Shown here in pieces: positions 1 through 64,000 of a DNA stretch of 64,000 bases; within the stretch, counting starts at the first letter, position 1; every line of letters starts with the position of its first letter. Both the position numbers and the translations under genes were made by a program. The stretch is from Micromonospora halotolerans (lineage in GTDB: Bacteria; Actinomycetota; Actinomycetes; Mycobacteriales; Micromonosporaceae): assembly GCF_032108445.1 (NCBI RefSeq), contig NZ_CP134876.1, positions 5,270,001 through 5,334,000 of the forward strand. Direction: 5' to 3'. The notes under the pieces were generated by a model. That model made no database searches, had not been told where the DNA came from, and worked only from the letters and a program-made list of their open reading frames with translations.

Positions 1-2
1 CC

Positions 3-170
3 TGGCTCGGCTCGACCCTGGGCATGGTCGCCGCGGACGCCCTGGCGATCCTGGTGGGCCGCCTGCTCGGCCGGCACCTGCCGGAGAAGGCCATCCGGTA
101 CGGCGCGGCCGTGCTTTTCGCCATCTCCGGCCTCTGGCTGATCCTGGAGGCGGTCGCCGAGCTGACCTGA
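3..170 (+). CDS. GDT1/TMEM165 (UPF0016) family transporter, C-terminal fragment
   Basis: Only the last 55 residues lie in the window; the gene starts upstream. The fragment reads W-L-G-S-T-L-G-M-V, then two hydrophobic stretches separated by a short basic loop ([15 protein letters not shown]), and ends in [10 protein letters not shown]. This matches the last two membrane helices of the GDT1/UPF0016 family, which exchange Mn2+/Ca2+ for protons. The first repeat, with the ExGDK(S/T) motif, would be outside the window, so the assignment rests on the tail only. A strong hairpin follows directly after the stop codon. Confidence 0.6.
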
Positions 171-174
171 GGCG

Positions 175-216
175 GCGGCCGGTTCCGCCGGGCACGTCGA
201 CGGCGGAACCGGCCGC
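175..216 (+). terminator. Intrinsic terminator after the GDT1-family gene
   Basis: A perfect 16-bp inverted repeat (175-190 with 201-216) and a 10-nt loop begins 4 nt after the stop codon. There is no T-tract, which is usual for actinobacterial hairpin terminators. Confidence 0.75.
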
Positions 217-332
217 GGATGATCGAGGGCCGGGTCACCTGGGTATGAACATCCGGGCGACGCTGCGGCGGGTGACGACCACCGCCTAGCGTGAGCCACG
301 AGAGGAAACCCGACGACCGGGAGGTCCCGCGC

Positions 333-539
333 ATGAGCAGGCACGACGAGCCCAACGAGTACGGCTTCGCCGGGGGCGCCACCGCTCCGGAGCCGCCGCC
401 CGGCGGGCGCTCCGACGAGCAGGACCGGGTCGAGGCGATCGCGGTCCCGGGCGACGACCTCACCGAGCCGGTCGCGGACGCGCTGGAGGAGGAGACCGAG
501 GAGCGCGGCGAGGAGCACCCGGCCGACCGCCGCCGCTGA
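333..539 (+). CDS. Small acidic hypothetical protein
   Basis: This is a 68-residue, very acidic, Pro/Glu/Asp-rich protein with no predicted membrane segment and no recognised domain. The ATG at 333 is chosen because GGGAGG lies 8 nt upstream. An in-frame GTG at 291 would add 14 residues but has no ribosome binding site. The low complexity (EEETEERGEEH) suggests a disordered protein. A strong hairpin follows the stop, and the next gene is convergent. No function can be assigned. Confidence 0.55.
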   Translation: MSRHDEPNEYGFAGGATAPEPPPGGRSDEQDRVEAIAVPGDDLTEPVADALEEETEERGEEHPADRRR

Positions 540-543
540 ACCG

Positions 544-577
544 ACGCGCGCCGGCCGCCACGGCGGCCGGCGCGCGC
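544..577. terminator. Bidirectional terminator between convergent genes
   Basis: A GC-only inverted repeat of about 14 bp lies between the stop codons at 539 (+) and 586 (-). It can serve both converging transcripts. Confidence 0.7.
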
Positions 578-585
578 GTCCGCAC

Positions 586-1887
586 CTACGCGGGCCGCTC
601 CTGGTAGACGTCCGGGATGCCGTCGCCGTCGGAATCCCGGCTCTCCCGCTCGCTGATCCGCCGGTAGACCCGGTTGCGCCGGATCAGCACCGCCGAGGCC
701 AGGCCGGCGGAGACCAGCGAGCCGAGCAGCACGGCCGCCTTCACCCGCTCGTCCTCGGGGCTGCCCGGCCCGAACGCCAGCTCGCCGATGAGCAGCGACA
801 CGGTGAAGCCGATGCCGGCCAGCAGCGCCAGCCCCGCCAGGTCCGCCCAGGTGATCTCCTCGTCGAGTTCGGCCCGGGTGAACCGGGCCAGCAGGAACGT
901 CGAGCCGAACACCCCGACCGCCTTGCCCAGCACGAGCCCGGCCGCCACGCCGAGGACCACCGGGTCGGCGAGGACCGCGGACAGGTCGACGTCGACCAGG
1001 GACACCCCGGCGGCGAAGAACGCGAAGACCGGCACCGCGAGGCCCGCGGAGACCGGCCGCCACCGGTGCTCCAGCCGCTCGGCCAGCCCCGGCCCGCCAC
1101 CCGCGCCGGGGCCTACGGGGACGGTGAAGCCGAGCAGCACCCCGGCCACCGTGGCGTGCACACCGGAGGCGTGCACCAGCGCCCAGGCGGTCACCGCGAG
1201 CGGGAGCAGCGCCCACCACCAGGTGTGCCGGCGCCGCACCAGCAGGGCGAAGGCGGCGACCGGCAGCACCGCGCCGAGCAGGGGCAGCGGGTGGAAGTCG
1301 GCGGTGTAGAAGACCGCGATGATGACGATCGCGAAGAGGTCGTCGACCACCGCGAGGGTGAGCAGGAAGGCCCGCAGCCCCTGCGGCAGGTGTGAGCTGA
1401 CCACCGCGAGCACGGCGAGCGCGAAGGCGATGTCGGTGGCCGTGGGGATGGCCCAGCCGCGCAGTCCTTCGCCGCCGGCCGCGAGCGTCACCGTGAGGTA
1501 GACCAGTGCCGGCACGACCATCCCGCCCAGCGCGGCCACCACCGGCAGTGCCGCGCGGCGCGGGTCGCGCAGGTCGCCGGCCACGAACTCCCGCTTGAGC
1601 TCCAGCCCGGCCACGAAGAAGAAGATCGCCAGCAGGCCGTCGGCGGCCCAGGCGGCGAGGCTGAGGTCCAGGTGCAGCCCGGCGCCATCCGGCCAGGGCA
1701 CCCACTCGCCGAGGCCGGCGTACGCGGCCCGCCAGGGGGAGTTGGCCCAGACCAGGGCGACCAGCGCGCCGAGCAGGAGCAGTCCGCCGCCGACCGTCTC
1801 GGTGCGCAGCACGTCGGCCAGGAAGCGGGCCTCCGGCCAGGAGCGGCGGGACAGCAGGCGGGGGGACGGTGGGCGGCGTTCGGTCAT
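586..1887 (-). CDS. nhaA: Na+/H+ antiporter NhaA
   Basis: This inner-membrane sodium/proton antiporter has 433 residues from the ATG at 1887; an in-frame ATG at 1947 gives 453. It has about 11-12 hydrophobic helices. Family signatures are visible: [13 protein letters not shown] on helix IV and [15 protein letters not shown] with the paired Asp that correspond to the Na+/H+ binding aspartates of E. coli NhaA. No strong ribosome binding site decides between the two starts; 1887 is preferred because the extra 20 residues are not NhaA-like. The cytoplasmic C-terminus is odd: after a basic stretch it ends with DSDGDGIPD, a DxDxDG calcium-loop-like motif. Identification is secure. Confidence 0.93.
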
Positions 1888-2082
1888 GCGGCGTCCGTTC
1901 GGAAGAAGGGTCGGCGGAGTCGTCGCCGACCAGACTTCCCGGCACACCGGTTCCGACCCTATCCGGCCGGCCGGCCGACCGGCCGCACCACGTGGCCGGG
2001 TCCGGCGTTAACAGGAGGAGGGCCGCCACACCGGCGGCCTGACGATCCATGGGTTGCCCGGATATGTGCTCCGAAATGGAAG

Positions 2083-2110
2083 GATCCGAACCGTCTGTGC
2101 GGTTCTGATC
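2083..2110 (+). promoter_or_regulatory. Hairpin in the upstream region of the tyrosine-kinase gene
   Basis: The 1888-2237 gap contains no gene. It is less GC-rich than its surroundings from about 2050 to 2160. An 11-bp stem with one mismatch (2083-2093 with 2100-2110, 6-nt loop TCTGTG) lies about 130 nt upstream of the start codon. It could be an operator or a 5'-UTR structure. A TTTCTAG word at 2177-2183 recurs upstream of the DUF4012 gene at 5742-5748. Confidence 0.35.
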
Positions 2111-2237
2111 GTTTACATTCGCTGAGTCGCTTACCGTCGTGTATAGGCGTTTTTGATCCTGGCACGCGTACTGGGGTTTCTAGGGGGGCTTTCGTGCAGT
2201 TTCATCGGCAGACCGGCGTGTGGCGAGGGGGAGCGTG

Positions 2238-3692
2238 ATGGACGTTCTCGGTTATCTGCGTCTGGTCCGACGCCACTGGTGGATCGTGCTGGTCACGGTG
2301 ATGGTCGCCCTGGGCACCGCCGCTCTGGTGACGGTCCGGACGGCACCGCGTTACGAGGCCACGGTGACCTTCTTCGTCACCACGCCGAGCCAGGGCGTCA
2401 CCGACGCCTACCAGGGCGGCCTCTTCCTCCAGCAGCGGGTGAAGTCCTACGGTGACCTGCTCACCAGTGACCGGCTGGCGCAGAGCGTCGTCGCCGAGGC
2501 CCCGCTCGGGCTCACCGCCGACCAGGTGCAGCGCCGGATCACCACCTCCACGGAGGCCGGCACCGTGCTGCTGAAGGCCACCGTCACCGACACCGACCAG
2601 ACCCGGGCCCTGAAGACCACCGAGACGCTCTCGGCCAAGTTCATCGAGCTGGTGCAGAAGGTGGAGACCCCGCCGGACGGCAAGGCGCCGCCGATCAAGC
2701 TCGAGGTGGTCAGCGGTCCCCGGGTGACCTCGAACCCGGTCTCGCCGCAGCCGGTGCGGAACCTGGTCCTCGGCGGCCTGCTGGGCCTGCTGCTCGGGGC
2801 GGGGCTGGCCGTGCTGCGGGGGCTGGCCGACGTCCGGATGCGGGACGCGGCCGCGCTCCAGCGGGTCACCGGCAGCCCGCTGCTCGGCGAGATACCGTTC
2901 GAGTCCGGGGCCAAGTCGGCTCCGCTGATCGTCGGCGAGGCGGCCAACTCGCGGCGCGCCGAAGCGGTCCGGAAGCTGCGGACCAACCTGCGCTTCGTCG
3001 ACGTGCACGAGCCCGCCCGGGTCATCGCGGTCACCAGCGCGCTGCAGGGCGAGGGCAAGACCACGATGGCCTGCAACACCGCCATCGCCCTGGCCGAGGC
3101 CGGTTGGCGGGTGCTGCTCATCGACGCCGACCTGCGCCGTCCTAAGGTCGCCGACTACCTCGGCGTGGACGGCGGGGTGGGCCTCACCGACGTGCTGGTC
3201 GGAGACGTGCAGGTCGGCGACGTGGTGCAGCGGTGGGGCGACAAGTCGCTGCTCGTGCTGCCCAGCGGCGCGACCCCGCCCAATCCCAGCGAGCTGCTCG
3301 GCTCCAAGGCGATGGCGGACCTGCTGGTGGCGCTGCGCGAGTCGGCGGACATCGTGGTCATCGACACCGCGCCGCTGCTCGCGGTCACCGACGGCGTGGT
3401 GGTGGCCGTGCAGGCCGACGGCGCGCTGCTGGTCACCCAGCAGGGGCGGACCTCGCGCAGCCAGGTCGCCGCCGCGGCCCACGCCCTGCACTCGGTCTCG
3501 GTGCGCCTGCTCGGCTGCGTGCTGAACATGGCCAAGGTGGCCAAGGCGGACGCCTACCAGTACGAGGCGTACAAGGTGGCCGTGCCGGCCGCCGGGCCGT
3601 CCGTACCCGCCGACCGGGCCGGCGTGGCCCGGCGCGGGGAGCAGGTCCCCGCGGGCGATCACACCCAGGAACTCACCCGGCTGTCCCGATGA
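2238..3692 (+). CDS. Polysaccharide co-polymerase / bacterial tyrosine autokinase (Wzz-BY-kinase)
   Basis: This 484-residue membrane protein should control exopolysaccharide chain length and export. It has a Wzz-type N-terminal region with a first helix at about residues 13-33, an extracellular segment, and a second helix at about 175-195 (NLVLGGLLGLLLGAGLAVL). A cytoplasmic BY-kinase follows: Walker A ALQGEGKTT at about 268-276, Walker A' LLIDADLRRP, and Walker B VVIDTAPLL. The Tyr-rich cluster YQYEAY near residue 440 is a likely autophosphorylation site. The ATG at 2238 is preceded by GGGGGAG; upstream in-frame starts lack this. Its 3' end overlaps the opposing phosphatase by 20 bp. This is the usual kinase/phosphatase pair of capsule systems, but here it is convergent rather than co-transcribed. 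Confidence 0.9.
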   Translation: MDVLGYLRLVRRHWWIVLVTVMVALGTAALVTVRTAPRYEATVTFFVTTPSQGVTDAYQGGLFLQQRVKSYGDLLTSDRLAQSVVAEAPLGLTADQVQRRITTSTEAGTVLLKATVTDTDQTRALKTTETLSAKFIELVQKVETPPDGKAPPIKLEVVSGPRVTSNPVSPQPVRNLVLGGLLGLLLGAGLAVLRGLADVRMRDAAALQRVTGSPLLGEIPFESGAKSAPLIVGEAANSRRAEAVRKLRTNLRFVDVHEPARVIAVTSALQGEGKTTMACNTAIALAEAGWRVLLIDADLRRPKVADYLGVDGGVGLTDVLVGDVQVGDVVQRWGDKSLLVLPSGATPPNPSELLGSKAMADLLVALRESADIVVIDTAPLLAVTDGVVVAVQADGALLVTQQGRTSRSQVAAAAHALHSVSVRLLGCVLNMAKVAKADAYQYEAYKVAVPAAGPSVPADRAGVARRGEQVPAGDHTQELTRLSR

Positions 3693-4269
3693 GCGCGAGC
3701 ACCGGTCGAATCGACCGCTCGATCTCCTCGGCGCAGCGCCGGAAGTCGGCGGGGGAGCCGCCGATCGGGTCGCGCAGGTCGTCCGCGTCGAGGGTGGCGG
3801 GTTGCAACCGCCCCCGGGCGCGGGCGGCCGCCGCCACGGCGGTCCGCAACGGCGAGTCCTCGCCCGGGGCGGCCGGCGCGATCGGCTCGGCCGGCTCGGT
3901 CACCTCGGTCGCCTCGACCGAGGCGGCCGCGGCCAGCCGGGCGAACTGGCGGAGCGTGAAGGTCCGGTGCAGCGCGGCCGGGGCCAGCGCGGTGCAGACC
4001 GAGCGTTGCCGCCGGGTCGCCGTCAGCACCAGGGCGGCCCGGGTCAGGTGCTCCGGTCGGAGCCGGCGGGTGCGGAACGCCGCCGGGTCGGCGCCGGTCC
4101 GGGCGGCGACCTCGACCGCGTACGGGTGCATGGCCGCCCCGTCGAGCGCGTCGGTGCCCGCGCTGGTCACCACGACCGGCAGGTCCCGCAGCAGCCGGCG
4201 GGCGATGAACTCCGCCATCGGTGACCGGCACATGTTGGCGTGGCAGACGAAGAGCACCCCGTCGACCAT
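3673..4269 (-). CDS. Low molecular weight protein-tyrosine phosphatase (Wzb-like)
   Basis: This 198-residue cytoplasmic phosphatase has the family signature right at the N-terminus, VCHANMCRSPMAE, a CX5R(S/T) loop with nucleophilic Cys and Arg. The likely substrate is the phosphotyrosine cluster of the neighbouring BY-kinase (inference from pairing). The family is usually about 150 residues; the C-terminal part here is longer and alanine-rich. The ATG at 4269 follows AGAGGGG at good spacing, so it is preferred over the GTG/ATG starts seven or more codons upstream. It overlaps the kinase tail by 20 bp, so transcription of each gene could interfere with the other. Confidence 0.88.
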   Translation of the reverse strand: MVDGVLFVCHANMCRSPMAEFIARRLLRDLPVVVTSAGTDALDGAAMHPYAVEVAARTGADPAAFRTRRLRPEHLTRAALVLTATRRQRSVCTALAPAALHRTFTLRQFARLAAAASVEATEVTEPAEPIAPAAPGEDSPLRTAVAAAARARGRLQPATLDADDLRDPIGGSPADFRRCAEEIERSIRPVLALIGTAG

Positions 4270-4413
4270 CTGCACCCCTCTCGTCGGCACGGTCGCGGGA
4301 CGCGGCGCCGCGACGGCGGTGTTCCGGCGATCGCGGCCGGTCGCAGAGGGGATGCCGGCATCCTACGGGGTGCCGGGGCCTGCGCGTCGGGAAGCCGCGC
4401 CGGGAGCGCGGCC

Positions 4414-5637
4414 ATGAAGATCGGCATCCTGTCGTACCACTTCCCGCCCGAGCCCGCGTTCATCCCGGGGAGCCTGGCCGAGGAGTTGGCCGCCCGCGGC
4501 CACGAGGTACGCGTGCTCACCGGCTTCCCGGACTATCCCGGCGGCCACGTGTATCCGGGCTGGCGGCAGCGCTGGCGGCACCAGACGCACAGCGACCGGC
4601 TGACCGTTCGCCGGGTGCCCCGGTACGGGGCCGGCGAGGGCTCGGCGCGGATGGCGAGCTGGCTCTCCTTCGCCGGGAGCGTGGCGCTGACCGGCCGGCG
4701 CTACCTCGGCGACGTCGACGCCCTGTACGTCTTCCAGCTCCCGGCGGTCACCTTCGCCGCGGCCGGCCTGCTGCGGATGCTCGGCCGGGTGCCGACCGTG
4801 CTGCACGTGCAGGACGTCTGGCCGGAGGAGGAGCCGTCCCGGGCGGGGGAGACCCGCCGGTGGTCGGGCCGGCTTGACGCCACCCTGCGCCGGATCTACC
4901 AGGAGGCGGGGGCCGTCGCAGTCACCGCACCCTCCATGCGGGACGTGGTCGTCGCCGGGGGCGCCGACCCGGACCGGGTGCGGGTGGTGCTGAACTGGAC
5001 CGACGAGCGGATCTTCCGCCCGACCGAGCCCAGCCGGGCGGCCCGGAACCTGATCCGCCGGGACGACCGTTCCGTGGTGATGCACGCCGGCACGATCGGC
5101 GTACGGCAGGGGCTGGAGACCGCGGTGCGCGCGGCGGCCGCGCTGGGCGACCGGATGGACCTGGTCCTGGTCGGCTCGGGGGCCGAGGAGCGGCGGGTGC
5201 GGGGGCTCGCCGCCCAGCTGCGGGCCGACAACGTGCGGTTCGTCGACCGGCGGTCCCCACTGGACATGCCGGAGCTGTACGCGGCGGCCGACTACCAGCT
5301 GGTCATGCTGCGGGACCTGCCGGAGCTGCGGGGCATGGTGCCCGGCAAGCTCCAGGCCGCGCTGTCCTGCGGCGCGCCCGTGGTGGCGTCGGCGGGTGGC
5401 GACACGGTGGCGCTGGTGGAACGGGCGCGGGCCGGGCTGTCCTGCCCGCCGGAGGACTGGGCGGCGCTGGCGGACCGGTTCTGGCTCGCCTCGGCGATCC
5501 CACCGCCGGCCCGGGCGGACATGGGTCGCCGGGGGCGGGAGGCCTACCTGCGGGAGATGTCCCTGCGGGCCGGCGTCGACCGGATCGAGGGGCTGCTGCG
5601 CGAGGTCTCGTCGCGAGCCGGGGGCGTTCGCCGCTGA
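4414..5637 (+). CDS. GT4-family glycosyltransferase (WbuB-like)
   Basis: This 407-residue GT-B glycosyltransferase starts with MKIGILSYHFPPEPAF and RGHEVRVLTGFPDYPGG, typical of WbuB/CapM-like enzymes that add sugars to lipid-linked exopolysaccharide precursors. The C-terminal Rossmann domain has VVMHAGTIGVRQGLE, the donor loop RSPLDMPELYAAADYQLV, and the E-x7-E type region LRGMVPGKLQAALSCGAPVV. The ATG at 4414 has CGGGAG upstream. It is divergent from the phosphatase. An AT-richer gap then precedes the DUF4012 gene, so the two may have separate promoters. The sugar and acceptor cannot be read from the sequence. Confidence 0.88.
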   Translation: MKIGILSYHFPPEPAFIPGSLAEELAARGHEVRVLTGFPDYPGGHVYPGWRQRWRHQTHSDRLTVRRVPRYGAGEGSARMASWLSFAGSVALTGRRYLGDVDALYVFQLPAVTFAAAGLLRMLGRVPTVLHVQDVWPEEEPSRAGETRRWSGRLDATLRRIYQEAGAVAVTAPSMRDVVVAGGADPDRVRVVLNWTDERIFRPTEPSRAARNLIRRDDRSVVMHAGTIGVRQGLETAVRAAAALGDRMDLVLVGSGAEERRVRGLAAQLRADNVRFVDRRSPLDMPELYAAADYQLVMLRDLPELRGMVPGKLQAALSCGAPVVASAGGDTVALVERARAGLSCPPEDWAALADRFWLASAIPPPARADMGRRGREAYLREMSLRAGVDRIEGLLREVSSRAGGVRR

Positions 5638-5707
5638 TCGGAGCGGTTCTCACAAAAAGCACACAACGGCTAAGTGCACGATAACGCCCTGAACCGGTGG
5701 AAATTCG

Positions 5708-5750
5708 TGCTAGAAAGCGATCAATCGTCAACGGTGTCCGGTTTCTAGCA
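5708..5750 (+). promoter_or_regulatory. Inverted repeat in the promoter region of the DUF4012 gene
   Basis: The gap 5638-5761 is unusually AT-rich for this genome. It holds a perfect 9-bp inverted repeat, TGCTAGAAA (5708-5716) and TTTCTAGCA (5742-5750), 25 nt apart, ending 11 nt before the GTG start. The right arm shares GGTTTCTAG or a close variant with the region before the tyrosine kinase (2175-2183). A shared regulator of the surface-polysaccharide genes is possible but unproven. Confidence 0.4.
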
Positions 5751-5761
5751 GGGAGAGTGGA

Positions 5762-7546
5762 GTGACGGAAAGCGGTGGGCTGCCCCGCCGGCGGCGGCGC
5801 TCCCGGCGCCGCAGCCGGGCCCGCGTACGCCGGGTCCTGCTCGTCGGACTGGTCGTGGTCTCGGTGCTGCTCGCCGCCGGCGGGTGGGTCGGGTTCCGCG
5901 GCTGGCAGGCCCGGGCGCACCTGCTCAACGCTGCCGGCCTGGCCCAGGAGCTGAGCACCCAGGTGGTCGGCGGCGACGTGGCCCGGGCCCAGCGCACGCT
6001 GGCCGCGCTCCAGGAGCAGGCCGCCTCGGCCCGGACCGCCACCGGCGACCCGGCCTGGTGGCTCGGCCAGCAGGCTCCCTACGCGGGCGACGATCTGGCC
6101 GCGGTGCGTCAGATCGCGGTCGCCGTGGACGACCTGGCCCGGCTCGCCTTCCCCACCCTGCTCCGGGTCGACCTCGCGTCGCTGGTGCCGAAGGAGGGAA
6201 AGCTCGACCTGGGCCGGCTGCGTGCCGTCTCGGCCGAGGTCTCCGCCGCCGACCGGGCGGTGCGGCAGACCGAGGAGCGGTTGCGGGCGGTGTCCACCGA
6301 CGACCTGGTCGGGCAGGTGCGGGACGCGGTCTCCGGGTTGCGGGCCGAGCTGGAGCGGCTGGGCGAACTCACCTCCGCCGCGGACCAGGGCGCCAAGCTG
6401 CTGCCGTCGCTGCTCGGCGCCGATGGTCCCCGCAGCTACCTGCTCGTCTCGCAGAATCCGGCCGAGCTGCGCGCCACCGGGGGCATGTTCGGCGCGTACG
6501 CCGTGCTGCAGGCCGAGGGTGGCCGGATCCGGATGTCCGGCCAGAAGAGCGCGAGCAGCCTCGCGTCGTTCACGCCGCCGCTGCCGGTGAGCCGGGAGCT
6601 GCGCAATCTCTGGAAGGACCTCCCCGGGACGTACCCGGCGGACGTCAACCTCAGCCCGGACTTCCCGACGGCGGCGGCCCTGTACCGGGAGATGGTCCGC
6701 CGGCGCACCGGCACCGAGGTGGACGGCGTGCTCGCGGTGGATCCGCTGGTGCTGTCGTATCTCCTCGGCGTGCTCGGACCGGTTACCGTGCCGGACCAGC
6801 CGAGCCTGGCCGGCAGCACCGTGGTCCGGACCCTGCTCAGCGACGCCTACCGGACGCTGGACACCAAGGCGCAGGACGCCTTCTTCGCGCGGGCGGCGTC
6901 CGCGGTGTTCGACGCCCTCTTCACGAAAGCCGTCAACCCTCGGTCCCTTTTGACCGTTTTCAACCGTTCTATTGCCGAACGTCGGATATTGTTCTGGAGT
7001 GCCCATCCCGCGGAGCAGCGCGTCCTCGGCGACAGCCGGTTGGCCGGGAAGCTTCGCGAGAAGGACATCGTGCCGACCGTCGGCGTGTTCCTCAACGACG
7101 GCAGCGGCGCGAAGCTCGGCTACTACCTGAGGTTCTCGGCAACCGTGACGGTCGGCGACTGCCAGCCGGAAGGGCGCCGCGAGTTGCGGCTACGGGTCAC
7201 GGTCCACTCGACCGTCCCGCGGTCGGGCCTGTCCGAGTCGGTCACCGGCCTCGCCCTCTCCGGCGATCCGTACACCGCCCGAACCCTGGTGTCGGTGTAC
7301 ACCCCGACCGGAGGGGCGGTGCTCGCCGGCCGGCTGGACGGCAAGGACACCGCGATGGGCAGCGGGACCGCCGGTAGCCGCCAGGTGACCGTGGCGACCG
7401 TGGAGGTCAAGCCGGGCAAGACCCGGACCCTCGACGTCACCCTGCTCACCGGAAAGACGAGCGCCGGCACTGCCGAGCTGGTGCTCACACCCACCGTCAC
7501 CCCATGGACCACCCAAGTTGTTTCCGCACCAAGCTGTGATCAGTAG
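5762..7546 (+). CDS. DUF4012 domain-containing membrane-anchored protein
   Basis: The 594-residue protein has an Arg-rich N-terminus, one membrane anchor at about residues 22-42 and a long extracytoplasmic region. The centre matches DUF4012, a domain common in actinobacterial polysaccharide loci: GADGPRSYLLVSQNPAELR, ATGGMFGAYAVL, VDGVLAVDPLVLSYLLGVLGPV. Its biochemical role is unknown; domain relatives suggest cell-surface assembly. The GTG start follows GGGAG. A patch at about 6925-7010 is rich in codons rare elsewhere here (TTG, CTT, ATA, CGT, TCT, AGT). The next gene begins 13 nt downstream and its ribosome binding site overlaps this stop, so the two form an operon. Confidence 0.82.
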   Translation: MTESGGLPRRRRRSRRRSRARVRRVLLVGLVVVSVLLAAGGWVGFRGWQARAHLLNAAGLAQELSTQVVGGDVARAQRTLAALQEQAASARTATGDPAWWLGQQAPYAGDDLAAVRQIAVAVDDLARLAFPTLLRVDLASLVPKEGKLDLGRLRAVSAEVSAADRAVRQTEERLRAVSTDDLVGQVRDAVSGLRAELERLGELTSAADQGAKLLPSLLGADGPRSYLLVSQNPAELRATGGMFGAYAVLQAEGGRIRMSGQKSASSLASFTPPLPVSRELRNLWKDLPGTYPADVNLSPDFPTAAALYREMVRRRTGTEVDGVLAVDPLVLSYLLGVLGPVTVPDQPSLAGSTVVRTLLSDAYRTLDTKAQDAFFARAASAVFDALFTKAVNPRSLLTVFNRSIAERRILFWSAHPAEQRVLGDSRLAGKLREKDIVPTVGVFLNDGSGAKLGYYLRFSATVTVGDCQPEGRRELRLRVTVHSTVPRSGLSESVTGLALSGDPYTARTLVSVYTPTGGAVLAGRLDGKDTAMGSGTAGSRQVTVATVEVKPGKTRTLDVTLLTGKTSAGTAELVLTPTVTPWTTQVVSAPSCDQ

Positions 7547-7559
7547 GAGGGAATCCATC

Positions 7560-8171
7560 ATGCGGCTATCCCGCATCATCATGGCGTTCACGGTCGGCCT
7601 GGCCGTGGCGGCCGTGCCGACCGCGGCCGGCGCGGCACAGCCGCAGCCACCCGTGTACCCGCCGACAGTGTCGCTGACCATCGAGCCGCCGGCCATCCGT
7701 CTCGGCGACGGAAGCTTCACGCTCCATGGCGAGGGCTTCGTGGCCGGCGCGGTCAGGATCGACGTGGAGATCAGCGGCAACCCCAACGCTGCACCCGCCC
7801 AGGGGACGGTTCGCCGCAGCGACGGCAGCGCCGTCGCGATGAGCGCGGTGGCCTACCAGCAGCCGCAGCCGGCGCCGACCACGTTCAGCGCGACGGCGGC
7901 CGGTGACGGCACGTTCACCATCACCTACAAGCCCAGCCGGACCGGGCGGCACCACTTCACCGCCACGCAGGGGAATCAGGCGGACGATGCCACGGGCATC
8001 GTCCTGCCGGCTCGACCGGGGCGGCCGGGCGGCGGCAACCTGCCGGTGACCGGTGACAGCCTCGGCACCCCGCTGAAGCTCGGCGGTGGCCTGGCCGGTG
8101 CGGGTGCGGTGCTGGTGCTGCTCTCGCTGGCCTGGCGTCGGCGCGGTCGCTTCGGGATCGGCTCCCGCTGA
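7560..8171 (+). CDS. Sortase-anchored (LPVTG) exported protein
   Basis: The 203-residue protein has a signal peptide (residues 1-25, cleavage near GAA-QP). One immunoglobulin-like segment follows (LRLGDGSFTLHGEGFVAGAVRI) with Gly/Pro linkers. A complete sorting signal ends it: LPVTG at about residue 161, a hydrophobic helix and the basic tail RRRGR. It should be covalently attached to peptidoglycan by a class E or F type sortase; no sortase gene is in the window. Start ATG 7560 has AGGAGGG at ideal spacing. It is co-transcribed with the DUF4012 gene and closed by a strong terminator. The binding partner is unknown. Confidence 0.82.
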   Translation: MRLSRIIMAFTVGLAVAAVPTAAGAAQPQPPVYPPTVSLTIEPPAIRLGDGSFTLHGEGFVAGAVRIDVEISGNPNAAPAQGTVRRSDGSAVAMSAVAYQQPQPAPTTFSATAAGDGTFTITYKPSRTGRHHFTATQGNQADDATGIVLPARPGRPGGGNLPVTGDSLGTPLKLGGGLAGAGAVLVLLSLAWRRRGRFGIGSR

Positions 8172-8207
8172 TCCTGCCGCACCCCGGGCGACGCCCGGAC
8201 CGTTCCC

Positions 8208-8244
8208 GAAGGTGCCCGCCGGACCACGTCCGGCGGGCACCTTC
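8208..8244 (+). terminator. Strong intrinsic terminator of the exopolysaccharide/surface block
   Basis: A perfect 17-bp stem (8208-8224 with 8228-8244) with a 3-nt loop lies 37 nt after the LPVTG gene stop. It ends the DUF4012-LPVTG transcript. Confidence 0.85.
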
Positions 8245-8279
8245 GCGTCTGCCGATCCCCGGTGCCGCACAATGACCGG

Positions 8280-8699
8280 ATGGACCCGACGCAGCCGTGG
8301 ACGGACCGTACCGGCCTGCTGGTGCTGCCCGGAGGCGCCACCGTACGCGGGCGGCGGATCGCCGCCCCCGCCGCGCCCGCCGACTTCGCCCTGCTGCTGG
8401 CGCCCGGTCCGGAGCCGGCCTGGCCGGCCCGCCGGATCCGCTGGCCCGACTTCTGGCTGCCGCGCGACCGCGCCGACGCGCTCGACACGCTGCGGGAGGC
8501 GTGGCGCCGCGCGTACGCGGGCGAGCGGGTCGAGGTCGCCTGCCACGGCGGCGTCGGACGAACCGGCACGGCCCTCGCCGCCCTGGCCGTCCTCGACGGG
8601 CTCGGCCCCGAGCAGGCGGTGACCTGGGTCCGGGCGGGCTACCACCGGCGCGCGGTGGAGACCCCGTGGCAGCGCCGATGGCTGCGCGGCGTCAGCTGA
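8280..8699 (+). CDS. Small protein-tyrosine / dual-specificity phosphatase-like protein
   Basis: The protein has 139 residues. The signature ACHGGVGRTGTALAALAVL is a CX5RT/S phosphatase loop. It is preceded by WPDFWLPRD, where the general acid Asp of dual-specificity phosphatases would lie. The C-terminal helix ends with VRAGYHRRAVETPWQRRWL. Actinobacterial homologues are usually annotated as protein phosphatases without known substrate. The ATG at 8280 fits the family length; an ATG six codons upstream is possible. It sits between a terminator and a D,D-carboxypeptidase gene, with no obvious operon. Confidence 0.75.
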   Translation: MDPTQPWTDRTGLLVLPGGATVRGRRIAAPAAPADFALLLAPGPEPAWPARRIRWPDFWLPRDRADALDTLREAWRRAYAGERVEVACHGGVGRTGTALAALAVLDGLGPEQAVTWVRAGYHRRAVETPWQRRWLRGVS

Positions 8700-8722
8700 G
8701 CCGCTCGATAGGGTGCCTCTTC

Positions 8723-9988
8723 ATGAGAGTCCGGGCCCTGGCCGCCACCACCGTCCTCGCCCTGCTCGTCACCGGGGCGCCGGCCCCGGCGCAGGCGGCG
8801 CCGCCGGCGACCGCCGCCCCCGCGGCGGCGGTGCCCTGCCCGCGGCTCCCGGCGCCGAAGGTGACCCGCCCGCCGCGCCCCACTCCGCCGCCGCCCGTGC
8901 CCGGGGACCAGACCGTCGGCGGCGAGGCGCTGGCCTCGGCGGGCCTGGTGACGGCGCCCGGCAGCCCGGCGCCCCCAGCGGTCACGGCCACCACCTGGCT
9001 GGTCGCCGACCTGGACACCGGCGCCGTCCTCGGCGCCTGCGGCCCGCACGAGCACGGCATCCCGGCGAGCACCCAGAAGCTGCTGCTCGCGGCCACCCTG
9101 CTCAACCGGCTCGACCCGAAGCAGACGGCCATCGCGACCAGGGCCGACCTGGACATCGAGCGGGGCAGCTCCGCCGTCGGCCTGCTCGTCGGCGGGCGCT
9201 ACTCGGTGGAGACGCTCTGGCTGGGGCTGCTGCTCCAGTCCGGCAACGACGCGGCGAACATGCTGGCCCGGCTCGGCGCCGGCAGCGCCCGTGCCGGTGT
9301 CGCCGAGATGAACGCCGAGGCGCGCCGGCTGGGCGCCCGCCAGACCCACGCCGTGACCCCGTCCGGGTTGGACGGTCCCGGGCAGTTCACCAGCGCGTAC
9401 GACCTGGCCCTGATCGCCCGGGCCTGCTTCGCCGACGCGGCGTTCCGCCGCTACGCGCTCACCGAGCGGACCCAGATCCCCGCCCAGCGGGCGCTGAAGG
9501 CGGGCGGCTTCCAGATCCAGAACGAGAACCAGCTGATCTACCGCTACCCGGGTGCCCTCGGCGGCAAGACCGGCTTCACCGAGCTGGCCCGGCACAGCTT
9601 CGTCGGCGCGGCCCAGCGCGGCGGCCGGCGGCTCGTGGTCACTTTGCTGGGCGCCGAGTCCCGCCCGGTACGCGGCTGGCAGCAGGGCGCCCAACTGCTC
9701 GACTGGGGCTTCTCGCTGCCCCGGGACGCCTCGGTCGGCCGGCTGGTCGACCCGGGCGAGCTGGACGCCGAGCGGGCCGCCCCGAGCGGTTCACCGGCGG
9801 CGGCCCGCCCGACCCCGCCGCCGGAGTGGCGCGGGCCGGCCGGGACCGCGCTGCGCCGGATGGCCGACGGTGACTGGCAGGTCATCGTGCCCGCCGCCGG
9901 CCTGCTCGCGCTCGTCGTCGGCGGGCTGGCGGCGGTGCTGGCCGCCCGCCGGGGCCGGTCCCGCGGGGCCGGCCGCCGCCGCGCCTGA
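8723..9988 (+). CDS. D-alanyl-D-alanine carboxypeptidase (peptidase family S11), copy 1
   Basis: This 421-residue exported penicillin-binding protein trims the terminal D-Ala of peptidoglycan stem peptides. In order it has: a signal peptide (1-26); a Pro-rich linker; the catalytic domain with SxxK as STQK, SGN in LLLQSGNDAANML, and KTG in LGGKTGFTELA; and a C-terminal membrane anchor (VIVPAAGLLALVVGGLAAVLA) with a basic tail. All three catalytic motifs are intact. A close paralogue lies at 28382-29671; long stretches around PSGLDGPGQFTSAYDLALIA are nearly identical. The two copies probably arose by duplication. Confidence 0.92.
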   Translation: MRVRALAATTVLALLVTGAPAPAQAAPPATAAPAAAVPCPRLPAPKVTRPPRPTPPPPVPGDQTVGGEALASAGLVTAPGSPAPPAVTATTWLVADLDTGAVLGACGPHEHGIPASTQKLLLAATLLNRLDPKQTAIATRADLDIERGSSAVGLLVGGRYSVETLWLGLLLQSGNDAANMLARLGAGSARAGVAEMNAEARRLGARQTHAVTPSGLDGPGQFTSAYDLALIARACFADAAFRRYALTERTQIPAQRALKAGGFQIQNENQLIYRYPGALGGKTGFTELARHSFVGAAQRGGRRLVVTLLGAESRPVRGWQQGAQLLDWGFSLPRDASVGRLVDPGELDAERAAPSGSPAAARPTPPPEWRGPAGTALRRMADGDWQVIVPAAGLLALVVGGLAAVLAARRGRSRGAGRRRA

Positions 9989-10000
9989 CCCGCGGCCGGG

Positions 10001-10018
10001 TCCGCCCGACGGGGCGGA
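10001..10018 (+). terminator. Short hairpin, possible terminator after the carboxypeptidase
   Basis: A 7-bp GC stem TCCGCCC / GGGCGGA with a 4-nt loop lies 13 nt after the stop codon. It is weaker than the other hairpins in the window. Confidence 0.4.
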
Positions 10019-10050
10019 TCGCGGCGTTGCCGTCCGCCCCGGCCGGGGGC

Positions 10051-10062
10051 GACCATATGGTC
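10051..10062. repeat. Perfect 12-bp palindrome upstream of the PAP2 fusion gene
   Basis: GACCATATGGTC is fully palindromic. It lies about 95 nt before the start at 10157, in the only spacer between the two genes. It may be an operator half-site pair. The core CATATG is rare in DNA of this composition. Confidence 0.35.
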
Positions 10063-10156
10063 GTCCCATGTGCGACACCGGGGCAGCCGTCAGGACGATT
10101 GACCCGGCCGCGCGCCCGGCCGCCGGTCGCCCGCCCGCCATTCGCTGACGCCGGCG

Positions 10157-12502
10157 ATGCCCCGGACCCACCGTCCGTCACCGGCGCTGGTCCTCGGCCT
10201 GGTCCTGTCCGGGGGACTCTTCGCGCTGGTCAGCGCCTGGGCGCGGCACCGGCCCCCCGGCCGCTGGGAGCGGGACCTGTTCACGCTGGTCAACCAGATC
10301 CCCGGCCCGGTCGGCCCGGTGCTGGTGCCGATCATGCAGCTCGGCGCGTACCCGGCGATCCTGGTCGCGGCGGCGGTCGCGGCGGCGGCCCGGCAGTGGC
10401 GGCTCGCCCGCGACCTTCTGCTCGCCGGAAACCTGGCCTACTGGGGGGCCGTACTGGCCAAGCTCGTGGTGGGCCGGGTCCGGCCGGCCGCCTTCCTGGC
10501 CGACATCCGGCTGCACGAGACCGTCACCGGGCGCTACGGCTACCCGTCCGGGCACCTGGCGGTGGCGACGGCACTCGTGGCGGTCCTCGCCCCGGTGCTG
10601 CCCCGGCGGGTCCGCCCGCTCGCCTGGCTCGCGGTGGCCGCCGTCGGGACGGCCCGGGTCTACGTGGGTGCCCACCTGCCGGTCGACGTGCTGGGCGGGT
10701 TCCTGGTCGGCTGGTTCATGGCGAGCCTCACCCGGATGATCGTCGGTGACGTGGGGCCGGGCGGCACGGTGGGGCGGCTGCGGCAGGTGCTCCTCGGTCG
10801 CGGCATCGAGGCGGTCGAGCTGACCCCGGTCCGGGGCGACGCCCGGGGCTCCCGACCGTTGCGGGTCACCACCGCGGACGGCCGGCGCCTCTTCGTCAAG
10901 GTCACCGGGGGCAGCCAGCGGGACGCCGACTGGCTCTACAAGCTCTACCGCCGGCTGCGCTACCGCGGCATCGTCGACGAACCGCCGTACGTGACCGCGA
11001 AGCAGAAGAGCGAGCACGAGGCGTACCTCCTGCTGCGCGCGGAGCGGGCCGGGGTACGTACGCCGCGCCTGGTCGCCACCGCCACCGACCCGGCCGGGGA
11101 CGCGCTGCTGGTGCAGGAGTTCGTTCCGGGCCGGCCGCTCGACGCGCTGGAGCCGGCCGAACTCGGCCCGGACCTGCTCGACGACGTCTGCCGGCAGGTG
11201 GCCCGCCTGCACCGGGCCGGCCTGGCCCACCGGGACCTGCGGGCGGCCAACGTGCTGGTCGCGGACTCCACCGCCTGGCTGGTCGACCTCGGCTCCGGCA
11301 CCGACGAGGCATCCGCCGACCAGCAGGCCCGCGACCTGGTGGAACTCCTGGTCACGCTGGCGGCGCTGGCCGGCGTGCGCCCGGCGGTGGCGGCCGCCGT
11401 CGGGCAGCTCGGCGCCGGTGCGGTCGCGGACAGCCTGCCGTGGCTCCAGCCGGCGCTGCTGTCCCGCGCCGGCCGGGCGCTCGCCGACCGCCGGCCCGGG
11501 CTGCTCGACGACCTGCACGACGAGATCGCCCGCCGCTGCCCCGGGCGCCCCGACCACCTCGCCCGGGTCGTCCGGATCACCCGCCGGGACGTGTTCCTGC
11601 TCGTCATGCTCGGCCTGCTGGTGCACTTCCTGCTGCCGCAGATCGGCCAGGTCCGCGCCGCCCTGCACGCGGTGGTCCACGCCGCCCCCCTGGCGGTGAT
11701 CGGGGTTCTGCTCGCCTCGGCCGCCACCTACCTGCTGAGCGCGATGGCGCTGCGGCTCGCCACCGCCGGGCGGGTGCCGCTCGGCCGGACGATCGCGGTC
11801 CAGGTGGCCGCCTCGTTCGTCAACCGGCTCGCGCCGGGCGCGCTCGGCGGCGCCGCGCTGAGCATCCGCTACCTGCGCCAGCAGGGCCTGCCCGTACCGG
11901 CGGCGGCGACCGCGGTCGCCGTGGACCGGGTCGCCGGCGTGCTCGGCGTCCTGCTCCTGCTGCCGGTCCTGCTGCCGTTCGCCCGGGGCACCCGTCGGCA
12001 CCTGATGAACGCCGCCACCGGGCGGGGCCTGACGGTGCTGCTGATCGTGCTCGGCGTGCTGCTGGTCGTCGCCGTGGCCTTCGCCGTACCACGGTGGCGG
12101 GCCTGGCTGCGGACGGCCCGGCGGCAGGCCGCGGACGCCCTGCGCGCGCTGGTCCGCGGTGGCCGGATCCTGCCGCTGCTGAGCGTCAGCGTGGCGCTCA
12201 CCATCGCCTACGGGGCCGCGCTGTACCTGGCGCTGCTCGCCGTCGGCCTGCCGACCGACCCGGTGCTGATCGCGCCGGTGGTGCTGGTGTGCGTGGTGGG
12301 GGAGGGGGTGTCGTCGGCCGCGCCGACCCCGGGCGGGTTGGGCGCCACCGAGGCGGCCCTGGTTTCCGGCCTGCTGCTCTACGGCGTCGCGGTGGACACC
12401 GCCGTCGCCGGGGTGCTGGTCTACCGGCTCGCCACGTTCTGGCTGCCGGTGCTGCCCGGGTACGCGGCGTTGCGCCTGCTCGTCCGCCGCGGCGCGGTGT
12501 GA
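10157..12502 (+). CDS. PAP2 phosphatase - lipopolysaccharide/aminoglycoside-type kinase - LPG-synthase-like flippase fusion
   Basis: The 781-residue three-part membrane protein begins with a PAP2 lipid phosphatase (about 1-200): KLVVGRVRP, PSGH and ARVYVGAHLPVD cover the three phosphatase motifs, with Ala where Ser often starts motif 3. Next is a kinase-like domain (about 215-460) with HRDLRAANVLV and VDLGSGTD, the catalytic loop and metal-binding Asp of APH/WaaP-like kinases. The last part (about 478-775) is an 8-helix MprF-flippase-like domain (UPF0104), with FVNRLAPGALGGAA and SAAPTPGGLGATEAAL. This suggests coupled dephosphorylation, phosphorylation and flipping of a polyprenyl or glycerolipid intermediate (inference). 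A remnant glycolipid glycosyltransferase follows directly. Confidence 0.82.
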   Translation: MPRTHRPSPALVLGLVLSGGLFALVSAWARHRPPGRWERDLFTLVNQIPGPVGPVLVPIMQLGAYPAILVAAAVAAAARQWRLARDLLLAGNLAYWGAVLAKLVVGRVRPAAFLADIRLHETVTGRYGYPSGHLAVATALVAVLAPVLPRRVRPLAWLAVAAVGTARVYVGAHLPVDVLGGFLVGWFMASLTRMIVGDVGPGGTVGRLRQVLLGRGIEAVELTPVRGDARGSRPLRVTTADGRRLFVKVTGGSQRDADWLYKLYRRLRYRGIVDEPPYVTAKQKSEHEAYLLLRAERAGVRTPRLVATATDPAGDALLVQEFVPGRPLDALEPAELGPDLLDDVCRQVARLHRAGLAHRDLRAANVLVADSTAWLVDLGSGTDEASADQQARDLVELLVTLAALAGVRPAVAAAVGQLGAGAVADSLPWLQPALLSRAGRALADRRPGLLDDLHDEIARRCPGRPDHLARVVRITRRDVFLLVMLGLLVHFLLPQIGQVRAALHAVVHAAPLAVIGVLLASAATYLLSAMALRLATAGRVPLGRTIAVQVAASFVNRLAPGALGGAALSIRYLRQQGLPVPAAATAVAVDRVAGVLGVLLLLPVLLPFARGTRRHLMNAATGRGLTVLLIVLGVLLVVAVAFAVPRWRAWLRTARRQAADALRALVRGGRILPLLSVSVALTIAYGAALYLALLAVGLPTDPVLIAPVVLVCVVGEGVSSAAPTPGGLGATEAALVSGLLLYGVAVDTAVAGVLVYRLATFWLPVLPGYAALRLLVRRGAV

Positions 12503-12530
12503 TCGCGGCGTGGACGGCGTGGCCGTGGGT

Positions 12531-12840
12531 ATGCGCCGCGACATGGAGGGGCCCGGACGGATCGTGGTGGTCTCCGCGGACATCGGCGCCGGGCACGACG
12601 CGGCCGCCGCCGAGCTGGTCCGGCGGCTGCGCGGCCGGGCCTCGTGGTGGACCGGCTGAACGGCCTGACCTGCCGGGAGGGGCTGGCGTGTGCGGTGCCG
12701 GTGGTGACGTACCGGCCGATCCCGGGCACAGGCGGGCGAACGCCACGATCCTGGCGAGGACCGGCCTCACCCGGTGGGTGCCCGGGCCGGACCAGCTCGG
12801 ACCGGTGCTGGCCGCGCTGTTAAGCGAGGCGGACGGTGGA
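12531..12840 (+). pseudogene. Decayed MGDG-synthase-like GT-B glycosyltransferase
   Basis: The first frame reads GRIVVVSADIGAGHDAAAAEL, the N-terminal motif of MGDG-synthase/MurG-like glycosyltransferases, and stops after about 42 codons. Another frame then gives LVVDRLNGL and EGLACAVPVVTYRPIPG, the UDP-sugar-binding C-terminal motif. A further one-base shift gives RRANATILARTGLTRWV. So the beginning and end of one enzyme survive with several hundred codons missing and at least two frameshifts. No intact reading frame remains up to 13107, and the trailing 12840-13107 DNA shows nothing I can assign. Loss next to the lipid-handling fusion gene suggests that a glycolipid pathway was abandoned. 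Confidence 0.72.
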
Positions 12841-13107
12841 GCCTCGGACCGCGACGGCGACCCGGGCGCCGCCCCGAACCGGCGGCGGCCGGCCGCACGC
12901 CGGGCCCCGATCTCGCAGGCCCGACCGCCGACCCGGCGGGCGTGGTCGCCGAGGCGGCCGGCCGGGCCGGCAGCGCGGGCGTCGAGGAGCGCGGTCGCCG
13001 GACCCTCGGCGACTCGCTCGGTGACGCGGTGGCGGCACCGGGACCTGTCCCGCTGACCTCCACGGTGCCGGCCGGCGCCTGCCCGTCCCGACCGGGACGG
13101 CCGATGG

Positions 13108-14169
13108 TCAGGCGACCGGCTGTCCGGCGGACTCCGGGAGGACCGGTTCGCCGCGGGCCGGGCCCGGTTCGGGCACCCGCAGCCCGACCCGGGCGCCTCC
13201 GTCCGGCCCGGCGCCGATGGTGAGCCGGCCGCCGAGCGCACCGACCACCGCCCGCACGCTGGCCAGGCCGAGCCCGGTGCCGGTGGCGGTCGGGCACCCC
13301 GGCCGCCCGACGAGCAGGTCGGCGATCGCCTCCGGCCGGATGCCCGTCCCCGAGTCGACCACCTCCACCGTCCACCCGGTGGCGTCCCGGTGGCCCAGCA
13401 GCGCGATCCGGTCCCCGGGGCCGGTGAACTTCACCGCGTTCTCGATCAGGCAGTCCAGCGCGGTCTCCAGCCGCTCCGGGCTGACCCGGGTCAGCCCGAT
13501 CGCGGACCGGCAGGACCAGTCCCGGTCCGCCGCGGGCTCCCAGCGTCGCGCGATCCGGGTCAGCTCGGCGTCCAGGTCGACCGGACGGACCGGGTGCTGC
13601 TCCTCCAGCTGCATCAGGGTGACCAGCCGGTGCGCGATCCGGGTCGCCTTGTCCAGCTCGTCCAGGACCACCGCGGTGTCCTCCACGATGGTCGGGTCGT
13701 CATGGGTGCTGCGCAGCAGCTCGGTGTAGCCGCGGGCGATGGTCAGCGGCGTCCGCAACTCGTGCGAGGCGAGCCGCACCAGCAGTTCCTGCCGGTGCGC
13801 CCGGTCCCGCTCGGCGGCACCGATGCGGCGCATCTCCTGCAGCAGCACGTGCCGACGGTGCACGTGCCAGGCCATCACGATGAAGATCAACGCCATCAGC
13901 GGCTCCTCCGCGGTCTCCTCCCAGCGGATCTCGCCGGCCGCCGCGTGGTGGGCCAGGATCACGCCCGTGGTGGTGGTCACCGCGAGCAGCGCGGCCACCA
14001 TCCAGGACAACCGCCAGGTGGTGAAGCCGTAGACCAGGGCCAGGCTGATCCAGACCAGGTGGAACGGCACCGTCTCCTGCCCGGGCAGGAACCACATCAA
14101 CGCCACGTTGACCGTGGCGAAGAGAATCCAGACCAGGGCCAGCAGCCGCTCACTCGACGGTGTACGCAT
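13108..14169 (-). CDS. Sensor histidine kinase
   Basis: This 353-residue membrane kinase has four N-terminal helices (about residues 8-28, 34-50, 55-75, 88-105) with almost no periplasmic domain, so it probably senses within the membrane. The HisKA box is SHELRTPLT with His at about 136. The ATPase part has an N box (LDCLIENAVKF), a G1 box (VVDSGTGI) and a G2 box (GTGLGLASV). Its start overlaps the upstream response regulator by 20 bp, so the two are translated together. The pair is divergent from the surface/copper locus starting at 15065, which is its likely target. The signal is unknown; copper is a reasonable guess from context. Confidence 0.88.
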   Translation of the reverse strand: MRTPSSERLLALVWILFATVNVALMWFLPGQETVPFHLVWISLALVYGFTTWRLSWMVAALLAVTTTTGVILAHHAAAGEIRWEETAEEPLMALIFIVMAWHVHRRHVLLQEMRRIGAAERDRAHRQELLVRLASHELRTPLTIARGYTELLRSTHDDPTIVEDTAVVLDELDKATRIAHRLVTLMQLEEQHPVRPVDLDAELTRIARRWEPAADRDWSCRSAIGLTRVSPERLETALDCLIENAVKFTGPGDRIALLGHRDATGWTVEVVDSGTGIRPEAIADLLVGRPGCPTATGTGLGLASVRAVVGALGGRLTIGAGPDGGARVGLRVPEPGPARGEPVLPESAGQPVA

Positions 14170-14818
14170 AGCCCACGCCGCGTACGGTCTCGATCCGGTC
14201 GGGCTGGCCCAGCCGGCCGCGCAGCCGGCGGACGGACACGTCGACCACGTTGCTGCCCGGGTCGAAGTGCAGGCCCCACACGTCGGCCAGCAGCTCCTCC
14301 CGGCTGCACGGCCGGCCCGCCCGGCTCATCAGGTGCTGCAACAGCAGGAACTCCCGCAGCGGCAGGTCCACGTGCACCCCGCGCACGGTGGTCCGTCGCC
14401 GGTGCAGGTCCAGTTGCACCGGACCGACCCGCAGCCACCGCGCGGCGTCGCCGCCCGGCGCCCCGCGCATCCGGGCGCGTACCCGGGCCACCAGTTCGGC
14501 GACCGCGAACGGCTTGCCCAGGAAGTCCGCCGCGCCCGCCTCCAGCACCGCGACCCGGGTGCTGATCTCGGGCACCGCGGACAGCACCAGCACCCGCTGG
14601 TCGGGCCGCTGCTCCAGCAGCCGGTCCAGCACCTGGCGACCGTCCAGGCCGGGCAGCATGAGATCCAGCACGACCAGGTCGAAGTCCCGGCGCAGCGCGG
14701 CGTCCAGGCCGGCCGACCCGGACGCGGCGCGTTCGGTCAGCAGGCCACCGCCCTCGAGCGCGCGGGTGACCAGCCGGCCGATCCGTTCATCGTCCTCGAT
14801 CACCAGTACTCGTCCCAC
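14150..14818 (-). CDS. OmpR/PhoB-family response regulator
   Basis: The protein has 222 residues. The receiver domain has acidic pair EDD at 8-10, phosphoacceptor Asp52 in VVLDLMLPG, a Ser where Thr is usual in VLVLSAVPE, and Lys in LGKPF. The winged helix follows (DLPLREFLLLQHLMSRAGRP, SNVVDVSVRRLRGRLG, ETVRGVGYAY). It is co-translated with the downstream kinase. A direct repeat with an 11-bp period, typical of OmpR-family binding sites, lies at 14938-14958 in the divergent promoter region. Confidence 0.9.
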   Translation of the reverse strand: MGRVLVIEDDERIGRLVTRALEGGGLLTERAASGSAGLDAALRRDFDLVVLDLMLPGLDGRQVLDRLLEQRPDQRVLVLSAVPEISTRVAVLEAGAADFLGKPFAVAELVARVRARMRGAPGGDAARWLRVGPVQLDLHRRRTTVRGVHVDLPLREFLLLQHLMSRAGRPCSREELLADVWGLHFDPGSNVVDVSVRRLRGRLGQPDRIETVRGVGYAYTVE

Positions 14819-14937
14819 CGTGCCCCCACAGACCTCGGCGACTTTCTGGTGCCTTTATGAAGCCCGTTCCTCCTGATTCACGCCACAGCCGAACGGGGTG
14901 CATTGCTGTCGCCGTTCCGACACGGCGGGTGGCCGCC

Positions 14938-14970
14938 CGGATGACGGTCGGATGACGGCGTCGTCATAAA
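14938..14970 (+). promoter_or_regulatory. Response-regulator-type direct repeat overlapping a promoter for the surface-protein gene
   Basis: CGGATGACGG occurs at 14938-14947 and again at 14949-14958, an 11-bp period. TGACGG at 14942-14947 and CATAAA at 14965-14970 form a -35/-10 pair with exactly 17 nt between them, pointing to the gene at 15065. The repeats overlap the -35 region, as in Pho-box-like activation. ATGACG / CGTCAT also form a small inverted repeat over the -10. The site lies about 120 nt upstream of the divergent regulator gene. Confidence 0.55.
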
Positions 14971-15064
14971 CGGTCGTCAGCGGCCCGGCGCCACCCATGC
15001 TCGGCACACCAGCCCGGCTGCGTACCGCACGCGGCCGTTCTCCGCTGACCGAGGGGGTGAGGGC

Positions 15065-18000
15065 ATGCCGCGTCGTTCCGTCTGGCCGCGCTGGTTCGTG
15101 TCCGCCAGTTGCCTGCTGCTCGTCGGGTTCGTGGTGCCACCGGGCCCGGCCGCCGCCGACCCGACCACGGGCGCCGTCACCCTGGCGGTGGTCAGCGCCC
15201 GCACCGTCGGTCCGGCGCCGCAGATACAGCAGGGCGACCCGGTGACCGACTACCGCTGGATGATCACCGCGGACGACACCGGCGACCCGCACGACGGGCT
15301 CGAACACTGCCTGCCCGCCCGGGCCGGGGTGGCCAGCGCGCCCGACTTCGCCGACCACTGCCGCTGGCCGTCCATCCGCAACACCCCGGGCGCGGTCCCG
15401 GTGGTCGCCCAGGGCGACCAGGACACCCTCTCCCCGGGTACGGCCCTGGACGGCCTGCCCGCCGGCCGCTACCTGATCTCGGTGACCGCCGACGGCTACA
15501 AGATCGACGGCGAGCACTTCACGGTCACCGCGGACCGGACCAGCGCGGTGACCGTCGGCATGCAGCCGTACCCGCTGCCGCTCGGCACGGTCCGGCTCCG
15601 GATCTTCGAGGACAGCGTGCCGGTCGACGGCACCTACGAGGTGGGCGCCGAACGCGGGCTCGCCGGCTTCACCGCCCACCTGGCCGACGTGATGGGCGAG
15701 GTGACCGTCGACTACTACGGCAACCCGCTCTGCACCGAGTACCGGCACACCGCGCCGGACGCCACCCACCCGGCCGGTCAGGTCGTCTTCGCCGACGGCC
15801 GGCCGGTCGTCGCCCGGGAGTCCACCGGCTGCCGCAGCGACGCGGCGGGCGACATCGTCATCCCCAATCTCGGCCCCGACCGGTACGCGGCCTCGGTGGT
15901 CGCACCCAGCGGACAGACCTGGGTGCAGACCACCACCCTGGAAGGCGGCCACGACTGGGACGTCTGGGTGCAGGAGGCCGACACCGGCTACGACACCGAG
16001 CAGAGCCTGGGCGGCGAGCCGGTGCCGTACGTCGACTTTGGTTTCGTCGCCCCGAAGCCGATCACCGGCACCGCCGCCGGCGCGGTCACCGGCACGGTCG
16101 TGCAGGCGTACACCTACGTGGGCGGCCAGGGCGGCGTGACGCTGCCGGCCGACGGCGTGGCCGGCGCGAAGATCGCCGGCCCGGTCGCCCGGCCCTGGGT
16201 GGCCCTCTCCGACCTGGGCGACGGCGACCGGATGATCTACCTGGACCGGGGCGCCGCCGACGGCTCGTTCCGGATCCCGCACGTCCCCGACGGCGACTAC
16301 CAGCTGACCCTCTGGGACGGCCCGCAGGAGATGCTGCTCGACTCGTTCAACGTCACGGTCAGCGGCGGGAAGACCGTCGACATCGGCGCGAAGCCGCTGG
16401 TCGGCTGGTTCACCGAGATCACCGGCACGGTCTTCGTCGACACCAACGGCAACGGCCGGCAGGACCCGGGGGAGAGCGGCGTGCCGCGTTTCCCGGTGGT
16501 GCTCAAGGAACGTGACAACTCCCTGATGGACCAGGGCACCAACAGCGTGGTCACCGACAGCGCCGGCCACTACGCCATCAAGGAGGCGTACCCGCTGACC
16601 AAGTGGCTGGTGCTGGAGGCGTTCAACACCCGCTACAAGACGACCGGCATCACCTACCAGGCGCCGAACGAGCCCGAGCCCACCACCCTGCTCGGCGCGG
16701 CCGTCGACGTGGACGTGCTGCCCATCATCGGGCTCTCCGGCCGGGTGGACTGGGGGGTGCAGTCCTATCAGGGCGCGGAGAACGGCGGCATCGCGGGCAC
16801 CGTCACCTACGACACCACCCGCAACGAGCTGGACCCCGCGAACGCGGCTACCGAGCCGTACCAGCCGGGCATCCCCGGCATCAAGGTCCACCTGTACGCG
16901 GTGGTCCGGGACGCCGGCGGCGATCCGGTACGCGAGGCGGACGGCTCGCTGAAGAAGGGCCCAGAACTCAACGACGCGTACACCTCGGAGACCTGGCAGC
17001 CGGGGCGGGGCTGCACCGCCCGGATGTTCGACGGGCGCCCGCTCACCGATCAGCTCGCCCTGCCGGACTTCGGCACGGAGGCGGACCAGACGTGCGTCGA
17101 GGCCCCGATGATGGGCTTCCAGGCCGCGCCGACCGACAACGACCCGACCAACTTCGGGCAGACCGTCAACGGCAACTACGCGTTCGCCGACTCCAAGCGC
17201 AACCTGATCCCGCCAGGTGACCCGGCGAACCCCGGCGCGGACCACGACCTGCCGCTGTACGCCCCGCTGCCGGACGATCAGCCCCAGCCGTTGGTGCCGG
17301 ACGACTACCTGGTCAGCGTGGAGAGCCCGACCAACCCGGTCGGCGGCGGCCCGATCTACCAGCCCACCCGCGAGGAGGACGTCAACGTCTTCGACGGCGA
17401 CGGCTTCCTGCCCCAGGAGAACTTCCCGCCCGCGCCCGACCAGGCCGCGGACCAGCCGGCGCCGCCCGATCCGCAGCCCGAGCCGGGTGAGCCGCCGTCG
17501 CAGGGCAACGGCATCACCTCGGCCTGCGCCGGGGCCCTGCACACGGTGCAGGTCACCGACCCCGGCTTCCTCGACGGCGGCGGCAGCCCGTTCGAGGGCC
17601 AGCGGCGTCCGCTCTGCGACACCAAGGTGGTCGAGGTCCGCGGCGGGCAGGCCAGCGCCCCCAACTTCAACCTGTTCACCCCGGTGCCGCTGCCCACCCA
17701 CTTCTGGGGCCTGGTGATCAACGACCTCGGGCTGACCCACGACAAGCGCAGCGCCAACTACGGCGAGGCCGAGGGCATCCCGAACCTCCCCGTCGGCCTG
17801 TACGACTGGGCCGGCCGCCTGGTGGACACCGTGGACACCGACTTCAACGGCATGTACGAGGCGATCGAGCCGTCCACCAGCACCTACAACTGCCCGCTGC
17901 CGGCCGGTCCGTGCCCGAACATGTACCGCTTCGTCGGCAACGACCCCGGCCAGCCGGGCCACCTCAACGGCAACTACAACCCCCGCTACCGGACCATCGC

Positions 18001-20197
18001 CACCAACTTCCAGGCCTGGCCCGGCCTCTACACGGTCACCGACACCGCGCCCACCACGGTCGCGGCCGTCGGCATCTCGCCCGGCTCCGGCCAGCTCGGC
18101 GCGGTGCAGTGCGACCCGGCCGGGGACGTCCCCCAGCTCTTCGCGGTCTCCCGGCCGTTCCTGCGCAGCACCGACACCGACCGCCGGGTCACCATCACCG
18201 GCACCGGGTTCGGCACCCGCGGCCCGGGCAGCAGGGTCGTCCTCGACTCCGCCGGCACCGACCCAACGGTGACCATCGCCTCCTGGTCCGACCGGAAGAT
18301 CGAGGTCACCCTGACCGGCGGCTCGGTCGGGCCGGCCGAGCTGCGGGTGACCACCGCCACCGGCCGGACGACCACCAACGGACTCACCTTCCAGCTCCTC
18401 GGCGCCACCACCGGCACCGGCGTCGGCGGCGCGGCCAACCCGCGGCTGTTCCAGGTCAAGCCGCCCGGGTGGGCGGTGCGTACCGGGGAGACCACCTACG
18501 GCACGGTGCAGTCGGCGCTGGAGGCGGCGGCTACCGCGGGCGGCATTGCCGTGGTCGCGGTGTGGCCGAACACCCCCGGGCCGGACAACCCCGCCGGCGC
18601 CTACTACGAGAACGTCGTCGTGCACTCCTCGGTCCGCCTCCAGGGCGTCGGCCCGGGCGGCCGGTACGCCGACAACACCGCGGTCGCCGGATCGGTCCTC
18701 GACGGCCGGGCGTTCGGCATCGACAACCCGACCGGTACGGCCTGGCTGAACCTGGTCGGTTCCCTGCCGCATCTCGGCCCGGCGTCGGTGCCCGACGGCG
18801 CGGTGGTGACCGTGCTGGCCCGGTCGGGCCAGTTCGGCGCCGGCAACCCCGTCATGATCGACGGCTTCCGGATCACCGGCGGCAACCAGTCGGACTTCGC
18901 CGGCAACGTCAACGACGTCACCGGTGGGGTGACGACGCCGTACGGGGCGCCCGGCGCGGTGGTCACCCAGGGCGGCGGCGTCTACCTGCACGGCGGCGCC
19001 GACTACACCCGCATCACCGACAACGTCATCGTCGCCAACAGCGGCTCCTACGGCGGCGCGATCCGGGTCGGCACCCCGTACCTGAACACCAGCAACGACC
19101 ACGTGAGCATCTCCCGCAACCAGATCCGCGACAACGGCGGCACCAACCTGGCCGGCGGGATCGGCATCTTCGCCGGCAGCAACGCGTACTCGGTGGACCA
19201 CAACGCCATCTGCGGCAACTTCTCCGCCGAGTACGGCGGCGGGATCAGCCACTACGGCCTGTCCTACAACGGCCGGATCGCCGCCAACCGGATCTGGCTC
19301 AACCAGTCGTACGACGAGGCCGGCGGCGTCATGGTGGCCGGGGAACTGCCGTCGGATCCGACGAAGCTGTCGCCCGGCTCCGGGGCCGTCGAGATCGACG
19401 CCAACGTGGTGGAGGCGAACCTCGCCAACGACGACGGCGGCGGCATCCGGGTGCTCCAGGCCGGCAACGTGCCGATCTCGCTGACGAACAACATGGTGGT
19501 GGACAACATCTCCACCCACGAGGGCGCGGGCGTCGCGCTCGACGACGCGCCGGACGTCCGGATGGTCGACAACACGGTGGCCGGCAACATCACCACCGCG
19601 ACCGCCGCCACCAGCGATGGCCGGGCCGCTCCCGCGGGCCTCTCCACCACCGCCAACAGCGACCAGCTCCAGGCCACCCTCCCGGACGGCTCGCCCACCT
19701 TCAGCAAGCCGAAGCTGTTCGACAACATCTTCTGGGACAACCGGGCCGGGGAGTGGAACGGCGTCCGGGTCACCGGCATCGGCGCCGCCGATGCACCCGC
19801 AGGGGAACCGGTGCGGCACTGGGACATGGGCTCCGCCGACGGGGTGGGCCCGCTGACCCCGACCAACTCGGTGCTCCAGGACACCACCGGCACCACGCTC
19901 AGCAGCACCAACCGGGTGGGTCTCGACCCGGCGTTCCGCAGCCCGTTCCCGGTGTCGGTGCAGATCCTGACCTCGCGGACCTTCCCGTCGTTCCGCCAGG
20001 CGGTGATCGTCCTCCAGCAGGTCCCGCTCACGCAGATGGGTGACTGGCACCTGGCCGGGGCCGGCTCGTCGGCCAGTGGCCTCGGGGTGGTCTCCCGCAC
20101 CTACGGCACGTTCACCGTCACCGCCCCGAAGGTCGACATCGACGGCCAGTCGCGCAGCACCACGCGGCCGGACGTCGGCGCCGACGAACTGCCCTGA
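15065..20197 (+). CDS. Giant exported surface protein with SdrD-B-like, IPT/TIG and right-handed beta-helix regions
   Basis: This 1710-residue protein has a signal peptide (1-36). Domains in rough order: a carboxypeptidase-regulatory-like beta-sandwich (about 130-300); an SdrD B-like domain (about 453-512) with the calcium-type signature VFVDTNGNGRQDPGE; more prealbumin-like segments; an IPT/TIG fold (about 1025-1112) with TGTGFGTRGPGS; and a parallel beta-helix (about 1140-1600) with repeated N-x-I/V-x-x-N turns and Cys/Gly-rich rungs. It ends with VDIDGQSRSTTRPDVGADELP, the usual C-terminus of right-handed beta-helix proteins. There is no LPXTG motif or membrane anchor, so it is probably secreted or loosely bound. 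It heads a run of exported oxidase-like proteins transcribed in the same direction. Confidence 0.82.
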   Translation: MPRRSVWPRWFVSASCLLLVGFVVPPGPAAADPTTGAVTLAVVSARTVGPAPQIQQGDPVTDYRWMITADDTGDPHDGLEHCLPARAGVASAPDFADHCRWPSIRNTPGAVPVVAQGDQDTLSPGTALDGLPAGRYLISVTADGYKIDGEHFTVTADRTSAVTVGMQPYPLPLGTVRLRIFEDSVPVDGTYEVGAERGLAGFTAHLADVMGEVTVDYYGNPLCTEYRHTAPDATHPAGQVVFADGRPVVARESTGCRSDAAGDIVIPNLGPDRYAASVVAPSGQTWVQTTTLEGGHDWDVWVQEADTGYDTEQSLGGEPVPYVDFGFVAPKPITGTAAGAVTGTVVQAYTYVGGQGGVTLPADGVAGAKIAGPVARPWVALSDLGDGDRMIYLDRGAADGSFRIPHVPDGDYQLTLWDGPQEMLLDSFNVTVSGGKTVDIGAKPLVGWFTEITGTVFVDTNGNGRQDPGESGVPRFPVVLKERDNSLMDQGTNSVVTDSAGHYAIKEAYPLTKWLVLEAFNTRYKTTGITYQAPNEPEPTTLLGAAVDVDVLPIIGLSGRVDWGVQSYQGAENGGIAGTVTYDTTRNELDPANAATEPYQPGIPGIKVHLYAVVRDAGGDPVREADGSLKKGPELNDAYTSETWQPGRGCTARMFDGRPLTDQLALPDFGTEADQTCVEAPMMGFQAAPTDNDPTNFGQTVNGNYAFADSKRNLIPPGDPANPGADHDLPLYAPLPDDQPQPLVPDDYLVSVESPTNPVGGGPIYQPTREEDVNVFDGDGFLPQENFPPAPDQAADQPAPPDPQPEPGEPPSQGNGITSACAGALHTVQVTDPGFLDGGGSPFEGQRRPLCDTKVVEVRGGQASAPNFNLFTPVPLPTHFWGLVINDLGLTHDKRSANYGEAEGIPNLPVGLYDWAGRLVDTVDTDFNGMYEAIEPSTSTYNCPLPAGPCPNMYRFVGNDPGQPGHLNGNYNPRYRTIATNFQAWPGLYTVTDTAPTTVAAVGISPGSGQLGAVQCDPAGDVPQLFAVSRPFLRSTDTDRRVTITGTGFGTRGPGSRVVLDSAGTDPTVTIASWSDRKIEVTLTGGSVGPAELRVTTATGRTTTNGLTFQLLGATTGTGVGGAANPRLFQVKPPGWAVRTGETTYGTVQSALEAAATAGGIAVVAVWPNTPGPDNPAGAYYENVVVHSSVRLQGVGPGGRYADNTAVAGSVLDGRAFGIDNPTGTAWLNLVGSLPHLGPASVPDGAVVTVLARSGQFGAGNPVMIDGFRITGGNQSDFAGNVNDVTGGVTTPYGAPGAVVTQGGGVYLHGGADYTRITDNVIVANSGSYGGAIRVGTPYLNTSNDHVSISRNQIRDNGGTNLAGGIGIFAGSNAYSVDHNAICGNFSAEYGGGISHYGLSYNGRIAANRIWLNQSYDEAGGVMVAGELPSDPTKLSPGSGAVEIDANVVEANLANDDGGGIRVLQAGNVPISLTNNMVVDNISTHEGAGVALDDAPDVRMVDNTVAGNITTATAATSDGRAAPAGLSTTANSDQLQATLPDGSPTFSKPKLFDNIFWDNRAGEWNGVRVTGIGAADAPAGEPVRHWDMGSADGVGPLTPTNSVLQDTTGTTLSSTNRVGLDPAFRSPFPVSVQILTSRTFPSFRQAVIVLQQVPLTQMGDWHLAGAGSSASGLGVVSRTYGTFTVTAPKVDIDGQSRSTTRPDVGADELP

Positions 20198-20269
20198 CCG
20201 TCGGCGGGCGGCCGGCCCACGCCGGACGCCCGCGGATTCCGCCCGTCCCCACCGATGGAGGAGGAGATC

Positions 20270-21529
20270 GTGACCGATCCCGTACGGCAGCCGAGCATCA
20301 GCCGGCGTGCCCTGCTGGCCGGCGTCACCGGTCTGGGCACCTGGGCGGTCCTGCCGGAGCGCGGCTCCGACGCCCAGCTCCGCCGACCGGCCGCGGTGCT
20401 GCCCCGCGCGGTCCCGAACCCGACCGCGAGCCTGCACCTGGCCGCCACCGACGGCTGGGTCTCCATGCCGCAGGGCGCCCCGCCGATCAGCCCGTTCTGG
20501 CCCGATCCGCTCGCCCCGGCCGGCGCCGACCTCTACGTCTTCGGCTTCCGCGATGTCACCGGCCTGTCCGCCACCGAGGTCACCGCCCAGCGCGGCAAAG
20601 CGCAGATCAGCGCCCCGCTGCTCGGATTCGACCAGGAGACCGACATCAGGATCACGCTGACCAACCTCGGCCTGTCGGTCCGCCCCGACCTCACCGACGG
20701 GCACACCGTGCACTGGCACGGCTTCCGCAACGCCATCCCGCTCTTCGACGGCGTGCCGGAGCTGTCCATCTCGGTGCCGATCGGCCGCGACTTCACCTAC
20801 TTCTACCGCCCGCACGACGCCGGCACCTACATGTACCACTGCCATTTCGAGGACGTCGAGCACGTGCAGATGGGCATGACCGGGATCGTCTACGTCCGCC
20901 CGGCGCAGAACGCCGGCACCGCCGACGTACCGCCCGGGAAGTACGTCTACAACGACGGCGACGGCACCACCCGGTACGACCGGGAGTTCGCCCTGATGCT
21001 CACCGAGGTGTGGGCCGAGGCGCACTACCGGGACGCGCACATCCAGACCACCGACTGGACCGACTACAAGCCGTCGTTTTTCGCCTTCAACGGCCGCTGC
21101 CACCCGGACACCCTGGCCCCGAACGGCGACCCGATGAGCGCCGCCGCCGGCCGGCTGCGCTACCAGCCGATCTCCTCGCTGATCACCGCGAACGCCGGGG
21201 AACGGGTGCTGCTGCGGCTGGCCAACCTCGGCTACCAGAACCACACCGTCACGGCGGACGGCGTTGACCTCCTGGTGGTCGGCAAGGACGCGGCGCTCCT
21301 GCGCGGCCGCGACGGCAGCGCCGAGTACCAGGTGACCAACACCGTCCAGATCGGGCCGGGGGAGAGCCGGGACGTCATCTTCACCGCGCCCGACCCCGGC
21401 ACGTACCTGCTCTACGACCGCGACCTGATGTCGCTGGCCAACGCCGGCGGCGGACGGGGCGGGCAGCTGACCGAGATCCGGGTCTCGCCGCCGGGCACGC
21501 TCCCGGCACAGACCCGGGCGAACGCCTGA
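20270..21529 (+). CDS. Multicopper oxidase family protein with copper ligands
   Basis: The protein has 419 residues. The GTG at 20270 is preferred because GGAGGAGGAG ends 4 nt upstream; an ATG at 20255 lies inside that ribosome binding site. The N-terminus SRRALLAGVTGLG looks like a Tat signal. Cupredoxin copper motifs are present: HTVHWHGF (about 145-150) and MYHCHFEDVEHVQMGM (about 188-203), resembling HCH-x-H-x4-M. Later NH-T and EYQVTNTVQIGPGES lie in a second cupredoxin-like domain. It is probably an extracellular copper-dependent oxidase, possibly Cu(I) oxidation or phenol oxidation; the substrate is not visible. It is the best-conserved of the three oxidase-like proteins here. Confidence 0.78.
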   Translation: MTDPVRQPSISRRALLAGVTGLGTWAVLPERGSDAQLRRPAAVLPRAVPNPTASLHLAATDGWVSMPQGAPPISPFWPDPLAPAGADLYVFGFRDVTGLSATEVTAQRGKAQISAPLLGFDQETDIRITLTNLGLSVRPDLTDGHTVHWHGFRNAIPLFDGVPELSISVPIGRDFTYFYRPHDAGTYMYHCHFEDVEHVQMGMTGIVYVRPAQNAGTADVPPGKYVYNDGDGTTRYDREFALMLTEVWAEAHYRDAHIQTTDWTDYKPSFFAFNGRCHPDTLAPNGDPMSAAAGRLRYQPISSLITANAGERVLLRLANLGYQNHTVTADGVDLLVVGKDAALLRGRDGSAEYQVTNTVQIGPGESRDVIFTAPDPGTYLLYDRDLMSLANAGGGRGGQLTEIRVSPPGTLPAQTRANA

Positions 21530-21542
21530 GATGGGGGTTCCG

Positions 21543-22844
21543 ATGCTTCGTCTCGACCGCGGCCGGTGGAAGCGGCTGAGCGCGGTGCCGCTCGTCGCGG
21601 CCATCGTCGCCGTGCTCGTCGTCCCCGGACCGAGCCAGTCGACCGCCAGCCCGCCCGCCGGCCTGGAGTGCCTCACCGCCGGCGACAACGCCTTCGAGCT
21701 GACGGCCACCGGCGGGTACGCGGCCATGCCCGACGGCAACACCATCTACATGTGGAGCTACGCCGCCGGCGGCGGCGCCTTCCAGCTCCCCGGCCCGACG
21801 CTCTGCGTCACCTCCGGGGTGAAGGTCACCGTGGTGCTGCACAACAGCCTGCCTGAGCCCACCTCGATCACCTTCCCCGGCCAGGTCCAGGTGCTCGCCG
21901 ACGGCCAGCCGGCGCAGCCGGAGACCGACGCCGCCGGCACCCTCACCTCGCTGACCACCACGGCCGCCGCCAACACCGGCTCGGTCACCTACACCTTCAC
22001 GGCCGGCCCGCCGGGCACCTACCTCTACCAGTCCGGCACCGACGCCCAGAAGCAGGTGCAGATGGGCCTCTACGGGGCACTCGTGGTCCGACCGGCCGGC
22101 CACCCCGAGCGGGAGAACGACCGGGCCGACTCGGCGTTCGACCGCGACCGCGAGTACCTCTACCTGCTCGGCGAGATCGACCCGGACCTGCACCTCGCCG
22201 TCGAGCGGAAGCGGGCCTACGACTTCACCCGCTACAAGGCCCGCTACTTCACCATCAACGGGCGCAGCATGCCGGACACCATCGCGCCCAACCACGCGGA
22301 CTGGCTACCCGCCCAGCCGTACGGGGCGCTGATCCACATCCGCCCGTACGACCCGGTGGGCAACCCGAAGCCGGCGCTGATCCGCTACCTGAACGCCGGC
22401 TCGGTGAGCTACCCGTTCCACCCGCACGGCAGCGACGAGCAACTCATCGCCCGGGACGGCCGGCCCGCGCAGGGCCCCGGCGGGCAGGACCTGTCGTACT
22501 CCAACTTCCTCATCGACGTGGCGCCCGGGCAGACCGTCGACACACTGATGATCTGGAAGGACGCCGAGCACTGGGACCCGCAGGGCAACCCGATCCCGGT
22601 GCCGCTGCCCTCGTTGCAGGACCAGATCGTCGGCCCCGGCCCGGAAACCTGGTTCGCGGAGAACCCGTACCTCGGCGGCGAGCCGGGCGAGCTGCCGCCC
22701 GGCGTGGTGCAGAACAACCAGTGCGGCGAGTACTACCACGTCGCGCACAGCCACGCGCTGGAACAGGCCACCAACTACGGGGCGAGCTTCGGCGGAATGA
22801 TGACGCTGATCCGCATCGACCCGCCCGCCGGATGCCCGGCGTGA
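21543..22844 (+). CDS. Multicopper-oxidase-like exported protein, partial ligand set
   Basis: This 433-residue protein has a signal peptide/anchor (about 12-32). The cupredoxin fold is recognisable in PGPTLCVTSGVKVTVVLHNS. The motif equivalent to YHCH...HVQMGM in the upstream gene reads YLYQSGTDAQKQVQMGLYG, so its His/Cys ligands are gone. Later motifs remain: FHPHGSDEQL and YYHVAHSHALEQ. It may bind fewer copper ions or act structurally. The ATG at 21543 follows GGGGGT; an ATG at 21531 adds four residues. It starts 13 nt after the previous gene and is followed 20 nt later by a third family member, so the three form one operon. Confidence 0.72.
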   Translation: MLRLDRGRWKRLSAVPLVAAIVAVLVVPGPSQSTASPPAGLECLTAGDNAFELTATGGYAAMPDGNTIYMWSYAAGGGAFQLPGPTLCVTSGVKVTVVLHNSLPEPTSITFPGQVQVLADGQPAQPETDAAGTLTSLTTTAAANTGSVTYTFTAGPPGTYLYQSGTDAQKQVQMGLYGALVVRPAGHPERENDRADSAFDRDREYLYLLGEIDPDLHLAVERKRAYDFTRYKARYFTINGRSMPDTIAPNHADWLPAQPYGALIHIRPYDPVGNPKPALIRYLNAGSVSYPFHPHGSDEQLIARDGRPAQGPGGQDLSYSNFLIDVAPGQTVDTLMIWKDAEHWDPQGNPIPVPLPSLQDQIVGPGPETWFAENPYLGGEPGELPPGVVQNNQCGEYYHVAHSHALEQATNYGASFGGMMTLIRIDPPAGCPA

Positions 22845-22864
22845 TCAGGCAGGGGAGGGCGACG

Positions 22865-25834
22865 ATGACACTGACCCGTACGCCTCGGCTGGTCGCCGGG
22901 ATCGCGGCCGCGCTGCTGGCCCTCGGCCCGGCCCCGGCGAACGCCGCGGCCCCGCACACGGCTCCCGCCGGGCGGGCGCCGGCCAGTCTCGCCGGGGAGC
23001 CGGCCCCGCCGCAGGGTCCCCTGCCGCAGACCGGCTGCCAGCTCACCGGCGGCACGGCCAGCTGCGAACTGTGGGCCAAGCCGGGCTCGGTGGTGCTGCC
23101 CGGCGCCGCCACGCCGGTGCCGATCTGGGGTTTCGCCTCGACCGACGCCGCCCCGGCCACCCTGCCCGGGCCGGTGCTCGTGGTCGACCAGGGCGACCGG
23201 GTGACGATCAGCGTGCACAACGGACTCGCCGACGACCTGGCACTGGCCCTGCCAGCGGTCACCGGGCTCGCCCCGGACCGCACCGGCGCCGCACCCGGCG
23301 GCACCCGCAGCTACACCTTCACCGCGTCCCGCCCCGGTACCTACCTCTATGAGGCCGGGCACACCGCGATCGGCCCTCGGCAGGTCGCCATGGGCCTGGT
23401 CGGCGCGCTGGTGGTCCGCGCTCCCGCCGTCGGCGGGCGGCCCAGCGCGTACGGGGACGCCGCCTCGGTCTACGACGACGAGGCCGTGCTGGTGCTCACC
23501 GAGGTCGACCCGGCCTTCAACGCGGCCCCACGCACCTACGACATGCGCGCCTACGCACCGACGTACCGGCTGATCAACGGCAAGGCGTTCCCGGAGACCG
23601 ACGTGGTCGCCACCGACGTCGGCCGGCGGGTGCTGCTGCGCTACGTCGCCGCCGGGCTCCAGCCACACCCGATGACCCTGCTCGGGCTGGACCAGTCGGT
23701 GGTCGGCCAGGACGCCCGTCCGGCCGCGTACCCGGAGGCGGCGGTGACCGTGCCGCTGCAACCCGGGCAGGCGGTCGACGCGGTGGTCGCCGTGCCGGGC
23801 GGCCCGGACGGGCGGCGCTTCGCGCTGCTGGAGTCCGGCGGTCGGCTCAACAACGCCGGCCAGCGCTACGGCGCCACGGTCACCGGGGTCAGCCCCCAGC
23901 AGGCGTTCGGCGGCATGCTCACCTTCCTGGACACCAACCCGCCGCCGGTCAGCGGCGACCACGCCGGCCCGACCGCGGCCAACGTCCGGGCCGCCCCGAA
24001 CCCGGCCAGCGTGCGCGACGCCGTGACCGTCACCGCCGACTTCACCGACGCCCGCAACGGCAACTCGGTGGTGGACCGGGCCGAGGCGGTCGTCGACGAC
24101 CTGCGGGTCGCCGAGGGCACCGGCATCCCGTTCACCGCCGCAGGCTTCGGCGCCGGTCCCACCGTCACCGGGGCCACCGCCGCGCTTCCCGCCGACCTGC
24201 TCACCACCCTGGCCCAGGGCCGGCACACCATCTGGGTACGCGGCCACGACGCGGCCGGCAACTGGGGCGTGGTGGGCAGCACGACGCTGAACCTCGCGGT
24301 CACCGGGGCGGTCACCACCGGGGTCACCCTCAGCCCCAGCCCGACCGCCGGCACCGGCGACATCGCGGTCTCCGCCACCGGCGACGACCGCGGCCTCGGC
24401 GGCACGGTCACCGGGGCCGAGTACTTCCTGGACACCACCGGGGCCAACGGCACCGGCACCCCGCTCACGCTGGGCAGCCCGGGCGCGGCGGTCAGCGCCG
24501 AGTCCGGCGGGGTGCCCGCCGTGGTGGCTGCGGCACTCGCCGAGGGCCGGCACACCGTGTGGGTGCACACCCGGGACTCGTTCGGGCTCTGGGGCCCGTA
24601 CGCCACCGCCGACCTGGTGGTGGACCGCACAGTGCCGACGCTGCTGTCCGCGGCGGTCGACCCGGCCGCCACCGACGGCCGCACCGGATCGGCGTCCGAC
24701 CCGACCGACCTGCGGATCAACGCCGCCTTCACCGACCCGGCCGGCGGCGGAACACACTCCGTCATCGCCGGTGCGGAGGGCTTCCTCGACGCCGGCGGCG
24801 CGGACGGCAGCGGCTTCACCTTCGTCGCCCTCGACGGGTCGTTCAACGGCGGCACCGAGAACACGTACGGGCTGCTGCCGCTCAGTGAGCTGACCGGGCT
24901 CGCCGACGGCGCCCACCAGGTGCTGGTGCACGCCCGGGACTCGGCCGGCAACTGGGGACCGCTCGCCGCGGTCGGCTTCGTGCTGGACCGCACCGGGCCG
25001 GTGATCACCGCGGTCACCGCCGCACCGAACCCGACCGCCCGGGCGGCGACGCTCACCCTGAGCGCCACCGCCACCGACGCGGCCTCCGCCGTCGCCGCCG
25101 CCGAGTGGTACGAGGGCGCCGACCCCGGCGCCGGCCACGGCCACCCGATGACGGTCAGCGGCACCGGCGTCTCCGCCACGGTCGCCCTCAACGGGTTCAG
25201 CCGGGGCGCTCACACCCTGCGGGTGCGGGCCCGGGACGCGCTGGGCAACTGGGGCACGGCCGGCAGCGTGACAGTCACCGTGGACCCGCCGAACGTGATC
25301 TTCGCCGACGCCTTCACCGGCGGCACGAGCGCCTGGTCGCAGGTGAGCGGCACGGTGTCGGTCAGCGGTGGGCAACTGGTCGCCGGCACCGTCGGGTACG
25401 TCGTGGACAACACTCCGGCCGCCGAGCGGACCGTCCACGCCAAGGCCGACGTCATCCTCGGCACCGTCAACCCGCAGACCGCCGTGGTCACCGTCTACCA
25501 GCTCCGCAACGCCTCCGGCGGGGCCCTGGCGATGGCGCAGTACCGGCGCAGCAACGGCGTCAACCAGTTCCGGCTGGGGCTGCTGCGGCCGGCGGGCTGG
25601 GCGTACACCGGCTGGGCCGCCGCGAGCGGCGGCACCGTACGGCTCGACTGGGCGTCGGCCACCGCGGGCTCGGCCACGCTCAAGGTCGGCGCCGTCACGG
25701 TCGGCACGCTGACCGGCGACACCAGCGGCTACACGGTGGAGTCGGCGGCGCTGGGCCTGGTCGCCCGTACCGCCACCACCAGCGGGTCGCTGCGCTTCGA
25801 CAACTACGCCGCCACCCGCTACACCGCACCCTGA
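22865..25834 (+). CDS. Degenerate multicopper-oxidase-like protein with Ig-like repeats
   Basis: The 989-residue exported protein has a signal peptide (1-27). Residues about 60-370 carry a two-cupredoxin region homologous to its upstream neighbours (PGPVLVVDQGDRVTISVHNG, GTYLYEAGHT, VAMGLVGALVVR), but the HxH and HCH copper ligands are almost all replaced. About four bacterial Ig-like repeats follow (390-800), each ending in a phrase such as HTVWVHTRDSFGLWG or HQVLVHARDSAGNWG. A C-terminal laminin-G/jelly-roll-like segment is last (FADAFTGGTSAWSQVSG onward). It is probably a wall-associated binding protein. The ribosome binding site GGGGAGGG precedes the ATG at 22865. Confidence 0.72.
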   Translation: MTLTRTPRLVAGIAAALLALGPAPANAAAPHTAPAGRAPASLAGEPAPPQGPLPQTGCQLTGGTASCELWAKPGSVVLPGAATPVPIWGFASTDAAPATLPGPVLVVDQGDRVTISVHNGLADDLALALPAVTGLAPDRTGAAPGGTRSYTFTASRPGTYLYEAGHTAIGPRQVAMGLVGALVVRAPAVGGRPSAYGDAASVYDDEAVLVLTEVDPAFNAAPRTYDMRAYAPTYRLINGKAFPETDVVATDVGRRVLLRYVAAGLQPHPMTLLGLDQSVVGQDARPAAYPEAAVTVPLQPGQAVDAVVAVPGGPDGRRFALLESGGRLNNAGQRYGATVTGVSPQQAFGGMLTFLDTNPPPVSGDHAGPTAANVRAAPNPASVRDAVTVTADFTDARNGNSVVDRAEAVVDDLRVAEGTGIPFTAAGFGAGPTVTGATAALPADLLTTLAQGRHTIWVRGHDAAGNWGVVGSTTLNLAVTGAVTTGVTLSPSPTAGTGDIAVSATGDDRGLGGTVTGAEYFLDTTGANGTGTPLTLGSPGAAVSAESGGVPAVVAAALAEGRHTVWVHTRDSFGLWGPYATADLVVDRTVPTLLSAAVDPAATDGRTGSASDPTDLRINAAFTDPAGGGTHSVIAGAEGFLDAGGADGSGFTFVALDGSFNGGTENTYGLLPLSELTGLADGAHQVLVHARDSAGNWGPLAAVGFVLDRTGPVITAVTAAPNPTARAATLTLSATATDAASAVAAAEWYEGADPGAGHGHPMTVSGTGVSATVALNGFSRGAHTLRVRARDALGNWGTAGSVTVTVDPPNVIFADAFTGGTSAWSQVSGTVSVSGGQLVAGTVGYVVDNTPAAERTVHAKADVILGTVNPQTAVVTVYQLRNASGGALAMAQYRRSNGVNQFRLGLLRPAGWAYTGWAAASGGTVRLDWASATAGSATLKVGAVTVGTLTGDTSGYTVESAALGLVARTATTSGSLRFDNYAATRYTAP

Positions 25835-25839
25835 CGACC

Positions 25840-25865
25840 GGGGGCCGGGCACCCGCCCGGCCCCC
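25840..25865 (+). terminator. Hairpin terminator or attenuator between the oxidase operon and downstream genes
   Basis: A perfect 11-bp stem GGGGGCCGGGC / GCCCGGCCCCC with a 4-nt loop starts 5 nt after the stop at 25834 and lies 23 nt before the next start. Confidence 0.65.
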
Positions 25866-25888
25866 ATCCTCCCCGAGGAGTCCTGACC

Positions 25889-26356
25889 ATGGTCGCGATC
25901 CCGTTCCGCATCCCGCGCCCCCGCCTCGGCCGGCTGGTCCTCGCGCTGCTCGTGCTGGCGCTCGTCGCGGTGTCGATCGTCCGCTTCGGCGGGTACGCCG
26001 ACGCCCGCCAGGGCTACGCCGTCCCGCACGACGGGCAGCTGGAGGCCACCCTCGGCATCCGCTTCACCCAGGCCGCCGTCGTCGGCGACGGCGGCCTGGT
26101 GGAGCTGCGCTACGTGGTGCTGGACACCCAGAAGGCGTCGGCCTTCCAGAACGACACCAAACATCCGCCGCGGCTGCGCAACGAGCGCTCCGGCAAGCTG
26201 GCCTGGCGGGCGGCGCTGATGAAGCAGGGCCACGAGCTGCGCCCCGGGCAGAGCTACTACCTGCTCTACCTGAACAACGGCAGCGCGATCAAGCGCGGCG
26301 ACAAGATCGAGATCACGTCGGGGCAGCGCCGGCTGGCCCACGTACCGGTGCGGTGA
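25889..26356 (+). CDS. Hypothetical membrane-anchored exported protein
   Basis: The protein has 155 residues with one N-terminal membrane segment (about 14-34, LVLALLVLALVAVSIV) and an extracytoplasmic domain. No family is recognised. The phrases DGGLVELRYVVLDTQKAS and LRPGQSYYLLYLNNGSAIKRGDKIEI suggest a small beta-sandwich with a solvent-exposed basic surface. GAGGAG precedes the start. Its stop overlaps the next gene's GTG by 4 bp, so it is translationally coupled to the CopC-CopD fusion and probably works with it in copper handling at the membrane (context inference). Confidence 0.65.
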   Translation: MVAIPFRIPRPRLGRLVLALLVLALVAVSIVRFGGYADARQGYAVPHDGQLEATLGIRFTQAAVVGDGGLVELRYVVLDTQKASAFQNDTKHPPRLRNERSGKLAWRAALMKQGHELRPGQSYYLLYLNNGSAIKRGDKIEITSGQRRLAHVPVR

Positions 26357-28281
26357 ACGTCGTGCGCCGCCGGCTCGGCCGCCTCCTGGCCGCCCTCGCC
26401 CTGGCGGGCCTGACCGTGCTGGCCGGGCCCGCGCCGGCTCGGGCGCACGCATACCTGGCGAGCAGCGCGCCCGCCGACGGCGCCGTGCTCGACCGGGCGC
26501 CCGAGACGCTGACCCTGGCCTTCACCGAGCACGTCGAGCTGTCCGCCGCCCGGGTCGCCCTGGTCGACGGGGACGGCCGGCACTGGGCCGTGACCGGGCT
26601 GGCGCTGCGCGGCGCGGACGGGGAGCCCGCCGCCGAGGACGCCGACACCGAGGAGCCGGTCAGCCTGGTCGCCGGCCTGCCCGCCCTCCCGCCGAACACC
26701 TACCACGTCTCCTGGCGCACCCTGTCCAGCGACGACCTGCACACCACGACCGGGACCCTGGTCTTCGGTGTCGGCCGGCAGGTCACCGCCGCCGGCGCCG
26801 CCGGCCCGGTCGGCCCCGGCCCCCGGGAAACCGCCGCCCGCGCTGCCGGCCTGCTCGGCCTCACCGTCCTGCTCGGCGGCGCCGCCCTCGCCCTGCTCGC
26901 CGGCCGCCGCCGGTCGCCGGGACCGACCATGGACCGCGCGCTCCGGCGCCGGTTGCTCGTGGTCTCCGGGTACGGGGGAGCGGTCGCGTTGCTCGCCGCG
27001 CCGCTGCAACTGGCCATCCAGCTCGCCGGTGCGGCCGGCGGGTGGCGGCTGCTGGCCGACCAGCTCACCGGCGGTCGCTGGCTGCTCCGCGAGGCCGGCA
27101 CCGCGACCCTGCTCGTGGTCGTGCTCGGCGCCGCGCACCGGCTCCGCACGGCGCCCGACGCGCGGATCGCTCCCGCGGGCGTCGCCGTCGGTCTGGCCGG
27201 GGCGCTCGGCGCGGCGGCCGGCACCGCGCTGCTCGGCCACCCGGCGGGAGGTCCGGTCCGCACCGCGCTGGTCGGCGGCGGGCACGTCCTGGCAGCCGGG
27301 GGCTGGGCCGGCGCCGTGCTGGCCGCCGTGGCCGCCCTGCTTCCCGTGGCCCGGCGCACGGCGGAGCGCGCCGCCCAGCTCCGTGCCCTGCTGCGGGCCT
27401 TCGCCGCCCTCGCGGTCGGCTGCGTCACCCTGCTCGTGCTGACCGGGCTCCTGCTTGCCGGCCCTCAGGTGGCCACGGTGGACGCGCTGCTCGGCTCCCC
27501 GTACGGGTTGCTGCTGCTGGCCAAGGTCGGGGTGGCCGGGCTGGCCGGGCTGCTGGGGCTGCGGACCGCCCGCCGGCTGCGCCGGGCCGACCTGCCCCGC
27601 CGGGGCCTGCTCGCCGAGGCCGGGGCGCTCGCGGTCGTCCTCGGCCTGGCCGGGGCGCTGGCCGCCGCCGGGCCGGCCCGGGGCCCCGCCTTCCCGGTGG
27701 CCGACGCCACCACCCGGACGGAACCGCAGGTGAGCGGCCAGGTGGCTGATCTCGTCGACACCGTGGCCGTCCGCCCCAACCGCCCCGGACGCAACATCGT
27801 CAGCATCGGGGTCGGGGACACCCGGCGTCCGGCGCCCGCCCCGGTGACCGGGGTGTCGCTCCTGCTCACCGGCCCGAACGGGGAGCGGGCCGTGCACCCG
27901 GTGACCCGGACCGCCGACGGCTGGGTGGTGGCGGTGGACGACATCCGTACCCCGGGCGCCTGGCGGGTGGGGGTGACCGTGCTGCGCGACGGCCTGCCCC
28001 CGGTCACCGACACCCACCCCTGGTTGGTGCCGGCCGGGGAGAGCGCCGCCGCCCCGGTACGCGTCTCGGCGGCCCCGCTGCGACCGGCGCTGGACCGGTC
28101 GGCGCTGGCCCTCGGCGGGGCGGCGCTGGCCGGGCTGCTGCTCGTCGCGGCCCGGCGGTGGCGACGCCGGCGGCCGGGAGGGCCGGACCGCGAGCAGCCG
28201 CTGCCGGCCGACTCCCGGGCACCGGCGGGAGCGCCCGGCGAAGCGGTCGGGGCCGGTACGGGGGTGGTCAGGTCCGGCTGA
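26353..28281 (+). CDS. CopC-CopD fusion, copper resistance/uptake membrane protein
   Basis: The protein has 642 residues. After a signal peptide the mature N-terminus would be HAYLASSAPADGAVLDRAPE, the CopC signature; the N-terminal His is the Cu(II) histidine-brace ligand in this family. Later comes DDLHTTTGTLVFGV, with the Asp-x-His pair of the CopC copper site. Eight or nine membrane helices of the CopD domain follow (about residues 155-445), then an extracytoplasmic beta-rich domain (about 455-575) and a last helix with a basic tail. It is thought to bind copper outside and pass it across the membrane. The GTG start is coupled to the previous stop. It supports a copper role for the whole 15-28 kb block. 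Confidence 0.88.
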   Translation: MNVVRRRLGRLLAALALAGLTVLAGPAPARAHAYLASSAPADGAVLDRAPETLTLAFTEHVELSAARVALVDGDGRHWAVTGLALRGADGEPAAEDADTEEPVSLVAGLPALPPNTYHVSWRTLSSDDLHTTTGTLVFGVGRQVTAAGAAGPVGPGPRETAARAAGLLGLTVLLGGAALALLAGRRRSPGPTMDRALRRRLLVVSGYGGAVALLAAPLQLAIQLAGAAGGWRLLADQLTGGRWLLREAGTATLLVVVLGAAHRLRTAPDARIAPAGVAVGLAGALGAAAGTALLGHPAGGPVRTALVGGGHVLAAGGWAGAVLAAVAALLPVARRTAERAAQLRALLRAFAALAVGCVTLLVLTGLLLAGPQVATVDALLGSPYGLLLLAKVGVAGLAGLLGLRTARRLRRADLPRRGLLAEAGALAVVLGLAGALAAAGPARGPAFPVADATTRTEPQVSGQVADLVDTVAVRPNRPGRNIVSIGVGDTRRPAPAPVTGVSLLLTGPNGERAVHPVTRTADGWVVAVDDIRTPGAWRVGVTVLRDGLPPVTDTHPWLVPAGESAAAPVRVSAAPLRPALDRSALALGGAALAGLLLVAARRWRRRRPGGPDREQPLPADSRAPAGAPGEAVGAGTGVVRSG

Positions 28282-28381
28282 CGATCGCGCGGGGTCGGGC
28301 AGTTTACTCCGCGCAGTCGTCGGGGTGCGGCGAATCCCCGAGTCGGTGACCCCTTCGGGTCGGCGTGGCTAGCCTCCGGCC

Positions 28382-29671
28382 ATGAGGACCTGGGGACCGT
28401 CCGCGGTGCTGGCCGCCGCCCTGCTCGTACCGGCGTCGATGCTGTCCACGCCCGCGACGGCGGGCACCCGGGCGCCCGCCCGGCGGCTGCCGGCGGGGGC
28501 GCCGCCCTGCCCGAACGTGCCCGCCCCGGCGACCCGGCCGCCGCAGCCGCCGCCCGCGGCCGGCCCCGTCGCGCGGGCGGTCGGCGGCGCCGCCCTGGCC
28601 ACGGCCGGCCTGGCCCTGCCGCCGGCCGCGCCCGCGCCGCCGGCGGTGACCGCGACCTCCTGGGTGGTTGCCGACCTGGACAGCGGCGCGGTGCTCGGCG
28701 GCTGCGGACCGCACGAGTACGGCGTACCGGCCAGCGTGCAGAAGCTGCTGCTGGCGGCCACCATGCTGCCGAGGCTCGACGCGGACCGCGAGGTGACCGT
28801 GACCGCCGAGGACCTGGCCATCGAGCCGGGTAGTTCGGCGGTGGGCCTGGCCGAGGGCGGGCGGTACCGGATCGAGACGATCTGGCTGGGGCTGCTGCTG
28901 AAGTCCGGCAACGAGGCGGCCAACGCCCTGGCCCGGCTGGGCGGCGGCCCGGACGGGACGGCCGGGGGCATCCGTGCCATGAACGAGGAGGCCCGGCGGC
29001 TGGGCGCGTTGCAGACGCACGCCGTCACGCCGTCCGGGCTGGACGGACCCGGGCAGTTCACCAGCGCGTACGACCTGGCGTTGATCGCCCGCGCCTGCTT
29101 CGCCGACCCGGCGTTCCGCCGGTACACCGCCACCCGCACCGCCCGGATTCCCGCCCAGCCGGCGCTGCGCGAGAAGGCGTTCGAGATTCAGAACGACAAC
29201 ATGCTGCTCGACCACTACCCGGGCGCGCTGGGCGGCAAGACGGGCTTCACCGACCTGGCCCGGCACACGTACGTGGGCGCGGCCGAACGGGGCGGGCGGC
29301 GCCTCGTGGTGACCGTGCTCGGCGCGGAGACCCCCACGCAGCGCGGCTGGCAGCAGGGGGCCGCCCTGCTCGACTGGGGCTTCGGCCTCCCGCGGGACGC
29401 GGCGGTCGGCCGGCTGGTCGAGCCGGGCGAGCTGGACCGCGCCGCGGCGACGCCCACCGGGGCGGCGTCGGCCCTCGCCGGGGGCGCGGGGCTGGCCGGC
29501 ACCGGTTCCGCGGCCACCGCCGCCTGGCCGGGCGCCGGCCCCTCGATCGCGGTCGGCGTGGTGCTGGTGCTCGGGGGAGCGGTGCTGCTGGCCCGGCGGC
29601 GGCACGCCGCGCTCGCCGCGATGCCGCCCGCCACGCCCCTCGGCGGCGCGAGAATCCCCGACGACGACTGA
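28382..29671 (+). CDS. D-alanyl-D-alanine carboxypeptidase (peptidase family S11), copy 2
   Basis: This 429-residue paralogue of the protein at 8723-9988 has the same layout: signal peptide, Pro-rich linker (TRPPQPPPAAGPVARAVGG), S11 catalytic domain and C-terminal membrane helix. The active-site motifs are SVQK, SGN in LLKSGNEAANALA, and KTG in LGGKTGFTDLA. The linker and C-terminal tail diverge most from copy 1, while the catalytic core is nearly identical over long runs. Only 6 nt separate its stop from the convergent LacI-family gene, and no hairpin lies between them. Confidence 0.92.
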   Translation: MRTWGPSAVLAAALLVPASMLSTPATAGTRAPARRLPAGAPPCPNVPAPATRPPQPPPAAGPVARAVGGAALATAGLALPPAAPAPPAVTATSWVVADLDSGAVLGGCGPHEYGVPASVQKLLLAATMLPRLDADREVTVTAEDLAIEPGSSAVGLAEGGRYRIETIWLGLLLKSGNEAANALARLGGGPDGTAGGIRAMNEEARRLGALQTHAVTPSGLDGPGQFTSAYDLALIARACFADPAFRRYTATRTARIPAQPALREKAFEIQNDNMLLDHYPGALGGKTGFTDLARHTYVGAAERGGRRLVVTVLGAETPTQRGWQQGAALLDWGFGLPRDAAVGRLVEPGELDRAAATPTGAASALAGGAGLAGTGSAATAAWPGAGPSIAVGVVLVLGGAVLLARRRHAALAAMPPATPLGGARIPDDD

Positions 29672-29677
29672 ACGGGC

Positions 29678-30703
29678 CTACCGGCCGGCCGGGCGGGCGG
29701 TGCTGTCCCGCACCACCAGTTCGGTGGCCAGCTCCACCCGCGGCGACTCGAGTTCCTCGCCCTGCGCCAGGCGCAGCACCGTGCGGGCGGCGAGCCGGCC
29801 CATCTCCACCAGCGGCTGGCGCACCGTGGTCAGCGGCGGGGAGGCCCACCGGGTCTCCGGCAGGTCGTCGAAGCCGACGATGCTCACGTCGTCGGCCACC
29901 CGCAGCCCGCGCCGGCGGACCGCCTCGTAGACCCCGAAGGCCATCTGGTCGCTGGCCGCGAAGATCGCGGTCGGCGGGTCGTCGAGGTCGAGCAGGGTGC
30001 TGCCGGCGGTGAAGCCGGAGGCGTGGTAGAAGTCGCCGGGCTCCACGAGCCGGTCGTCCGGCGGCACGCCGGCCGCCTCCAGCGCGGCCCGGTAGCCGTC
30101 CAGCCGGGCGCGGCTGCACAGCAGGTGGGTGGGGCCGGCCACGAAGCCGATCCGGCGGTGGCCCAGCCCCAGCAGGTGTTCGGTGGCGGCCAGGCCGCCG
30201 GCCCAGTTGGTCGCCCCGATCGCCGGCACGTCCCGGTCGGGCACGCCGGCGGCCGGGTCGACGACCACCACCGGCACGTTGAGCCGGCGCAGCTGGGCGT
30301 GCACCGGCGGGGTCAGGTGGGAGGTCACCACGATGACCCCGTCCGAGGCGCGGGCCCGCAGGTTCTGCAACCACTTCCGGGTCGAGGTCGACTCGCTGTG
30401 GATCGCCGACACGACGGTGCCCACCCCGACGGCGTGCCCGACGTCCTCCACGCCCCGGATGATCTCCACGGCCCACGGGCTGTCGAGGTCGTTGAAGACC
30501 AGGTCGACCAGGTCGGCCCGGCGCACCGTGCGGCTGCCGCGGCGCTGGTAGCCGTGGTGGCGCAGCAGTTCCTCGACCCGTTCCCGGGTGTCCGGTGCGA
30601 CGTCCGAGCGCCCGTTGAGCACCCGGGACACGGTGGGCACGGAGACACCCGCCTCCCGCGCGATCGCGGTGATGGTCACCCTGGGCTCGTCGTCCGCGTT
30701 CAC
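29678..30703 (-). CDS. LacI-family transcriptional regulator
   Basis: The 341-residue repressor starts at a GTG (30703) preceded by AAGGAGA at 6 nt. The N-terminal helix-turn-helix reads VTITAIAREAGVSVPTVSRVL with the hinge-type NGRSDVAPDTRERV. The periplasmic-binding-protein-like sensor domain fills the rest (GLSRI-type IGFVAGP, AIFAASDQMAFGVYEA, VSIVGFDDLPETRWASPPL). Such proteins normally bind a sugar. It is divergent from the VanX-like gene; a 7-bp inverted repeat sits between the two starts. The target and the effector are unknown; a peptidoglycan-derived ligand would fit the neighbours but is a guess. Confidence 0.9.
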   Translation of the reverse strand: MNADDEPRVTITAIAREAGVSVPTVSRVLNGRSDVAPDTRERVEELLRHHGYQRRGSRTVRRADLVDLVFNDLDSPWAVEIIRGVEDVGHAVGVGTVVSAIHSESTSTRKWLQNLRARASDGVIVVTSHLTPPVHAQLRRLNVPVVVVDPAAGVPDRDVPAIGATNWAGGLAATEHLLGLGHRRIGFVAGPTHLLCSRARLDGYRAALEAAGVPPDDRLVEPGDFYHASGFTAGSTLLDLDDPPTAIFAASDQMAFGVYEAVRRRGLRVADDVSIVGFDDLPETRWASPPLTTVRQPLVEMGRLAARTVLRLAQGEELESPRVELATELVVRDSTARPAGR

Positions 30704-30721
30704 CCGTGTCTCCTTCACCCC

Positions 30722-30738
30722 GGCCGGAGGTTCCGGCC
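30722..30738. promoter_or_regulatory. Inverted repeat in the LacI / VanX-like intergenic region
   Basis: GGCCGGA (30722-30728) and TCCGGCC (30732-30738) are separated by 3 nt, 19 nt upstream of the regulator start. This could be an autoregulatory operator, though GC palindromes are common here. Confidence 0.3.
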
Positions 30739-30842
30739 GCCGACGCCCGGGACGGCGGCCGCGTCCCACCGGCCATCTTGCCGTACGGGTTCGAGCCATG
30801 GACATCACGACCAGCGGCGACGGGAACCCCCGGTCCGGCACG

Positions 30843-31742
30843 ATGCCGGCCCGGGGGCCCGGCGGTGGTGGTAGACACGGCAGGGTGGGGACCGGGAAAC
30901 GGGTGGCGGCGGCCCTGGCCGTGCTGGCCACGGCGCTCGCGGCCGGCTGCCAGCAGCCCACGCCGCGCCCGGCCCCGCCCGCGCCGTCGGCGCCGTCCAC
31001 CCCGTCCGCCGCACCCGCGTCGTCGGCCCGCCCGAGCGGCCCCCGCGCCCCGGCCGACATCGTCGACCTGGCCGCCGTCGACCCGGGCATCCGCGCCGAC
31101 ATCCGGTACGCCACCGCGCACAACTTCGTCGGCCGGCCGATCACCGGCTACGCCGAGCCGCTCTGCCTGCTCACCCGCCCGGCCGCGGAGGCGCTGCGCC
31201 GGGTGCAGGCCGCCGCCCTGGCACAGGGCCGCCGCCTCAAGGTGTACGACTGCTACCGCCCACAGCGGGCGGTGGACGAGTTCGTCGCCTGGGCGAAGCT
31301 CCCCGGCGAGCAGCAGATGAAGGGGGAGTTCTATCCGGACGAGCCGAAGAGCCGGCTCTTCGCCGACGGCTACATCGGCGCGCCGACCGCACACAGCCGG
31401 GGAAGCACCCTCGACCTGACGCTGGTCCCGGCGTCCACCCCCGACCAACCGGCGTACGTGCCGGGCCAGCCGCTGACCGCCTGCACCGCGCCGGCCGAGC
31501 GGCGCTTCCCGGACAACTCCGTCGACATGGGCACCGGGTTCGACTGCTTCGACCCCCGCGCGCACACCGCGGACGCGCGCGTCACCGGCGCGGCCCGGGA
31601 CAACCGGGAGCTGCTGAAGCGGCTCATGACCGCGCAGGGCTTCGAGAACTACCCGCGCGAGTGGTGGCACTACCGGTACGTCGACGAGCCGTACCCGGAC
31701 ACCTACTTCGACTTCCCGGTGGCCCGGTCCTCGCTGCGGTGA
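30843..31742 (+). CDS. VanX-type D-alanyl-D-alanine dipeptidase, lipoprotein
   Basis: This zinc dipeptidase belongs to family M15D. A lipoprotein signal is clear: VAAALAVLATALAAGC, with the lipobox Cys at 36 from the ATG at 30843. An upstream ATG (30798) and a GTG at 30885 are alternatives; none has a good ribosome binding site. Catalytic features are present: VYDCYRPQRAV, AHSRGSTLDLTLV (His and Asp zinc ligands) and EWWHYRY (catalytic Glu and third zinc ligand His). Intracellular VanX gives vancomycin resistance. A surface lipoprotein form more likely recycles D-Ala-D-Ala or trims wall peptides. No vanH/vanA genes are present, so resistance should not be inferred. Confidence 0.82.
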   Translation: MPARGPGGGGRHGRVGTGKRVAAALAVLATALAAGCQQPTPRPAPPAPSAPSTPSAAPASSARPSGPRAPADIVDLAAVDPGIRADIRYATAHNFVGRPITGYAEPLCLLTRPAAEALRRVQAAALAQGRRLKVYDCYRPQRAVDEFVAWAKLPGEQQMKGEFYPDEPKSRLFADGYIGAPTAHSRGSTLDLTLVPASTPDQPAYVPGQPLTACTAPAERRFPDNSVDMGTGFDCFDPRAHTADARVTGAARDNRELLKRLMTAQGFENYPREWWHYRYVDEPYPDTYFDFPVARSSLR

Positions 31743-31779
31743 GCGCCGCCCCGGCGGGGAACGGCGCCCACCGCCGCGG

Positions 31780-32817
31780 TCAGAGGATGCCGCGGGCGAC
31801 GAAGGCCGCCCGGGTCGCGGTCGCGGCCTGGGTGCCGTAGAGGCGCTGCGCGGCGGCAACGGTGGCCAGCGCCGCGTCCCGGAAGGTGACGTCCGTGGTG
31901 AAGGCGAACTGCGCCTCCACGATCAGCGTGCTGGCCCTGCGGTCGCCGAGCGCGGTGCGGATGTCCCACAGCGCGCGGGACCAGATCTCGCCGTCGGCGT
32001 GCACCTCGCCCACCAGGTCGGCGGGGTAGACCTTGGTGCCGTCGAGGCGGCGCAGGCAGTGCGGGGCGGCGCGGGTGTAGGAGACCGAGTCCCAGTCGGC
32101 CACGCAGGCCTCCGGGGTCTTCGTCGGCACGCCGGTGGCCCAGCTGGTCACCGCGACCGCCAGGTAGTCGCCGAACGCCTCGCCGATCGCGCCGGACTCC
32201 GGCGTGGTGCCGAAGCCGGGCACCTGGCCGTCCTGCACCGAGTGGCCGTACTCGTGGACGATGACCTCGGCGTCCTCGCCGTCGTCCACGCCGCCCTTGC
32301 CGAGGGTGATGTTGGCCTTGTCCTCGCGGAAGAACGAGTTGTCGCCACCGTACTGGTCGATGCGCAGCTCGATCTGCCGCTGGTTGACCGGCCGCAGCGT
32401 GCTGCCGAAGCCGAGCGACTGGAGGTACGCCTGGGCGGTGTTCACCCAGTGGTAGCCCATCACCTGCTCGAACTGGTCGGCGTCCCGGTGCCAGGCCGGG
32501 TAGGTGCCGTCGACCACGCGGGCCGGGGTGCCGGTCTTGCTCTTGACCACCACGTACTTCCCGGTGAGGGTGCCGGAGCCGTCCAGGTTGGTCAGCGGCA
32601 CCGACCGGTACGCCCCGGCCAGCGCCGGGTAGTCGGCGTCCTTCTGGTCGGTCAGCGACTGGTCGCCGAGCTGCTGGACGGGGTTCGGCGCGAAGACCGT
32701 CGCGGTGGCGGTGTGGTCGTAGGGGTAGCCGGCGGCCTGGACGGGGGTGCCGCCGGCCACCAGCGCCGCGGTGACCGCCGAGGCGACCAGCGCGGAACGT
32801 CGGATGTGGGGGTGCAT
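31780..32817 (-). CDS. Secreted zinc metallopeptidase (HEYGH gluzincin, M36/M4-like)
   Basis: This 345-residue exported peptidase has a signal peptide (1-27, GGTPVQAA). The active site VIVHEYGHSVQDG holds HExxH, and GAIGEAFGDYLA about 25 residues later supplies the third zinc ligand Glu, the gluzincin arrangement. DNSFFREDKANITLGKGG upstream resembles fungalysin/M36-like bacterial enzymes. A long propeptide is missing, so the protein is shorter than typical M4 enzymes. Two tandem ATGs (32820, 32817) follow AAGGG; the second has better spacing. Confidence 0.8.
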   Translation of the reverse strand: MHPHIRRSALVASAVTAALVAGGTPVQAAGYPYDHTATATVFAPNPVQQLGDQSLTDQKDADYPALAGAYRSVPLTNLDGSGTLTGKYVVVKSKTGTPARVVDGTYPAWHRDADQFEQVMGYHWVNTAQAYLQSLGFGSTLRPVNQRQIELRIDQYGGDNSFFREDKANITLGKGGVDDGEDAEVIVHEYGHSVQDGQVPGFGTTPESGAIGEAFGDYLAVAVTSWATGVPTKTPEACVADWDSVSYTRAAPHCLRRLDGTKVYPADLVGEVHADGEIWSRALWDIRTALGDRRASTLIVEAQFAFTTDVTFRDAALATVAAAQRLYGTQAATATRAAFVARGIL

Positions 32818-32920
32818 CATGATCCCTTCGGAGGCGGATCGATCCGCTGAGACTAGGCTCCCCCGGGAGCACTGCCAAGCAACCACGAGCGGGCCGTCCG
32901 GCCTGCCGGGAGGGACCCTC

Positions 32921-33427
32921 GTGGAGACCGAACGGATCGGCCCGCCGCTGCTGGCCGGGGAGCGGGAGACGCTGCGCGCGTTCCTCGACTTCCACCGCGC
33001 CACCCTGGCCCTGAAGTGCGAGGGGCTGACCGACGAGGAGCTGCGGCGGCAGTCGTCGCCGCCGTCCACGCTGTCCCTGCTCGGTCTCGTGCGGCACATG
33101 GCCGAGGTCGAGCGCACCTGGTTCCGCCGGGTGATCAACGCCGAGGACGTCCAGCTCATCTGGTCGGCGAGCGGGGACTTCCAGGAGGCGTACGACGCGA
33201 GCGCGTCGAGCCGGTCGGAGGCGTTCGAGGCGTGGCAGCGGGAGGTCGAGCACGCCCGCCGCATCGAGCGCGAGGCTGAGTCGCTCGACGTCACCGGCCA
33301 CCAGGCCCGCTGGGGCGAGGACGTCTCGCTGCGCCTGGTGATGCTGCACATGATGCACGAGTACGCCCGGCACAACGGCCACGCCGACTTCCTCCGCGAG
33401 GCCGTCGACGGGACCGTCGGCGTGTGA
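32921..33427 (+). CDS. DinB/DUF664-family protein
   Basis: The 168-residue four-helix-bundle protein has metal-ligand-type histidines typical of DinB/DUF664: LLGLVRHMAEVERTWFRRV and MLHMMHEYARHNGHADFLRE. Members in actinobacteria are often mycothiol-dependent transferases or isomerases. The substrate cannot be told. The GTG start has GGGAGGG 7 nt upstream. It is transcribed divergently from the metallopeptidase with only about 100 nt between them. Confidence 0.85.
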   Translation: METERIGPPLLAGERETLRAFLDFHRATLALKCEGLTDEELRRQSSPPSTLSLLGLVRHMAEVERTWFRRVINAEDVQLIWSASGDFQEAYDASASSRSEAFEAWQREVEHARRIEREAESLDVTGHQARWGEDVSLRLVMLHMMHEYARHNGHADFLREAVDGTVGV

Positions 33428-33499
33428 CGCGCCCGCGGCCGGGACCTCGGTCCCGACCACCGGGTCCTCCGGCGCTGGCCGGAGGCGCGGCGCGCCGGC

Positions 33500-34276
33500 T
33501 CAGTCGTTGCGGGGCAGCGGCAGCCAGGCCAGCACGTCCTGGATCCGCGCGTCCCAGTACGCCCAGTCGTGGTCACCGGGGCCGAAGTCCACGGTGACCG
33601 GCAGCCCTCGGCGGCGTGCCGTGTCGACGAAGCGGGTGTTGTCCTCGTAGAGGAAGTCCTCGGTGCCGCACGCCACGTAGAGGGCGGGCAGGTCGTCGCC
33701 GGCCCGTTCCAGCAGCGCCACGGTGTCGTCCTCCGGGCCCGCCACGTCCCGGTCGCCCCAGACGGTGTGCCAGACGGCGGGGTCCAGGGGGCTCGTCGGG
33801 TGGTGGCGGCGTCGGGCGACGTCCAGCGCGCCGGAGAGGCTGGCCGCGGCGGCGAACCGGTCCGGTTGGCGCAGCGCCCACTTCAGCGCCCCGTAGCCGC
33901 CCATGGACAGGCCGGCCACGAACGTGTCCGCCCGCCGGTCGGAGAGGCGGAAGTACGACCGGCACACCTCCGGCAGCTCCTCGCTGAGGAAGGTCCAGTA
34001 CCGGTTGCCGTGCACCTCGTCGCAGTAGAAGCTGCGCTGCACCTGTGGCATCACCACGGCCAGCCCGAGCGGCGCGACGTACCGCTCGATCGCGGTGCGC
34101 CGGGTCCAGATGGTGTCGTCGTCGGTCAGGCCGTGCAGCAGGTAGAGCACCGGAGGGTCCCCGGGGCCGGCTGCGCCGGCCATGCCGATCCCGGCCGAGC
34201 GGTCGGGCAGCAGCACCGTCATCGACGTGCCCATGCCGAGCGCCGAGGAGAAGAAGTCACACCGGATCCGGGCCAT
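33500..34276 (-). CDS. Alpha/beta-hydrolase esterase (esterase D / antigen-85-like fold)
   Basis: The protein has 258 residues and no signal peptide. Motifs: VLYLLHGLTDDDTIW (oxyanion strand), GLSMGGYGALKWAL with the nucleophile Ser in G-x-S-x-G, ACGTEDFLYEDN with the Asp region, and GDHDWAYWDARI carrying the catalytic His. This is the esterase D/FrmB-like branch. It may hydrolyse acyl esters such as S-formyl-thiols; the sequence alone does not decide. The ATG at 34276 fits the family start. It is convergent with the DinB gene. Confidence 0.88.
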   Translation of the reverse strand: MARIRCDFFSSALGMGTSMTVLLPDRSAGIGMAGAAGPGDPPVLYLLHGLTDDDTIWTRRTAIERYVAPLGLAVVMPQVQRSFYCDEVHGNRYWTFLSEELPEVCRSYFRLSDRRADTFVAGLSMGGYGALKWALRQPDRFAAAASLSGALDVARRRHHPTSPLDPAVWHTVWGDRDVAGPEDDTVALLERAGDDLPALYVACGTEDFLYEDNTRFVDTARRRGLPVTVDFGPGDHDWAYWDARIQDVLAWLPLPRND

Positions 34277-34440
34277 GGAGCGGGAGCGTACCCGGCCCCG
34301 GGCGGCGGCACGAAGGTGGTCGAATCGACCGTTCCTATTGCCGTGGGGCGTCCAGGGGGGACAGGATGACCAGGCGCGCCGGAAACACACCCGTAACCTG
34401 CGTGCTGCTGGTCTCTGTCACGAGGAAGTGGGAGTCAGTC

Positions 34441-34833
34441 ATGAGCGACGTGTCCACGGCACTGGGTGTGCGTCTCTACCCGGATCTGGTCGAGCCGGGC
34501 GGCCTGGCTCCCGCACTCGTGCAGACCGCGGCCCGGCACCAGCTCGACATCGGCCGGGTCACCGCCCCCGAGCAGGGGCGCAGCCGGTTCACCTGCGCGG
34601 AGGCGACCTCCGACCGGGGTGTGGTCTGCGTCAGCCTCGGCGCCCAGGCCCGCTACTTCATGATCGACCTTCGGATCGACGGCGAGGTCCAGGCCCGCGG
34701 CGACGCCACCGACCTGCTCCAGGTCGCCCAGGTGGCCGCCGCCTGGCGGGCCGGATGCACGCTCGCCGATCTGACCGCGCGCTACCCCTTCATGGAGGAG
34801 ATGAAGCGCCACCCCGTGGCGCACGCCCAGTAG
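34441..34833 (+). CDS. Small hypothetical protein (possibly DUF6193-like)
   Basis: The protein has 130 residues, alpha/beta, cytoplasmic. It opens with LYPDLVEPGGLAPALVQTAA and has AQVAAAWRAGCTLADLTARYPFME near the end. This pattern reminds me of the DUF6193 family of actinobacteria, but I am not certain. The ATG at 34441 is preceded by a purine-rich GGAAGTGGGAG. It lies just upstream of the ribosomal-protection GTPase locus, but a hairpin and a new leader ORF lie between, so it is probably separate. Confidence 0.6.
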   Translation: MSDVSTALGVRLYPDLVEPGGLAPALVQTAARHQLDIGRVTAPEQGRSRFTCAEATSDRGVVCVSLGAQARYFMIDLRIDGEVQARGDATDLLQVAQVAAAWRAGCTLADLTARYPFMEEMKRHPVAHAQ

Positions 34834-34842
34834 CGCAGCGAC

Positions 34843-34872
34843 GATAAACCGGTTGCCGGCGCCCGCGCCGGC
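34843..34872 (+). promoter_or_regulatory. Putative -10 element and leader hairpin before the ribosomal-protection GTPase
   Basis: GATAAA at 34843-34848 could be a -10 element; no convincing -35 was seen. A perfect 8-bp hairpin, GCCGGCGC / GCGCCGGC with a 2-nt core (34855-34872), starts about where transcription would begin. It could instead terminate the upstream gene. It is followed by the strong ribosome binding site of the leader ORF. Confidence 0.35.
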
Positions 34873-34914
34873 TGCTGCAATCGACCACGACAGCCAGGGA
34901 AGGAGGAGCTCGAG

Positions 34915-35025
34915 ATGCGAGCCGCGTGCATGTCCCCGCAGAAGCGAATCACCGCCGACCACAAGGACATGACGCTGCGTGAAAACCCTCAATCTCGGCA
35001 TCCTCGCCCATGTCGACGCCGGTAA
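34915..35025 (+). CDS. Leader ORF overlapping the ribosomal-protection gene (candidate attenuator peptide)
   Basis: This 36-codon ORF begins at an ATG with AAGGAGGAG 6 nt upstream, the best ribosome binding site in this area. It starts MRAACMSPQKRITADHKDM and ends in Arg-rich HPRPCRRR at a TAA. It overlaps the first 47 nt of the GTPase gene in another frame. The GTPase GTG at 34979 itself has almost no Shine-Dalgarno sequence, so its translation may depend on ribosomes travelling through this ORF. Leader peptides of this kind sense ribosome-targeting drugs upstream of tet(M)- and erm-type genes. The peptide itself is not a family I recognise. Confidence 0.55.
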   Translation: MRAACMSPQKRITADHKDMTLRENPQSRHPRPCRRR

Positions 35026-36985
35026 GACGAGCCTGACCGAACGGCTGCTGCACAGCGCCGGGGTCATCGACGAGCCCGGCAGTGTCGACGCCGGCAGCAC
35101 CCGCACCGACACGCTGGCGCTGGAGCGGCAGCGGGGCATCACCATCCGCTCCGCCGTGGTCTCCTTCGCCGTCTCCGGTACCACCGTCAACCTCATCGAC
35201 ACCCCGGGCCACCCCGACTTCATCGCCGAGGTGGAACGCGTGCTCGGCGTGCTCGACGGCGCGGTGCTCGTGGTCTCCGCCGTCGAGGGCGTCCAGGCCC
35301 AGACCCGGGTGCTGGCCCGCACCCTGCGCCGCCTCGGCATCCCCACCCTCTTCTTCGTGAACAAGGTGGACCGGGCCGGCGCCGACCCGGACCGGGTGCT
35401 GCGCCAGCTCGCCGACCGGCTCACCCCCGACGTCGTCGCCCTCGGCCGGGTCGACGCCCCCGGCACGCCGGGCGCCCGCTGGGTGCCGCACCCGCCGGGC
35501 GACCCCGGCCACCAGGCCCGCCTGGTCGACCTGCTCTCCGCACACGACGACGCCCTGCTGGCCGCGTACGTGGCCGACGAGCGGACGATCACCTCGGACC
35601 GGCTGCGCACGGCGCTCGCCGCGCAGACCGCCCGCGCCCGGGTGCACCCCGTGCTCGCCGGCTCCGCCATCACCGGCGCCGGGGTGGCCGACCTGATCGA
35701 CGCGGTCACCGCGCTGCTCCCCACCACCGAGGGTGACGACCACGCCCCGCTCTCCGGCGCCGTCTTCAAGGTCGAGCGCGGCCCGGCCGGCGAGAAGGTC
35801 GCGTACGCGCGGATCTTCGCCGGGACCGTGCGGGTCCGCGACCGGATCCGCCACGGCGACGGCCAGGAGGCCCGGGTCACCGCCCTCGGCGTGTTCGACG
35901 GCGGCGACGCGACGCCCGACGACGCTGCCGGTCCCGGCCGGATCGTCCGGCTGCACGGCCTCGCCGGCGTCCGCGTCGGCGACGTGCTCGGCGTCCCGCC
36001 CGACCGCCCCGCCGCGCGGCGCCACTTCGCCCCGCCAACGCTGGAGACCGTCGTCGAGCCGGTACGCCCGGCCGACCGTCCGGCCCTGCACGCCGCCCTG
36101 ACCCAGCTCGCCGAGCAGGACCCGCTGATCAACCTGCGGCAGGACGACCGGCGCCAGGAGATCGCCGTGTCCCTCTACGGCGAGGTGCAGAAGGAGGTCA
36201 TCGAGGCCACCCTCGCCGACGACTACGGCGTCCCGGTCACCTTCCGGGAGACCACCACGGTCTGCGTGGAGCGGGTGGTCGGCGTGGGCTCCGCCGTCGA
36301 GTGGATCGGCCGGGAACCCAACCCGTTCCTCGGCACCGTCGGCCTGCGCGTCGAGCCCGGGCCGGTCGGTGGCGGCGTCGAGTTCCGGCTCGGCATCGAA
36401 CTCGGCTCGATGCCGCTGGCCTTCCTCAAGGCCATCGAGGAGACCGTCCGCGAGACCCTGCGCCAGGGCCTGCACGGCTGGGATGTCGTCGACTGCGTGG
36501 TCACCCTGACGCACGGCGGCTACTGGGCCCGGCAGAGCCACGCCCACGGCGTGTTCGACAAGAGCATGTCCAGCACGGCCGGGGACTTCCGAAACCTCAC
36601 CCCGCTGGTGCTCATGGCCGCGCTCACCCGCGCCGGCACCCGGGTCCACGAGCCGATGCACCGGTTCCGGCTCGACCTCCCCGCCGACCTGGTGGGGGCG
36701 GTGCTGCCCGTGCTCGCCGGGCTGGGCGCCGCGACCCGCGCCAGCACCCTGCGCGGCGCGTCCTACCTCATCGAGGGGGAGGTGCCGGCCGGGCGGGTGC
36801 ACGCGCTGGAGCAGCGGCTGCCCGGGCTCACCCGCGGGGAGGGCACCCTGGAGGCCGAGTTCGACCACCACCGACCGGTACGCGGGCCGGCCCCGAGCCG
36901 GCCGCGCTGGGACCACGACCCGCTGCACCGCAAGGAGTACCTGCTCGCGGTGGCCCGCCGGGTCACCGGCCGGCCGGCGCGCTGA
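34979..36985 (+). CDS. TetM/OtrA-like ribosomal protection protein (EF-G-like GTPase)
   Basis: The 668-residue translational GTPase has G1 AHVDAGKT at 10-17, G3 DTPGH, G4 NKVD, followed by domain II (AYARIFAGTVRVRDRI) and EF-G-like domains III-V (SLYGEVQKEVIEATLADDYGV, GSMPLAFLKAIEETVRETL). Length and layout match TetM/TetO/OtrA proteins, which remove tetracyclines from the ribosome. Whether it gives real resistance is unknown; many soil actinomycetes carry such genes intrinsically. The GTG start is fixed by homology, since no ribosome binding site is visible. Translation is probably coupled to the leader ORF. Its last 23 nt overlap the convergent gene at 36963. Confidence 0.87.
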   Translation: MKTLNLGILAHVDAGKTSLTERLLHSAGVIDEPGSVDAGSTRTDTLALERQRGITIRSAVVSFAVSGTTVNLIDTPGHPDFIAEVERVLGVLDGAVLVVSAVEGVQAQTRVLARTLRRLGIPTLFFVNKVDRAGADPDRVLRQLADRLTPDVVALGRVDAPGTPGARWVPHPPGDPGHQARLVDLLSAHDDALLAAYVADERTITSDRLRTALAAQTARARVHPVLAGSAITGAGVADLIDAVTALLPTTEGDDHAPLSGAVFKVERGPAGEKVAYARIFAGTVRVRDRIRHGDGQEARVTALGVFDGGDATPDDAAGPGRIVRLHGLAGVRVGDVLGVPPDRPAARRHFAPPTLETVVEPVRPADRPALHAALTQLAEQDPLINLRQDDRRQEIAVSLYGEVQKEVIEATLADDYGVPVTFRETTTVCVERVVGVGSAVEWIGREPNPFLGTVGLRVEPGPVGGGVEFRLGIELGSMPLAFLKAIEETVRETLRQGLHGWDVVDCVVTLTHGGYWARQSHAHGVFDKSMSSTAGDFRNLTPLVLMAALTRAGTRVHEPMHRFRLDLPADLVGAVLPVLAGLGAATRASTLRGASYLIEGEVPAGRVHALEQRLPGLTRGEGTLEAEFDHHRPVRGPAPSRPRWDHDPLHRKEYLLAVARRVTGRPAR

Positions 36986-37349
36986 CCCGCCGCGGATACC
37001 GGGCGCGCACCCCGTCCACGCAGGTGTCCCGGAGGGTCGGGCCGCCGAACCGGAGCCGGTCGTAGCCGGTGAACGCCGGCTCCAGCGCGTCCAGCTCGTC
37101 GACCAGCGCGTGCAGCCGGTCGAGCCACGCCGCCGACCCGGCGTCCGGCTCGGCCGGCGCCGCCCGGATCGCCCCGACCAGCTCCTCCTTGCGCCGGATC
37201 GACTCCGTGGACACCGAGCGCAGGCAGACGTACTGGCCGCTGAGGTAGGCGTCCCACTCCTCCACGCCGCGCGCCGGGTCCGCCCAGTGCCCGACGAACC
37301 ACCCGGGCAGGGCGTCCACCCCGCCGGCCCGCTCCGCCAGCGCGAACAT
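36963..37349 (-). CDS. Small hypothetical protein
   Basis: The 128-residue soluble protein is mostly helical, with WFVGHWADPARGVEEWDAYLSGQYVCL and LDRLHALVDELDALEPAF. No domain is recognised. ATG 37349 is used; a GTG two codons upstream is possible, and neither has a ribosome binding site. It may be expressed as a leaderless transcript. It overlaps the convergent GTPase gene by 23 bp at the 3' end and is divergent from the leader/tRNA/rtcB unit. Confidence 0.55.
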   Translation of the reverse strand: MFALAERAGGVDALPGWFVGHWADPARGVEEWDAYLSGQYVCLRSVSTESIRRKEELVGAIRAAPAEPDAGSAAWLDRLHALVDELDALEPAFTGYDRLRFGGPTLRDTCVDGVRARYPRRVSAPAGR

Positions 37350-37408
37350 GGCCACAGGCTAGGGCCGGTACCGTTCGGCGCCGGCTGAAACGTCCTCGCG
37401 AATATCCG

Positions 37409-37438
37409 TTGCCACGGTCCCGGCCCCGTCCGTACCGT
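37409..37438 (+). promoter_or_regulatory. Putative promoter of the leader-tRNA-rtcB unit
   Basis: TTGCCA (37409-37414) and TACCGT (37433-37438) are separated by 18 nt, a reasonable sigma70-type pair for an actinomycete. Transcription would start near 37445, about 40 nt before the leader peptide start. Confidence 0.45.
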
Positions 37439-37482
37439 GAACGGGCCAACATCACCCGGTTCCACCACCCAGGGAGCACACC

Positions 37483-37605
37483 GTGTCGCAGCAGAACCGC
37501 ACCCGAGCCGAGCGGCCCGCGCCGCGCGGCGGTGCCCTGCTGCCCGAGTCGGGCCTGGGTCGCTGCCGACGGCAGCAGTGGCAACCGGGGTGGTGGCGCG
37601 ACTAG
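37483..37605 (+). CDS. Trp-rich leader peptide candidate
   Basis: This 40-codon ORF has GGGAG before its GTG start and ends with ...RRQQWQPGWWRD, three Trp codons among the last nine. A hairpin with a T-run follows 23 nt after the stop. The segment spanning the Trp codons, CGGGGTGG (37586-37593), is exactly complementary to CCACCCCG (37634-37641) in the terminator hairpin, so alternative structures are possible. This is the layout of a tryptophan attenuator. No trp biosynthesis gene follows; the next features are two tRNA genes and rtcB. No homologue is recognised. Confidence 0.5.
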   Translation: MSQQNRTRAERPAPRGGALLPESGLGRCRRQQWQPGWWRD

Positions 37606-37627
37606 CGCCGGCGCGACACACACGCGC

Positions 37628-37664
37628 AGCCGCCCACCCCGAGCCAGGGGACCGGGCGGCTTTT
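37628..37664 (+). terminator. Terminator/attenuator hairpin with T-run upstream of the tRNA genes
   Basis: AGCCGCCC (37628-37635) pairs with GGGCGGCT (37654-37661), with a further inner CCCC/GGGG pairing, followed by TTTT. It sits between the leader peptide and the first tRNA and could control read-through into tRNA-tRNA-rtcB. Confidence 0.65.
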
Positions 37665-37720
37665 CGTCACCCACCCCGGGTTCGCGTACCTCCCCGCGGA
37701 CGGCACCCGCCGTCCCGCAC

Positions 37721-37792
37721 GGGCCGTTGGAGCAATGGCAGCTCACCCGGTTCTCAGCCGGAAGGTTACGGGTTCGAGTCCCGTACGGCCTA
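37721..37792 (+). tRNA. Atypical tRNA, anticodon CTC (Glu by anticodon)
   Basis: A full cloverleaf can be drawn: acceptor 37721-37727 with 37785-37791 (first pair G-T), D stem GAGC/GCTC, anticodon loop TTCTCAG with CTC at 37753-37755, and T arm ACGGG-TTCGAGT-CCCGT. The first anticodon-stem pair is C-A. No CCA is encoded. It does not resemble the usual actinobacterial tRNA-Glu, which starts GCCCC. It is therefore probably an accessory tRNA linked to rtcB rather than a housekeeping gene. Confidence 0.75.
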
Positions 37793-37820
37793 CGCCTGGT
37801 CCCGATCCCGGGACCACCCC

Positions 37821-37894
37821 GCGGTTGTAGCGCAGTCAGGCAGCGCGTCACCTCGCCATGGTGAAGATCGCCGGTTCGAATCCGGCCAGCCGCT
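37821..37894 (+). tRNA. Atypical tRNA-like gene, anticodon-position GCC
   Basis: A 74-nt cloverleaf has all four stems: acceptor GCGGTTG/CAGCCGC, D stem GCGC/GCGC, anticodon stem TCACC/GGTGA and T arm GCCGG-TTCGAAT-CCGGC. The 7-nt anticodon loop is TCGCCAT, so position 33 is C instead of the almost invariant T. The anticodon would be GCC (Gly). The discriminator is T and no CCA is encoded. It ends 31 nt before the rtcB start. This looks like a tRNA mimic or a decoy/substrate RNA rather than a normal tRNA. Confidence 0.65.
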
Positions 37895-37925
37895 CGGACA
37901 GCACCCCCGAACCGAGGAGACGACG

Positions 37926-39125
37926 ATGGGTTTCACCCCGCTGGCCGGTACCCGGGCGCCGGTCCGGGTCTGGACCGACCCGTACACGATCGAGGCGCAG
38001 GCGGCCCGGCAGCTGCGCAACATCGGCGCGCTGCCCTGGGTGCAGGGCGTCGCCGTGATGCCGGACGTGCACTTCGGCAAGGGCGCCACCGTCGGGTCGG
38101 TCATCGCCATGCGGCAGGCCGTCTCGCCCGCCGCGGTCGGCGTCGACATCGGCTGCGGGATGTCCGCGGTGCGCACCTCGCTCACCGCGGCCGACCTGCC
38201 CGACGACCTGGGCCCTCTGCGCAGCGCCATCGAGGCGGCCATCCCGGTCGGCTTCGCCATGCGCGCCGACGCGGTCGACCCGCGCCGCGTCCGCGGCCTG
38301 GAGCAGGGCGGCTGGGACGACTTCTGGCGCCGCTTCGCCACCCTCGACCGGAAGGTGGCGCAGCTGGAGACCCGGGCCCAGCGCCAGCTGGGCACCCTCG
38401 GTGGCGGGAACCACTTCATCGAGGTCTGCCTCGAGCAGGGCGGCCCGGACGACGGCCGGGTCTGGCTGATGCTGCACTCCGGCTCCCGCAACATCGGCAA
38501 GGAACTCGCCGAGCGGCACATGGCGGTGGCCCGCGGGCTGCCGCACAACGTCGACCTGCCCGACCGGGACCTCGCGGTGTTCCTCGCCGGCACCCCGGAA
38601 ATGGACGCCTACCGCCGGGACCTCTTCTGGGCCCAGGAGTACGCGCGCCGCAACCGGGCCGTCATGCTCGCCCTGCTCTGCGCGGTGGTCCGGGATGAGT
38701 TCCCGCAGGTCAGCTACGACGAGCCGGTCTCCTGCCACCACAACTACGTGGCGGAGGAGAGCTACGACGGGGTCGAGGTGCTGGTGACCCGCAAGGGCGC
38801 GATCCGGGCCGGCCGGGGCGACCTGGGCATCATCCCGGGGTCGATGGGCACCGGGTCGTACATCGTGCGCGGCAAGGGCAACGTCGACGCGTACTGCTCG
38901 GCCTCGCACGGGGCCGGGCGGCGGATGTCGCGGGGGCAGGCGAAGCGGACGTACAGCACCGCCGACCTGGCCGCGCAGACGGCGGGCGTCGAGTGCCGCA
39001 AGGACGCCGGGGTGGTCGACGAGATCCCCGGCGCGTACAAGGACATCACCCAGGTGATGGCCCAGCAGGAGGACCTGGTCGAGGTGGTCGCCCACCTCAA
39101 GCAGGTCGTCTGCGTGAAGGGTTGA
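37926..39125 (+). CDS. rtcB: RNA-splicing/repair ligase RtcB
   Basis: The 399-residue GTP- and Mn-dependent ligase joins 2',3'-cyclic phosphate (or 3'-phosphate) and 5'-OH RNA ends. Signature motifs: MPDVHFGKGATVGSVIA, VGVDIGCGMSAVRT with the metal-binding Cys, GGGNHFIEV, LHSGSRNIGKEL, SCHHNYVAEE, and SASHGAGRRMSR with the His that is guanylylated. Length is normal for the bacterial RtcB branch. GAGGAG precedes ATG 37926. Two tRNA-like genes lie directly upstream in the same direction and a third follows its terminator. The natural substrate may be tRNAs cleaved by anticodon nucleases (inference). No rtcA or rsr partner is present. Confidence 0.93.
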   Translation: MGFTPLAGTRAPVRVWTDPYTIEAQAARQLRNIGALPWVQGVAVMPDVHFGKGATVGSVIAMRQAVSPAAVGVDIGCGMSAVRTSLTAADLPDDLGPLRSAIEAAIPVGFAMRADAVDPRRVRGLEQGGWDDFWRRFATLDRKVAQLETRAQRQLGTLGGGNHFIEVCLEQGGPDDGRVWLMLHSGSRNIGKELAERHMAVARGLPHNVDLPDRDLAVFLAGTPEMDAYRRDLFWAQEYARRNRAVMLALLCAVVRDEFPQVSYDEPVSCHHNYVAEESYDGVEVLVTRKGAIRAGRGDLGIIPGSMGTGSYIVRGKGNVDAYCSASHGAGRRMSRGQAKRTYSTADLAAQTAGVECRKDAGVVDEIPGAYKDITQVMAQQEDLVEVVAHLKQVVCVKG

Positions 39126-39127
39126 AC

Positions 39128-39163
39128 CGACCGGCGCCCCCCGAGGGGGAGGGGCGCCGGTCG
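39128..39163 (+). terminator. Terminator after rtcB
   Basis: A perfect 13-bp stem (39128-39140 with 39151-39163) with a 10-nt loop starts 2 nt after the rtcB stop. The next tRNA begins 4 nt downstream, so that tRNA probably has its own promoter or comes from read-through. Confidence 0.8.
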
Positions 39164-39166
39164 TCC

Positions 39167-39239
39167 GCCCCGGTGGCGCAGCGGAGAGCGCGCCGGTCTA
39201 CGAAACCGGAGAGCCCAGGTTCGAATCCTGGTCGGGGCA
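39167..39239 (+). tRNA. tRNA-Arg-like gene, anticodon ACG
   Basis: The 73-nt cloverleaf is regular: acceptor GCCCCGG/TCGGGGC, D stem GCGC/GCGC, anticodon stem CCGGT/ACCGG, loop CTACGAA with ACG at 39200-39202, and T arm CCAGG-TTCGAAT-CCTGG, discriminator A. No CCA is encoded. The D arm (GGCGCAGCGGAGAGCGCG) is copied at 40169-40186 in a broken tRNA half. The sequence differs from the common actinobacterial tRNA-Arg(ACG), so it may be an accessory copy. Confidence 0.78.
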
Positions 39240-39243
39240 CCCC

Positions 39244-39408
39244 TTACCGGCTGCGTCGGACGATCCGCACACCGATCGCGATCGCGCCGATGACGAGCAG
39301 GCCGGCCAGGAGCTGGAGGCCGGGCGAGTCGTCGGCCTCCCCGTAGACGATGCCGGCGACACCGAGCGCGACGGCGAGGACGGCGACGAGGCCGAGTGCG
39401 TACTTCAT
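39244..39408 (-). CDS. Small two-helix membrane protein
   Basis: This 54-residue ORF has AGGAGAAA ahead of its ATG at 39408, an excellent ribosome binding site. It encodes two hydrophobic segments, LGLVAVLAVALGVAGIVYG and LQLLAGLLVIGAIAIGV, joined by EADDSP and ending in RIVRRSR. It starts 9 nt after the XRE-family gene stop, so it is the third gene of the DUF2975-XRE operon. No family is recognised. Confidence 0.7.
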   Translation of the reverse strand: MKYALGLVAVLAVALGVAGIVYGEADDSPGLQLLAGLLVIGAIAIGVRIVRRSR

Positions 39409-39417
39409 CGGTTTCTC

Positions 39418-39624
39418 CTACTCCTCGACCCACTCGAGCAGGTCACCGGGCTGGCAGTTCAGCACCCGGCACATGGCCTCCAGGGTGCTGAAGCGGACCG
39501 CCTTGGCCCGGCCGTTCTTCAGCACCGCGACATTCGCCGGGGTGAGCCCGACCCGCTCGGCGAACTCGCCGACGCTCATCTTGCGCTTGGCCAGCTCGAC
39601 GTCGATGCGGACGACGATGGGCAT
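39418..39624 (-). CDS. Small XRE-family HTH regulator (YozG-like)
   Basis: The 68-residue protein is a single Cro/C1-type helix-turn-helix: MSVGEFAERVGLTPANVAVLKNG, followed by VRFSTLEAMCRVLNCQPGDLLEW. Such mini-repressors are regularly encoded next to DUF2975 membrane proteins, where the pair is thought to form a sensor/regulator unit. The start ATG shares its A with the upstream TGA stop, so translation is coupled to the DUF2975 gene. Confidence 0.88.
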   Translation of the reverse strand: MPIVVRIDVELAKRKMSVGEFAERVGLTPANVAVLKNGRAKAVRFSTLEAMCRVLNCQPGDLLEWVEE

Positions 39625-40103
39625 CAGATCACCGCTTCCATGTCGGTCCGGAGCGTGGTGGCCTGCCGCAGCAGCTCCCGCATCACCACCATCAGCAGCC
39701 CCAGCACGGTCACCCCGGTCACCAGCAGGAACAACAGGATCGGCAGACCCGGGTCGTCGGCGTGGAAGCCGACGTAGAGGAAGACGGCCACGAGCACCAG
39801 CCACGCGGCGGCGATGGCCCACACGATCGCGTCCACCCACGCCAGCGACGCCTCGCTGAAGATGCGGTCGTTCTTGACCAGGGTGAGCAGCTTCCAGGTG
39901 CACACGATCACCACCTGCACGCAGAGCACCCAGAACACCGTCACCGCGGTCGCCGGCCAGCGGAGGTAGGCCATGTCCGGGTTCTCCCGGGCCATGTGCG
40001 CGAACTGCCCGGGCAGCGACATGACCTGGAAGAGGACCAGGATCCCGAACAGCAGCACGAGGAAGGCCTTGAGCGGAGCGACTGCTCGTTGAGCTGTGAA
40101 CAT
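39624..40103 (-). CDS. DUF2975 membrane protein
   Basis: The 159-residue protein has four membrane helices: about 12-30, 48-68, 90-112 and 122-142. The family-typical loop is LLTLVKNDRIFSEASLAWVDAI. Function is unknown; its partner is the XRE-like gene immediately downstream. The ATG at 40103 lies just 6 nt after a very good -10 box, so the mRNA is probably leaderless. Confidence 0.85.
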   Translation of the reverse strand: MFTAQRAVAPLKAFLVLLFGILVLFQVMSLPGQFAHMARENPDMAYLRWPATAVTVFWVLCVQVVIVCTWKLLTLVKNDRIFSEASLAWVDAIVWAIAAAWLVLVAVFLYVGFHADDPGLPILLFLLVTGVTVLGLLMVVMRELLRQATTLRTDMEAVI

Positions 40104-40109
40104 GCATCG

Positions 40110-40138
40110 ATTATCACTCGCTACCTATCGAATGTCAA
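40110..40138 (-). promoter_or_regulatory. Near-consensus promoter of the DUF2975-XRE cassette
   Basis: On the minus strand TTGACA (40138-40133) and GATAAT (40115-40110) are exactly 17 nt apart. The start codon at 40103 coincides with the expected transcription start, implying a leaderless message. This AT-rich promoter stands out in the window. Confidence 0.75.
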
Positions 40139-40160
40139 TAGGTTTCGCGTGATTGCCCAT

Positions 40161-40194
40161 GCCCCCGCGGCGCAGCGGAGAGCGCGTCGGGCGA
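40161..40194 (+). pseudogene. Broken 5' half of a tRNA gene
   Basis: The sequence GCCCCCG-CG-GCGC-AGCGGAGA-GCGC-G-TCGGG reproduces the acceptor 5' strand, D arm and 5' anticodon stem of a tRNA. The D arm is identical to the tRNA-Arg-like gene at 39167. The 3' half is absent; the next gene's stop codon begins at 40199. It marks the far edge of the small membrane-protein/XRE/DUF2975 cassette. Confidence 0.6.
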
Positions 40195-40198
40195 ACCA

Positions 40199-41095
40199 TC
40201 ACCGTCCGGCGGCCAGGTCGACCGGGATACGCACCACGTTGATCCGGGAGCCGTCGCGCGCCGACACCTCGTACACCTCGACCGTGCCCGGTCCGGCCGC
40301 CGCCCGCCCGTATCGGACGTTCAGCCGGTAGGCGCCGCGGCAGCCCGAGCCGCAGGACGCCGTCGTGAACGCGGTGCCGATCTCCCGGCCCGCCCCGTCC
40401 AGCACCCGGACGCTCACCGTCGCCTCGTACACGTCGGCGGTCCCGGTGACGGTGACCGGGCTGGTGACCCGCTCGCCGACCGCCGGGGCGGTCACCACGA
40501 TCGGCGGCAGCAGGTCGGCGTAGTCGTCCCGTCCGGTCGCGGCGTCGGCCGGCGCGAAGGCGACCCGCCGCACGGTGGGGAACTGGGTGAGCGTCCAGAC
40601 CACCTGGGCCCGGCGCAGCCGCGCGGTGGCCGCCCCGCCGGTGTCGAAACCGGCCGGCGGGACCAGCGTCGCCACCTCGCCGGCGATCCGGGTCACCCGG
40701 GTGCCGGCCGGGACCAGGGTGCTCAGGCCGGTGGCGGTCTCAACGGGGGACGGGCCGGCGGCCAGTGCGGTCAGCGCCAGCTGGGACGTGGCCACGGTGG
40801 CCGGCAGCGTCCGCCGGGTGGGCACGAGTTTCCCGGCCCGGGCGAACCAGAGCTGCACGGTCAGCGTCCCCTCCGGCCCGGTCGGGGCGGCGCCGGGCGG
40901 CGTACCCGTCGTGGCGGGCGTGGTCGGGGTGCGCGGCGCGTGTGGGGTCGCCGACGGGGTGCCGGTCGGTCCGGTGGCGGTGGTGGTGGCGGGCGACGGG
41001 CCGGCCGGGGCGGGCCCGAGGGTGCCGGTGCGCGGCGGGGCGCAACCGGCGGTGAGCAGCAGCAGCGCGGCGAGCGGTGGGATCAGGCGTCGCAT
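40199..41095 (-). CDS. Lipoprotein with GerMN and Gmad2 domains
   Basis: The 298-residue lipoprotein has lipobox LLTAGC at 15-20 and a Thr/Pro/Ala-rich linker (25-75). A GerMN-like domain follows (about 78-190, TLTVQLWFARAGKLVPTRRTLP, LVPAGTRV, RRAQVVWTLTQFPTV), then a Gmad2 beta-sandwich (about 210-298, ITV-type PAVGERVTSPVTVTGTADVYEA). GerMN/Gmad2 lipoproteins in actinobacteria usually accompany two-component kinases, as here: its start overlaps the kinase stop by 13 bp. It may act as an accessory sensor at the cell surface. Confidence 0.85.
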   Translation of the reverse strand: MRRLIPPLAALLLLTAGCAPPRTGTLGPAPAGPSPATTTATGPTGTPSATPHAPRTPTTPATTGTPPGAAPTGPEGTLTVQLWFARAGKLVPTRRTLPATVATSQLALTALAAGPSPVETATGLSTLVPAGTRVTRIAGEVATLVPPAGFDTGGAATARLRRAQVVWTLTQFPTVRRVAFAPADAATGRDDYADLLPPIVVTAPAVGERVTSPVTVTGTADVYEATVSVRVLDGAGREIGTAFTTASCGSGCRGAYRLNVRYGRAAAGPGTVEVYEVSARDGSRINVVRIPVDLAAGR

Positions 41096-42474
41096 GAGGT
41101 GTCCCCGGTGTCGAGCGGGAGGGTGAGGCGGAAGCGGGTGCCGTGGCCGACCTCGCTGGTGACGTCGAGCCGGCCGCCGAGCAGCCGGGCGTTCTCCCGG
41201 GCGATGGCCAGGCCGAGCCCGCTGCCGGGGCCGGTGCGGGCGGGGTCCGCCTTGTAGAACCGGTCGAAGATGTGCGCCAGGTGCTCGGCGGGGATGCCGG
41301 GCCCGCGGTCGGCGACCTCGACGACGAGGCCGGCGGCGCTGTGCCGGATCTCGGCGCGCAGGTCGCCGCCGCCGTGGTCGACCCCGTTGGCCACCAGGTT
41401 GGTCAGGATCCGTTCGAGCCGGCGCGGGTCGGTCACCACCGGCGGCGCGTCGCCGTCCACGCTGGTCCGGGCGGCGCCCGGGTGGGCGGCCACGATCCCG
41501 CGCAGCAGCGCGCCGACGTCGACCGGGCGGGTGGCGAGCACCTCGCGCCCGGCGTCCAGGCGGGAGATCTCCATCAGCTCCTCGACGAGCCGGCGCAGCC
41601 GGACCACGTCGGCGACGAGCAGTTCGGCGGCGCGGCGGGCGTCGGCCGGGAGGGCGTCGAGCTGGTCGGCGAGCAGCGAGGCCGCCGCCACCAGAGCGGT
41701 GACCGGGGTACGCAGCTCGTGCGCCACGTCGCCGGTGAACCGCCGCTCCCGGGCCTGGGCCTCGGACAGCGCTTCGATCTTGGTTTCCAGCGCCTCGGCC
41801 ATCTCGTTGAAGGAGCTGGCCCATGCGCTGAACTCGTCCCGGCCGCGCACCGGTAGCCGGGTGTGCAGCAGCCCTTCGGCGACGGCCCGCGCGGCCCGGC
41901 TGGCCCGGCCGACGGGTTCCAGGGTGCGGCGGGCGAGAACGTTGCCCACCCCGGCGGCGAGCAGCACCACCACCGCCCAGCCGACCACCGAGGCGGTGCG
42001 GAGCTGGTCGAGGGCGTCGACGAGGTCGTCCTCGACGGTCACCACGTACAGCTCGGCGGCGGAGCCGGGGATCCGGCCGCCGACCACCAGCAGGTGCGGC
42101 CGGCCGGGGGTGCGCTGGAAGCCGAGCTGGCCGGCGGCGACGGTCGCGCGGAGGTCCGGGTCGGGCGTGGGCGCGTACCGGGGATTGGACGCCTGGGTGT
42201 CGCCGGCGACCAGCAGCACGTGGCGGCCGGACTCCTCGAAGCTGGCCAGCAGGTCGGTGCGGCGGGCGTCGGTCAGCGGCAGGAACTGCGCGGCGACCAC
42301 GAGCTGGTAGCGGGCGTCGGCGGCCGCGCGTTGCAGCGAGCCGTCGAAGCGGGCCTGCCGCAGCATGAGGTAGGAGCCGGTGGCCAGCCCGCCGGCGGAC
42401 ATGCCGGCGACGAGGATGAACGCGACGACGAGCCGGCGTCGCAGCCGTCTGGGTACGACTCTGCCGGCCACCAT
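41083..42474 (-). CDS. Sensor histidine kinase, AfsQ2-like
   Basis: The protein has 463 residues: first helix about 15-35, an extracytoplasmic domain of about 125 residues, second helix about 160-180, a HAMP domain (RRTLEPVGRASRAARAVAEG), HisKA box AHELRTPVT with His at about 252, N box LTNLVANGVDHG, and G boxes VADRGPGIP and GSGLGLAI. The gene order on the minus strand is regulator, kinase, lipoprotein, with 7-nt spacing or overlap, a single operon. The partner regulator and a nearby GTTAC-N6-GTTAC box suggest the AfsQ1/AfsQ2 group. The stimulus is unknown. Confidence 0.88.
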   Translation of the reverse strand: MVAGRVVPRRLRRRLVVAFILVAGMSAGGLATGSYLMLRQARFDGSLQRAAADARYQLVVAAQFLPLTDARRTDLLASFEESGRHVLLVAGDTQASNPRYAPTPDPDLRATVAAGQLGFQRTPGRPHLLVVGGRIPGSAAELYVVTVEDDLVDALDQLRTASVVGWAVVVLLAAGVGNVLARRTLEPVGRASRAARAVAEGLLHTRLPVRGRDEFSAWASSFNEMAEALETKIEALSEAQARERRFTGDVAHELRTPVTALVAAASLLADQLDALPADARRAAELLVADVVRLRRLVEELMEISRLDAGREVLATRPVDVGALLRGIVAAHPGAARTSVDGDAPPVVTDPRRLERILTNLVANGVDHGGGDLRAEIRHSAAGLVVEVADRGPGIPAEHLAHIFDRFYKADPARTGPGSGLGLAIARENARLLGGRLDVTSEVGHGTRFRLTLPLDTGDTSCDA

Positions 42475-42481
42475 GGCGCGC

Positions 42482-43162
42482 TCACCCCGTCGAGAGCTTG
42501 TAGCCGGCCCCGCGGACCGTCCGGATGAGGGTCGGCGCGCCGGGGTCGTCCTCCACCTTGGCGCGCAGGCGCTGCACGGCGACGTCGACCAGCCGGGAGT
42601 CGCCGAGATAGCTGTGCCCCCACACCCGGTCGAGCAGCAGTTCGCGGGTGAACACCTGGCCGGGGCGCCGGGCCAGCTCCAGGAGCAGCCGGAACTCGGT
42701 GGCGGTGAGGGCCAGCTCGCGGCCGTCGCGGCGGGCCACGAAACGGGCCGGGTCGATCTCCAGCGGCCCGGCGGTCACGGTGGTCTCGGGGGCCGGGGCG
42801 ACGGTCCGGCGGAGCACGGCACGGACCCGGGCGACCAGCTCCGGCAGGTCGAACGGCTTGCGGAGGTAGTCGTCGGCCCCGCACTCCAGGCCGACCACCA
42901 CGTCGATGGTGTCGGTGCGGGCGGTGAGCATGAGGATCGGCACCTGACTGGTGCGCCGGATCTCCCGGCACACCTCGAATCCGTCCAGGCGGGGCAGCAT
43001 CACGTCGAGCACGATGAGGTCGACCGGGCCGGCCCGCCACGCGGCGAGGGCGGCGGGCCCGTCGGCGGCGGTGGCCACCCGGAACCCGGCCCGGCGCAGG
43101 CCGAGGGCCGACACCTCCCGGATGGAGGCGTCGTCCTCGACGACCAGCACGCGGCCCTCCAT
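42482..43162 (-). CDS. OmpR-family response regulator, AfsQ1-like
   Basis: The protein has 226 residues: receiver domain with acidic pair at 10-11, phosphoacceptor Asp53 in LIVLDVMLP, switch Thr in MLTARTD, and Lys in RKPF. The winged helix has LTATEFRLLLELARRPGQVF, YLGDSRLVDVAVQRLRAKVED and TLIRTVRGAGYKL. These C-terminal phrases closely resemble Streptomyces AfsQ1, which regulates nitrogen-linked secondary metabolism; orthology is my inference. It heads the kinase/lipoprotein operon. A candidate binding site lies upstream of the AMIN-like gene rather than upstream of itself. Confidence 0.88.
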   Translation of the reverse strand: MEGRVLVVEDDASIREVSALGLRRAGFRVATAADGPAALAAWRAGPVDLIVLDVMLPRLDGFEVCREIRRTSQVPILMLTARTDTIDVVVGLECGADDYLRKPFDLPELVARVRAVLRRTVAPAPETTVTAGPLEIDPARFVARRDGRELALTATEFRLLLELARRPGQVFTRELLLDRVWGHSYLGDSRLVDVAVQRLRAKVEDDPGAPTLIRTVRGAGYKLSTG

Positions 43163-43218
43163 GGCTACCCAGGGTAGTCCGGCGCGACGCTTCGGGGCGT
43201 GGGCGCAACGGACGGTGA

Positions 43219-43240
43219 TGAGGGGCCGGTCGGCCCCTCA
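43219..43240. terminator. Terminator downstream of the AMIN-like gene
   Basis: A perfect 9-bp stem TGAGGGGCC / GGCCCCTCA with a 4-nt loop lies 12 nt beyond the stop of the minus-strand gene at 43252. It insulates the two-component operon. Confidence 0.7.
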
Positions 43241-43251
43241 CCTGGGAAGGG

Positions 43252-43806
43252 TCACGCCTGCCACTGGTGGGCCACGTCGACCACGATGCGGCTGTGCGTG
43301 CCGGGGCCGCTGAGCACGAAGACCCGGAACGGCAGCTGGGCGCGAACCCCCACCGCGAAGGTGGTGTAGCCCTCGAAGCTGCCACCGAAGACGACGTCCC
43401 GCAGCGTGCGGTAGCCCAGCACGGTCGCGGCGTGCTCACCGGCGCGGTAGGGCAGCGTGGCGACCCGTTCGTCGTCGTACGCGGGCGCCCGCAGCGACAC
43501 CGACAGCAGCGCGCCCCCGGCGGTGTACGGGCTCAGGGGAAGGCCCTGCCCCTCGGTGTACGTCTCGCCGTAGGCGACGGAGTAGCCGTTCGCCGGTCCG
43601 GCGAACTCGAAGACCACCCGGTCCCAGCAGTCGTGCCGCCCGGTGCGGACCTCGATCAGCGGGTCGCTGCTGAGGGCGCCGGCCGTCTTGGCCGTGCTGC
43701 CCCAGGTGATCCCGCAGTACGGCGCCGCCGCGGTCGCGCCGCCGGCGCCGGCGACCAGACCGCCGAGCACGACGACCAGCGCCAGCAGTGTTCTCCTCAG
43801 TTTCAT
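43252..43806 (-). CDS. AMIN-like domain exported protein
   Basis: The 184-residue secreted protein has a signal peptide (1-27). The mature part starts APYCGITWGSTAKTAG and contains VRTGRHDCWDRVVFEFAG, YGETYTEGQGLPLSPYTAGG and SRIVVDVAHQW, the pattern of actinobacterial AMIN-like proteins. Two Cys could form a disulfide. AMIN domains bind the cell wall; function beyond that is unknown. Its promoter region holds a GTTAC-N6-GTTAC direct repeat 84-104 nt before the start codon, so AfsQ1-like control is likely. Confidence 0.8.
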   Translation of the reverse strand: MKLRRTLLALVVVLGGLVAGAGGATAAAPYCGITWGSTAKTAGALSSDPLIEVRTGRHDCWDRVVFEFAGPANGYSVAYGETYTEGQGLPLSPYTAGGALLSVSLRAPAYDDERVATLPYRAGEHAATVLGYRTLRDVVFGGSFEGYTTFAVGVRAQLPFRVFVLSGPGTHSRIVVDVAHQWQA

Positions 43807-43889
43807 GGTGGCCTCCCTGACGGTGTGCCGGGACGCCGTCCGGTGTCCCTGCCCAGACAGTCGGCCCGCCGTGCCACAGCGCCTTCGCA

Positions 43890-43910
43890 GCCGGGTAACC
43901 GCCGGGTAAC
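43890..43910 (-). promoter_or_regulatory. AfsQ1-type binding site (GTnAC-N6-GTnAC)
   Basis: On the minus strand the sequence is GTTACCCGGC, G, GTTACCCGGC, a perfect direct repeat with an 11-bp period. It matches the published Streptomyces AfsQ1 consensus GTnAC-N6-GTnAC. The gene for an AfsQ1-like regulator lies less than 1 kb away. Confidence 0.6.
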
Positions 43911-43921
43911 AGTCGGGCGGG

Positions 43922-44548
43922 TCAGCCGTGCACCGGATGCTCGGCCTGGAAGGCGAGCCGGCGGTCCGCGTCGGCGGCCAGCCCGGCGAGCACGTCGTCG
44001 AGGTCCAGGAAGGACTGCCAGCGCGGCTGCCCGGTGATGTCGGCCAGCCGGTCGACCACCAGTTCCTCCAGGTCGGTGACGCGCTTGCCCTTCCATACCT
44101 TGTCGGCGAGGCTGACCAGCAGGTCCTCCAGCTGCACGCCGGGCGCGTGCCAGGCCGCGTGGGTGACGGCGAAGCGGGCCCGCTCCTCGGGCACGCCGAA
44201 GCGCAGCAGCAGCTGGTAGCCCGCCTCCTCGTGCGCCGAGCCGGGACCGGACAGCTCCTCAGGGTGCTCGATCTTGCCGAGATCGTGGATGGCCGCCCCG
44301 AACAGCACCGCCTGCCGGTCGAACGGCACCAGCGGGAACTGTTCCGCGAACGCCGCGGTGAGCTGGCGGGCGACGTCGTGCACGAGCCGCAGGTGCGCGG
44401 CCAGGCGGGGCGGCGCGTCGAGGGCGTCGAGCAGCTCGACGGCCACCCCGGGCAGGGGTGGCAGCGGCGGGTCGCCGGGATCGGTGAGGGCGCGGCGCAG
44501 CGCGTCGGAGGTCACCGGGGCGAGGGTACCGGCCTCCGGGGCGGTCAC
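43922..44548 (-). CDS. HD-domain phosphohydrolase-like protein
   Basis: The 208-residue cytoplasmic protein has a clear HD signature: AAIHDLGKIEHPEEL and later HAAWHAPGVQLEDLLVSLADKVWKG, supplying the usual metal-binding His, His-Asp and Asp residues. The substrate is unknown; relatives act on nucleotides or phosphoesters. The start is uncertain: GTG at 44548 or GTG at 44515, neither with a good ribosome binding site. It is divergent from the beta-propeller gene at 44651. Confidence 0.75.
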   Translation of the reverse strand: MTAPEAGTLAPVTSDALRRALTDPGDPPLPPLPGVAVELLDALDAPPRLAAHLRLVHDVARQLTAAFAEQFPLVPFDRQAVLFGAAIHDLGKIEHPEELSGPGSAHEEAGYQLLLRFGVPEERARFAVTHAAWHAPGVQLEDLLVSLADKVWKGKRVTDLEELVVDRLADITGQPRWQSFLDLDDVLAGLAADADRRLAFQAEHPVHG

Positions 44549-44650
44549 CGTACGGGATGACCGTGTGGCCGACGGTGGACCGGCCACTCGTCCGATGCGT
44601 GGTGATCGTCCGTTCAGGAGGGTGAGGCGACGTCCACCACGGGGGGTTCC

Positions 44651-45604
44651 ATGAACGAGATGAATCGACGCGCCCTGCTGCGTACCGCCGCGCTGGCCGG
44701 CGTGGCCGTGGCGACCGGGCTCACCGCCGGGGCGCCCGCCGCCGCGGCGGCGACCACCGAGGTGGTCAACGGGCCGTGGCTGGTCAGCGTCGGCTGGGGC
44801 GTGCTCCAGGTCAACCCGGGGCACACCACGCCCCAGCAGCTGCTCACCGACGGCGACCAGGCCACCACGTCGCCCGACGGGCGGTACGTGGCCTGGATCA
44901 ACAACGCCCGGTCGGGCGATGGCAGCCTCATGCCCTACGTGTCGCTGTTCGACCGGGTCACCGGCGAGGTCCGCACATTGCTCGCCGACCCCTTCGGCAC
45001 CCGCTACGGCGCACCGACCTGGTCCCCGGACGGCACCCGAATCGCTCTCGTCATCGGCGACGACACCCTGGTCGCGGTGGACGTGGCCACCGGCGGCAAG
45101 CAGGTGCTCGTCCAGGGGCACCACATGTCGTACCCGAACTGGTCCCGGGACGGCTCGATGATCGTCATGCGCTGGCTCAGCCGCTCCGAGGGGCCGCAGT
45201 TGCGCACGCTGGAGCTGGCCACCGGAAAGGTACGGCCGATCTACACCCCGGAGGCGGCCGGGGAGCTGTTCCACGGGCCGGTCTTCATGCCCAACTCGGA
45301 GCGGGTGGTGTTCTGCACCAACCGCTGGACCCGGGACACCGAGGTGCTCGGCGGGGCGGCGCTCGGCTCGGTGCGCATCGACGGCACCGGGCTCAGGCGG
45401 CTCACCGACGAGACCCGCTACTACCTGTCCCCGGTGTTCTCGCCCGACGGGCGCTACTGCGCCGCGTTGTCCGTGCCGCCGACCAACGAGGCCCCCGACG
45501 GCGGCAACATCATCGTCTCGACCAGCGGCTTCGGCGAGCCCTGGTGGATCCCCGGCGACGAGTACGACGACAGCAGCCGGCTCGACTGGGCCCGCGCCAT
45601 CTGA
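44651..45604 (+). CDS. Exported TolB-like beta-propeller (PD40 repeats) protein
   Basis: The 317-residue protein has a Tat-type signal peptide (NRRALLRTAALAGVAVATG, cleavage after AAAA near 37). The mature part consists of TolB/PD40-like blades: TTSPDGRYVAWIN, PTWSPDGTRIALV, PNWSRDGSMIVMR, PVFMPNSERVVF and PVFSPDGRYCAAL. These blades usually bind proteins or peptidoglycan-associated partners. No catalytic residues are visible. A strong 14-bp hairpin ends the transcript. Confidence 0.8.
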   Translation: MNEMNRRALLRTAALAGVAVATGLTAGAPAAAAATTEVVNGPWLVSVGWGVLQVNPGHTTPQQLLTDGDQATTSPDGRYVAWINNARSGDGSLMPYVSLFDRVTGEVRTLLADPFGTRYGAPTWSPDGTRIALVIGDDTLVAVDVATGGKQVLVQGHHMSYPNWSRDGSMIVMRWLSRSEGPQLRTLELATGKVRPIYTPEAAGELFHGPVFMPNSERVVFCTNRWTRDTEVLGGAALGSVRIDGTGLRRLTDETRYYLSPVFSPDGRYCAALSVPPTNEAPDGGNIIVSTSGFGEPWWIPGDEYDDSSRLDWARAI

Positions 45605-45619
45605 CCCGACACGACCTGC

Positions 45620-45651
45620 GACGCGGCGACCGGACCACCGGTCGCCGCGTC
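45620..45651 (+). terminator. Strong terminator after the beta-propeller gene
   Basis: A perfect 14-bp stem (45620-45633 with 45638-45651) with a 4-nt ACCA loop starts 15 nt after the stop. Confidence 0.82.
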
Positions 45652-45750
45652 GGCGTATCCGGGGTGGATTTCCGCGCCCCGGGCCGGGAGCGGTGCGAGG
45701 CTGGAGGGCGGGCGCCGCCGACGGGGGCGACGACCGCAGTGGAGGGTGCG

Positions 45751-46542
45751 ATGGCCGAGCCGCCGACCGGGACCTCGTCGCGCAGCGCGCAGGCGCACGG
45801 CCGCCGCGCCAACCGGCGCAGCTACCACGACGGCGCGCAGGTCAACGGGTACGTCGACGACCCGTACCACCGGATCCGCCGCGCGGTCGCCGCCCGGCTG
45901 ATGGTCGACGGGGTGCCCGGCGGCCGGCCGGTGCTGGAGCTGGGCTGCGGCCCGCGCGGCATGCTCGACCCGGCGGCGCTGCCCGGCCCGCTCGTGGTGG
46001 CCGACATGGCCGAGACCGCGCTGGGCGCGGCCCGCCGGGCCGCCGGCGGCGCGGCCCTGCCGGTCTGCCTGGACGCCACCCGCGGCCTGCCGTTCCGCGC
46101 CGGCAGCTTCGCCGGCCTGCTCACCGGCGAGCTGATCGAGCACGTCTACGACCCCCTGGCGCTGCTGCGGGAGTGCCACCGGGTGCTCGCCCCGGGCGGC
46201 CTGCTCGTGCTGACCACGCCCAACCTGGCGCCGGCGCAGGACCGGCTGGCGTTCCTCGCCGGCCGGGCGCCCCGCCAGGTCGACCCGCTGCACCCGTACC
46301 TCTGGCTGCACATCCGGCCGTTCACCGCCTCGCTGCTGCGGCGGGTGCTGTGCCGGGCCGGGTTCACGCCGCTGGCCATCCGGTCCAACGAGGTCGGTTG
46401 GCGGCTCCCCGGTGGACGGTGGGTCGCCTCCCGGCTGCTGGCCCGGGTCGCGCCGGGGCTCGGCGGGTCGCTGATCTGCGCCGCCCGGCGGACGGCGGAG
46501 GCGCCGTCACCCAGGGGTACGGAGCGCCCGAACAGCGCGTGA
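45751..46542 (+). CDS. SAM-dependent methyltransferase (class I)
   Basis: The protein has 263 residues. Motif I is VLELGCGPRGMLD, motif II VVADMAETAL, and the post-I acidic region and LLTGELIEHVYDPLALLREC are typical of Methyltransf_11 enzymes. PGGLLVLTTPN follows. The substrate is not evident; relatives act on small molecules or polyprenyl-type lipids. GGAGGG precedes ATG 45751. It ends 55 nt before the two-TM protein gene, separated by a possible promoter (TTGACA at 46551, TATCAT at 46563), so it is probably not part of that operon. Confidence 0.83.
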   Translation: MAEPPTGTSSRSAQAHGRRANRRSYHDGAQVNGYVDDPYHRIRRAVAARLMVDGVPGGRPVLELGCGPRGMLDPAALPGPLVVADMAETALGAARRAAGGAALPVCLDATRGLPFRAGSFAGLLTGELIEHVYDPLALLRECHRVLAPGGLLVLTTPNLAPAQDRLAFLAGRAPRQVDPLHPYLWLHIRPFTASLLRRVLCRAGFTPLAIRSNEVGWRLPGGRWVASRLLARVAPGLGGSLICAARRTAEAPSPRGTERPNSA

Positions 46543-46597
46543 TGCCGAGATTGACAACGGGCTATCATGAGGGTTCCGTCGTCGACCGGGGGATGTC

Positions 46598-47599
46598 ATG
46601 GCGCGCCTGTTCACCTGGGTCGTCAACAATCTCGACGCGTTCATCGGCTTGGTCCTGGCCGTGACCGTGGCCGTTCTCGGCCTGACCAACACGGTCAGCC
46701 AGGACGTGGTCAACAGCGCCATCCTGCTGGTCCTCGCCGTGCTCGCCCAGGCCGTGCTGCGCGACCGGCTGCGCCGGGAGACCGCCCAGCAGGAGGTGCG
46801 GGAGGTCATGCGGGCCACCCGCGACCGGCTCACCGAGCTGGTCCCGCAGATGCACGAGATCACCGGCCCGGACGGGGCGCTCAACCGGGCCCGCGAGGCG
46901 ATCGACAGCGTCTCCATGGTGCGGGTGCTGCACGGCAGCGAGGTCGGCCGGGCCCTCGCCGAGGCCCGCCAGCACACCGACTCGTGGGCGTTCAAGGGCG
47001 GCACCGGCACCTTCACCCGAGCGGTCACCCTGCCGCAGTGCCTGGAGCACGCCCGCCGGCGCAACGCCACCCTGAGCTTCGCCATCGAGATCATCGACCC
47101 GACCGACGAAGACGTCTGCGAGCGCTACGCGCGGTTCCGGCGCAGCCTCGACCCCGACGCGCCGGGGGAGCGCTGGACCGTCGACCGCACCCGCAAGGAG
47201 TCCTACGCGACCGTGCTCGCGGGCTGCTGGCACCTGCAACGGTCCGGGCTGCTCACCGTCGAGGTCCGGCTCTCCGCGCAGATGACCACCTTCCGCTACG
47301 ACCTCTCGTCGTCGTGCGTCATCATCACCCAGGAGAACCCGCAGACACCCGCCCTGCGGATCGACCGCCGGGAGCTCTACTACAACCGGTTCAACATCGA
47401 GCTGGACTACAGCCGCAAGCAGAGCCGGCGGGTGCCCATCGAGGCGGCCGCGACGGTGAAACTGGACGACGAGCCCTCCGTCGAGCAGGTCCGCAAGCTG
47501 TTCGCCGCGCTCGGGCTGCCGCTACCCCGGTCCTTCGGCGACCGCGAGGTCGCCGACATCGTGAGCCGGGCCATCCAGGCGAGGAACCCGTACGCATGA
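46598..47599 (+). CDS. Two-helix membrane protein with a cytosolic domain, first gene of a three-gene operon
   Basis: This 333-residue protein has two N-terminal membrane segments (about 12-30 and 38-54) and a coiled-coil-like stretch (55-85). The cytosolic domain contains DSVSMVRVLHGSEVGRAL, WAFKGGTGTFTRAVTLPQCLE, IDPTDEDVCERYARFR and DRTRKESYATVLAGCW. The FKGGTG-TF-R--TLP phrase recalls DUF5919-like or phospholipase-D-like domains found in conflict systems, but I cannot assign it firmly. The next gene's ATG overlaps this TGA (ATGA). The layout resembles membrane-anchored effectors; function unknown. Confidence 0.7.
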   Translation: MARLFTWVVNNLDAFIGLVLAVTVAVLGLTNTVSQDVVNSAILLVLAVLAQAVLRDRLRRETAQQEVREVMRATRDRLTELVPQMHEITGPDGALNRAREAIDSVSMVRVLHGSEVGRALAEARQHTDSWAFKGGTGTFTRAVTLPQCLEHARRRNATLSFAIEIIDPTDEDVCERYARFRRSLDPDAPGERWTVDRTRKESYATVLAGCWHLQRSGLLTVEVRLSAQMTTFRYDLSSSCVIITQENPQTPALRIDRRELYYNRFNIELDYSRKQSRRVPIEAAATVKLDDEPSVEQVRKLFAALGLPLPRSFGDREVADIVSRAIQARNPYA

Positions 47600-48249
47600 T
47601 GACCTACGCCGACCTCGAACGGGAGATCGACCGGGGCGCCCGCCCGGAACTGCTGCGCGGCTGGGTGCTCGACGTCCTCGACGACGTCGCCGAGGGACGG
47701 CGGCCGCTGCTGGCCGTCCGGCACCCGCTCGGCTTCACCTGCCTGCCGGTGGAACGCACCGGCTCCGACGGGATCTGCGTGCACGCCTGGCCGGCCGACC
47801 CGCCGCCGGTGCAGCCGACCACCTCGACCATGCACTCGCACAGCTGGGACCTGCTCAGCCACGTGCTGCACGGCACGGTCCGCAACGAGCTGATCGAGGT
47901 GACCGACGACCCCACCGACCCGTCGTGGCGCATCTACGAGGTGCACAGCCGGGGCGACGTGGACGAGATGGCGGCCACCGACCGGCTGGTCACCGCGGTG
48001 ACCGCCACGGTGGAGACGCACTCCGCCGGCGACTCGTACGCGCTGCGCGCCGGCGGCTTCCACACCTCGGAGGTCGGCGCCGGCGAGCCGGCGGTGACCG
48101 TGGCGCTCGGCCGGACCACGCCCGGTGTGTGCGACCTGAGCCTCGGCGCGGTGGACGGGCGCAGCCACCGGATCCGCCGGGACCGCTGCGACGCGGCCGA
48201 GACGGCGCGCATGGCGCGGGACATCGCGCGACTGGTGGCACGGGGCTGA
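47596..48249 (+). CDS. Cupin-like protein, second gene of the three-gene operon
   Basis: The 217-residue soluble protein overlaps its predecessor by 4 nt. A cupin-type core is suggested by TMHSHSWDLLSHVLHGTVRNEL and the later GGFHTSEVGAGEPAVTVAL, with a long beta-rich segment between. Three conserved-looking His could bind a metal. The family is not one I can name. Tight coupling to a membrane protein and an inositol-phosphatase-like enzyme suggests a role in producing, sensing or removing a small phosphorylated ligand (inference). Confidence 0.65.
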   Translation: MMTYADLEREIDRGARPELLRGWVLDVLDDVAEGRRPLLAVRHPLGFTCLPVERTGSDGICVHAWPADPPPVQPTTSTMHSHSWDLLSHVLHGTVRNELIEVTDDPTDPSWRIYEVHSRGDVDEMAATDRLVTAVTATVETHSAGDSYALRAGGFHTSEVGAGEPAVTVALGRTTPGVCDLSLGAVDGRSHRIRRDRCDAAETARMARDIARLVARG

Positions 48250-48264
48250 CCGGCTGGAGGAGCC

Positions 48265-49167
48265 ATGGACGTGGACCCGAACAGAGACGGGCCCGAGCTG
48301 CGCGACGCGCACCGGTTCGCGGTGGAGGTGGCCCAGGCGGCCGGGCGCCTGCTGCGCCGGGGCACCCGGGGCGAGCTGCACGCCCGCGCCAAGAACGACT
48401 CCGGTGACCTGGTCACCGACCTCGACCTGGCCGCCGAACGGCTGATCGTCGACCGGATCCGCGCCCGCTGGCCGGAGCACGGGGTGATCGCCGAGGAGGG
48501 CGGCGAGTACGCCGCCGACAACACCTGGGCCTGGCTGGTCGACCCGCTCGACGGCACCAACAACGTGGCGATCGGGCTGGCCGCGTACGTGGTGGGGATC
48601 GCCCTCTGCGACCGCGGCTCGCCGGTGCTCGGCGTGGTGCACGACCCGGTAGCCGGCCGCACCTGGTCCGCCGTGCGGGGGCAGGGCGCCTTCGTGCACG
48701 AGTCCGGCCCGGCCGCCCGCCCGCTGCACGCGCCCCGCCGGCCGGTGCCGACCGCGCCGGTGCTGGCCTGGACCCAGGGGCACGGGGTGGCCCGCGACGA
48801 CAGCACCGCCCGCGCCCTGAAGGTGGTGCTCGACACCACCGCGCGGCGGGTGCTGCAACTGTGGGCGCCGCTGCTGTCCTGGGTGATGCTGGCCCGCGGC
48901 GACATCGACGGCATCGTCGGCTACCGCCCCGAGGCGGTCGACCTGCCGGCCGGGATGCTGCTCGCCGCCGAGGCCGGCATGGCGGTCCGGGCCCTCGACG
49001 GGGGCTCCTTCGACGACCGCTACGGCTGCCCGGCCGACCGGCGCAGCTTCTTGGCCGGCCCGCCGGAGACCATCGACCGGCTGGTCAAGCTGGTCACCGC
49101 CGCACAGTGGATCGAGCCGCAGGTCCGCCAGCTCACCCCCATCAGCCTCACCACCGTCGGCTGGTGA
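48265..49167 (+). CDS. Inositol monophosphatase / CysQ-like phosphatase, third gene of the operon
   Basis: The 300-residue Mg2+- and Li+-type phosphatase has motif A WLVDPLDGTNN, an upstream acidic pair EEGGEYAAD, and motif B-like YRPEAVDLPAGMLLAAEAGM in place of the usual WDxAAG. The first Asp of the usual WD is therefore changed, to be checked. Family members hydrolyse inositol phosphates, fructose bisphosphate or 3'-phosphoadenosine 5'-phosphate. GGAGGAG precedes the ATG; the gap to the upstream gene is 15 nt. The C-terminus is longer than in plain inositol phosphatases. Confidence 0.85.
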   Translation: MDVDPNRDGPELRDAHRFAVEVAQAAGRLLRRGTRGELHARAKNDSGDLVTDLDLAAERLIVDRIRARWPEHGVIAEEGGEYAADNTWAWLVDPLDGTNNVAIGLAAYVVGIALCDRGSPVLGVVHDPVAGRTWSAVRGQGAFVHESGPAARPLHAPRRPVPTAPVLAWTQGHGVARDDSTARALKVVLDTTARRVLQLWAPLLSWVMLARGDIDGIVGYRPEAVDLPAGMLLAAEAGMAVRALDGGSFDDRYGCPADRRSFLAGPPETIDRLVKLVTAAQWIEPQVRQLTPISLTTVGW

Positions 49168-49313
49168 GCCTCGGCGGGCGCAGCGCGAGAGCCGCCACCC
49201 GCCACCGGATCGTCAGAGGCTGCGCTGCCCAGCCGTGCTCGGCGTAAACGGCCAGACCCCGGTGCCCTCGCTGCGTCCCGCGATTCTCGTCGGTGTCTGC
49301 CATGCTCGGGGCG

Positions 49314-49952
49314 ATGACGACCGGGCAGCCATCCAGACGCCGTGACCGGCGGCGCGCGGTGCGCGTCGGGCTCGCGGTCGGCGCGGTCGCGGCCGTACTC
49401 GCCCTCGCCGTGCTCGTCGTGCCGCTGCTGTTGCCGCCGGGCCCGCGCCCGCCGTTCCAGCTCCCCGTGTCGTGCGGCGAGACCTGGCGGCTGGGCACCT
49501 ATCCCGGCCACGACGACTTCGACGTCGACCTGTTTCCCACAGCGGGCGAGGCGTGGGGGCGGCCGGTGCTCGCGTCGCATGACGGCACGGTCACCGTGGC
49601 GGGGATCAACGGGTCGCTGGGTGGGCGTACCCCGGAGAACCCGAAGGGTCCGCGCGGTCGGGGCGGAGGCTACTGGGTGAAGATCGACCACGGCGGCAAA
49701 TGGGAGACGCAGTACCTGCACCTGCTCGAACCGCCGCTGGTCCGGGCCGGACAGCGGGTCGCCCGTGGTGAGCAGCTCGGGCGGGTGGGCAGCACCGGCG
49801 ACTCCGGCGCGCCACACCTGCACTACGAGCAGCACCGGGGCTGGGAGAAGGTCGAAACCTGGTTCGACGGCTCACCTTCGGGCATCACCCAGGACGACAC
49901 CGAGTACAGCGTCACGCTGACGAGCAACAACTGCCCCGCCCGCCAGCGATGA
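49314..49952 (+). CDS. M23-family peptidase-like membrane-anchored protein
   Basis: The protein has 212 residues with one membrane helix (about 21-43, VGLAVGAVAAVLALAVLVVPLLL). The LytM/M23 fold is clear: YPGHDDFDVDLF for the H-x3-D zinc site, GRPVLASHDGTVTVAG, GYWVKIDHGGKWETQYLHL and APHLHYEQ with H-x-H. M23 enzymes cut peptidoglycan cross-bridges or act as amidase activators; with the zinc motifs present it may be active. An ATG at 49302 would add four residues. The neighbours give no functional clue. Confidence 0.82.
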   Translation: MTTGQPSRRRDRRRAVRVGLAVGAVAAVLALAVLVVPLLLPPGPRPPFQLPVSCGETWRLGTYPGHDDFDVDLFPTAGEAWGRPVLASHDGTVTVAGINGSLGGRTPENPKGPRGRGGGYWVKIDHGGKWETQYLHLLEPPLVRAGQRVARGEQLGRVGSTGDSGAPHLHYEQHRGWEKVETWFDGSPSGITQDDTEYSVTLTSNNCPARQR

Positions 49953-49995
49953 AAATCGCTGTCCGGTTGCCGGAGCGCGGTGCTAGACAGCCGGG

Positions 49996-50210
49996 GTGGA
50001 CAAGCCCCTGGAGTTTCCCGATCTCCTGCGGCTGATCGACGAGCGGTCGACCGCCTTCTGAGCCGCGGTCGCCGCCGCGCCCGACCTCGACGTGCCGGTG
50101 CCGACCGGCCCTGAGTGGACGCCTGGTTCTCGCCCTGTACGGCCGCATTCCGGTGGACTCCCTGAAGCTAGACGGCGGCCCGCGTCTCTTCGACCTGCTC
50201 ATCGGACTGG
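49996..50210 (+). pseudogene. Internally deleted maleylpyruvate-isomerase-family mycothiol enzyme
   Basis: The N-terminal reading VDKPLEFPDLLRLIDERSTAF stops at TGA (50059-50061) exactly where Arg (CGA) is expected, and then continues AAVAAAPDLDVPVPTGPEW. Shortly afterwards another frame gives RLVLALYGRIPVDSLKLDG, the C-terminal end of the same family. So about 40 N-terminal and 30 C-terminal codons remain with the middle deleted. The family (MDMPI) normally has 200-260 residues. Between 49953 and 50539 nothing else convincing is seen except a doubtful minus-strand ORF. Confidence 0.72.
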
Positions 50211-50491
50211 ATGTGGTAGCCGTAGGGCGGGCCGTCCGCGGAGCGCCAGTCGTCCGGATCGGGCCGGGTCAGGCCTTCGGCGGTCATCTCCTCCACCACG
50301 ATCGGCTCGACGCGTTCAGCCGGGCACGGACTCAGGACGCTCACGGCTGTTCCACCACAGGCGAGGAGTAGACAGCACCCCACCTCGCCGCGCCACCCCT
50401 TGTGATAGCTTCTGCGTCGCTGTGCGCTACTGCGAACTGAGGAGGTGAGACCGATCAACGCTGTGACAGGTCGGGGCTCCCTCCCTTGCAT
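50168..50491 (-). CDS. Doubtful small hypothetical protein
   Basis: A 107-codon minus-strand ORF contains GCCLLLACGGTAVSVL, which looks like a lipobox-type stretch, followed by an acidic tail VEEMTAEGLTRPDPDDWRSADG. A shorter start at the GTG near 50383 is possible. It overlaps the 3' end of the mycothiol-enzyme pseudogene. No ribosome binding site is convincing and no family is recognised, so it may not be expressed. Confidence 0.3.
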   Translation of the reverse strand: MQGREPRPVTALIGLTSSVRSSAQRRRSYHKGWRGEVGCCLLLACGGTAVSVLSPCPAERVEPIVVEEMTAEGLTRPDPDDWRSADGPPYGYHIQSDEQVEETRAAV

Positions 50492-50539
50492 GGCCTAGGG
50501 AGTGCCCGCAGAAGGCATTCCGAAAGGCTTGGAAACGCT

Positions 50540-51271
50540 GTGCGCTTCACTTCTGAAACGTCGTTCGACGGCATCTCCGAACAGCTCTTCACCCTCGGCG
50601 ACATTCCCGGCGTGCTGTGGACGCCGGAAGGTGCCACCGGCGCCCGTCCCCTCATCCTGATGGGGCACGGCGGCGGTCAGCACAAGAAGGCCCCCGGCAT
50701 TCTGGCCCGTGCACGCCGCTTCGTCGCGGATCGTGGTTTCGCGGTTGCGGCGGTGGATGTGCCCGGCCACGGTGACCGGCCGAAGGACGACGAGCTCAAC
50801 CGGATCGCGACCGAGAACCAGGCTCGCGCGGATGCCGGCGAGGACCTGGCCCCGCTGATCGCGGGTTTCCAGGCGCTCGTGGCCCGCCGGACCGTCCCGG
50901 AATGGCGCGCGGTCCTGGACGCGGTCCAGCATCTCGAGTACGTGGGCCCCGGTCCGGTGGGCTACTGGGGTGTGTCGTTGGGTTGCGGGCTGGGGGTTCC
51001 GTTCGTCGCCGCCGAACCGCGGGTCCGTGCCGCGGTGCTCGGTCTGGGCGGGGCGCTGGCCTCGGCGGAGGCCGCCGCGCGGATCACCGTCCCGGTGGAG
51101 TTCCTGCTGCAGTGGGACGACGAGCGGGTGCCGCGGGCCCAGGCCCTGGCGCTGTTCGACGCCCTGGCGTCGACCGAGAAGAGCCTGCACGCCAACCCCG
51201 GTAGACACGGGGAGATCCCGGCCTTCGAGCTGGACAGCACGCTGCGGTTCTTCGCCCGGCACCTGGGCTGA
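50540..51271 (+). CDS. Alpha/beta-hydrolase (dienelactone-hydrolase-like)
   Basis: The 243-residue cytoplasmic hydrolase has PLILMGHGGGQHKK (oxyanion region), VAAVDVPGHGDRP, GYWGVSLGCGLGVPFV with nucleophile Ser in G-x-S-x-G, FLLQWDDERVPRAQAL with the acidic residue, and NPGRHGEIPAFE with the catalytic His. This is the complete Ser-Asp-His set. The GTG at 50540 is chosen; an ATG at 50486 would add 18 residues without family similarity. The substrate is unknown. A strong bidirectional terminator follows. Confidence 0.83.
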   Translation: MRFTSETSFDGISEQLFTLGDIPGVLWTPEGATGARPLILMGHGGGQHKKAPGILARARRFVADRGFAVAAVDVPGHGDRPKDDELNRIATENQARADAGEDLAPLIAGFQALVARRTVPEWRAVLDAVQHLEYVGPGPVGYWGVSLGCGLGVPFVAAEPRVRAAVLGLGGALASAEAAARITVPVEFLLQWDDERVPRAQALALFDALASTEKSLHANPGRHGEIPAFELDSTLRFFARHLG

Positions 51272-51288
51272 CATCGGAGATCCGCGCT

Positions 51289-51320
51289 GCGCCGATCGGG
51301 ATCCCGGTCCCGATCGGCGC
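51289..51320. terminator. Bidirectional terminator between convergent genes
   Basis: A perfect 13-bp stem (51289-51301 with 51308-51320) and a 6-nt loop lies between the stops at 51271 (+) and 51335 (-). Confidence 0.82.
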
Positions 51321-51334
51321 GGTCAGCGGACCGG

Positions 51335-52120
51335 TCAGCCGCGAACACCGGCCGCCGTCTGCCCCAGCCGCTCGGCCAGGAACGCCTCCCAGGTGCGCAC
51401 GCCGAGGGTGGCGTCGGGGCGGGCCAGGTTGTCCCCGTTCCGGTACGCCCGGCCAGCCTTGCCCGGCAGGCGGACCGGCAGCCGCAGCCGCCGCCGGCCC
51501 ACGGTCGCCAGGTAACCGGTGACCAGCTCGTCCAGGCCGTACACGCGAGGGCCAGCCAGTTCGGGCACCAGGCCGGCCGGTGCACCCAGCGTCAGCGCGA
51601 CCATCCGTTCCGCCACCTCGCGGGCGTCGACCGGCTGCAGCCGCAGCCCGCCGGGGACCGGTACGACCGGCAGCTTCGCCATCTTCTCCACCATCGTCAG
51701 CACCAGGTCGTGGAACTGGGCGGCGCGGATCGTCGTCCACGGCACGCCCGACGCGGCGACAGCCCGCTCGGCGTCCCGCTTGGACCGCAGCCAGGCCAGC
51801 GGCACCCGGTCCGCCCCGATTGCCGAGATGTGCACGAGGTGCCCCACGCCGGCGCGCCGGGCGGCGTCGACCAGGTGGCGGGTGGCCACGTCGTCGCCCT
51901 TCGGGCCGCCGGCCAGGTGCAGCACGGTGCCGACTCCGCGTACCGCCGGATCGATGCCCTCGCCGGTGAGCAGGTCGGCGGTCACGTGCGTGACGCCGTC
52001 GCCGGGCCGGCCCCCGTGGCGGCTGAGCACGCGCACCGGGTGGCCGGCCTCGCGCAGCAGGGGCACGACCAGCCGGCCGAGGGTGCCGGTGCCGCCGGTG
52101 ACCAGGATGGGTGCGTTCAT
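51335..52120 (-). CDS. NmrA/SDR-like NAD(P)-binding protein, ECF41 partner
   Basis: The 261-residue atypical short-chain dehydrogenase has VTGGTGTLGRLVVPLL as dinucleotide-binding motif, VLHLAGGPKGDD, and HLVHISAIGADRVPLAW where the YxxxK catalytic pair of classical SDRs is missing. ECF41 sigma factors are characteristically encoded beside a carboxymuconolactone decarboxylase, oxidoreductase or epimerase gene (the COE partner), and this gene is divergent from one. It is therefore likely the regulated partner. Its promoter carries GGTCACA-N16-GGTC. Confidence 0.85.
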   Translation of the reverse strand: MNAPILVTGGTGTLGRLVVPLLREAGHPVRVLSRHGGRPGDGVTHVTADLLTGEGIDPAVRGVGTVLHLAGGPKGDDVATRHLVDAARRAGVGHLVHISAIGADRVPLAWLRSKRDAERAVAASGVPWTTIRAAQFHDLVLTMVEKMAKLPVVPVPGGLRLQPVDAREVAERMVALTLGAPAGLVPELAGPRVYGLDELVTGYLATVGRRRLRLPVRLPGKAGRAYRNGDNLARPDATLGVRTWEAFLAERLGQTAAGVRG

Positions 52121-52167
52121 GTCGTCCTCCGTGTCGAAGAGCCGCTTCGTTTCGGCTTCACCGGCTC

Positions 52168-52242
52168 GACCCGCGGGAGGCGGCAGGTGTGACCGGAGTG
52201 AGCGGCGTCACCTCCGGTCACACGGGCGGGCCGGCCGGGGTC
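52168..52242. promoter_or_regulatory. Back-to-back ECF41-type promoters
   Basis: A perfect 12-bp inverted repeat (52187-52198 with 52212-52223) sits between the two divergent starts. Each arm contains GGTCACA facing outward, followed after exactly 16 nt by GGTC (52239-52242 on plus; 52171-52168 on minus). The described ECF41 promoter is TGTCACA-N16-CGTC. Both the sigma gene and its partner thus appear to be controlled by the sigma factor. Confidence 0.7.
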
Positions 52243-52275
52243 GGTCAACCGGAACCCGCGAGGAAGGATGGGGAC

Positions 52276-53154
52276 ATGGGCGAGGACACCTGGCTGGCCG
52301 AACGGTTCGAGCAGCAGCGGCCGCAGTTGCGGGCGGTGGCCTACCGGATGCTCGGCTCGGTGAGCGAGGCCGAGGACGCCGTGCAGGAGACGTGGTTGCG
52401 GCTCGCCCGCGCCGACACCGCCGACGTCGACAACCTGGCCGCCTGGTTGACCACGGTGGTCGCCCGGGTCTGCCTGAACACCCTGCGGGCGCGCGCCGCC
52501 CGCCGCGAGGACCCCCTCGACGTACGCCTGCCCGACCCGGTCGTCGAGGTCACCGGGGCGGACGGCGATCCGGCGCACGCCGCGGTGCTGGCCGACTCGG
52601 TCGGGCTGGCGCTGCTGGTGGTCCTGGACACCCTCACCCCGAGCGAGCGGCTCGCCTTCGTGCTCCACGACATGTTCGGCGTGCCCTTCGAGGAGATCGG
52701 CGCGCTGGTCGACCGGTCGCCGGCCGCCGCCCGGCAGCTCGCCAGCCGTGCCCGCCGCCGGGTCCGCGGCCAGGCGCCCGCGCCCGACCCGGACCTGGCT
52801 CGCCAGCGGGAGGTGGTCGACGCGTTCCTGGCCGCCGCCCGGGAGGGTGACTTCGACGGGCTGGTGGCCGTGCTGCACCCCGACGTGGTGCTGCGCTCCG
52901 ACGGCGGGACCGCCCGGGCCCGGCACTCCACCGTGCTCACCGGCGCGCGGGTGGTCGCCGCGCAGGCCACCACGTTCGGCCGGTTCTCGCCGTTCGCCCG
53001 GCCGGTGCTGGTCAACGGCGCCGCCGGGGTGCTGGTCAGCGCGGCCGGCCGGCCGCTGTCGGTGATGGCGTTCACGGTGACCGGTGGGCGGATCGCCGCC
53101 ATCGACGTGATCGCCGACCCGGAGCGACTGGCCGCTCTCGACCTCGCCGGCTGA
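52276..53154 (+). CDS. ECF41-type (SigJ-like) RNA polymerase sigma factor with SnoaL-like C-terminal domain
   Basis: The protein has 292 residues. Region 2 has LRAVAYRMLGSVSEAEDAVQETWLRL, region 4 has LTPSERLAFVLHDMFGVPFEEIGALVDRSPAAARQLASRARRR in two adjoining parts, and residues about 175-290 form an NTF2/SnoaL-like domain (DAFLAAAREGDFDGLVAVLHPDVV). In ECF41 factors this extension replaces an anti-sigma factor and tunes activity. ATG 52276 has GAGGAAGG upstream. It probably activates its own promoter and that of the divergent NmrA-like gene. Confidence 0.9.
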   Translation: MGEDTWLAERFEQQRPQLRAVAYRMLGSVSEAEDAVQETWLRLARADTADVDNLAAWLTTVVARVCLNTLRARAARREDPLDVRLPDPVVEVTGADGDPAHAAVLADSVGLALLVVLDTLTPSERLAFVLHDMFGVPFEEIGALVDRSPAAARQLASRARRRVRGQAPAPDPDLARQREVVDAFLAAAREGDFDGLVAVLHPDVVLRSDGGTARARHSTVLTGARVVAAQATTFGRFSPFARPVLVNGAAGVLVSAAGRPLSVMAFTVTGGRIAAIDVIADPERLAALDLAG

Positions 53155-53208
53155 TCCCGGTGCCGACGGCCGACCCCGGTGCGCGGAGCCGGCCGGCCCG
53201 GGTCGGCG

Positions 53209-54108
53209 TCAGGGGACGATGACCAGGTTGGCCATGTCGACCACGGGCCGGAAGCCGAGCTTGGCGTAGATCCGGTTCGAGGTCGGGTTGGCCTGGTCGG
53301 TGAACAGGCACACCCGCGCCCCCTCGGCCCGCAAAAGCCCGGACACCTCGGCCACGGCGTTGCTGGCCCAGCCGTGCCCGCGCTGCTCCGGCGGGGTGTA
53401 CACCGGGCCGATGCGCGCCACGCCGAACGACGGCGGGTTGGCGGCGGTGAGGTGCACCCGCCGACCCGCCTCGTCGGTCCAGAACCACAGCCGTCCGCCG
53501 CGGATCCGGCGCAGCAGCTCGGCGTGGTCGGGGGTCTCGTGCGCGCTGACCCCGCGCGGGCGGCCCGCCTGCTCGTCGGCGTCGGCCATGAACGCCTCGA
53601 ACCACTCGGCGGCCAGGTCGACGTCGTCCTCGGTCGCGACGGCCAGGGAGCCGGGTACCCGCGCCGGTGCCACCAGCTCACCCAGCTCGTGCAGCCGGGT
53701 GTGCTGCGCGACCTCGACCCGACCGCCACCGAGCCGGGCCACCTCCGCCGCGCACCGCCGCACCGCGGGCAGCGCGCCGTTGACGGCGCGTACCTCCTCC
53801 CCGCGCTCGTGCCACTCCCGGGCCAGCGCCACGGCCGCCTCGTCGGGCATCGGCAGGAGGTAGGGCGGGCGCGGCGCGAAGGGCGCCGCCCGCATGCCGG
53901 CCCCGACGACCTCGCCGGAGGCGTCCCGGACCACCAGCCACCAGTCGTCCTCGGGCGGCGCGATCCCGTCGGCCCGCCGGGCCATCTGCCGATGCGCGAC
54001 GGTGGCCACCACCGTGCCGACCACGGGGTTCGCCGCCAGGTGGTCACCGGCCGCCGCAAGGAACTCGGCCGGGTCGGTGTGGAAGTGCAGGGTCGGTGCG
54101 TCGCTCAT
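53209..54108 (-). CDS. GNAT-family N-acetyltransferase
   Basis: The protein has 299 residues. The C-terminal GNAT domain includes the acetyl-CoA-binding loop TPPEQRGHGWASNAVAEVSGL (motif A, Q/R-x-x-G-x-G/A) and ANPTSNRIYAKLGFRPV. The N-terminal half is a degenerate second GNAT-like domain, as in many double-domain actinobacterial acetyltransferases. The acceptor is unknown. It is convergent with the sigma factor; an imperfect GC hairpin lies around 53165-53213. Confidence 0.85.
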   Translation of the reverse strand: MSDAPTLHFHTDPAEFLAAAGDHLAANPVVGTVVATVAHRQMARRADGIAPPEDDWWLVVRDASGEVVGAGMRAAPFAPRPPYLLPMPDEAAVALAREWHERGEEVRAVNGALPAVRRCAAEVARLGGGRVEVAQHTRLHELGELVAPARVPGSLAVATEDDVDLAAEWFEAFMADADEQAGRPRGVSAHETPDHAELLRRIRGGRLWFWTDEAGRRVHLTAANPPSFGVARIGPVYTPPEQRGHGWASNAVAEVSGLLRAEGARVCLFTDQANPTSNRIYAKLGFRPVVDMANLVIVP

Positions 54109-54259
54109 CCGCGCACGGTAGCCCGCTCCCCGGGCGCGGCCGTACCGGATTTCCGGCGGCCATTTTCGTCTTCGCCGCCGGGCCCGCCGCCGGCCCGGTG
54201 ATGCCAGCCTGGTACGCGGGCGGCGTGCCGGAGCGGGCCAAGCGCGAGCAGCAGGCGCA

Positions 54260-54283
54260 GCCGTCGGCTGATCAGCCGACGGC
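54260..54283. repeat. Perfect 24-bp palindrome in an intergenic region
   Basis: Positions 54260-54271 are the exact reverse complement of 54272-54283; the centre is CTGATCAG. With no loop it is poor as a terminator and better as a protein-binding site. The 54109-54370 gap holds no convincing gene; this palindrome lies about 152 nt upstream of the acetyltransferase start. Confidence 0.5.
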
Positions 54284-54370
54284 GGTTGGCCGGTGGTTCG
54301 ACGCGAGAACACGGCTGAGGCGCCCGCATGACGCCGGCTGAGAAGGGCCGCGCGGGGGTGGCCTGCCGGC

Positions 54371-55210
54371 TCAGCCGAGGGCGAGCCTGCCGGTGATCCC
54401 CGCGGTGCCGCCGACCCGCACCAGCGTACCGTTCCGGCCGGTTCGGGCAGTGGCGATCACGGTTGAGGGTTGGCCGAGCGCGTCGCCCATGTCCACCGCC
54501 AGCGCGGACCCGCGGTGCTCGGCGAGGTGGGCGGCCAGGCAGGCCGTGCTGTTGGCGTTGGCGATGTCCTCCGGCACCCCGATCGAGGGGGCGAACATCC
54601 GGGCCGCGGCCCGCCCGTCACCGTCCGGCGTGCTGAACACGTAGCAGCCCAGCAGGCCCAGCCGCTCGCACGCCTCCCTCAGGCGGGTCAGGTCCGGGAC
54701 CAGTTCCGCCAGGGCGGCGCGGTCGGGGACCTGCACCAGCAGCCGTGGCCGGCCCACCGAGGCGACCCGGCACGGCGCGTCGGCGCGGATGCCCAGGGCG
54801 GACAGCACCGCTGCGCGCTCGGTCGGGGTGGGGCTGCGCAGCTCGACCGGGCCGGGGTCGAAGGTGGCCTCGTAGCAGCCGGCGCTCCGGGTGGCCCGGC
54901 CGAGGAAGGTCCGGTCGCCGGACCGCAGGACGGTCTCGTACGCCCGGGTGTCGGCCCGGTCGGCGAGCACCGCCAGCGCCGCCACCGTGCCGTGCCCGCA
55001 GGCCGGCAGCTCCCCGGCGGCGGTGAAGAACCGCAGCGACACCGCCCCGTCGCTGCCCGTGCCGAGGAACACCGCGTGCGAGGTGCCGGCCGCGACCGGC
55101 ACCGCGCGACGTTCGGCGTCGGTCAACGACGCCTCGTCCACCACCGCCGTCGGGCTCCCACCCCGCCCCGCCCGTCGGCAGGCGTGGACGATGGTGACCG
55201 CGAGGGTCAC
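54371..55210 (-). CDS. PhzF-family isomerase/epimerase-like protein
   Basis: The 279-residue enzyme has the two-domain diaminopimelate-epimerase-like fold. Typical phrases are present: GRGGSPTAVVDE near the N-terminus, GTSHAVFLG, LRFFTAAGELPACGHGTVAAL, and MFAPSIGVPEDIANANSTACLAAHL. The catalytic role of PhzF is isomerisation; the substrate here is unknown. The GTG start overlaps the permease stop by 4 bp (GTGA), so the two are co-translated. Confidence 0.85.
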   Translation of the reverse strand: MTLAVTIVHACRRAGRGGSPTAVVDEASLTDAERRAVPVAAGTSHAVFLGTGSDGAVSLRFFTAAGELPACGHGTVAALAVLADRADTRAYETVLRSGDRTFLGRATRSAGCYEATFDPGPVELRSPTPTERAAVLSALGIRADAPCRVASVGRPRLLVQVPDRAALAELVPDLTRLREACERLGLLGCYVFSTPDGDGRAAARMFAPSIGVPEDIANANSTACLAAHLAEHRGSALAVDMGDALGQPSTVIATARTGRNGTLVRVGGTAGITGRLALG

Positions 55211-56433
55211 GGACCCACCAGCAGGGCGGCCACCGTGGCCGCGGTGGCCAGCACGGCGAGCGCGGCGCTGGTGGCCACGAACCGGCCCAGCGGCACGGAC
55301 ACCCCGGCGGCCCGGCAGCGCTCGTACCAGATCAGTGTCGCCAGCGAGGCCCACGGCGTGGCGAGCGGGCCGACGTTGGTGCCGACCAGCAGGGCGAGCA
55401 GCTGGGTGTGCCGGTCGGCGGCGATGACCGCCTCGCCGGCCACGTACGCGGGCAGGTTGTTGACCACGTTGGCGAAGAGCGCGCCGACGCCGCCGGCCCG
55501 CAGCGCGCCCTCCGCGCCCGGGTCGGCGCCGATCAGCGTGCCCATCACGGTGTCCAGGCCGTGCCGGCCGATGGTCTGCACCACGAGGAACAGCCCGGTC
55601 ACGAAGACCAGCAGCCGCCACGGCACCAGCGCGAGCCGGAGGCTGCCCCGGGCGCGCACCGCGAACCCGGCGACCAGGATCGCGGCCGCCACCCCGGAGG
55701 CGAGTCCGATCTCGACCCCGGCCAGGATCCCGGCGACGAAGAGCAGGCAGGCGGCGAGCGCGGTGCGGTATAGCGCCCGGTCCGGCGGCACGTGCGGCGG
55801 CGGTGGGACGAACGGGTCGGCGCCCGCGCGGGCCGGCCGCCAGTACCACCACCACAGCAGCAGCATCGTGATCACGATGGCGACCAGCTGCGGCCACCAC
55901 ATCCGGGCCGCCCAGGGCACCGGCTCGAGGCCGATCCGGTCGCTGGCCAGGATGTTGGTCAGGTTGGACACCGGCAGCAGCAGGCTGGCCGTGTTGGCCA
56001 GCCACACGGTGGTCATCGCCAGCGGGGTCGGCGGCACGCCCAGCTTGCGGGCCAGGGCGATCATCACCGGGGTGAGCAGGACGGCGGTGGTGTCCAGGTT
56101 GAGCGCGATGGTGGTCACCGAGGCGAACCCGACGCACAGCCAGAACAGCGCCCGGTAGCTGCCCCGGGCGGTGATCGCCACCCGGGCGGCGAGCGCGTCG
56201 AACACCCCGGCCACCGCGGTCAGCTCGGCCAGCACCACCACCGTGCCGAGGAAGATCAGGATGGGCACGATCCGGCGTACGGTGGCCTCGGCGTCGGCCC
56301 GGGGGAGGAGTCCGGTCAGGACGCAGACGACGCCCACCACGGCCAGGCCCAGCGCGATCCAGTCCAGGACGTGCAGCCGGCCCCAGCGGGATCGGTCCGG
56401 TGCGGCGGACGGCGGCTCGCCCACGGTCTCCAC
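55207..56433 (-). CDS. ArsB/NhaD/SLC13-type ion permease
   Basis: The 408-residue integral membrane protein has about 11 helices. Two re-entrant-type motifs typical of the ion transporter superfamily are visible: ALNLDTTAVLLTPVMIALAR with WLANTASLLLPVSNLTNILA, and ANVVNNLPAYVAGEAVIA with LLVGTNVGPLATPWASLA. Such proteins move arsenite, Na+ or dicarboxylates. The ion is not determined. The GTG at 56433 has GAGGAT about 9 nt upstream. It forms an operon with the PhzF-like gene. Confidence 0.82.
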   Translation of the reverse strand: METVGEPPSAAPDRSRWGRLHVLDWIALGLAVVGVVCVLTGLLPRADAEATVRRIVPILIFLGTVVVLAELTAVAGVFDALAARVAITARGSYRALFWLCVGFASVTTIALNLDTTAVLLTPVMIALARKLGVPPTPLAMTTVWLANTASLLLPVSNLTNILASDRIGLEPVPWAARMWWPQLVAIVITMLLLWWWYWRPARAGADPFVPPPPHVPPDRALYRTALAACLLFVAGILAGVEIGLASGVAAAILVAGFAVRARGSLRLALVPWRLLVFVTGLFLVVQTIGRHGLDTVMGTLIGADPGAEGALRAGGVGALFANVVNNLPAYVAGEAVIAADRHTQLLALLVGTNVGPLATPWASLATLIWYERCRAAGVSVPLGRFVATSAALAVLATAATVAALLVGP

Positions 56434-56541
56434 GAGCGATGATCCTCGCACACCCCCGCCCGGCCGGACCGGCCCGACGCGAGCGGCCCGGCGGCTGCCG
56501 TGGGTGTCCACGGATTGACGGTCAGTGGCCATAATGATCGG

Positions 56542-59500
56542 GTGGCTGTAGGCGCGCACCCGACCCGGTCCGACCGCCCCATCGACTTCTTCATCAGCTA
56601 CTCGCCGGCCGACGAGCGCTGGGCGACCTGGCTGGCGTGGGAGTTCGAGGCGGCCGGCTACCGCACCCTGCTCCAGGCGTGGGACTTCGTGGCCGGCACC
56701 AACTTCATCGACTTCATGGACCGGGGGGTCCGCGAGGCCGAGGTGGTCGTGGCGGTGCTGTCCGAACGCTACCTGCACTCCACCTACGGCAAGCTCGAAT
56801 GGCAGGCCGCGCTGCGCGCCGACCCCGACGGCACCGGCAACAAGCTGGTCACCGTGCGGGTCGAGGACTGCCCGATCGACGGCCTGCTCGCCACCATCAC
56901 CTACGTCGACCTGGTTGGCGTGAATGATCCGGCGCAGGCGCGGGGCCGGGTGCTCGACCGGATCCGGGAGGCGCTCGACGGCCGGGCCAAGCCGATGCGG
57001 CAGCCGGCCTTCCCGCACCATCCCGCCGACCCGGCCGGGGTGCTCGCCGCGCCCGCCACCGGCGCGCCCGCGCCGCGCCGCGCCCGGCGTACCCCGATCA
57101 ACCCGCCGCCGTTCCCGCCGGCCGCCGCGGCCGTGCCGACGGCGCGCGGCGCCGTGACCGTGCTCCAGGTCGCCGGGCCGCGCTTCGGCCGCGGGGTGAT
57201 CGAGCCGGGCGCGCCGGTCACGCCGGGCGAGCTGCAGGAACACCTGATGGGCGACCTCACGCTGCTGCTGAACGACGGGGTGCCGCGGCCGGACCTGCTG
57301 GTGGTGGCCGGCAACCTGACCGAGTCGGGCAGCCCCCGGGAGTTCTCCGACGCGCTGAGCTTCCTCACCGGGCTGCGGGTGCTGCTCGGCCTGGAGCCGC
57401 ACCGCCTGGTGGTGGTGCCCGGCCCGCGTGACGTCACCATGGCCGCCAGCCGCGCCTACTTCGCCACCTGCGAGGCCGACGACGTCGACCCGCAGCCGCC
57501 GTACTGGCCGAAGTGGCGGCACTACGCGCGCCTCTTCGACGAGCTCTACCAGGGCCTCGACGACCGCATCTTCGACAGCGAGCAGCCGTGGACGCTCTTC
57601 CCGGTGCCGGACCTGCGGGTCGTGGTGGCCGGGCTGAACTCCACCGTGGCCATCACCCACCGCGAGGAGGACCGGTACGGCTTCCTCGGCGAGGCCCAGT
57701 CCACCTGGTTCGCCCAGCGGCTGCGCCACTACCAGCAGTCCGGGTGGCTCCGGCTCGGCGCCATGGCGCACGCCCCCGGCCCGCGCACCCCGTACGCCGA
57801 CGAGATGGCCGTGCCCGACGGGGTGTCGCTGCGCGACCGCGGCTCGTTCAACCGGCTGGTCGGCCCGATGCTCAACCTGCTGCTCGCCGACGCCACGCCC
57901 GGCCCCCGGGTCGACCCGGTGGTGCCGCTGGCCACCGCCTCCCGGGACGGCCGGGCCCAGGTGCTGCGACTCGCCGCCGACGGGATGACCCGCTGGGTGC
58001 TCGGCCGCGACGACCGGCACGACGTGGGCGAGCCGACCCGGCTGAGCTGGCCGCGCGCCGACGCGACGTTCGGCGCGGCGGGCCCCGCCCAGGTGCCCGA
58101 CCCGCGGCTGCCCACCGTGGTGGAGGGGCCCACCCAGGGCTCCGCCGAGGACCCGCCGGCGGTCCCGGCCGTGCCCGCGCCCGCCCCGCTGGAGCGCCTG
58201 CTCGACCGGCTCGCCGAGGTCTGCGAGGCCCGCCACGACCGGGTGGTGGTCCGCCGCGTCCAGGCCGACCCGCCGCACCTCTACGTCACCTACCGGGCCG
58301 ACGGGGTGGTCCGGCAGCAGCGGGTCGGGGCGCACGTGGGCACGCCGTCCGCGGCCGACGTCGACGGCTTCGCCCGGCGGGTGCACGCCACCGACCCGGA
58401 CATCCCGTCCGAGCTGGTCTACGACGGCGACCGGGTGCCGCGCGGGCTGGCCGAGGCGGCGCAGCGGCGCGGGGTGCGGCTGCTCCACCTGACCGAGTTC
58501 CAGGGCCTGCTCGACCTGCGCGACTACGTCGCCGCGCAGACCGCCCGACTGCAGGCCGACCGGCTCTACCCACCCGGCCAGTACGTCCCGCAGCGCTACC
58601 GGCACCTGGTCGGCGCCGACCAGCGGGTCCGCGAGGACGTGGTGGACGAGCTGCTGGAGCTGATCTCCGCGCCGGACGGCCGGTTCGTGCTCGTGCTCGG
58701 CGACTTCGGCCGGGGCAAGACCTTCGCGCTGCGCGAGGTGGCCCGCCGGCTGCCCACGGCCGCCCCCGACCTCATCCCGATCCTGGTGGAGCTGCGCGCG
58801 CTGGACAAGGCGCACTCGGTCGACGGGCTCGTGGCCGCGCACCTGGCCAACCACGGCGAGCAGGTGATCGACCTCAAGGCGTTCCGCTACATGCTCCGGC
58901 AGGGCCGGATCGTGCTGCTCTTCGACGGCTTCGACGAGCTGGTCGCCCGGGTGACCTACGACCGGGCCGCCGACCACCTGGAGACGCTGCTCCAGGCGGC
59001 CGAGGGCCACGCGAAGATCGTGGTGAGCAGCCGGACCCAGCACTTCAAGACCAACTCGCAGGTGCTGACCGCCCTGGGCGAGCGGGTGGGCCTGCTGCCG
59101 CACCGCCGGGTGCTGGCCATCGAGGACTTCACCCCCGGCCAGATCGAGACGTTCCTGCGGCACCGCTACGGCGGCGACGAGCGGGCCGCCCGCGAGCGGC
59201 TGGACCTGCTGGCCGGCGTGAAGGACCTGCTCGGCCTCTCCCGCAACCCGCGGATGCTCGGCTTCATCGCCAACCTCGACGAGGGGCGGCTGGCCGCCGT
59301 GGCCGGTGCGGGCGGCACGTTCAGCGCGGCGGCGCTCTACCGGGAGATCCTGGAGTCCTGGCTGGACTTCGAGGAGCGCCGCACCCAGGGCATCCCGGGC
59401 GCGCCGGTGAGCCTGCGCCGGCCCGAGCTGTGGCACGCGGTGAGCCGGCTGGCTTTCCAGCTCTGGGAGAGCGGCGAGTCCTACCTGCGGCTGGCCGAGC

Positions 59501-62337
59501 TGGCCGAGGCCGCCGGCCAGCTCGCCGGGCTGGCCGACTCCCGGCTGTCCGGGCCGCAGGCGATCCACGCGGTGGGCGCCGGCAGCCTGCTGGTCCGCAC
59601 CGACGACGGGCTGTTCGGGTTCATCCACACCTCGGTGATGGAGTGGCTGGTCGCCGAGGGGGTGGCCGAGCAGCTCAACCGGGGGGAGGAGCCGGCCGCG
59701 CTGGCGGTGCGTCCGCTGTCCGCGCTGACCGTCGAGTTCCTCGGCGACCTCGCCGACCCGGCCCGCTGCACGGCCTGGACCGCCCGGGTGCTCGGTGACG
59801 AGGCGGCCGGGGAGACCGTCCGGGCCAACGCGCTGCGGCTCAGCGCCCGGCTGCGGCTGCCCGACCGGGCCGACCTGCGCGGCGCGGTGCTGCGCGGCGA
59901 GGACCTGTCCCACCGGGAACTCGCCGGGGCGGACCTGACCGGCGCCGACCTGACCGACACCCGGCTGGTCGCCACCAACCTCACCGAAGCGCGGCTGGAG
60001 CACGCCCGGCTGCGCGGCGCCCGCCTGGACCAGGCCCGCCTCGCCGGGGCGGACCTGCGCGACGCGGAGCTGGCCGGCGCCCGGCTGTTCCGCGCCGACC
60101 TGCGCGGCGCCCGGATCACCGGCAGCAGGTGGCACCGGACGGCGCTGATCGACGTGAGCGCCGACGCGGCGCTGCTGCGCGCGCCGGAGCTGCGCGGCGC
60201 CGTGGTTGCCCCGGGTCGTCCGGTCGCGCCGGGCCTGGCCCCGCCCGCCGTGGGCGTCGCGTACGGCTTCGAGGTGGGCCGGCTGCCCGTGCCCGTGGCG
60301 TACAGCCCGGACGGGTCGGTGCTCGCGGTGGGCAGCGACGACGGCGGTGTGCTCATCTGCGACACCGCCGCCGGGCTGCCGGTGCGGACCCTCCAGGGCC
60401 ACCGGGGCCGGGTCTACGCGGTCCGCTTCGACGCCGCCTCGCACCAGCTGGTGACCGGAGCGGCCGACCTCACGGTGCGGCTCTGGGACGCCGACCACGG
60501 CGACGTGCGGCACGTCATCGAGGACGTCTTCGACGGCTGGGTGTGGCCGATGCTCACCGACGGCGCGCGCGGCCGGCTGGTGGTCGGCGACGCGGCCGGC
60601 GTGGTCCGCCTCTACGACACCCGGACGGCCCGGCTGCGGCAGGAGTGGCCCGGCCACGCCGCGCCGATCTGGGGCACCTCGTTCAGCCCGGACGGCCGGC
60701 GGGTCGTGGTGGTCGACAGCGCCGGCGTGGTGCGGGGCTGGGACATCCCCTCCGGCCGGCTCGCCTTCGAGGTGCGCGAGCCGGAGGTGGTCTACCGGGT
60801 GGTGCACAGCCCCGACGGCCGGCTGCTGGCCGCGGTCGGCCAGCACGGGCGGGTGTGGATCCGCCGGGCCACCGACGGGGAGCTGCTGCGCCAGCCGCGC
60901 GGCCACGAGGCCGACGTGTACGCCCTCGACATCCACCCCGACGGCACCCTGATGGCGACCGGCGACACCCACGGCGCGCTGCGGCTCTGGGAGCTGGAGA
61001 CCGGCCGCCCGGTCCGGGTGCTCGGCCGGCAGCGCGGCGCGATCTACAGCGTCCGGTTCAACGCCGACGGAAGCGTCCTGGCCACCGCCGCCAGCGACGG
61101 GGCGATCCAGCTCTGGGACAGCGCCGACGGCCAGCTCCGGCACGAGCTGACCCGGCACCGCGGCTCGGTCTGGCCGGTGGTCTGGCGGCCCGACCAGGCC
61201 CAGGTGGCGACCAGCAGCAACGACGGCACCACCCGGCTGTGGGACGTGCGCTCCGGGCAGCTCCAGCACACCCTGCGGGGGCACGGCCGGCGGGTCACCG
61301 CGCTGTCCTTCCGGGACGACGGCGAGGTCCTGGCCGCCTGCGGCAACGACGGCGTGGTCCGGCTCTGGGAGCCGCGCACCGGCCGGCTGGTCCGGCAGCT
61401 CGCCAGCCCGGCCGACCGGCTGCTCTCCGTCGTCTTCTGCCCGGGCGAGTCGCTGGTCGCCGCGCCGAGCGGCGACGGCGGCGTGCACCTGTGGAACACC
61501 GAGACGGGCCTCGACGAGCGGGAACTCAACGTGGACACCGACCACGTGTGGGCGACCGCGTTCAGCCCCGACGGCGACGCCCTCGCCACCGCCAACGACG
61601 ACGACACCGTGCGGCTGTGGTACCGGCGTACCGGCCGGCACTTCGCCACCCTCACGCCGCACCGGGGCCGGGTGCGCGCCATGGCGTTCAGCCCGGACGG
61701 CGAGACCATCGCCACCGGCTGCGACGACCAGCTCGTCCGGCTCTGGGACGCGGCCACCGCGACCTGCCGGCTCACCCTCGAACACCACACCGACCGGGTC
61801 TACGCGGTGTCCTTCAACACCGACGGGACGCTGCTCGCCAGCGCCAGCAACGACGGCGTCGCCGTGGTCTGGGACGCGCTCACCGGTGAGCGGCGCACGG
61901 TGCTCACCGAGCACACCGGCCGGCTCTGGTCCTGCGCGTTCAGCCCCAGCGGCAACCTGCTCGCCACCGCCGGCGACGACCTCGTCATCCGGCTCTGGGA
62001 TCCGGGCACCAGCCGGCTGCACGGCACTCTGGCGGCACACACCCGGCGGGTCTGGTCGGTGGCGTTCAGCCCGGACAGCAGCCTGCTGGCCAGCGCCGGC
62101 GACGACGGGACCGTGCGGCTGTGGGACGTCGCCGACCCGGAGCACGCCCAGCTGCGGGCCACCCTGATCGGGCTGCCCGACGGCTGGGCGGCGGTGAGCC
62201 CGGACGGCCGCTACAAGCTGGACGGCGACCCGGGCGGCCAGTTCTGGCACGTCATCGGCACCTGCCGGTTCGAGGTGGGCGAGCTGGACCCGTACCTGAC
62301 GCAGGTGCGGCGGCTGTCGGTCGACGCGCCGTTCTGA
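56542..62337 (+). CDS. TIR - inactive metallophosphoesterase - NACHT NTPase - pentapeptide - WD40 protein
   Basis: This 1931-residue protein, in order, has: a TIR domain (about 14-150; IDFFISYSPADERWATWLAWE, SERYLHSTYGKLEW with the usual Glu); a metallophosphoesterase fold (about 205-480) lacking its metal ligands; an alpha/beta linker domain (about 550-690); a NACHT ATPase with Walker A GDFGRGKT at about 720 and Walker B LLFDGFDEL at about 793; pentapeptide repeats (about 1106-1196); and about 15 WD40 repeats (about 1250-1905), each ending VRLWD-like. STAND proteins of this type are known or suspected antiviral sensors. A CATAAT box 6 nt before the GTG suggests a leaderless transcript. Confidence 0.85.
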   Translation: MAVGAHPTRSDRPIDFFISYSPADERWATWLAWEFEAAGYRTLLQAWDFVAGTNFIDFMDRGVREAEVVVAVLSERYLHSTYGKLEWQAALRADPDGTGNKLVTVRVEDCPIDGLLATITYVDLVGVNDPAQARGRVLDRIREALDGRAKPMRQPAFPHHPADPAGVLAAPATGAPAPRRARRTPINPPPFPPAAAAVPTARGAVTVLQVAGPRFGRGVIEPGAPVTPGELQEHLMGDLTLLLNDGVPRPDLLVVAGNLTESGSPREFSDALSFLTGLRVLLGLEPHRLVVVPGPRDVTMAASRAYFATCEADDVDPQPPYWPKWRHYARLFDELYQGLDDRIFDSEQPWTLFPVPDLRVVVAGLNSTVAITHREEDRYGFLGEAQSTWFAQRLRHYQQSGWLRLGAMAHAPGPRTPYADEMAVPDGVSLRDRGSFNRLVGPMLNLLLADATPGPRVDPVVPLATASRDGRAQVLRLAADGMTRWVLGRDDRHDVGEPTRLSWPRADATFGAAGPAQVPDPRLPTVVEGPTQGSAEDPPAVPAVPAPAPLERLLDRLAEVCEARHDRVVVRRVQADPPHLYVTYRADGVVRQQRVGAHVGTPSAADVDGFARRVHATDPDIPSELVYDGDRVPRGLAEAAQRRGVRLLHLTEFQGLLDLRDYVAAQTARLQADRLYPPGQYVPQRYRHLVGADQRVREDVVDELLELISAPDGRFVLVLGDFGRGKTFALREVARRLPTAAPDLIPILVELRALDKAHSVDGLVAAHLANHGEQVIDLKAFRYMLRQGRIVLLFDGFDELVARVTYDRAADHLETLLQAAEGHAKIVVSSRTQHFKTNSQVLTALGERVGLLPHRRVLAIEDFTPGQIETFLRHRYGGDERAARERLDLLAGVKDLLGLSRNPRMLGFIANLDEGRLAAVAGAGGTFSAAALYREILESWLDFEERRTQGIPGAPVSLRRPELWHAVSRLAFQLWESGESYLRLAELAEAAGQLAGLADSRLSGPQAIHAVGAGSLLVRTDDGLFGFIHTSVMEWLVAEGVAEQLNRGEEPAALAVRPLSALTVEFLGDLADPARCTAWTARVLGDEAAGETVRANALRLSARLRLPDRADLRGAVLRGEDLSHRELAGADLTGADLTDTRLVATNLTEARLEHARLRGARLDQARLAGADLRDAELAGARLFRADLRGARITGSRWHRTALIDVSADAALLRAPELRGAVVAPGRPVAPGLAPPAVGVAYGFEVGRLPVPVAYSPDGSVLAVGSDDGGVLICDTAAGLPVRTLQGHRGRVYAVRFDAASHQLVTGAADLTVRLWDADHGDVRHVIEDVFDGWVWPMLTDGARGRLVVGDAAGVVRLYDTRTARLRQEWPGHAAPIWGTSFSPDGRRVVVVDSAGVVRGWDIPSGRLAFEVREPEVVYRVVHSPDGRLLAAVGQHGRVWIRRATDGELLRQPRGHEADVYALDIHPDGTLMATGDTHGALRLWELETGRPVRVLGRQRGAIYSVRFNADGSVLATAASDGAIQLWDSADGQLRHELTRHRGSVWPVVWRPDQAQVATSSNDGTTRLWDVRSGQLQHTLRGHGRRVTALSFRDDGEVLAACGNDGVVRLWEPRTGRLVRQLASPADRLLSVVFCPGESLVAAPSGDGGVHLWNTETGLDERELNVDTDHVWATAFSPDGDALATANDDDTVRLWYRRTGRHFATLTPHRGRVRAMAFSPDGETIATGCDDQLVRLWDAATATCRLTLEHHTDRVYAVSFNTDGTLLASASNDGVAVVWDALTGERRTVLTEHTGRLWSCAFSPSGNLLATAGDDLVIRLWDPGTSRLHGTLAAHTRRVWSVAFSPDSSLLASAGDDGTVRLWDVADPEHAQLRATLIGLPDGWAAVSPDGRYKLDGDPGGQFWHVIGTCRFEVGELDPYLTQVRRLSVDAPF

Positions 62338-62585
62338 CCCCGGCCGGCGGCCGGCGCCCGCGTGCGGGGACCATCACCAGCGTCGGTGCCGGCCGTTTCG
62401 TTACACGCCCCGAGGGGTTCTGGCTGACTGCTCAGTCCGGTCACGACGGTCGGCGAAACGGTGTGAGCCGATCATCCTGACGCTCTGTCACGATCTCGAC
62501 ACAGAAGTTGTGGGTCTCCTCCGCGATCGATGTGCTGGCGCGGGACCAGCGCCGTCGGTGACGGCCATCGAGGAAGAGGTGGCTC

Positions 62586-64000
62586 ATGGTGGCTCTACGA
62601 CGGCTGCTCGCCAGCCTGACGGCGGCGGTGGTGACCGCCGCGCTCGCCCTGGTGTGGACGGCGGCGCCGGCCCAGGCGGACGAGGCCTGGGAAACCGCGC
62701 TCAAGGCCCTGATGTCCCGCACGGCCACCTGGGCCGAGGGCGGGCTGTCCCGGGTCGGCCTGCTCGGCCAGCCGCTGCCGCTGCTCGGCGTCAGCCCGGG
62801 CTCGCTCGTGGACACCGACAAGCTCACCCGCAAGGCGTCCGACGCCCTGGCCGGCGGCCTCACCAAGGACGATGTGGACCTCGGCGGGGGCACCCGGTTG
62901 ACCAGCACGGTCACCACCAGCGGCGGTGACCACCTGCTCGACGTGCTGGTGACCACCAAGCGGCAGGCCACCGCGAAGGACCTGGCGGTCGGCGGGGTGA
63001 CCGTCGCCAAGGCGGTCGACGTCACCGGCTGGGCCACCCTGCACCTGCGCGCCCGGCACACCGCCGCGGGGGAGACCTACCTGGTCCGCGACGGGGACAC
63101 CCCGCGCCTCGACGTCGACGCCGCGGCGACCCTCCGCACCGACCTGGACCAGGCCACCGCCTCGGTCGGCATCCTCGGCGTCACGCTCACCGCCGGAAGC
63201 ACCCTCACGGCCCGTACCCATGTCAAGGTCACCGTGACCGACCCCAACGGCGACGGCCGGCTCGCCTTCGACACCGGTGCCGGGGCCGGGACCGGTGAGC
63301 TGGGCGCGGCCGGCTCCCTCGGCGGGCTCGTCCAGGTCGCCCTGGACAACTCCGGTGGTGGCCGGATCTCCGACACCGAGAGTGAGCCGGGCCCCGGCTC
63401 CGTGCACGGCCAGGTGAACCTCGGCGCGGCCACCGCCGGCGCCCCGTTCGACCTGCCCGCCGTCGCCGCCACCGTGAAGGTCGACTGGAACGACATCAGC
63501 GTGGGCAGCCCGACCGTCACCACCACCGGCCTCGACGAGACCATCGCCAAGTTCCGGAACATGAGCCCGCTGGACCTGGCCTCCGGTCTGGCCCAGCTTG
63601 CCACCCTGCTCGGCGGGGTGCAGCAGAGCGGGCCGGCCGGCAACCTGAGCCTGCCCTTCCTGCGGGGCACCTTCGCCGACGCTGTGAAGGTCAACGAGAA
63701 GCTCACCGGCTTCCTCAAGAAGTACGTGCACCCGAAGCCGGACGACCCGGAGTTCGACCCGGCCACCGACGACCCGGCCAAGGCGGGCCAGCCGAGGTTC
63801 AGCTCGATCCAGCAGCTCGTCGCGCTGCTCGCCGCCGAAGGGCTGCCGGTCGACAACCTCTCCTTCGCCGGCGAGAAGCTGGTGTTCCGGGTGAAGCTGG
63901 AGCGGGAGTCCACCGTGGCGGTGCCGCTGGACCCGGGCGCCGCCTCCGTCTCCGGCCGCGGCGCCACCTTCACGGCCAAGGGCTTCAGCGTCGGCCAGAA
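62586..64000 (+). CDS. Exported hypothetical protein, N-terminal part
   Basis: The reading frame is open to the end of the window (471 codons seen). A signal peptide is clear (residues 1-31, LALVWTAAPAQADEA). The rest is beta-rich and repetitive in feel, with DLDQATASVGILGVTLTAGS, VTVTDPNGDGRLAFDTGAG (a D-P-N-G-D-G-x calcium-loop-like motif), and DLPAVAATVKVDWNDISVG. No family is recognised; similar long exported proteins with DPNGDG loops occur as adhesins or wall proteins. The 62338-62585 gap before it contains no gene. GAGG lies upstream of the ATG. Confidence 0.65.
   Translation, partial: MVALRRLLASLTAAVVTAALALVWTAAPAQADEAWETALKALMSRTATWAEGGLSRVGLLGQPLPLLGVSPGSLVDTDKLTRKASDALAGGLTKDDVDLGGGTRLTSTVTTSGGDHLLDVLVTTKRQATAKDLAVGGVTVAKAVDVTGWATLHLRARHTAAGETYLVRDGDTPRLDVDAAATLRTDLDQATASVGILGVTLTAGSTLTARTHVKVTVTDPNGDGRLAFDTGAGAGTGELGAAGSLGGLVQVALDNSGGGRISDTESEPGPGSVHGQVNLGAATAGAPFDLPAVAATVKVDWNDISVGSPTVTTTGLDETIAKFRNMSPLDLASGLAQLATLLGGVQQSGPAGNLSLPFLRGTFADAVKVNEKLTGFLKKYVHPKPDDPEFDPATDDPAKAGQPRFSSIQQLVALLAAEGLPVDNLSFAGEKLVFRVKLERESTVAVPLDPGAASVSGRGATFTAKGFSVGQ

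Follow-up and report, generated by a model that had tools for sequence, protein, structure and literature searches.

Why does a gene for an RtcB-family RNA ligase lie among atypical tRNA genes, behind a promoter, a short leader peptide and a terminator, in Micromonospora halotolerans? We examined this locus within a window of 64,000 nucleotides, together with its relatives in other genomes. Our preferred reading, to which we assign a probability of roughly 60%, is that the locus exemplifies, in small and eroded form, a WhiB7-type, attenuator-controlled emergency module combining tRNAs and RNA repair, which would be opened when translation is blocked. This reading builds on the parts and their conservation, their redundancy with ordinary tRNAs, a common leader and promoter, and altered anticodon loops, all of them features of sequence.

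Organization of the locus

The promoter, leader, terminator, three tRNAs and rtcB named in the initial annotation were all found in place (Table 1), and each of the three tRNAs scored well above the Rfam gathering score for tRNA, which is 29. Only the hairpin between rtcB and tRNA-Arg, previously called a terminator, lost its label: it has no T run, which makes that designation unsafe.

Table 1. Features of the rtcB locus, with positions counted from the first nucleotide of the window
Feature	Position	Strand	Remarks
whiB7-like promoter	37401..37438	+	AATATC box, 2 nt, TTGCCA (-35), 18 nt, TACCGT (-10); conserved in the genus
-35-like TTGCCA	starts at 37409	+	
-10-like TACCGT	starts at 37433	+	
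Leader ORF	37483..37605	+	GTG start, 40 codons, VSQQNRTRAERPAPRGGALLPESGLGRCRRQQWQPGWWRD, C-terminal end QWQPGWWRD; homologous peptides in relatives
Intrinsic-terminator hairpin (putative attenuator)	37628..37664	+	AGCCGCCC...GGGCGGCT followed by a T run; kept in relatives
Extra tRNA-Glu(CTC)	37721..37792	+	Rfam 58.3 bits
Extra tRNA-Gly(GCC), C33	37821..37894	+	Rfam 61.8 bits
rtcB, 399-aa RNA ligase family protein	37926..39125	+	Pfam PF01139, 417.7 bits
Hairpin without T run, 3' of rtcB	39130..39161	+	Weak terminator or processing site, judged from sequence
Extra tRNA-Arg(ACG), A37	39167..39239	+	Rfam 65.9 bits; paired changes among relatives
Remnant, 5' part of a tRNA-Arg(CCG) gene	40161..40190	+	Whole gene in the same-species genome G187

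The RtcB protein and its absent partners

In a Pfam search the window protein covered the PF01139 profile from end to end (1-426 of 426), and its DIGCG, GNHFIE, HSGSRN, CHHNY and SHGAGR segments, which we take to be the RtcB active-site motifs, aligned with solved RtcB chains. The protein is, on its sequence features, a member of the RtcB RNA ligase family with predicted ligase activity, and it may repair cut tRNAs. A second RtcB of the genome, a 475-aa paralogue, has no same-strand tRNA within 500 bp.

The initial annotation had remarked on the lack of rtcA and rsr at the locus, and this was borne out on a larger scale, as a Pfam search found no match to PF01137 or PF05731 anywhere in the genome. 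An operon of the Salmonella type is ruled out by the absence of these partners. The comparison with Salmonella rsr-yrlBA-rtcBA that had been drawn for the locus holds as a functional likeness, in RtcB and in tRNA damage as a likely theme, but not as an identity of operons: judging from the available part of PMC7790460, Y RNAs are encoded there and real tRNAs here, and the promoters are of different types.

Spare tRNAs with altered anticodon loops

Elsewhere the genome has ordinary genes for Glu(CTC), Gly(GCC) and Arg(ACG), so the cassette Glu and Arg tRNAs are not its sole copies, and the cassette tRNAs agree with these counterparts at only 44/73, 59/74 and 47/73 positions, respectively. The proposal that the odd tRNAs are spare stands: they supplement the ordinary set, have sound structures and carry changes in the anticodon loop. 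When the ordinary tRNA set of two genomes was used as the reference, 92 of 114 unique cassette tRNAs had anticodon loops unlike those of ordinary tRNAs and 22 had ordinary ones, and the changes recur across genera. U33 was kept in 102 of the 114, and C33 was found in 10 of 11 unique cassette Gly(GCC); tRNA-Leu forms with a short arm also occur among the spare tRNAs. These counts exclude dubious ARAGORN calls, namely L186, L117 (Ser-GGA, two tRNAs fused), L194 (Glu-TTC), L133, L122 and the Met of L105; with them kept, altered loops number 98 of 120. The Ala call of L122 may be a real tRNA, a similar Ala gene recurring in L332. Among the unique loops of the stand-alone arrays described below, 92 of 220 were ordinary. 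The altered loops of the cassette tRNAs may make them resistant to nucleases.

Cassette tRNA-Arg(ACG) displayed paired stem changes across relatives (11 of 15 unique sequences were used). Such paired changes disfavour pure pseudogenes, though single genes decay.

Could these genes simply be a matter of dosage, that is, extra copies for frequent codons with a chance link to rtcB? In a GC-rich genome one would expect GAG, GGC and CGC to be common codons. The ordinary repeated tRNAs of this genome (Val-GAC, Gly-GCC, Lys-CTT) are, however, near-identical copies, whereas the cassette tRNAs match their counterparts at 60-80%; moreover, the cassette set differs even between close relatives, and the terminator ahead of it argues against a constant tRNA supply. 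We hold plain codon supply to be highly improbable. Only slightly better placed, and likewise very improbable, is the idea that the tRNAs are decoys that absorb anticodon nucleases or signal RtcB-linked repair instead of decoding; the loop changes and the C33 of tRNA-Gly could impair decoding, as this idea would have it, but anticodons, U33 and paired stems are kept, and some arrays comprise up to 36 tRNAs of varied types, a range that fits decoding better than baiting.

Distribution among genomes

The tRNA background of the genome is 54 matches in 6.96 Mb, or ~0.008 per kb. At least one same-strand tRNA lay within 500 bp of the 399-aa-type rtcB in 12 of 24 other Micromonospora genomes (two of these 24 loci offered only 134-160 bp upstream), which together with the window makes 13 of 25 rtcB loci, with varying tRNA types. 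The tRNA-rtcB linkage in Micromonospora is more than chance, and the carriage of tRNAs described in the initial annotation extends to homologous loci. About half of the Micromonospora rtcB loci, and 29 of 33 examined in other genera of the family, are without tRNAs. A genome of the same species (G187) has eight tRNAs where the window has three, and relative to it the window is in part a deletion derivative.

Among 121 Micromonospora genomes, at least 17 also have the same leader and terminator in front of stand-alone arrays of 5-36 tRNAs, of many types and with no RtcB within the stretch read. Many dense tRNA genes, the mark of a tRNA array, are found in these and in G070; the window holds three tRNAs and one remnant. 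The earlier view of the elements as one conserved unit was upheld, but the window turned out to be a reduced representative of a more extensive system. The constant part of that system is the promoter, the leader peptide and the terminator, with RtcB and the tRNAs as variable cargo. Judged by eye alone, possession of a stand-alone array seems inversely related to a high number of tRNAs at rtcB.

The rapid gain and loss of tRNAs and the half tRNA in the window would also fit a different account, in which the cassette tRNAs are decaying remnants of phage- or plasmid-type arrays that landed behind the rtcB leader and have little present function. It draws further support from a Kribbella tRNA array that contains an HNH endonuclease gene, as do the Mycobacterium avium tRNA array units in the available text of PMC12803027. 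Against it stand the paired stem changes, the loop changes recurring across genera, the conserved switch common to the stand-alone arrays, and the partial and generic nature of the phage matches to the window tRNAs. We regard such remnants as unlikely.

Phage matches to the window tRNA queries had 73-89% identity among the matches listed. A recent phage origin was rejected for the Glu and Gly tRNAs, with phage matches covering no more than 36% of the 211-base query, and for the Arg tRNA, where coverage of the 101-base query did not exceed 73%, in both cases among the matches listed. Phage RtcB reached a best identity of 60% to the window RtcB; in two phage records with RtcB that were examined, one had tRNAs 1.3-5.6 kb from it and the other had no listed tRNA. 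Three plasmid records with a near RtcB list no tRNA, and their feature table holds no RNA genes.

Promoter and leader

In its exact form the promoter pattern matched only the window locus and the whiB7 promoter in the whole genome. Across 41 genomes the motif gave 50 matches (41 at whiB7, 5 at rtcB leaders, 3 at tRNA arrays and 1 other) and its reversed control 3; two of the 50 match by construction, since the pattern was derived from the whiB7 and rtcB promoters of the window itself. A one-mismatch match lies 5' of RNase Z in the genome to which the window belongs.

The rtcB leader carries the WhiB7/WblC-type promoter layout, with an AT box near -35, a 16-19 bp spacer and TANNNT. Published WblC promoters, in the available passages of PMC7157823, have the box three bases 5' of the -35, a 17-18 bp spacer and TANNNT; the window promoter shares this layout, whereas its box, GAATAT, agrees with the published GAAAWY at 5 of 6 positions. 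Among the members of the WblC regulon set out in those passages are tetM, genes for tRNA processing and six tRNAs, and a uORF attenuator is described for wblC itself; rtc is absent from the main text as available. Outside Micromonosporaceae, the published consensus was found upstream of rtcB at 1 of 68 named loci, in Gordonia, with one box mismatch allowed. Promoter likeness suggests that WhiB7 may control the cassette and indicates WhiB7, together with blocked translation, as the trigger, an element absent from the initial annotation.

Homologues of the leader peptide, in which PRGG and W.PGW are conserved, precede rtcB in relatives as well as the stand-alone arrays, leader and terminator are kept at rtcB loci with or without tRNAs, and a hairpin with a T run is kept 3' of the leader stop in relatives. 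Attenuation would operate via stalled ribosomes; in 15 sequences, a set from which L152 was left out, antiterminator pairing was not clearly better than in shuffles (mean z -1.1).

Discussion

In the emergency module that we favour, a WhiB7-type promoter would drive a leader RNA coding for a short, conserved peptide, with a terminator at its end. Normal translation of the leader would lead to termination, keeping the downstream genes off. If translation were blocked or tRNAs damaged, WhiB7 would rise and leader translation be disturbed, and polymerase would read through to produce spare tRNAs with loops unlike ordinary ones, along with an RtcB able to reseal broken RNA. RNase Z, required for maturing tRNAs that lack an encoded CCA, may come under the same control. 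With the spare tRNAs, the cell would sustain decoding while ordinary ones are cut or unavailable.

The nearest known relative of this system is the trn operon of Anabaena PCC 7120 with its co-regulated rtcB. As described in the available part of PMC10272220, a plasmid carries a normally silent operon of 26 tRNAs that is induced by translation-targeting antibiotics, and rtcB lies at a separate locus under the same control, with TrcR as the repressor. Both systems hold a spare tRNA set redundant with the housekeeping tRNAs; the Micromonospora one, known from sequence, differs in being chromosomal, in having a putative leader attenuator and a whiB7-like promoter, and in combining tRNAs with rtcB within one unit or distributing them over parallel units. 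Mycobacterial, phage and plasmid tRNA array units likewise have dense, redundant tRNA genes unlike ordinary ones in sequence (PMC5966550, PMC12803027, in part), and actinobacterial arrays have been termed a putative antidefence system (passages of PMC12803027). The available texts of these two papers mention neither RtcB nor WhiB7, and no leader or promoter control of the units was seen in their passages. Phage tRNAs with anticodon-loop mutations resemble the cassette in having loops that differ from ordinary tRNAs, but the cassette is chromosomal and partly coupled to RtcB, and its nuclease evasion is only putative (compared with passages of PMC10264068). No earlier description of an RtcB-tRNA cassette or of a Micromonospora tRNA array was found in titles and abstracts among the matches listed, a scope that mostly leaves aside subscription literature. 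The Micromonospora system is distinct from the Salmonella operon.

A wider proposal, which we advance tentatively and at less than even odds, is that a second tRNA set, normally silent and in some species near-complete, exists in Micromonospora and certain other actinobacteria, its altered loops conferring resistance to anticodon nucleases. Opened together with RtcB and RNase Z by WhiB7 and a ribosome-sensing leader, it would allow the tRNA pool to be replaced and repaired during antibiotic, toxin or phage attack.

One conserved switch ties tRNA arrays and an RNA-repair ligase to an apparent regulator of intrinsic resistance to ribosome-targeting antibiotics, and what spare tRNAs and bacterial RtcB are for can thereby be tested directly in harmless soil bacteria. 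The presence of the same switch before up to 36 spare tRNAs in relatives suggests a hidden emergency tRNA reserve; if this is true, tRNA replacement and repair would be added to the known routes of antibiotic tolerance.

Composition of the unit

The promoter, leader, terminator, two tRNAs, rtcB and third tRNA that the initial annotation had read as one plus-strand series were all located in the window (6.96 Mb genome, single contig), except that the supposed terminator between rtcB and tRNA-Arg is a hairpin without a T run. Judged by this rtcB, the nearest relatives with names belong to Micromonospora, and the genome is assigned to that genus on this ground. Covariance scoring, proposed there as a check, gave the three tRNAs 58-66 bits, well over the gathering score of 29, and from synteny we infer that tRNA-Arg(ACG) may share one transcript with rtcB. 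In an alignment with solved RtcB chains the motifs aligned with the active site are kept. The genome's other RtcB (475 aa), which has no adjoining tRNAs, is 39% identical to the cassette RtcB.

Features of the unit and its surroundings (window positions)
Feature	Position	Strand	Remark
Otr(A)/TetM-like ribosome protection gene	34979-36985	+	5' of unit; scores under curated naming cut-offs
whiB7-like promoter	37401-37438	+	AATATC-CG-TTGCCA-18-TACCGT
Leader ORF	37483-37605	+	40 codons
Terminator hairpin	37628-37664	+	with T run
tRNA-Glu(CTC), then tRNA-Gly(GCC)	between terminator and rtcB	+	Gly with C33
rtcB	37926-39125	+	whole Pfam profile matched
Hairpin	3' of rtcB, before tRNA-Arg(ACG)	+	no T run
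tRNA-Arg(ACG)	3' of rtcB and hairpin	+
Small DNA-binding-type ORF and DUF2975 gene	39418-40103	-	between tRNA-Arg and Arg(CCG) remnant
tRNA-Arg(CCG) remnant	40161-40190		30 bp; whole gene in G187

Linkage of tRNAs and rtcB across genomes

The search of other actinomycete genomes suggested earlier showed that the arrangement recurs. Cassette-type rtcB was present in 24/24 other Micromonospora genomes first drawn (split in two pieces in one), and in 12 of these 24, as in the window, one or more tRNAs lay on the same strand within 500 bp of it, two of the 24 loci having less than 200 bp of upstream sequence; among the tRNA types are Trp, Pro, Glu, Gly, Arg, Gln, Leu, Ser and Cys. Among 80 named loci, which partly overlap this sample, 12 bore such tRNAs (Micromonospora 5/8, Kribbella 5/5, Rhizocola hellebori and Pseudonocardiaceae one each) and one further call was dubious; save for this last, in Streptomyces, the loci from Streptomyces, Amycolatopsis, Nocardia or Nonomuraea among them carried none. 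One Nocardiopsis rtcB locus had a tRNA on the opposite strand. In other genera of the family, 33 loci gave three with clear tRNAs, one of them with 22 around rtcB (omitting one distant spurious call), one dubious and 29 without. The link is real, yet variable. In Kribbella capetownensis (locus L273, positions 9134-9709 and 11010-12932), the array of tRNAs and rtcB encloses an HNH endonuclease gene and has a phage-type integrase gene outside its 5' end, a hint of possible mobility of these arrays.

The window's locus is a reduced form. In G187, a genome classed by software as the same species, the order is Trp, Pro, Glu, Gly, rtcB, Arg, Gln, followed ~1 kb on by Arg(CCG) and Cys, and identity in the main aligned blocks is 92-97%. 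Where G187 carries 261 bp with Trp and Pro, the window has 21 bp, and it lacks the Gln gene and 153 bp comprising most of Arg(CCG), plus Cys. For tRNA-Arg(CCG), which left a remnant, the direction is loss; for Trp, Pro, Gln and Cys loss is the simpler reading. The interval with the DUF2975 gene and the small ORF, which by eye we take to be XRE-like, is kept in the aligned G187 stretch.

Redundancy and altered loops of the tRNAs

The cassette tRNAs are additional to the ordinary set: the genome has 54 tRNA matches, and ordinary Glu(CTC), Gly(GCC) and Arg(ACG) genes are present elsewhere, so the cassette Glu and Arg genes, compared with the regular set as had been advised, are not sole copies. 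Identity between cassette and ordinary genes is 44/73 (Glu), 59/74 (Gly) and 47/73 (Arg) positions, whereas repeated ordinary tRNAs are near-identical copies. In K. capetownensis, 9/9 tRNAs around rtcB have an ordinary same-anticodon gene elsewhere.

Of the 15 unique Arg(ACG) sequences from cassettes, 11 were examined for pairing; two-sided changes occurred at 12 of 21 pairs with 97.8% of cells still paired, neither value being attained in any of 500 shuffles. The anticodon loop of 92/114 unique cassette tRNAs was absent from the ordinary tRNAs of two reference genomes, our own and Kribbella (whose ordinary loops agree for 33/40 anticodons); position 38 was changed most often, then 32, 37 and 33. 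A37 replaces G37 in 14 of 15 unique Arg(ACG), C33 occurs in 10/11 Gly(GCC), and all 13 cassette Leu tRNAs (74-77 nt) lack the long variable arm. In stand-alone arrays, that is, tRNA genes behind the same leader without RtcB in the stretch read, loops unlike the reference were less frequent than in cassettes (42/61 and 128/220), and three arrays held four short Leu tRNAs and one long. The cassette tRNAs are sound, but altered at frequent nuclease cut sites; like changes in phage tRNAs have been interpreted as nuclease evasion (PMC10264068).

Separately, the sole tRNA-Leu(CAA) found in the genome (G000:C1:4513344-4513417; L114 3342-3418, minus), distant from rtcB, has 77 nt and no long variable arm, resembling cassette Leu tRNAs. 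A weak tRNA match (G000:C1:4815951-4816021; L080, L115; 37.4 bits) was not called by ARAGORN, and an ARAGORN tRNA-Ala(TGC) at window 11632-11725, without Rfam support, is probably spurious.

Leader, terminator and stand-alone arrays

The switch of leader and terminator is the constant part of the system. A clear leader peptide (R..PRGG..L...W.PGWRR[DE] and variants, judged by eye) precedes rtcB in 17/25 Micromonospora loci, tRNAs present or not, with a terminator behind it in most of those examined. The leader-end DNA pattern gave 67 matches in 60 of 121 Micromonospora genomes against 36 for the reversed control, so the pattern alone is unspecific and only inspected matches were counted; in our own genome the rtcB locus was the sole match. 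Among 30 loci listed from the 67, 25 had a leader ORF ending there (five did not), followed by rtcB in 20 and by a tRNA array in five. Twenty stretches, picked to include array-like matches, comprised six rtcB loci and 14 arrays without RtcB motifs within 4.0-4.6 kb downstream, and three arrays, read for ~9-10 kb downstream, were reached via the promoter search. These 14 and three together place stand-alone arrays in at least 17/121 genomes, each with 5 to 36 tRNAs (ARAGORN). Many start Trp-Pro-(Ala)-Glu-Gly and the fuller rtcB loci Trp-Pro-Glu-Gly, a similar order that suggests common descent. The leader end can pair with the terminator arm in 15/15 sequences tested, on average not clearly better than in shuffles (mean z -1.1; window -2.3).

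A promoter pointing to WhiB7

In this genome the WhiB protein that bears an RGRPRK hook, the mark of WhiB7, has the promoter TAAATC-GT-TTGCCC-18-TAGCCT. A pattern drawn from the whiB7 and rtcB promoters had, by construction, exactly these two exact matches in the genome; allowing one mismatch added a single match, ~300 bp ahead of a gene for RNase Z (533 bits against a cut-off of 416), and the reversed control gave none. Across 41 Micromonospora genomes a wider pattern gave 50 matches against three for the reversed control: 41 whiB7 promoter sequences (one per genome; 28/28 loci examined had a WhiB7-like ORF downstream), five rtcB leaders, three stand-alone arrays and one neither. In other genera the searches gave no such promoter, save one Gordonia match. 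By its sequence, the unit's promoter points to WhiB7 as a putative regulator. Published WblC promoters (PMC7157823) have a box three bases before the -35, with spacers of 16-19 bp; tetM, genes for tRNA processing and six tRNAs belong to the regulon. In the window, an AT-rich box stands ahead of TTGCCG 5' of the Otr(A)/TetM-like gene. In a feather-grown Streptomyces, whiB7, rtcB, rbn and several tRNAs were raised together (PMC7181669), which would fit co-control and is no proof of it.

Place among known systems

No earlier description of such a system was found in the open-access literature searched. Its probable closest parallel is the trn operon of Anabaena with the rtcB under shared control (PMC10272220), of which the unit would be an actinobacterial equivalent; it differs in uniting tRNAs and rtcB, or having both in parallel units, and in its predicted leader attenuator and whiB7-like promoter.
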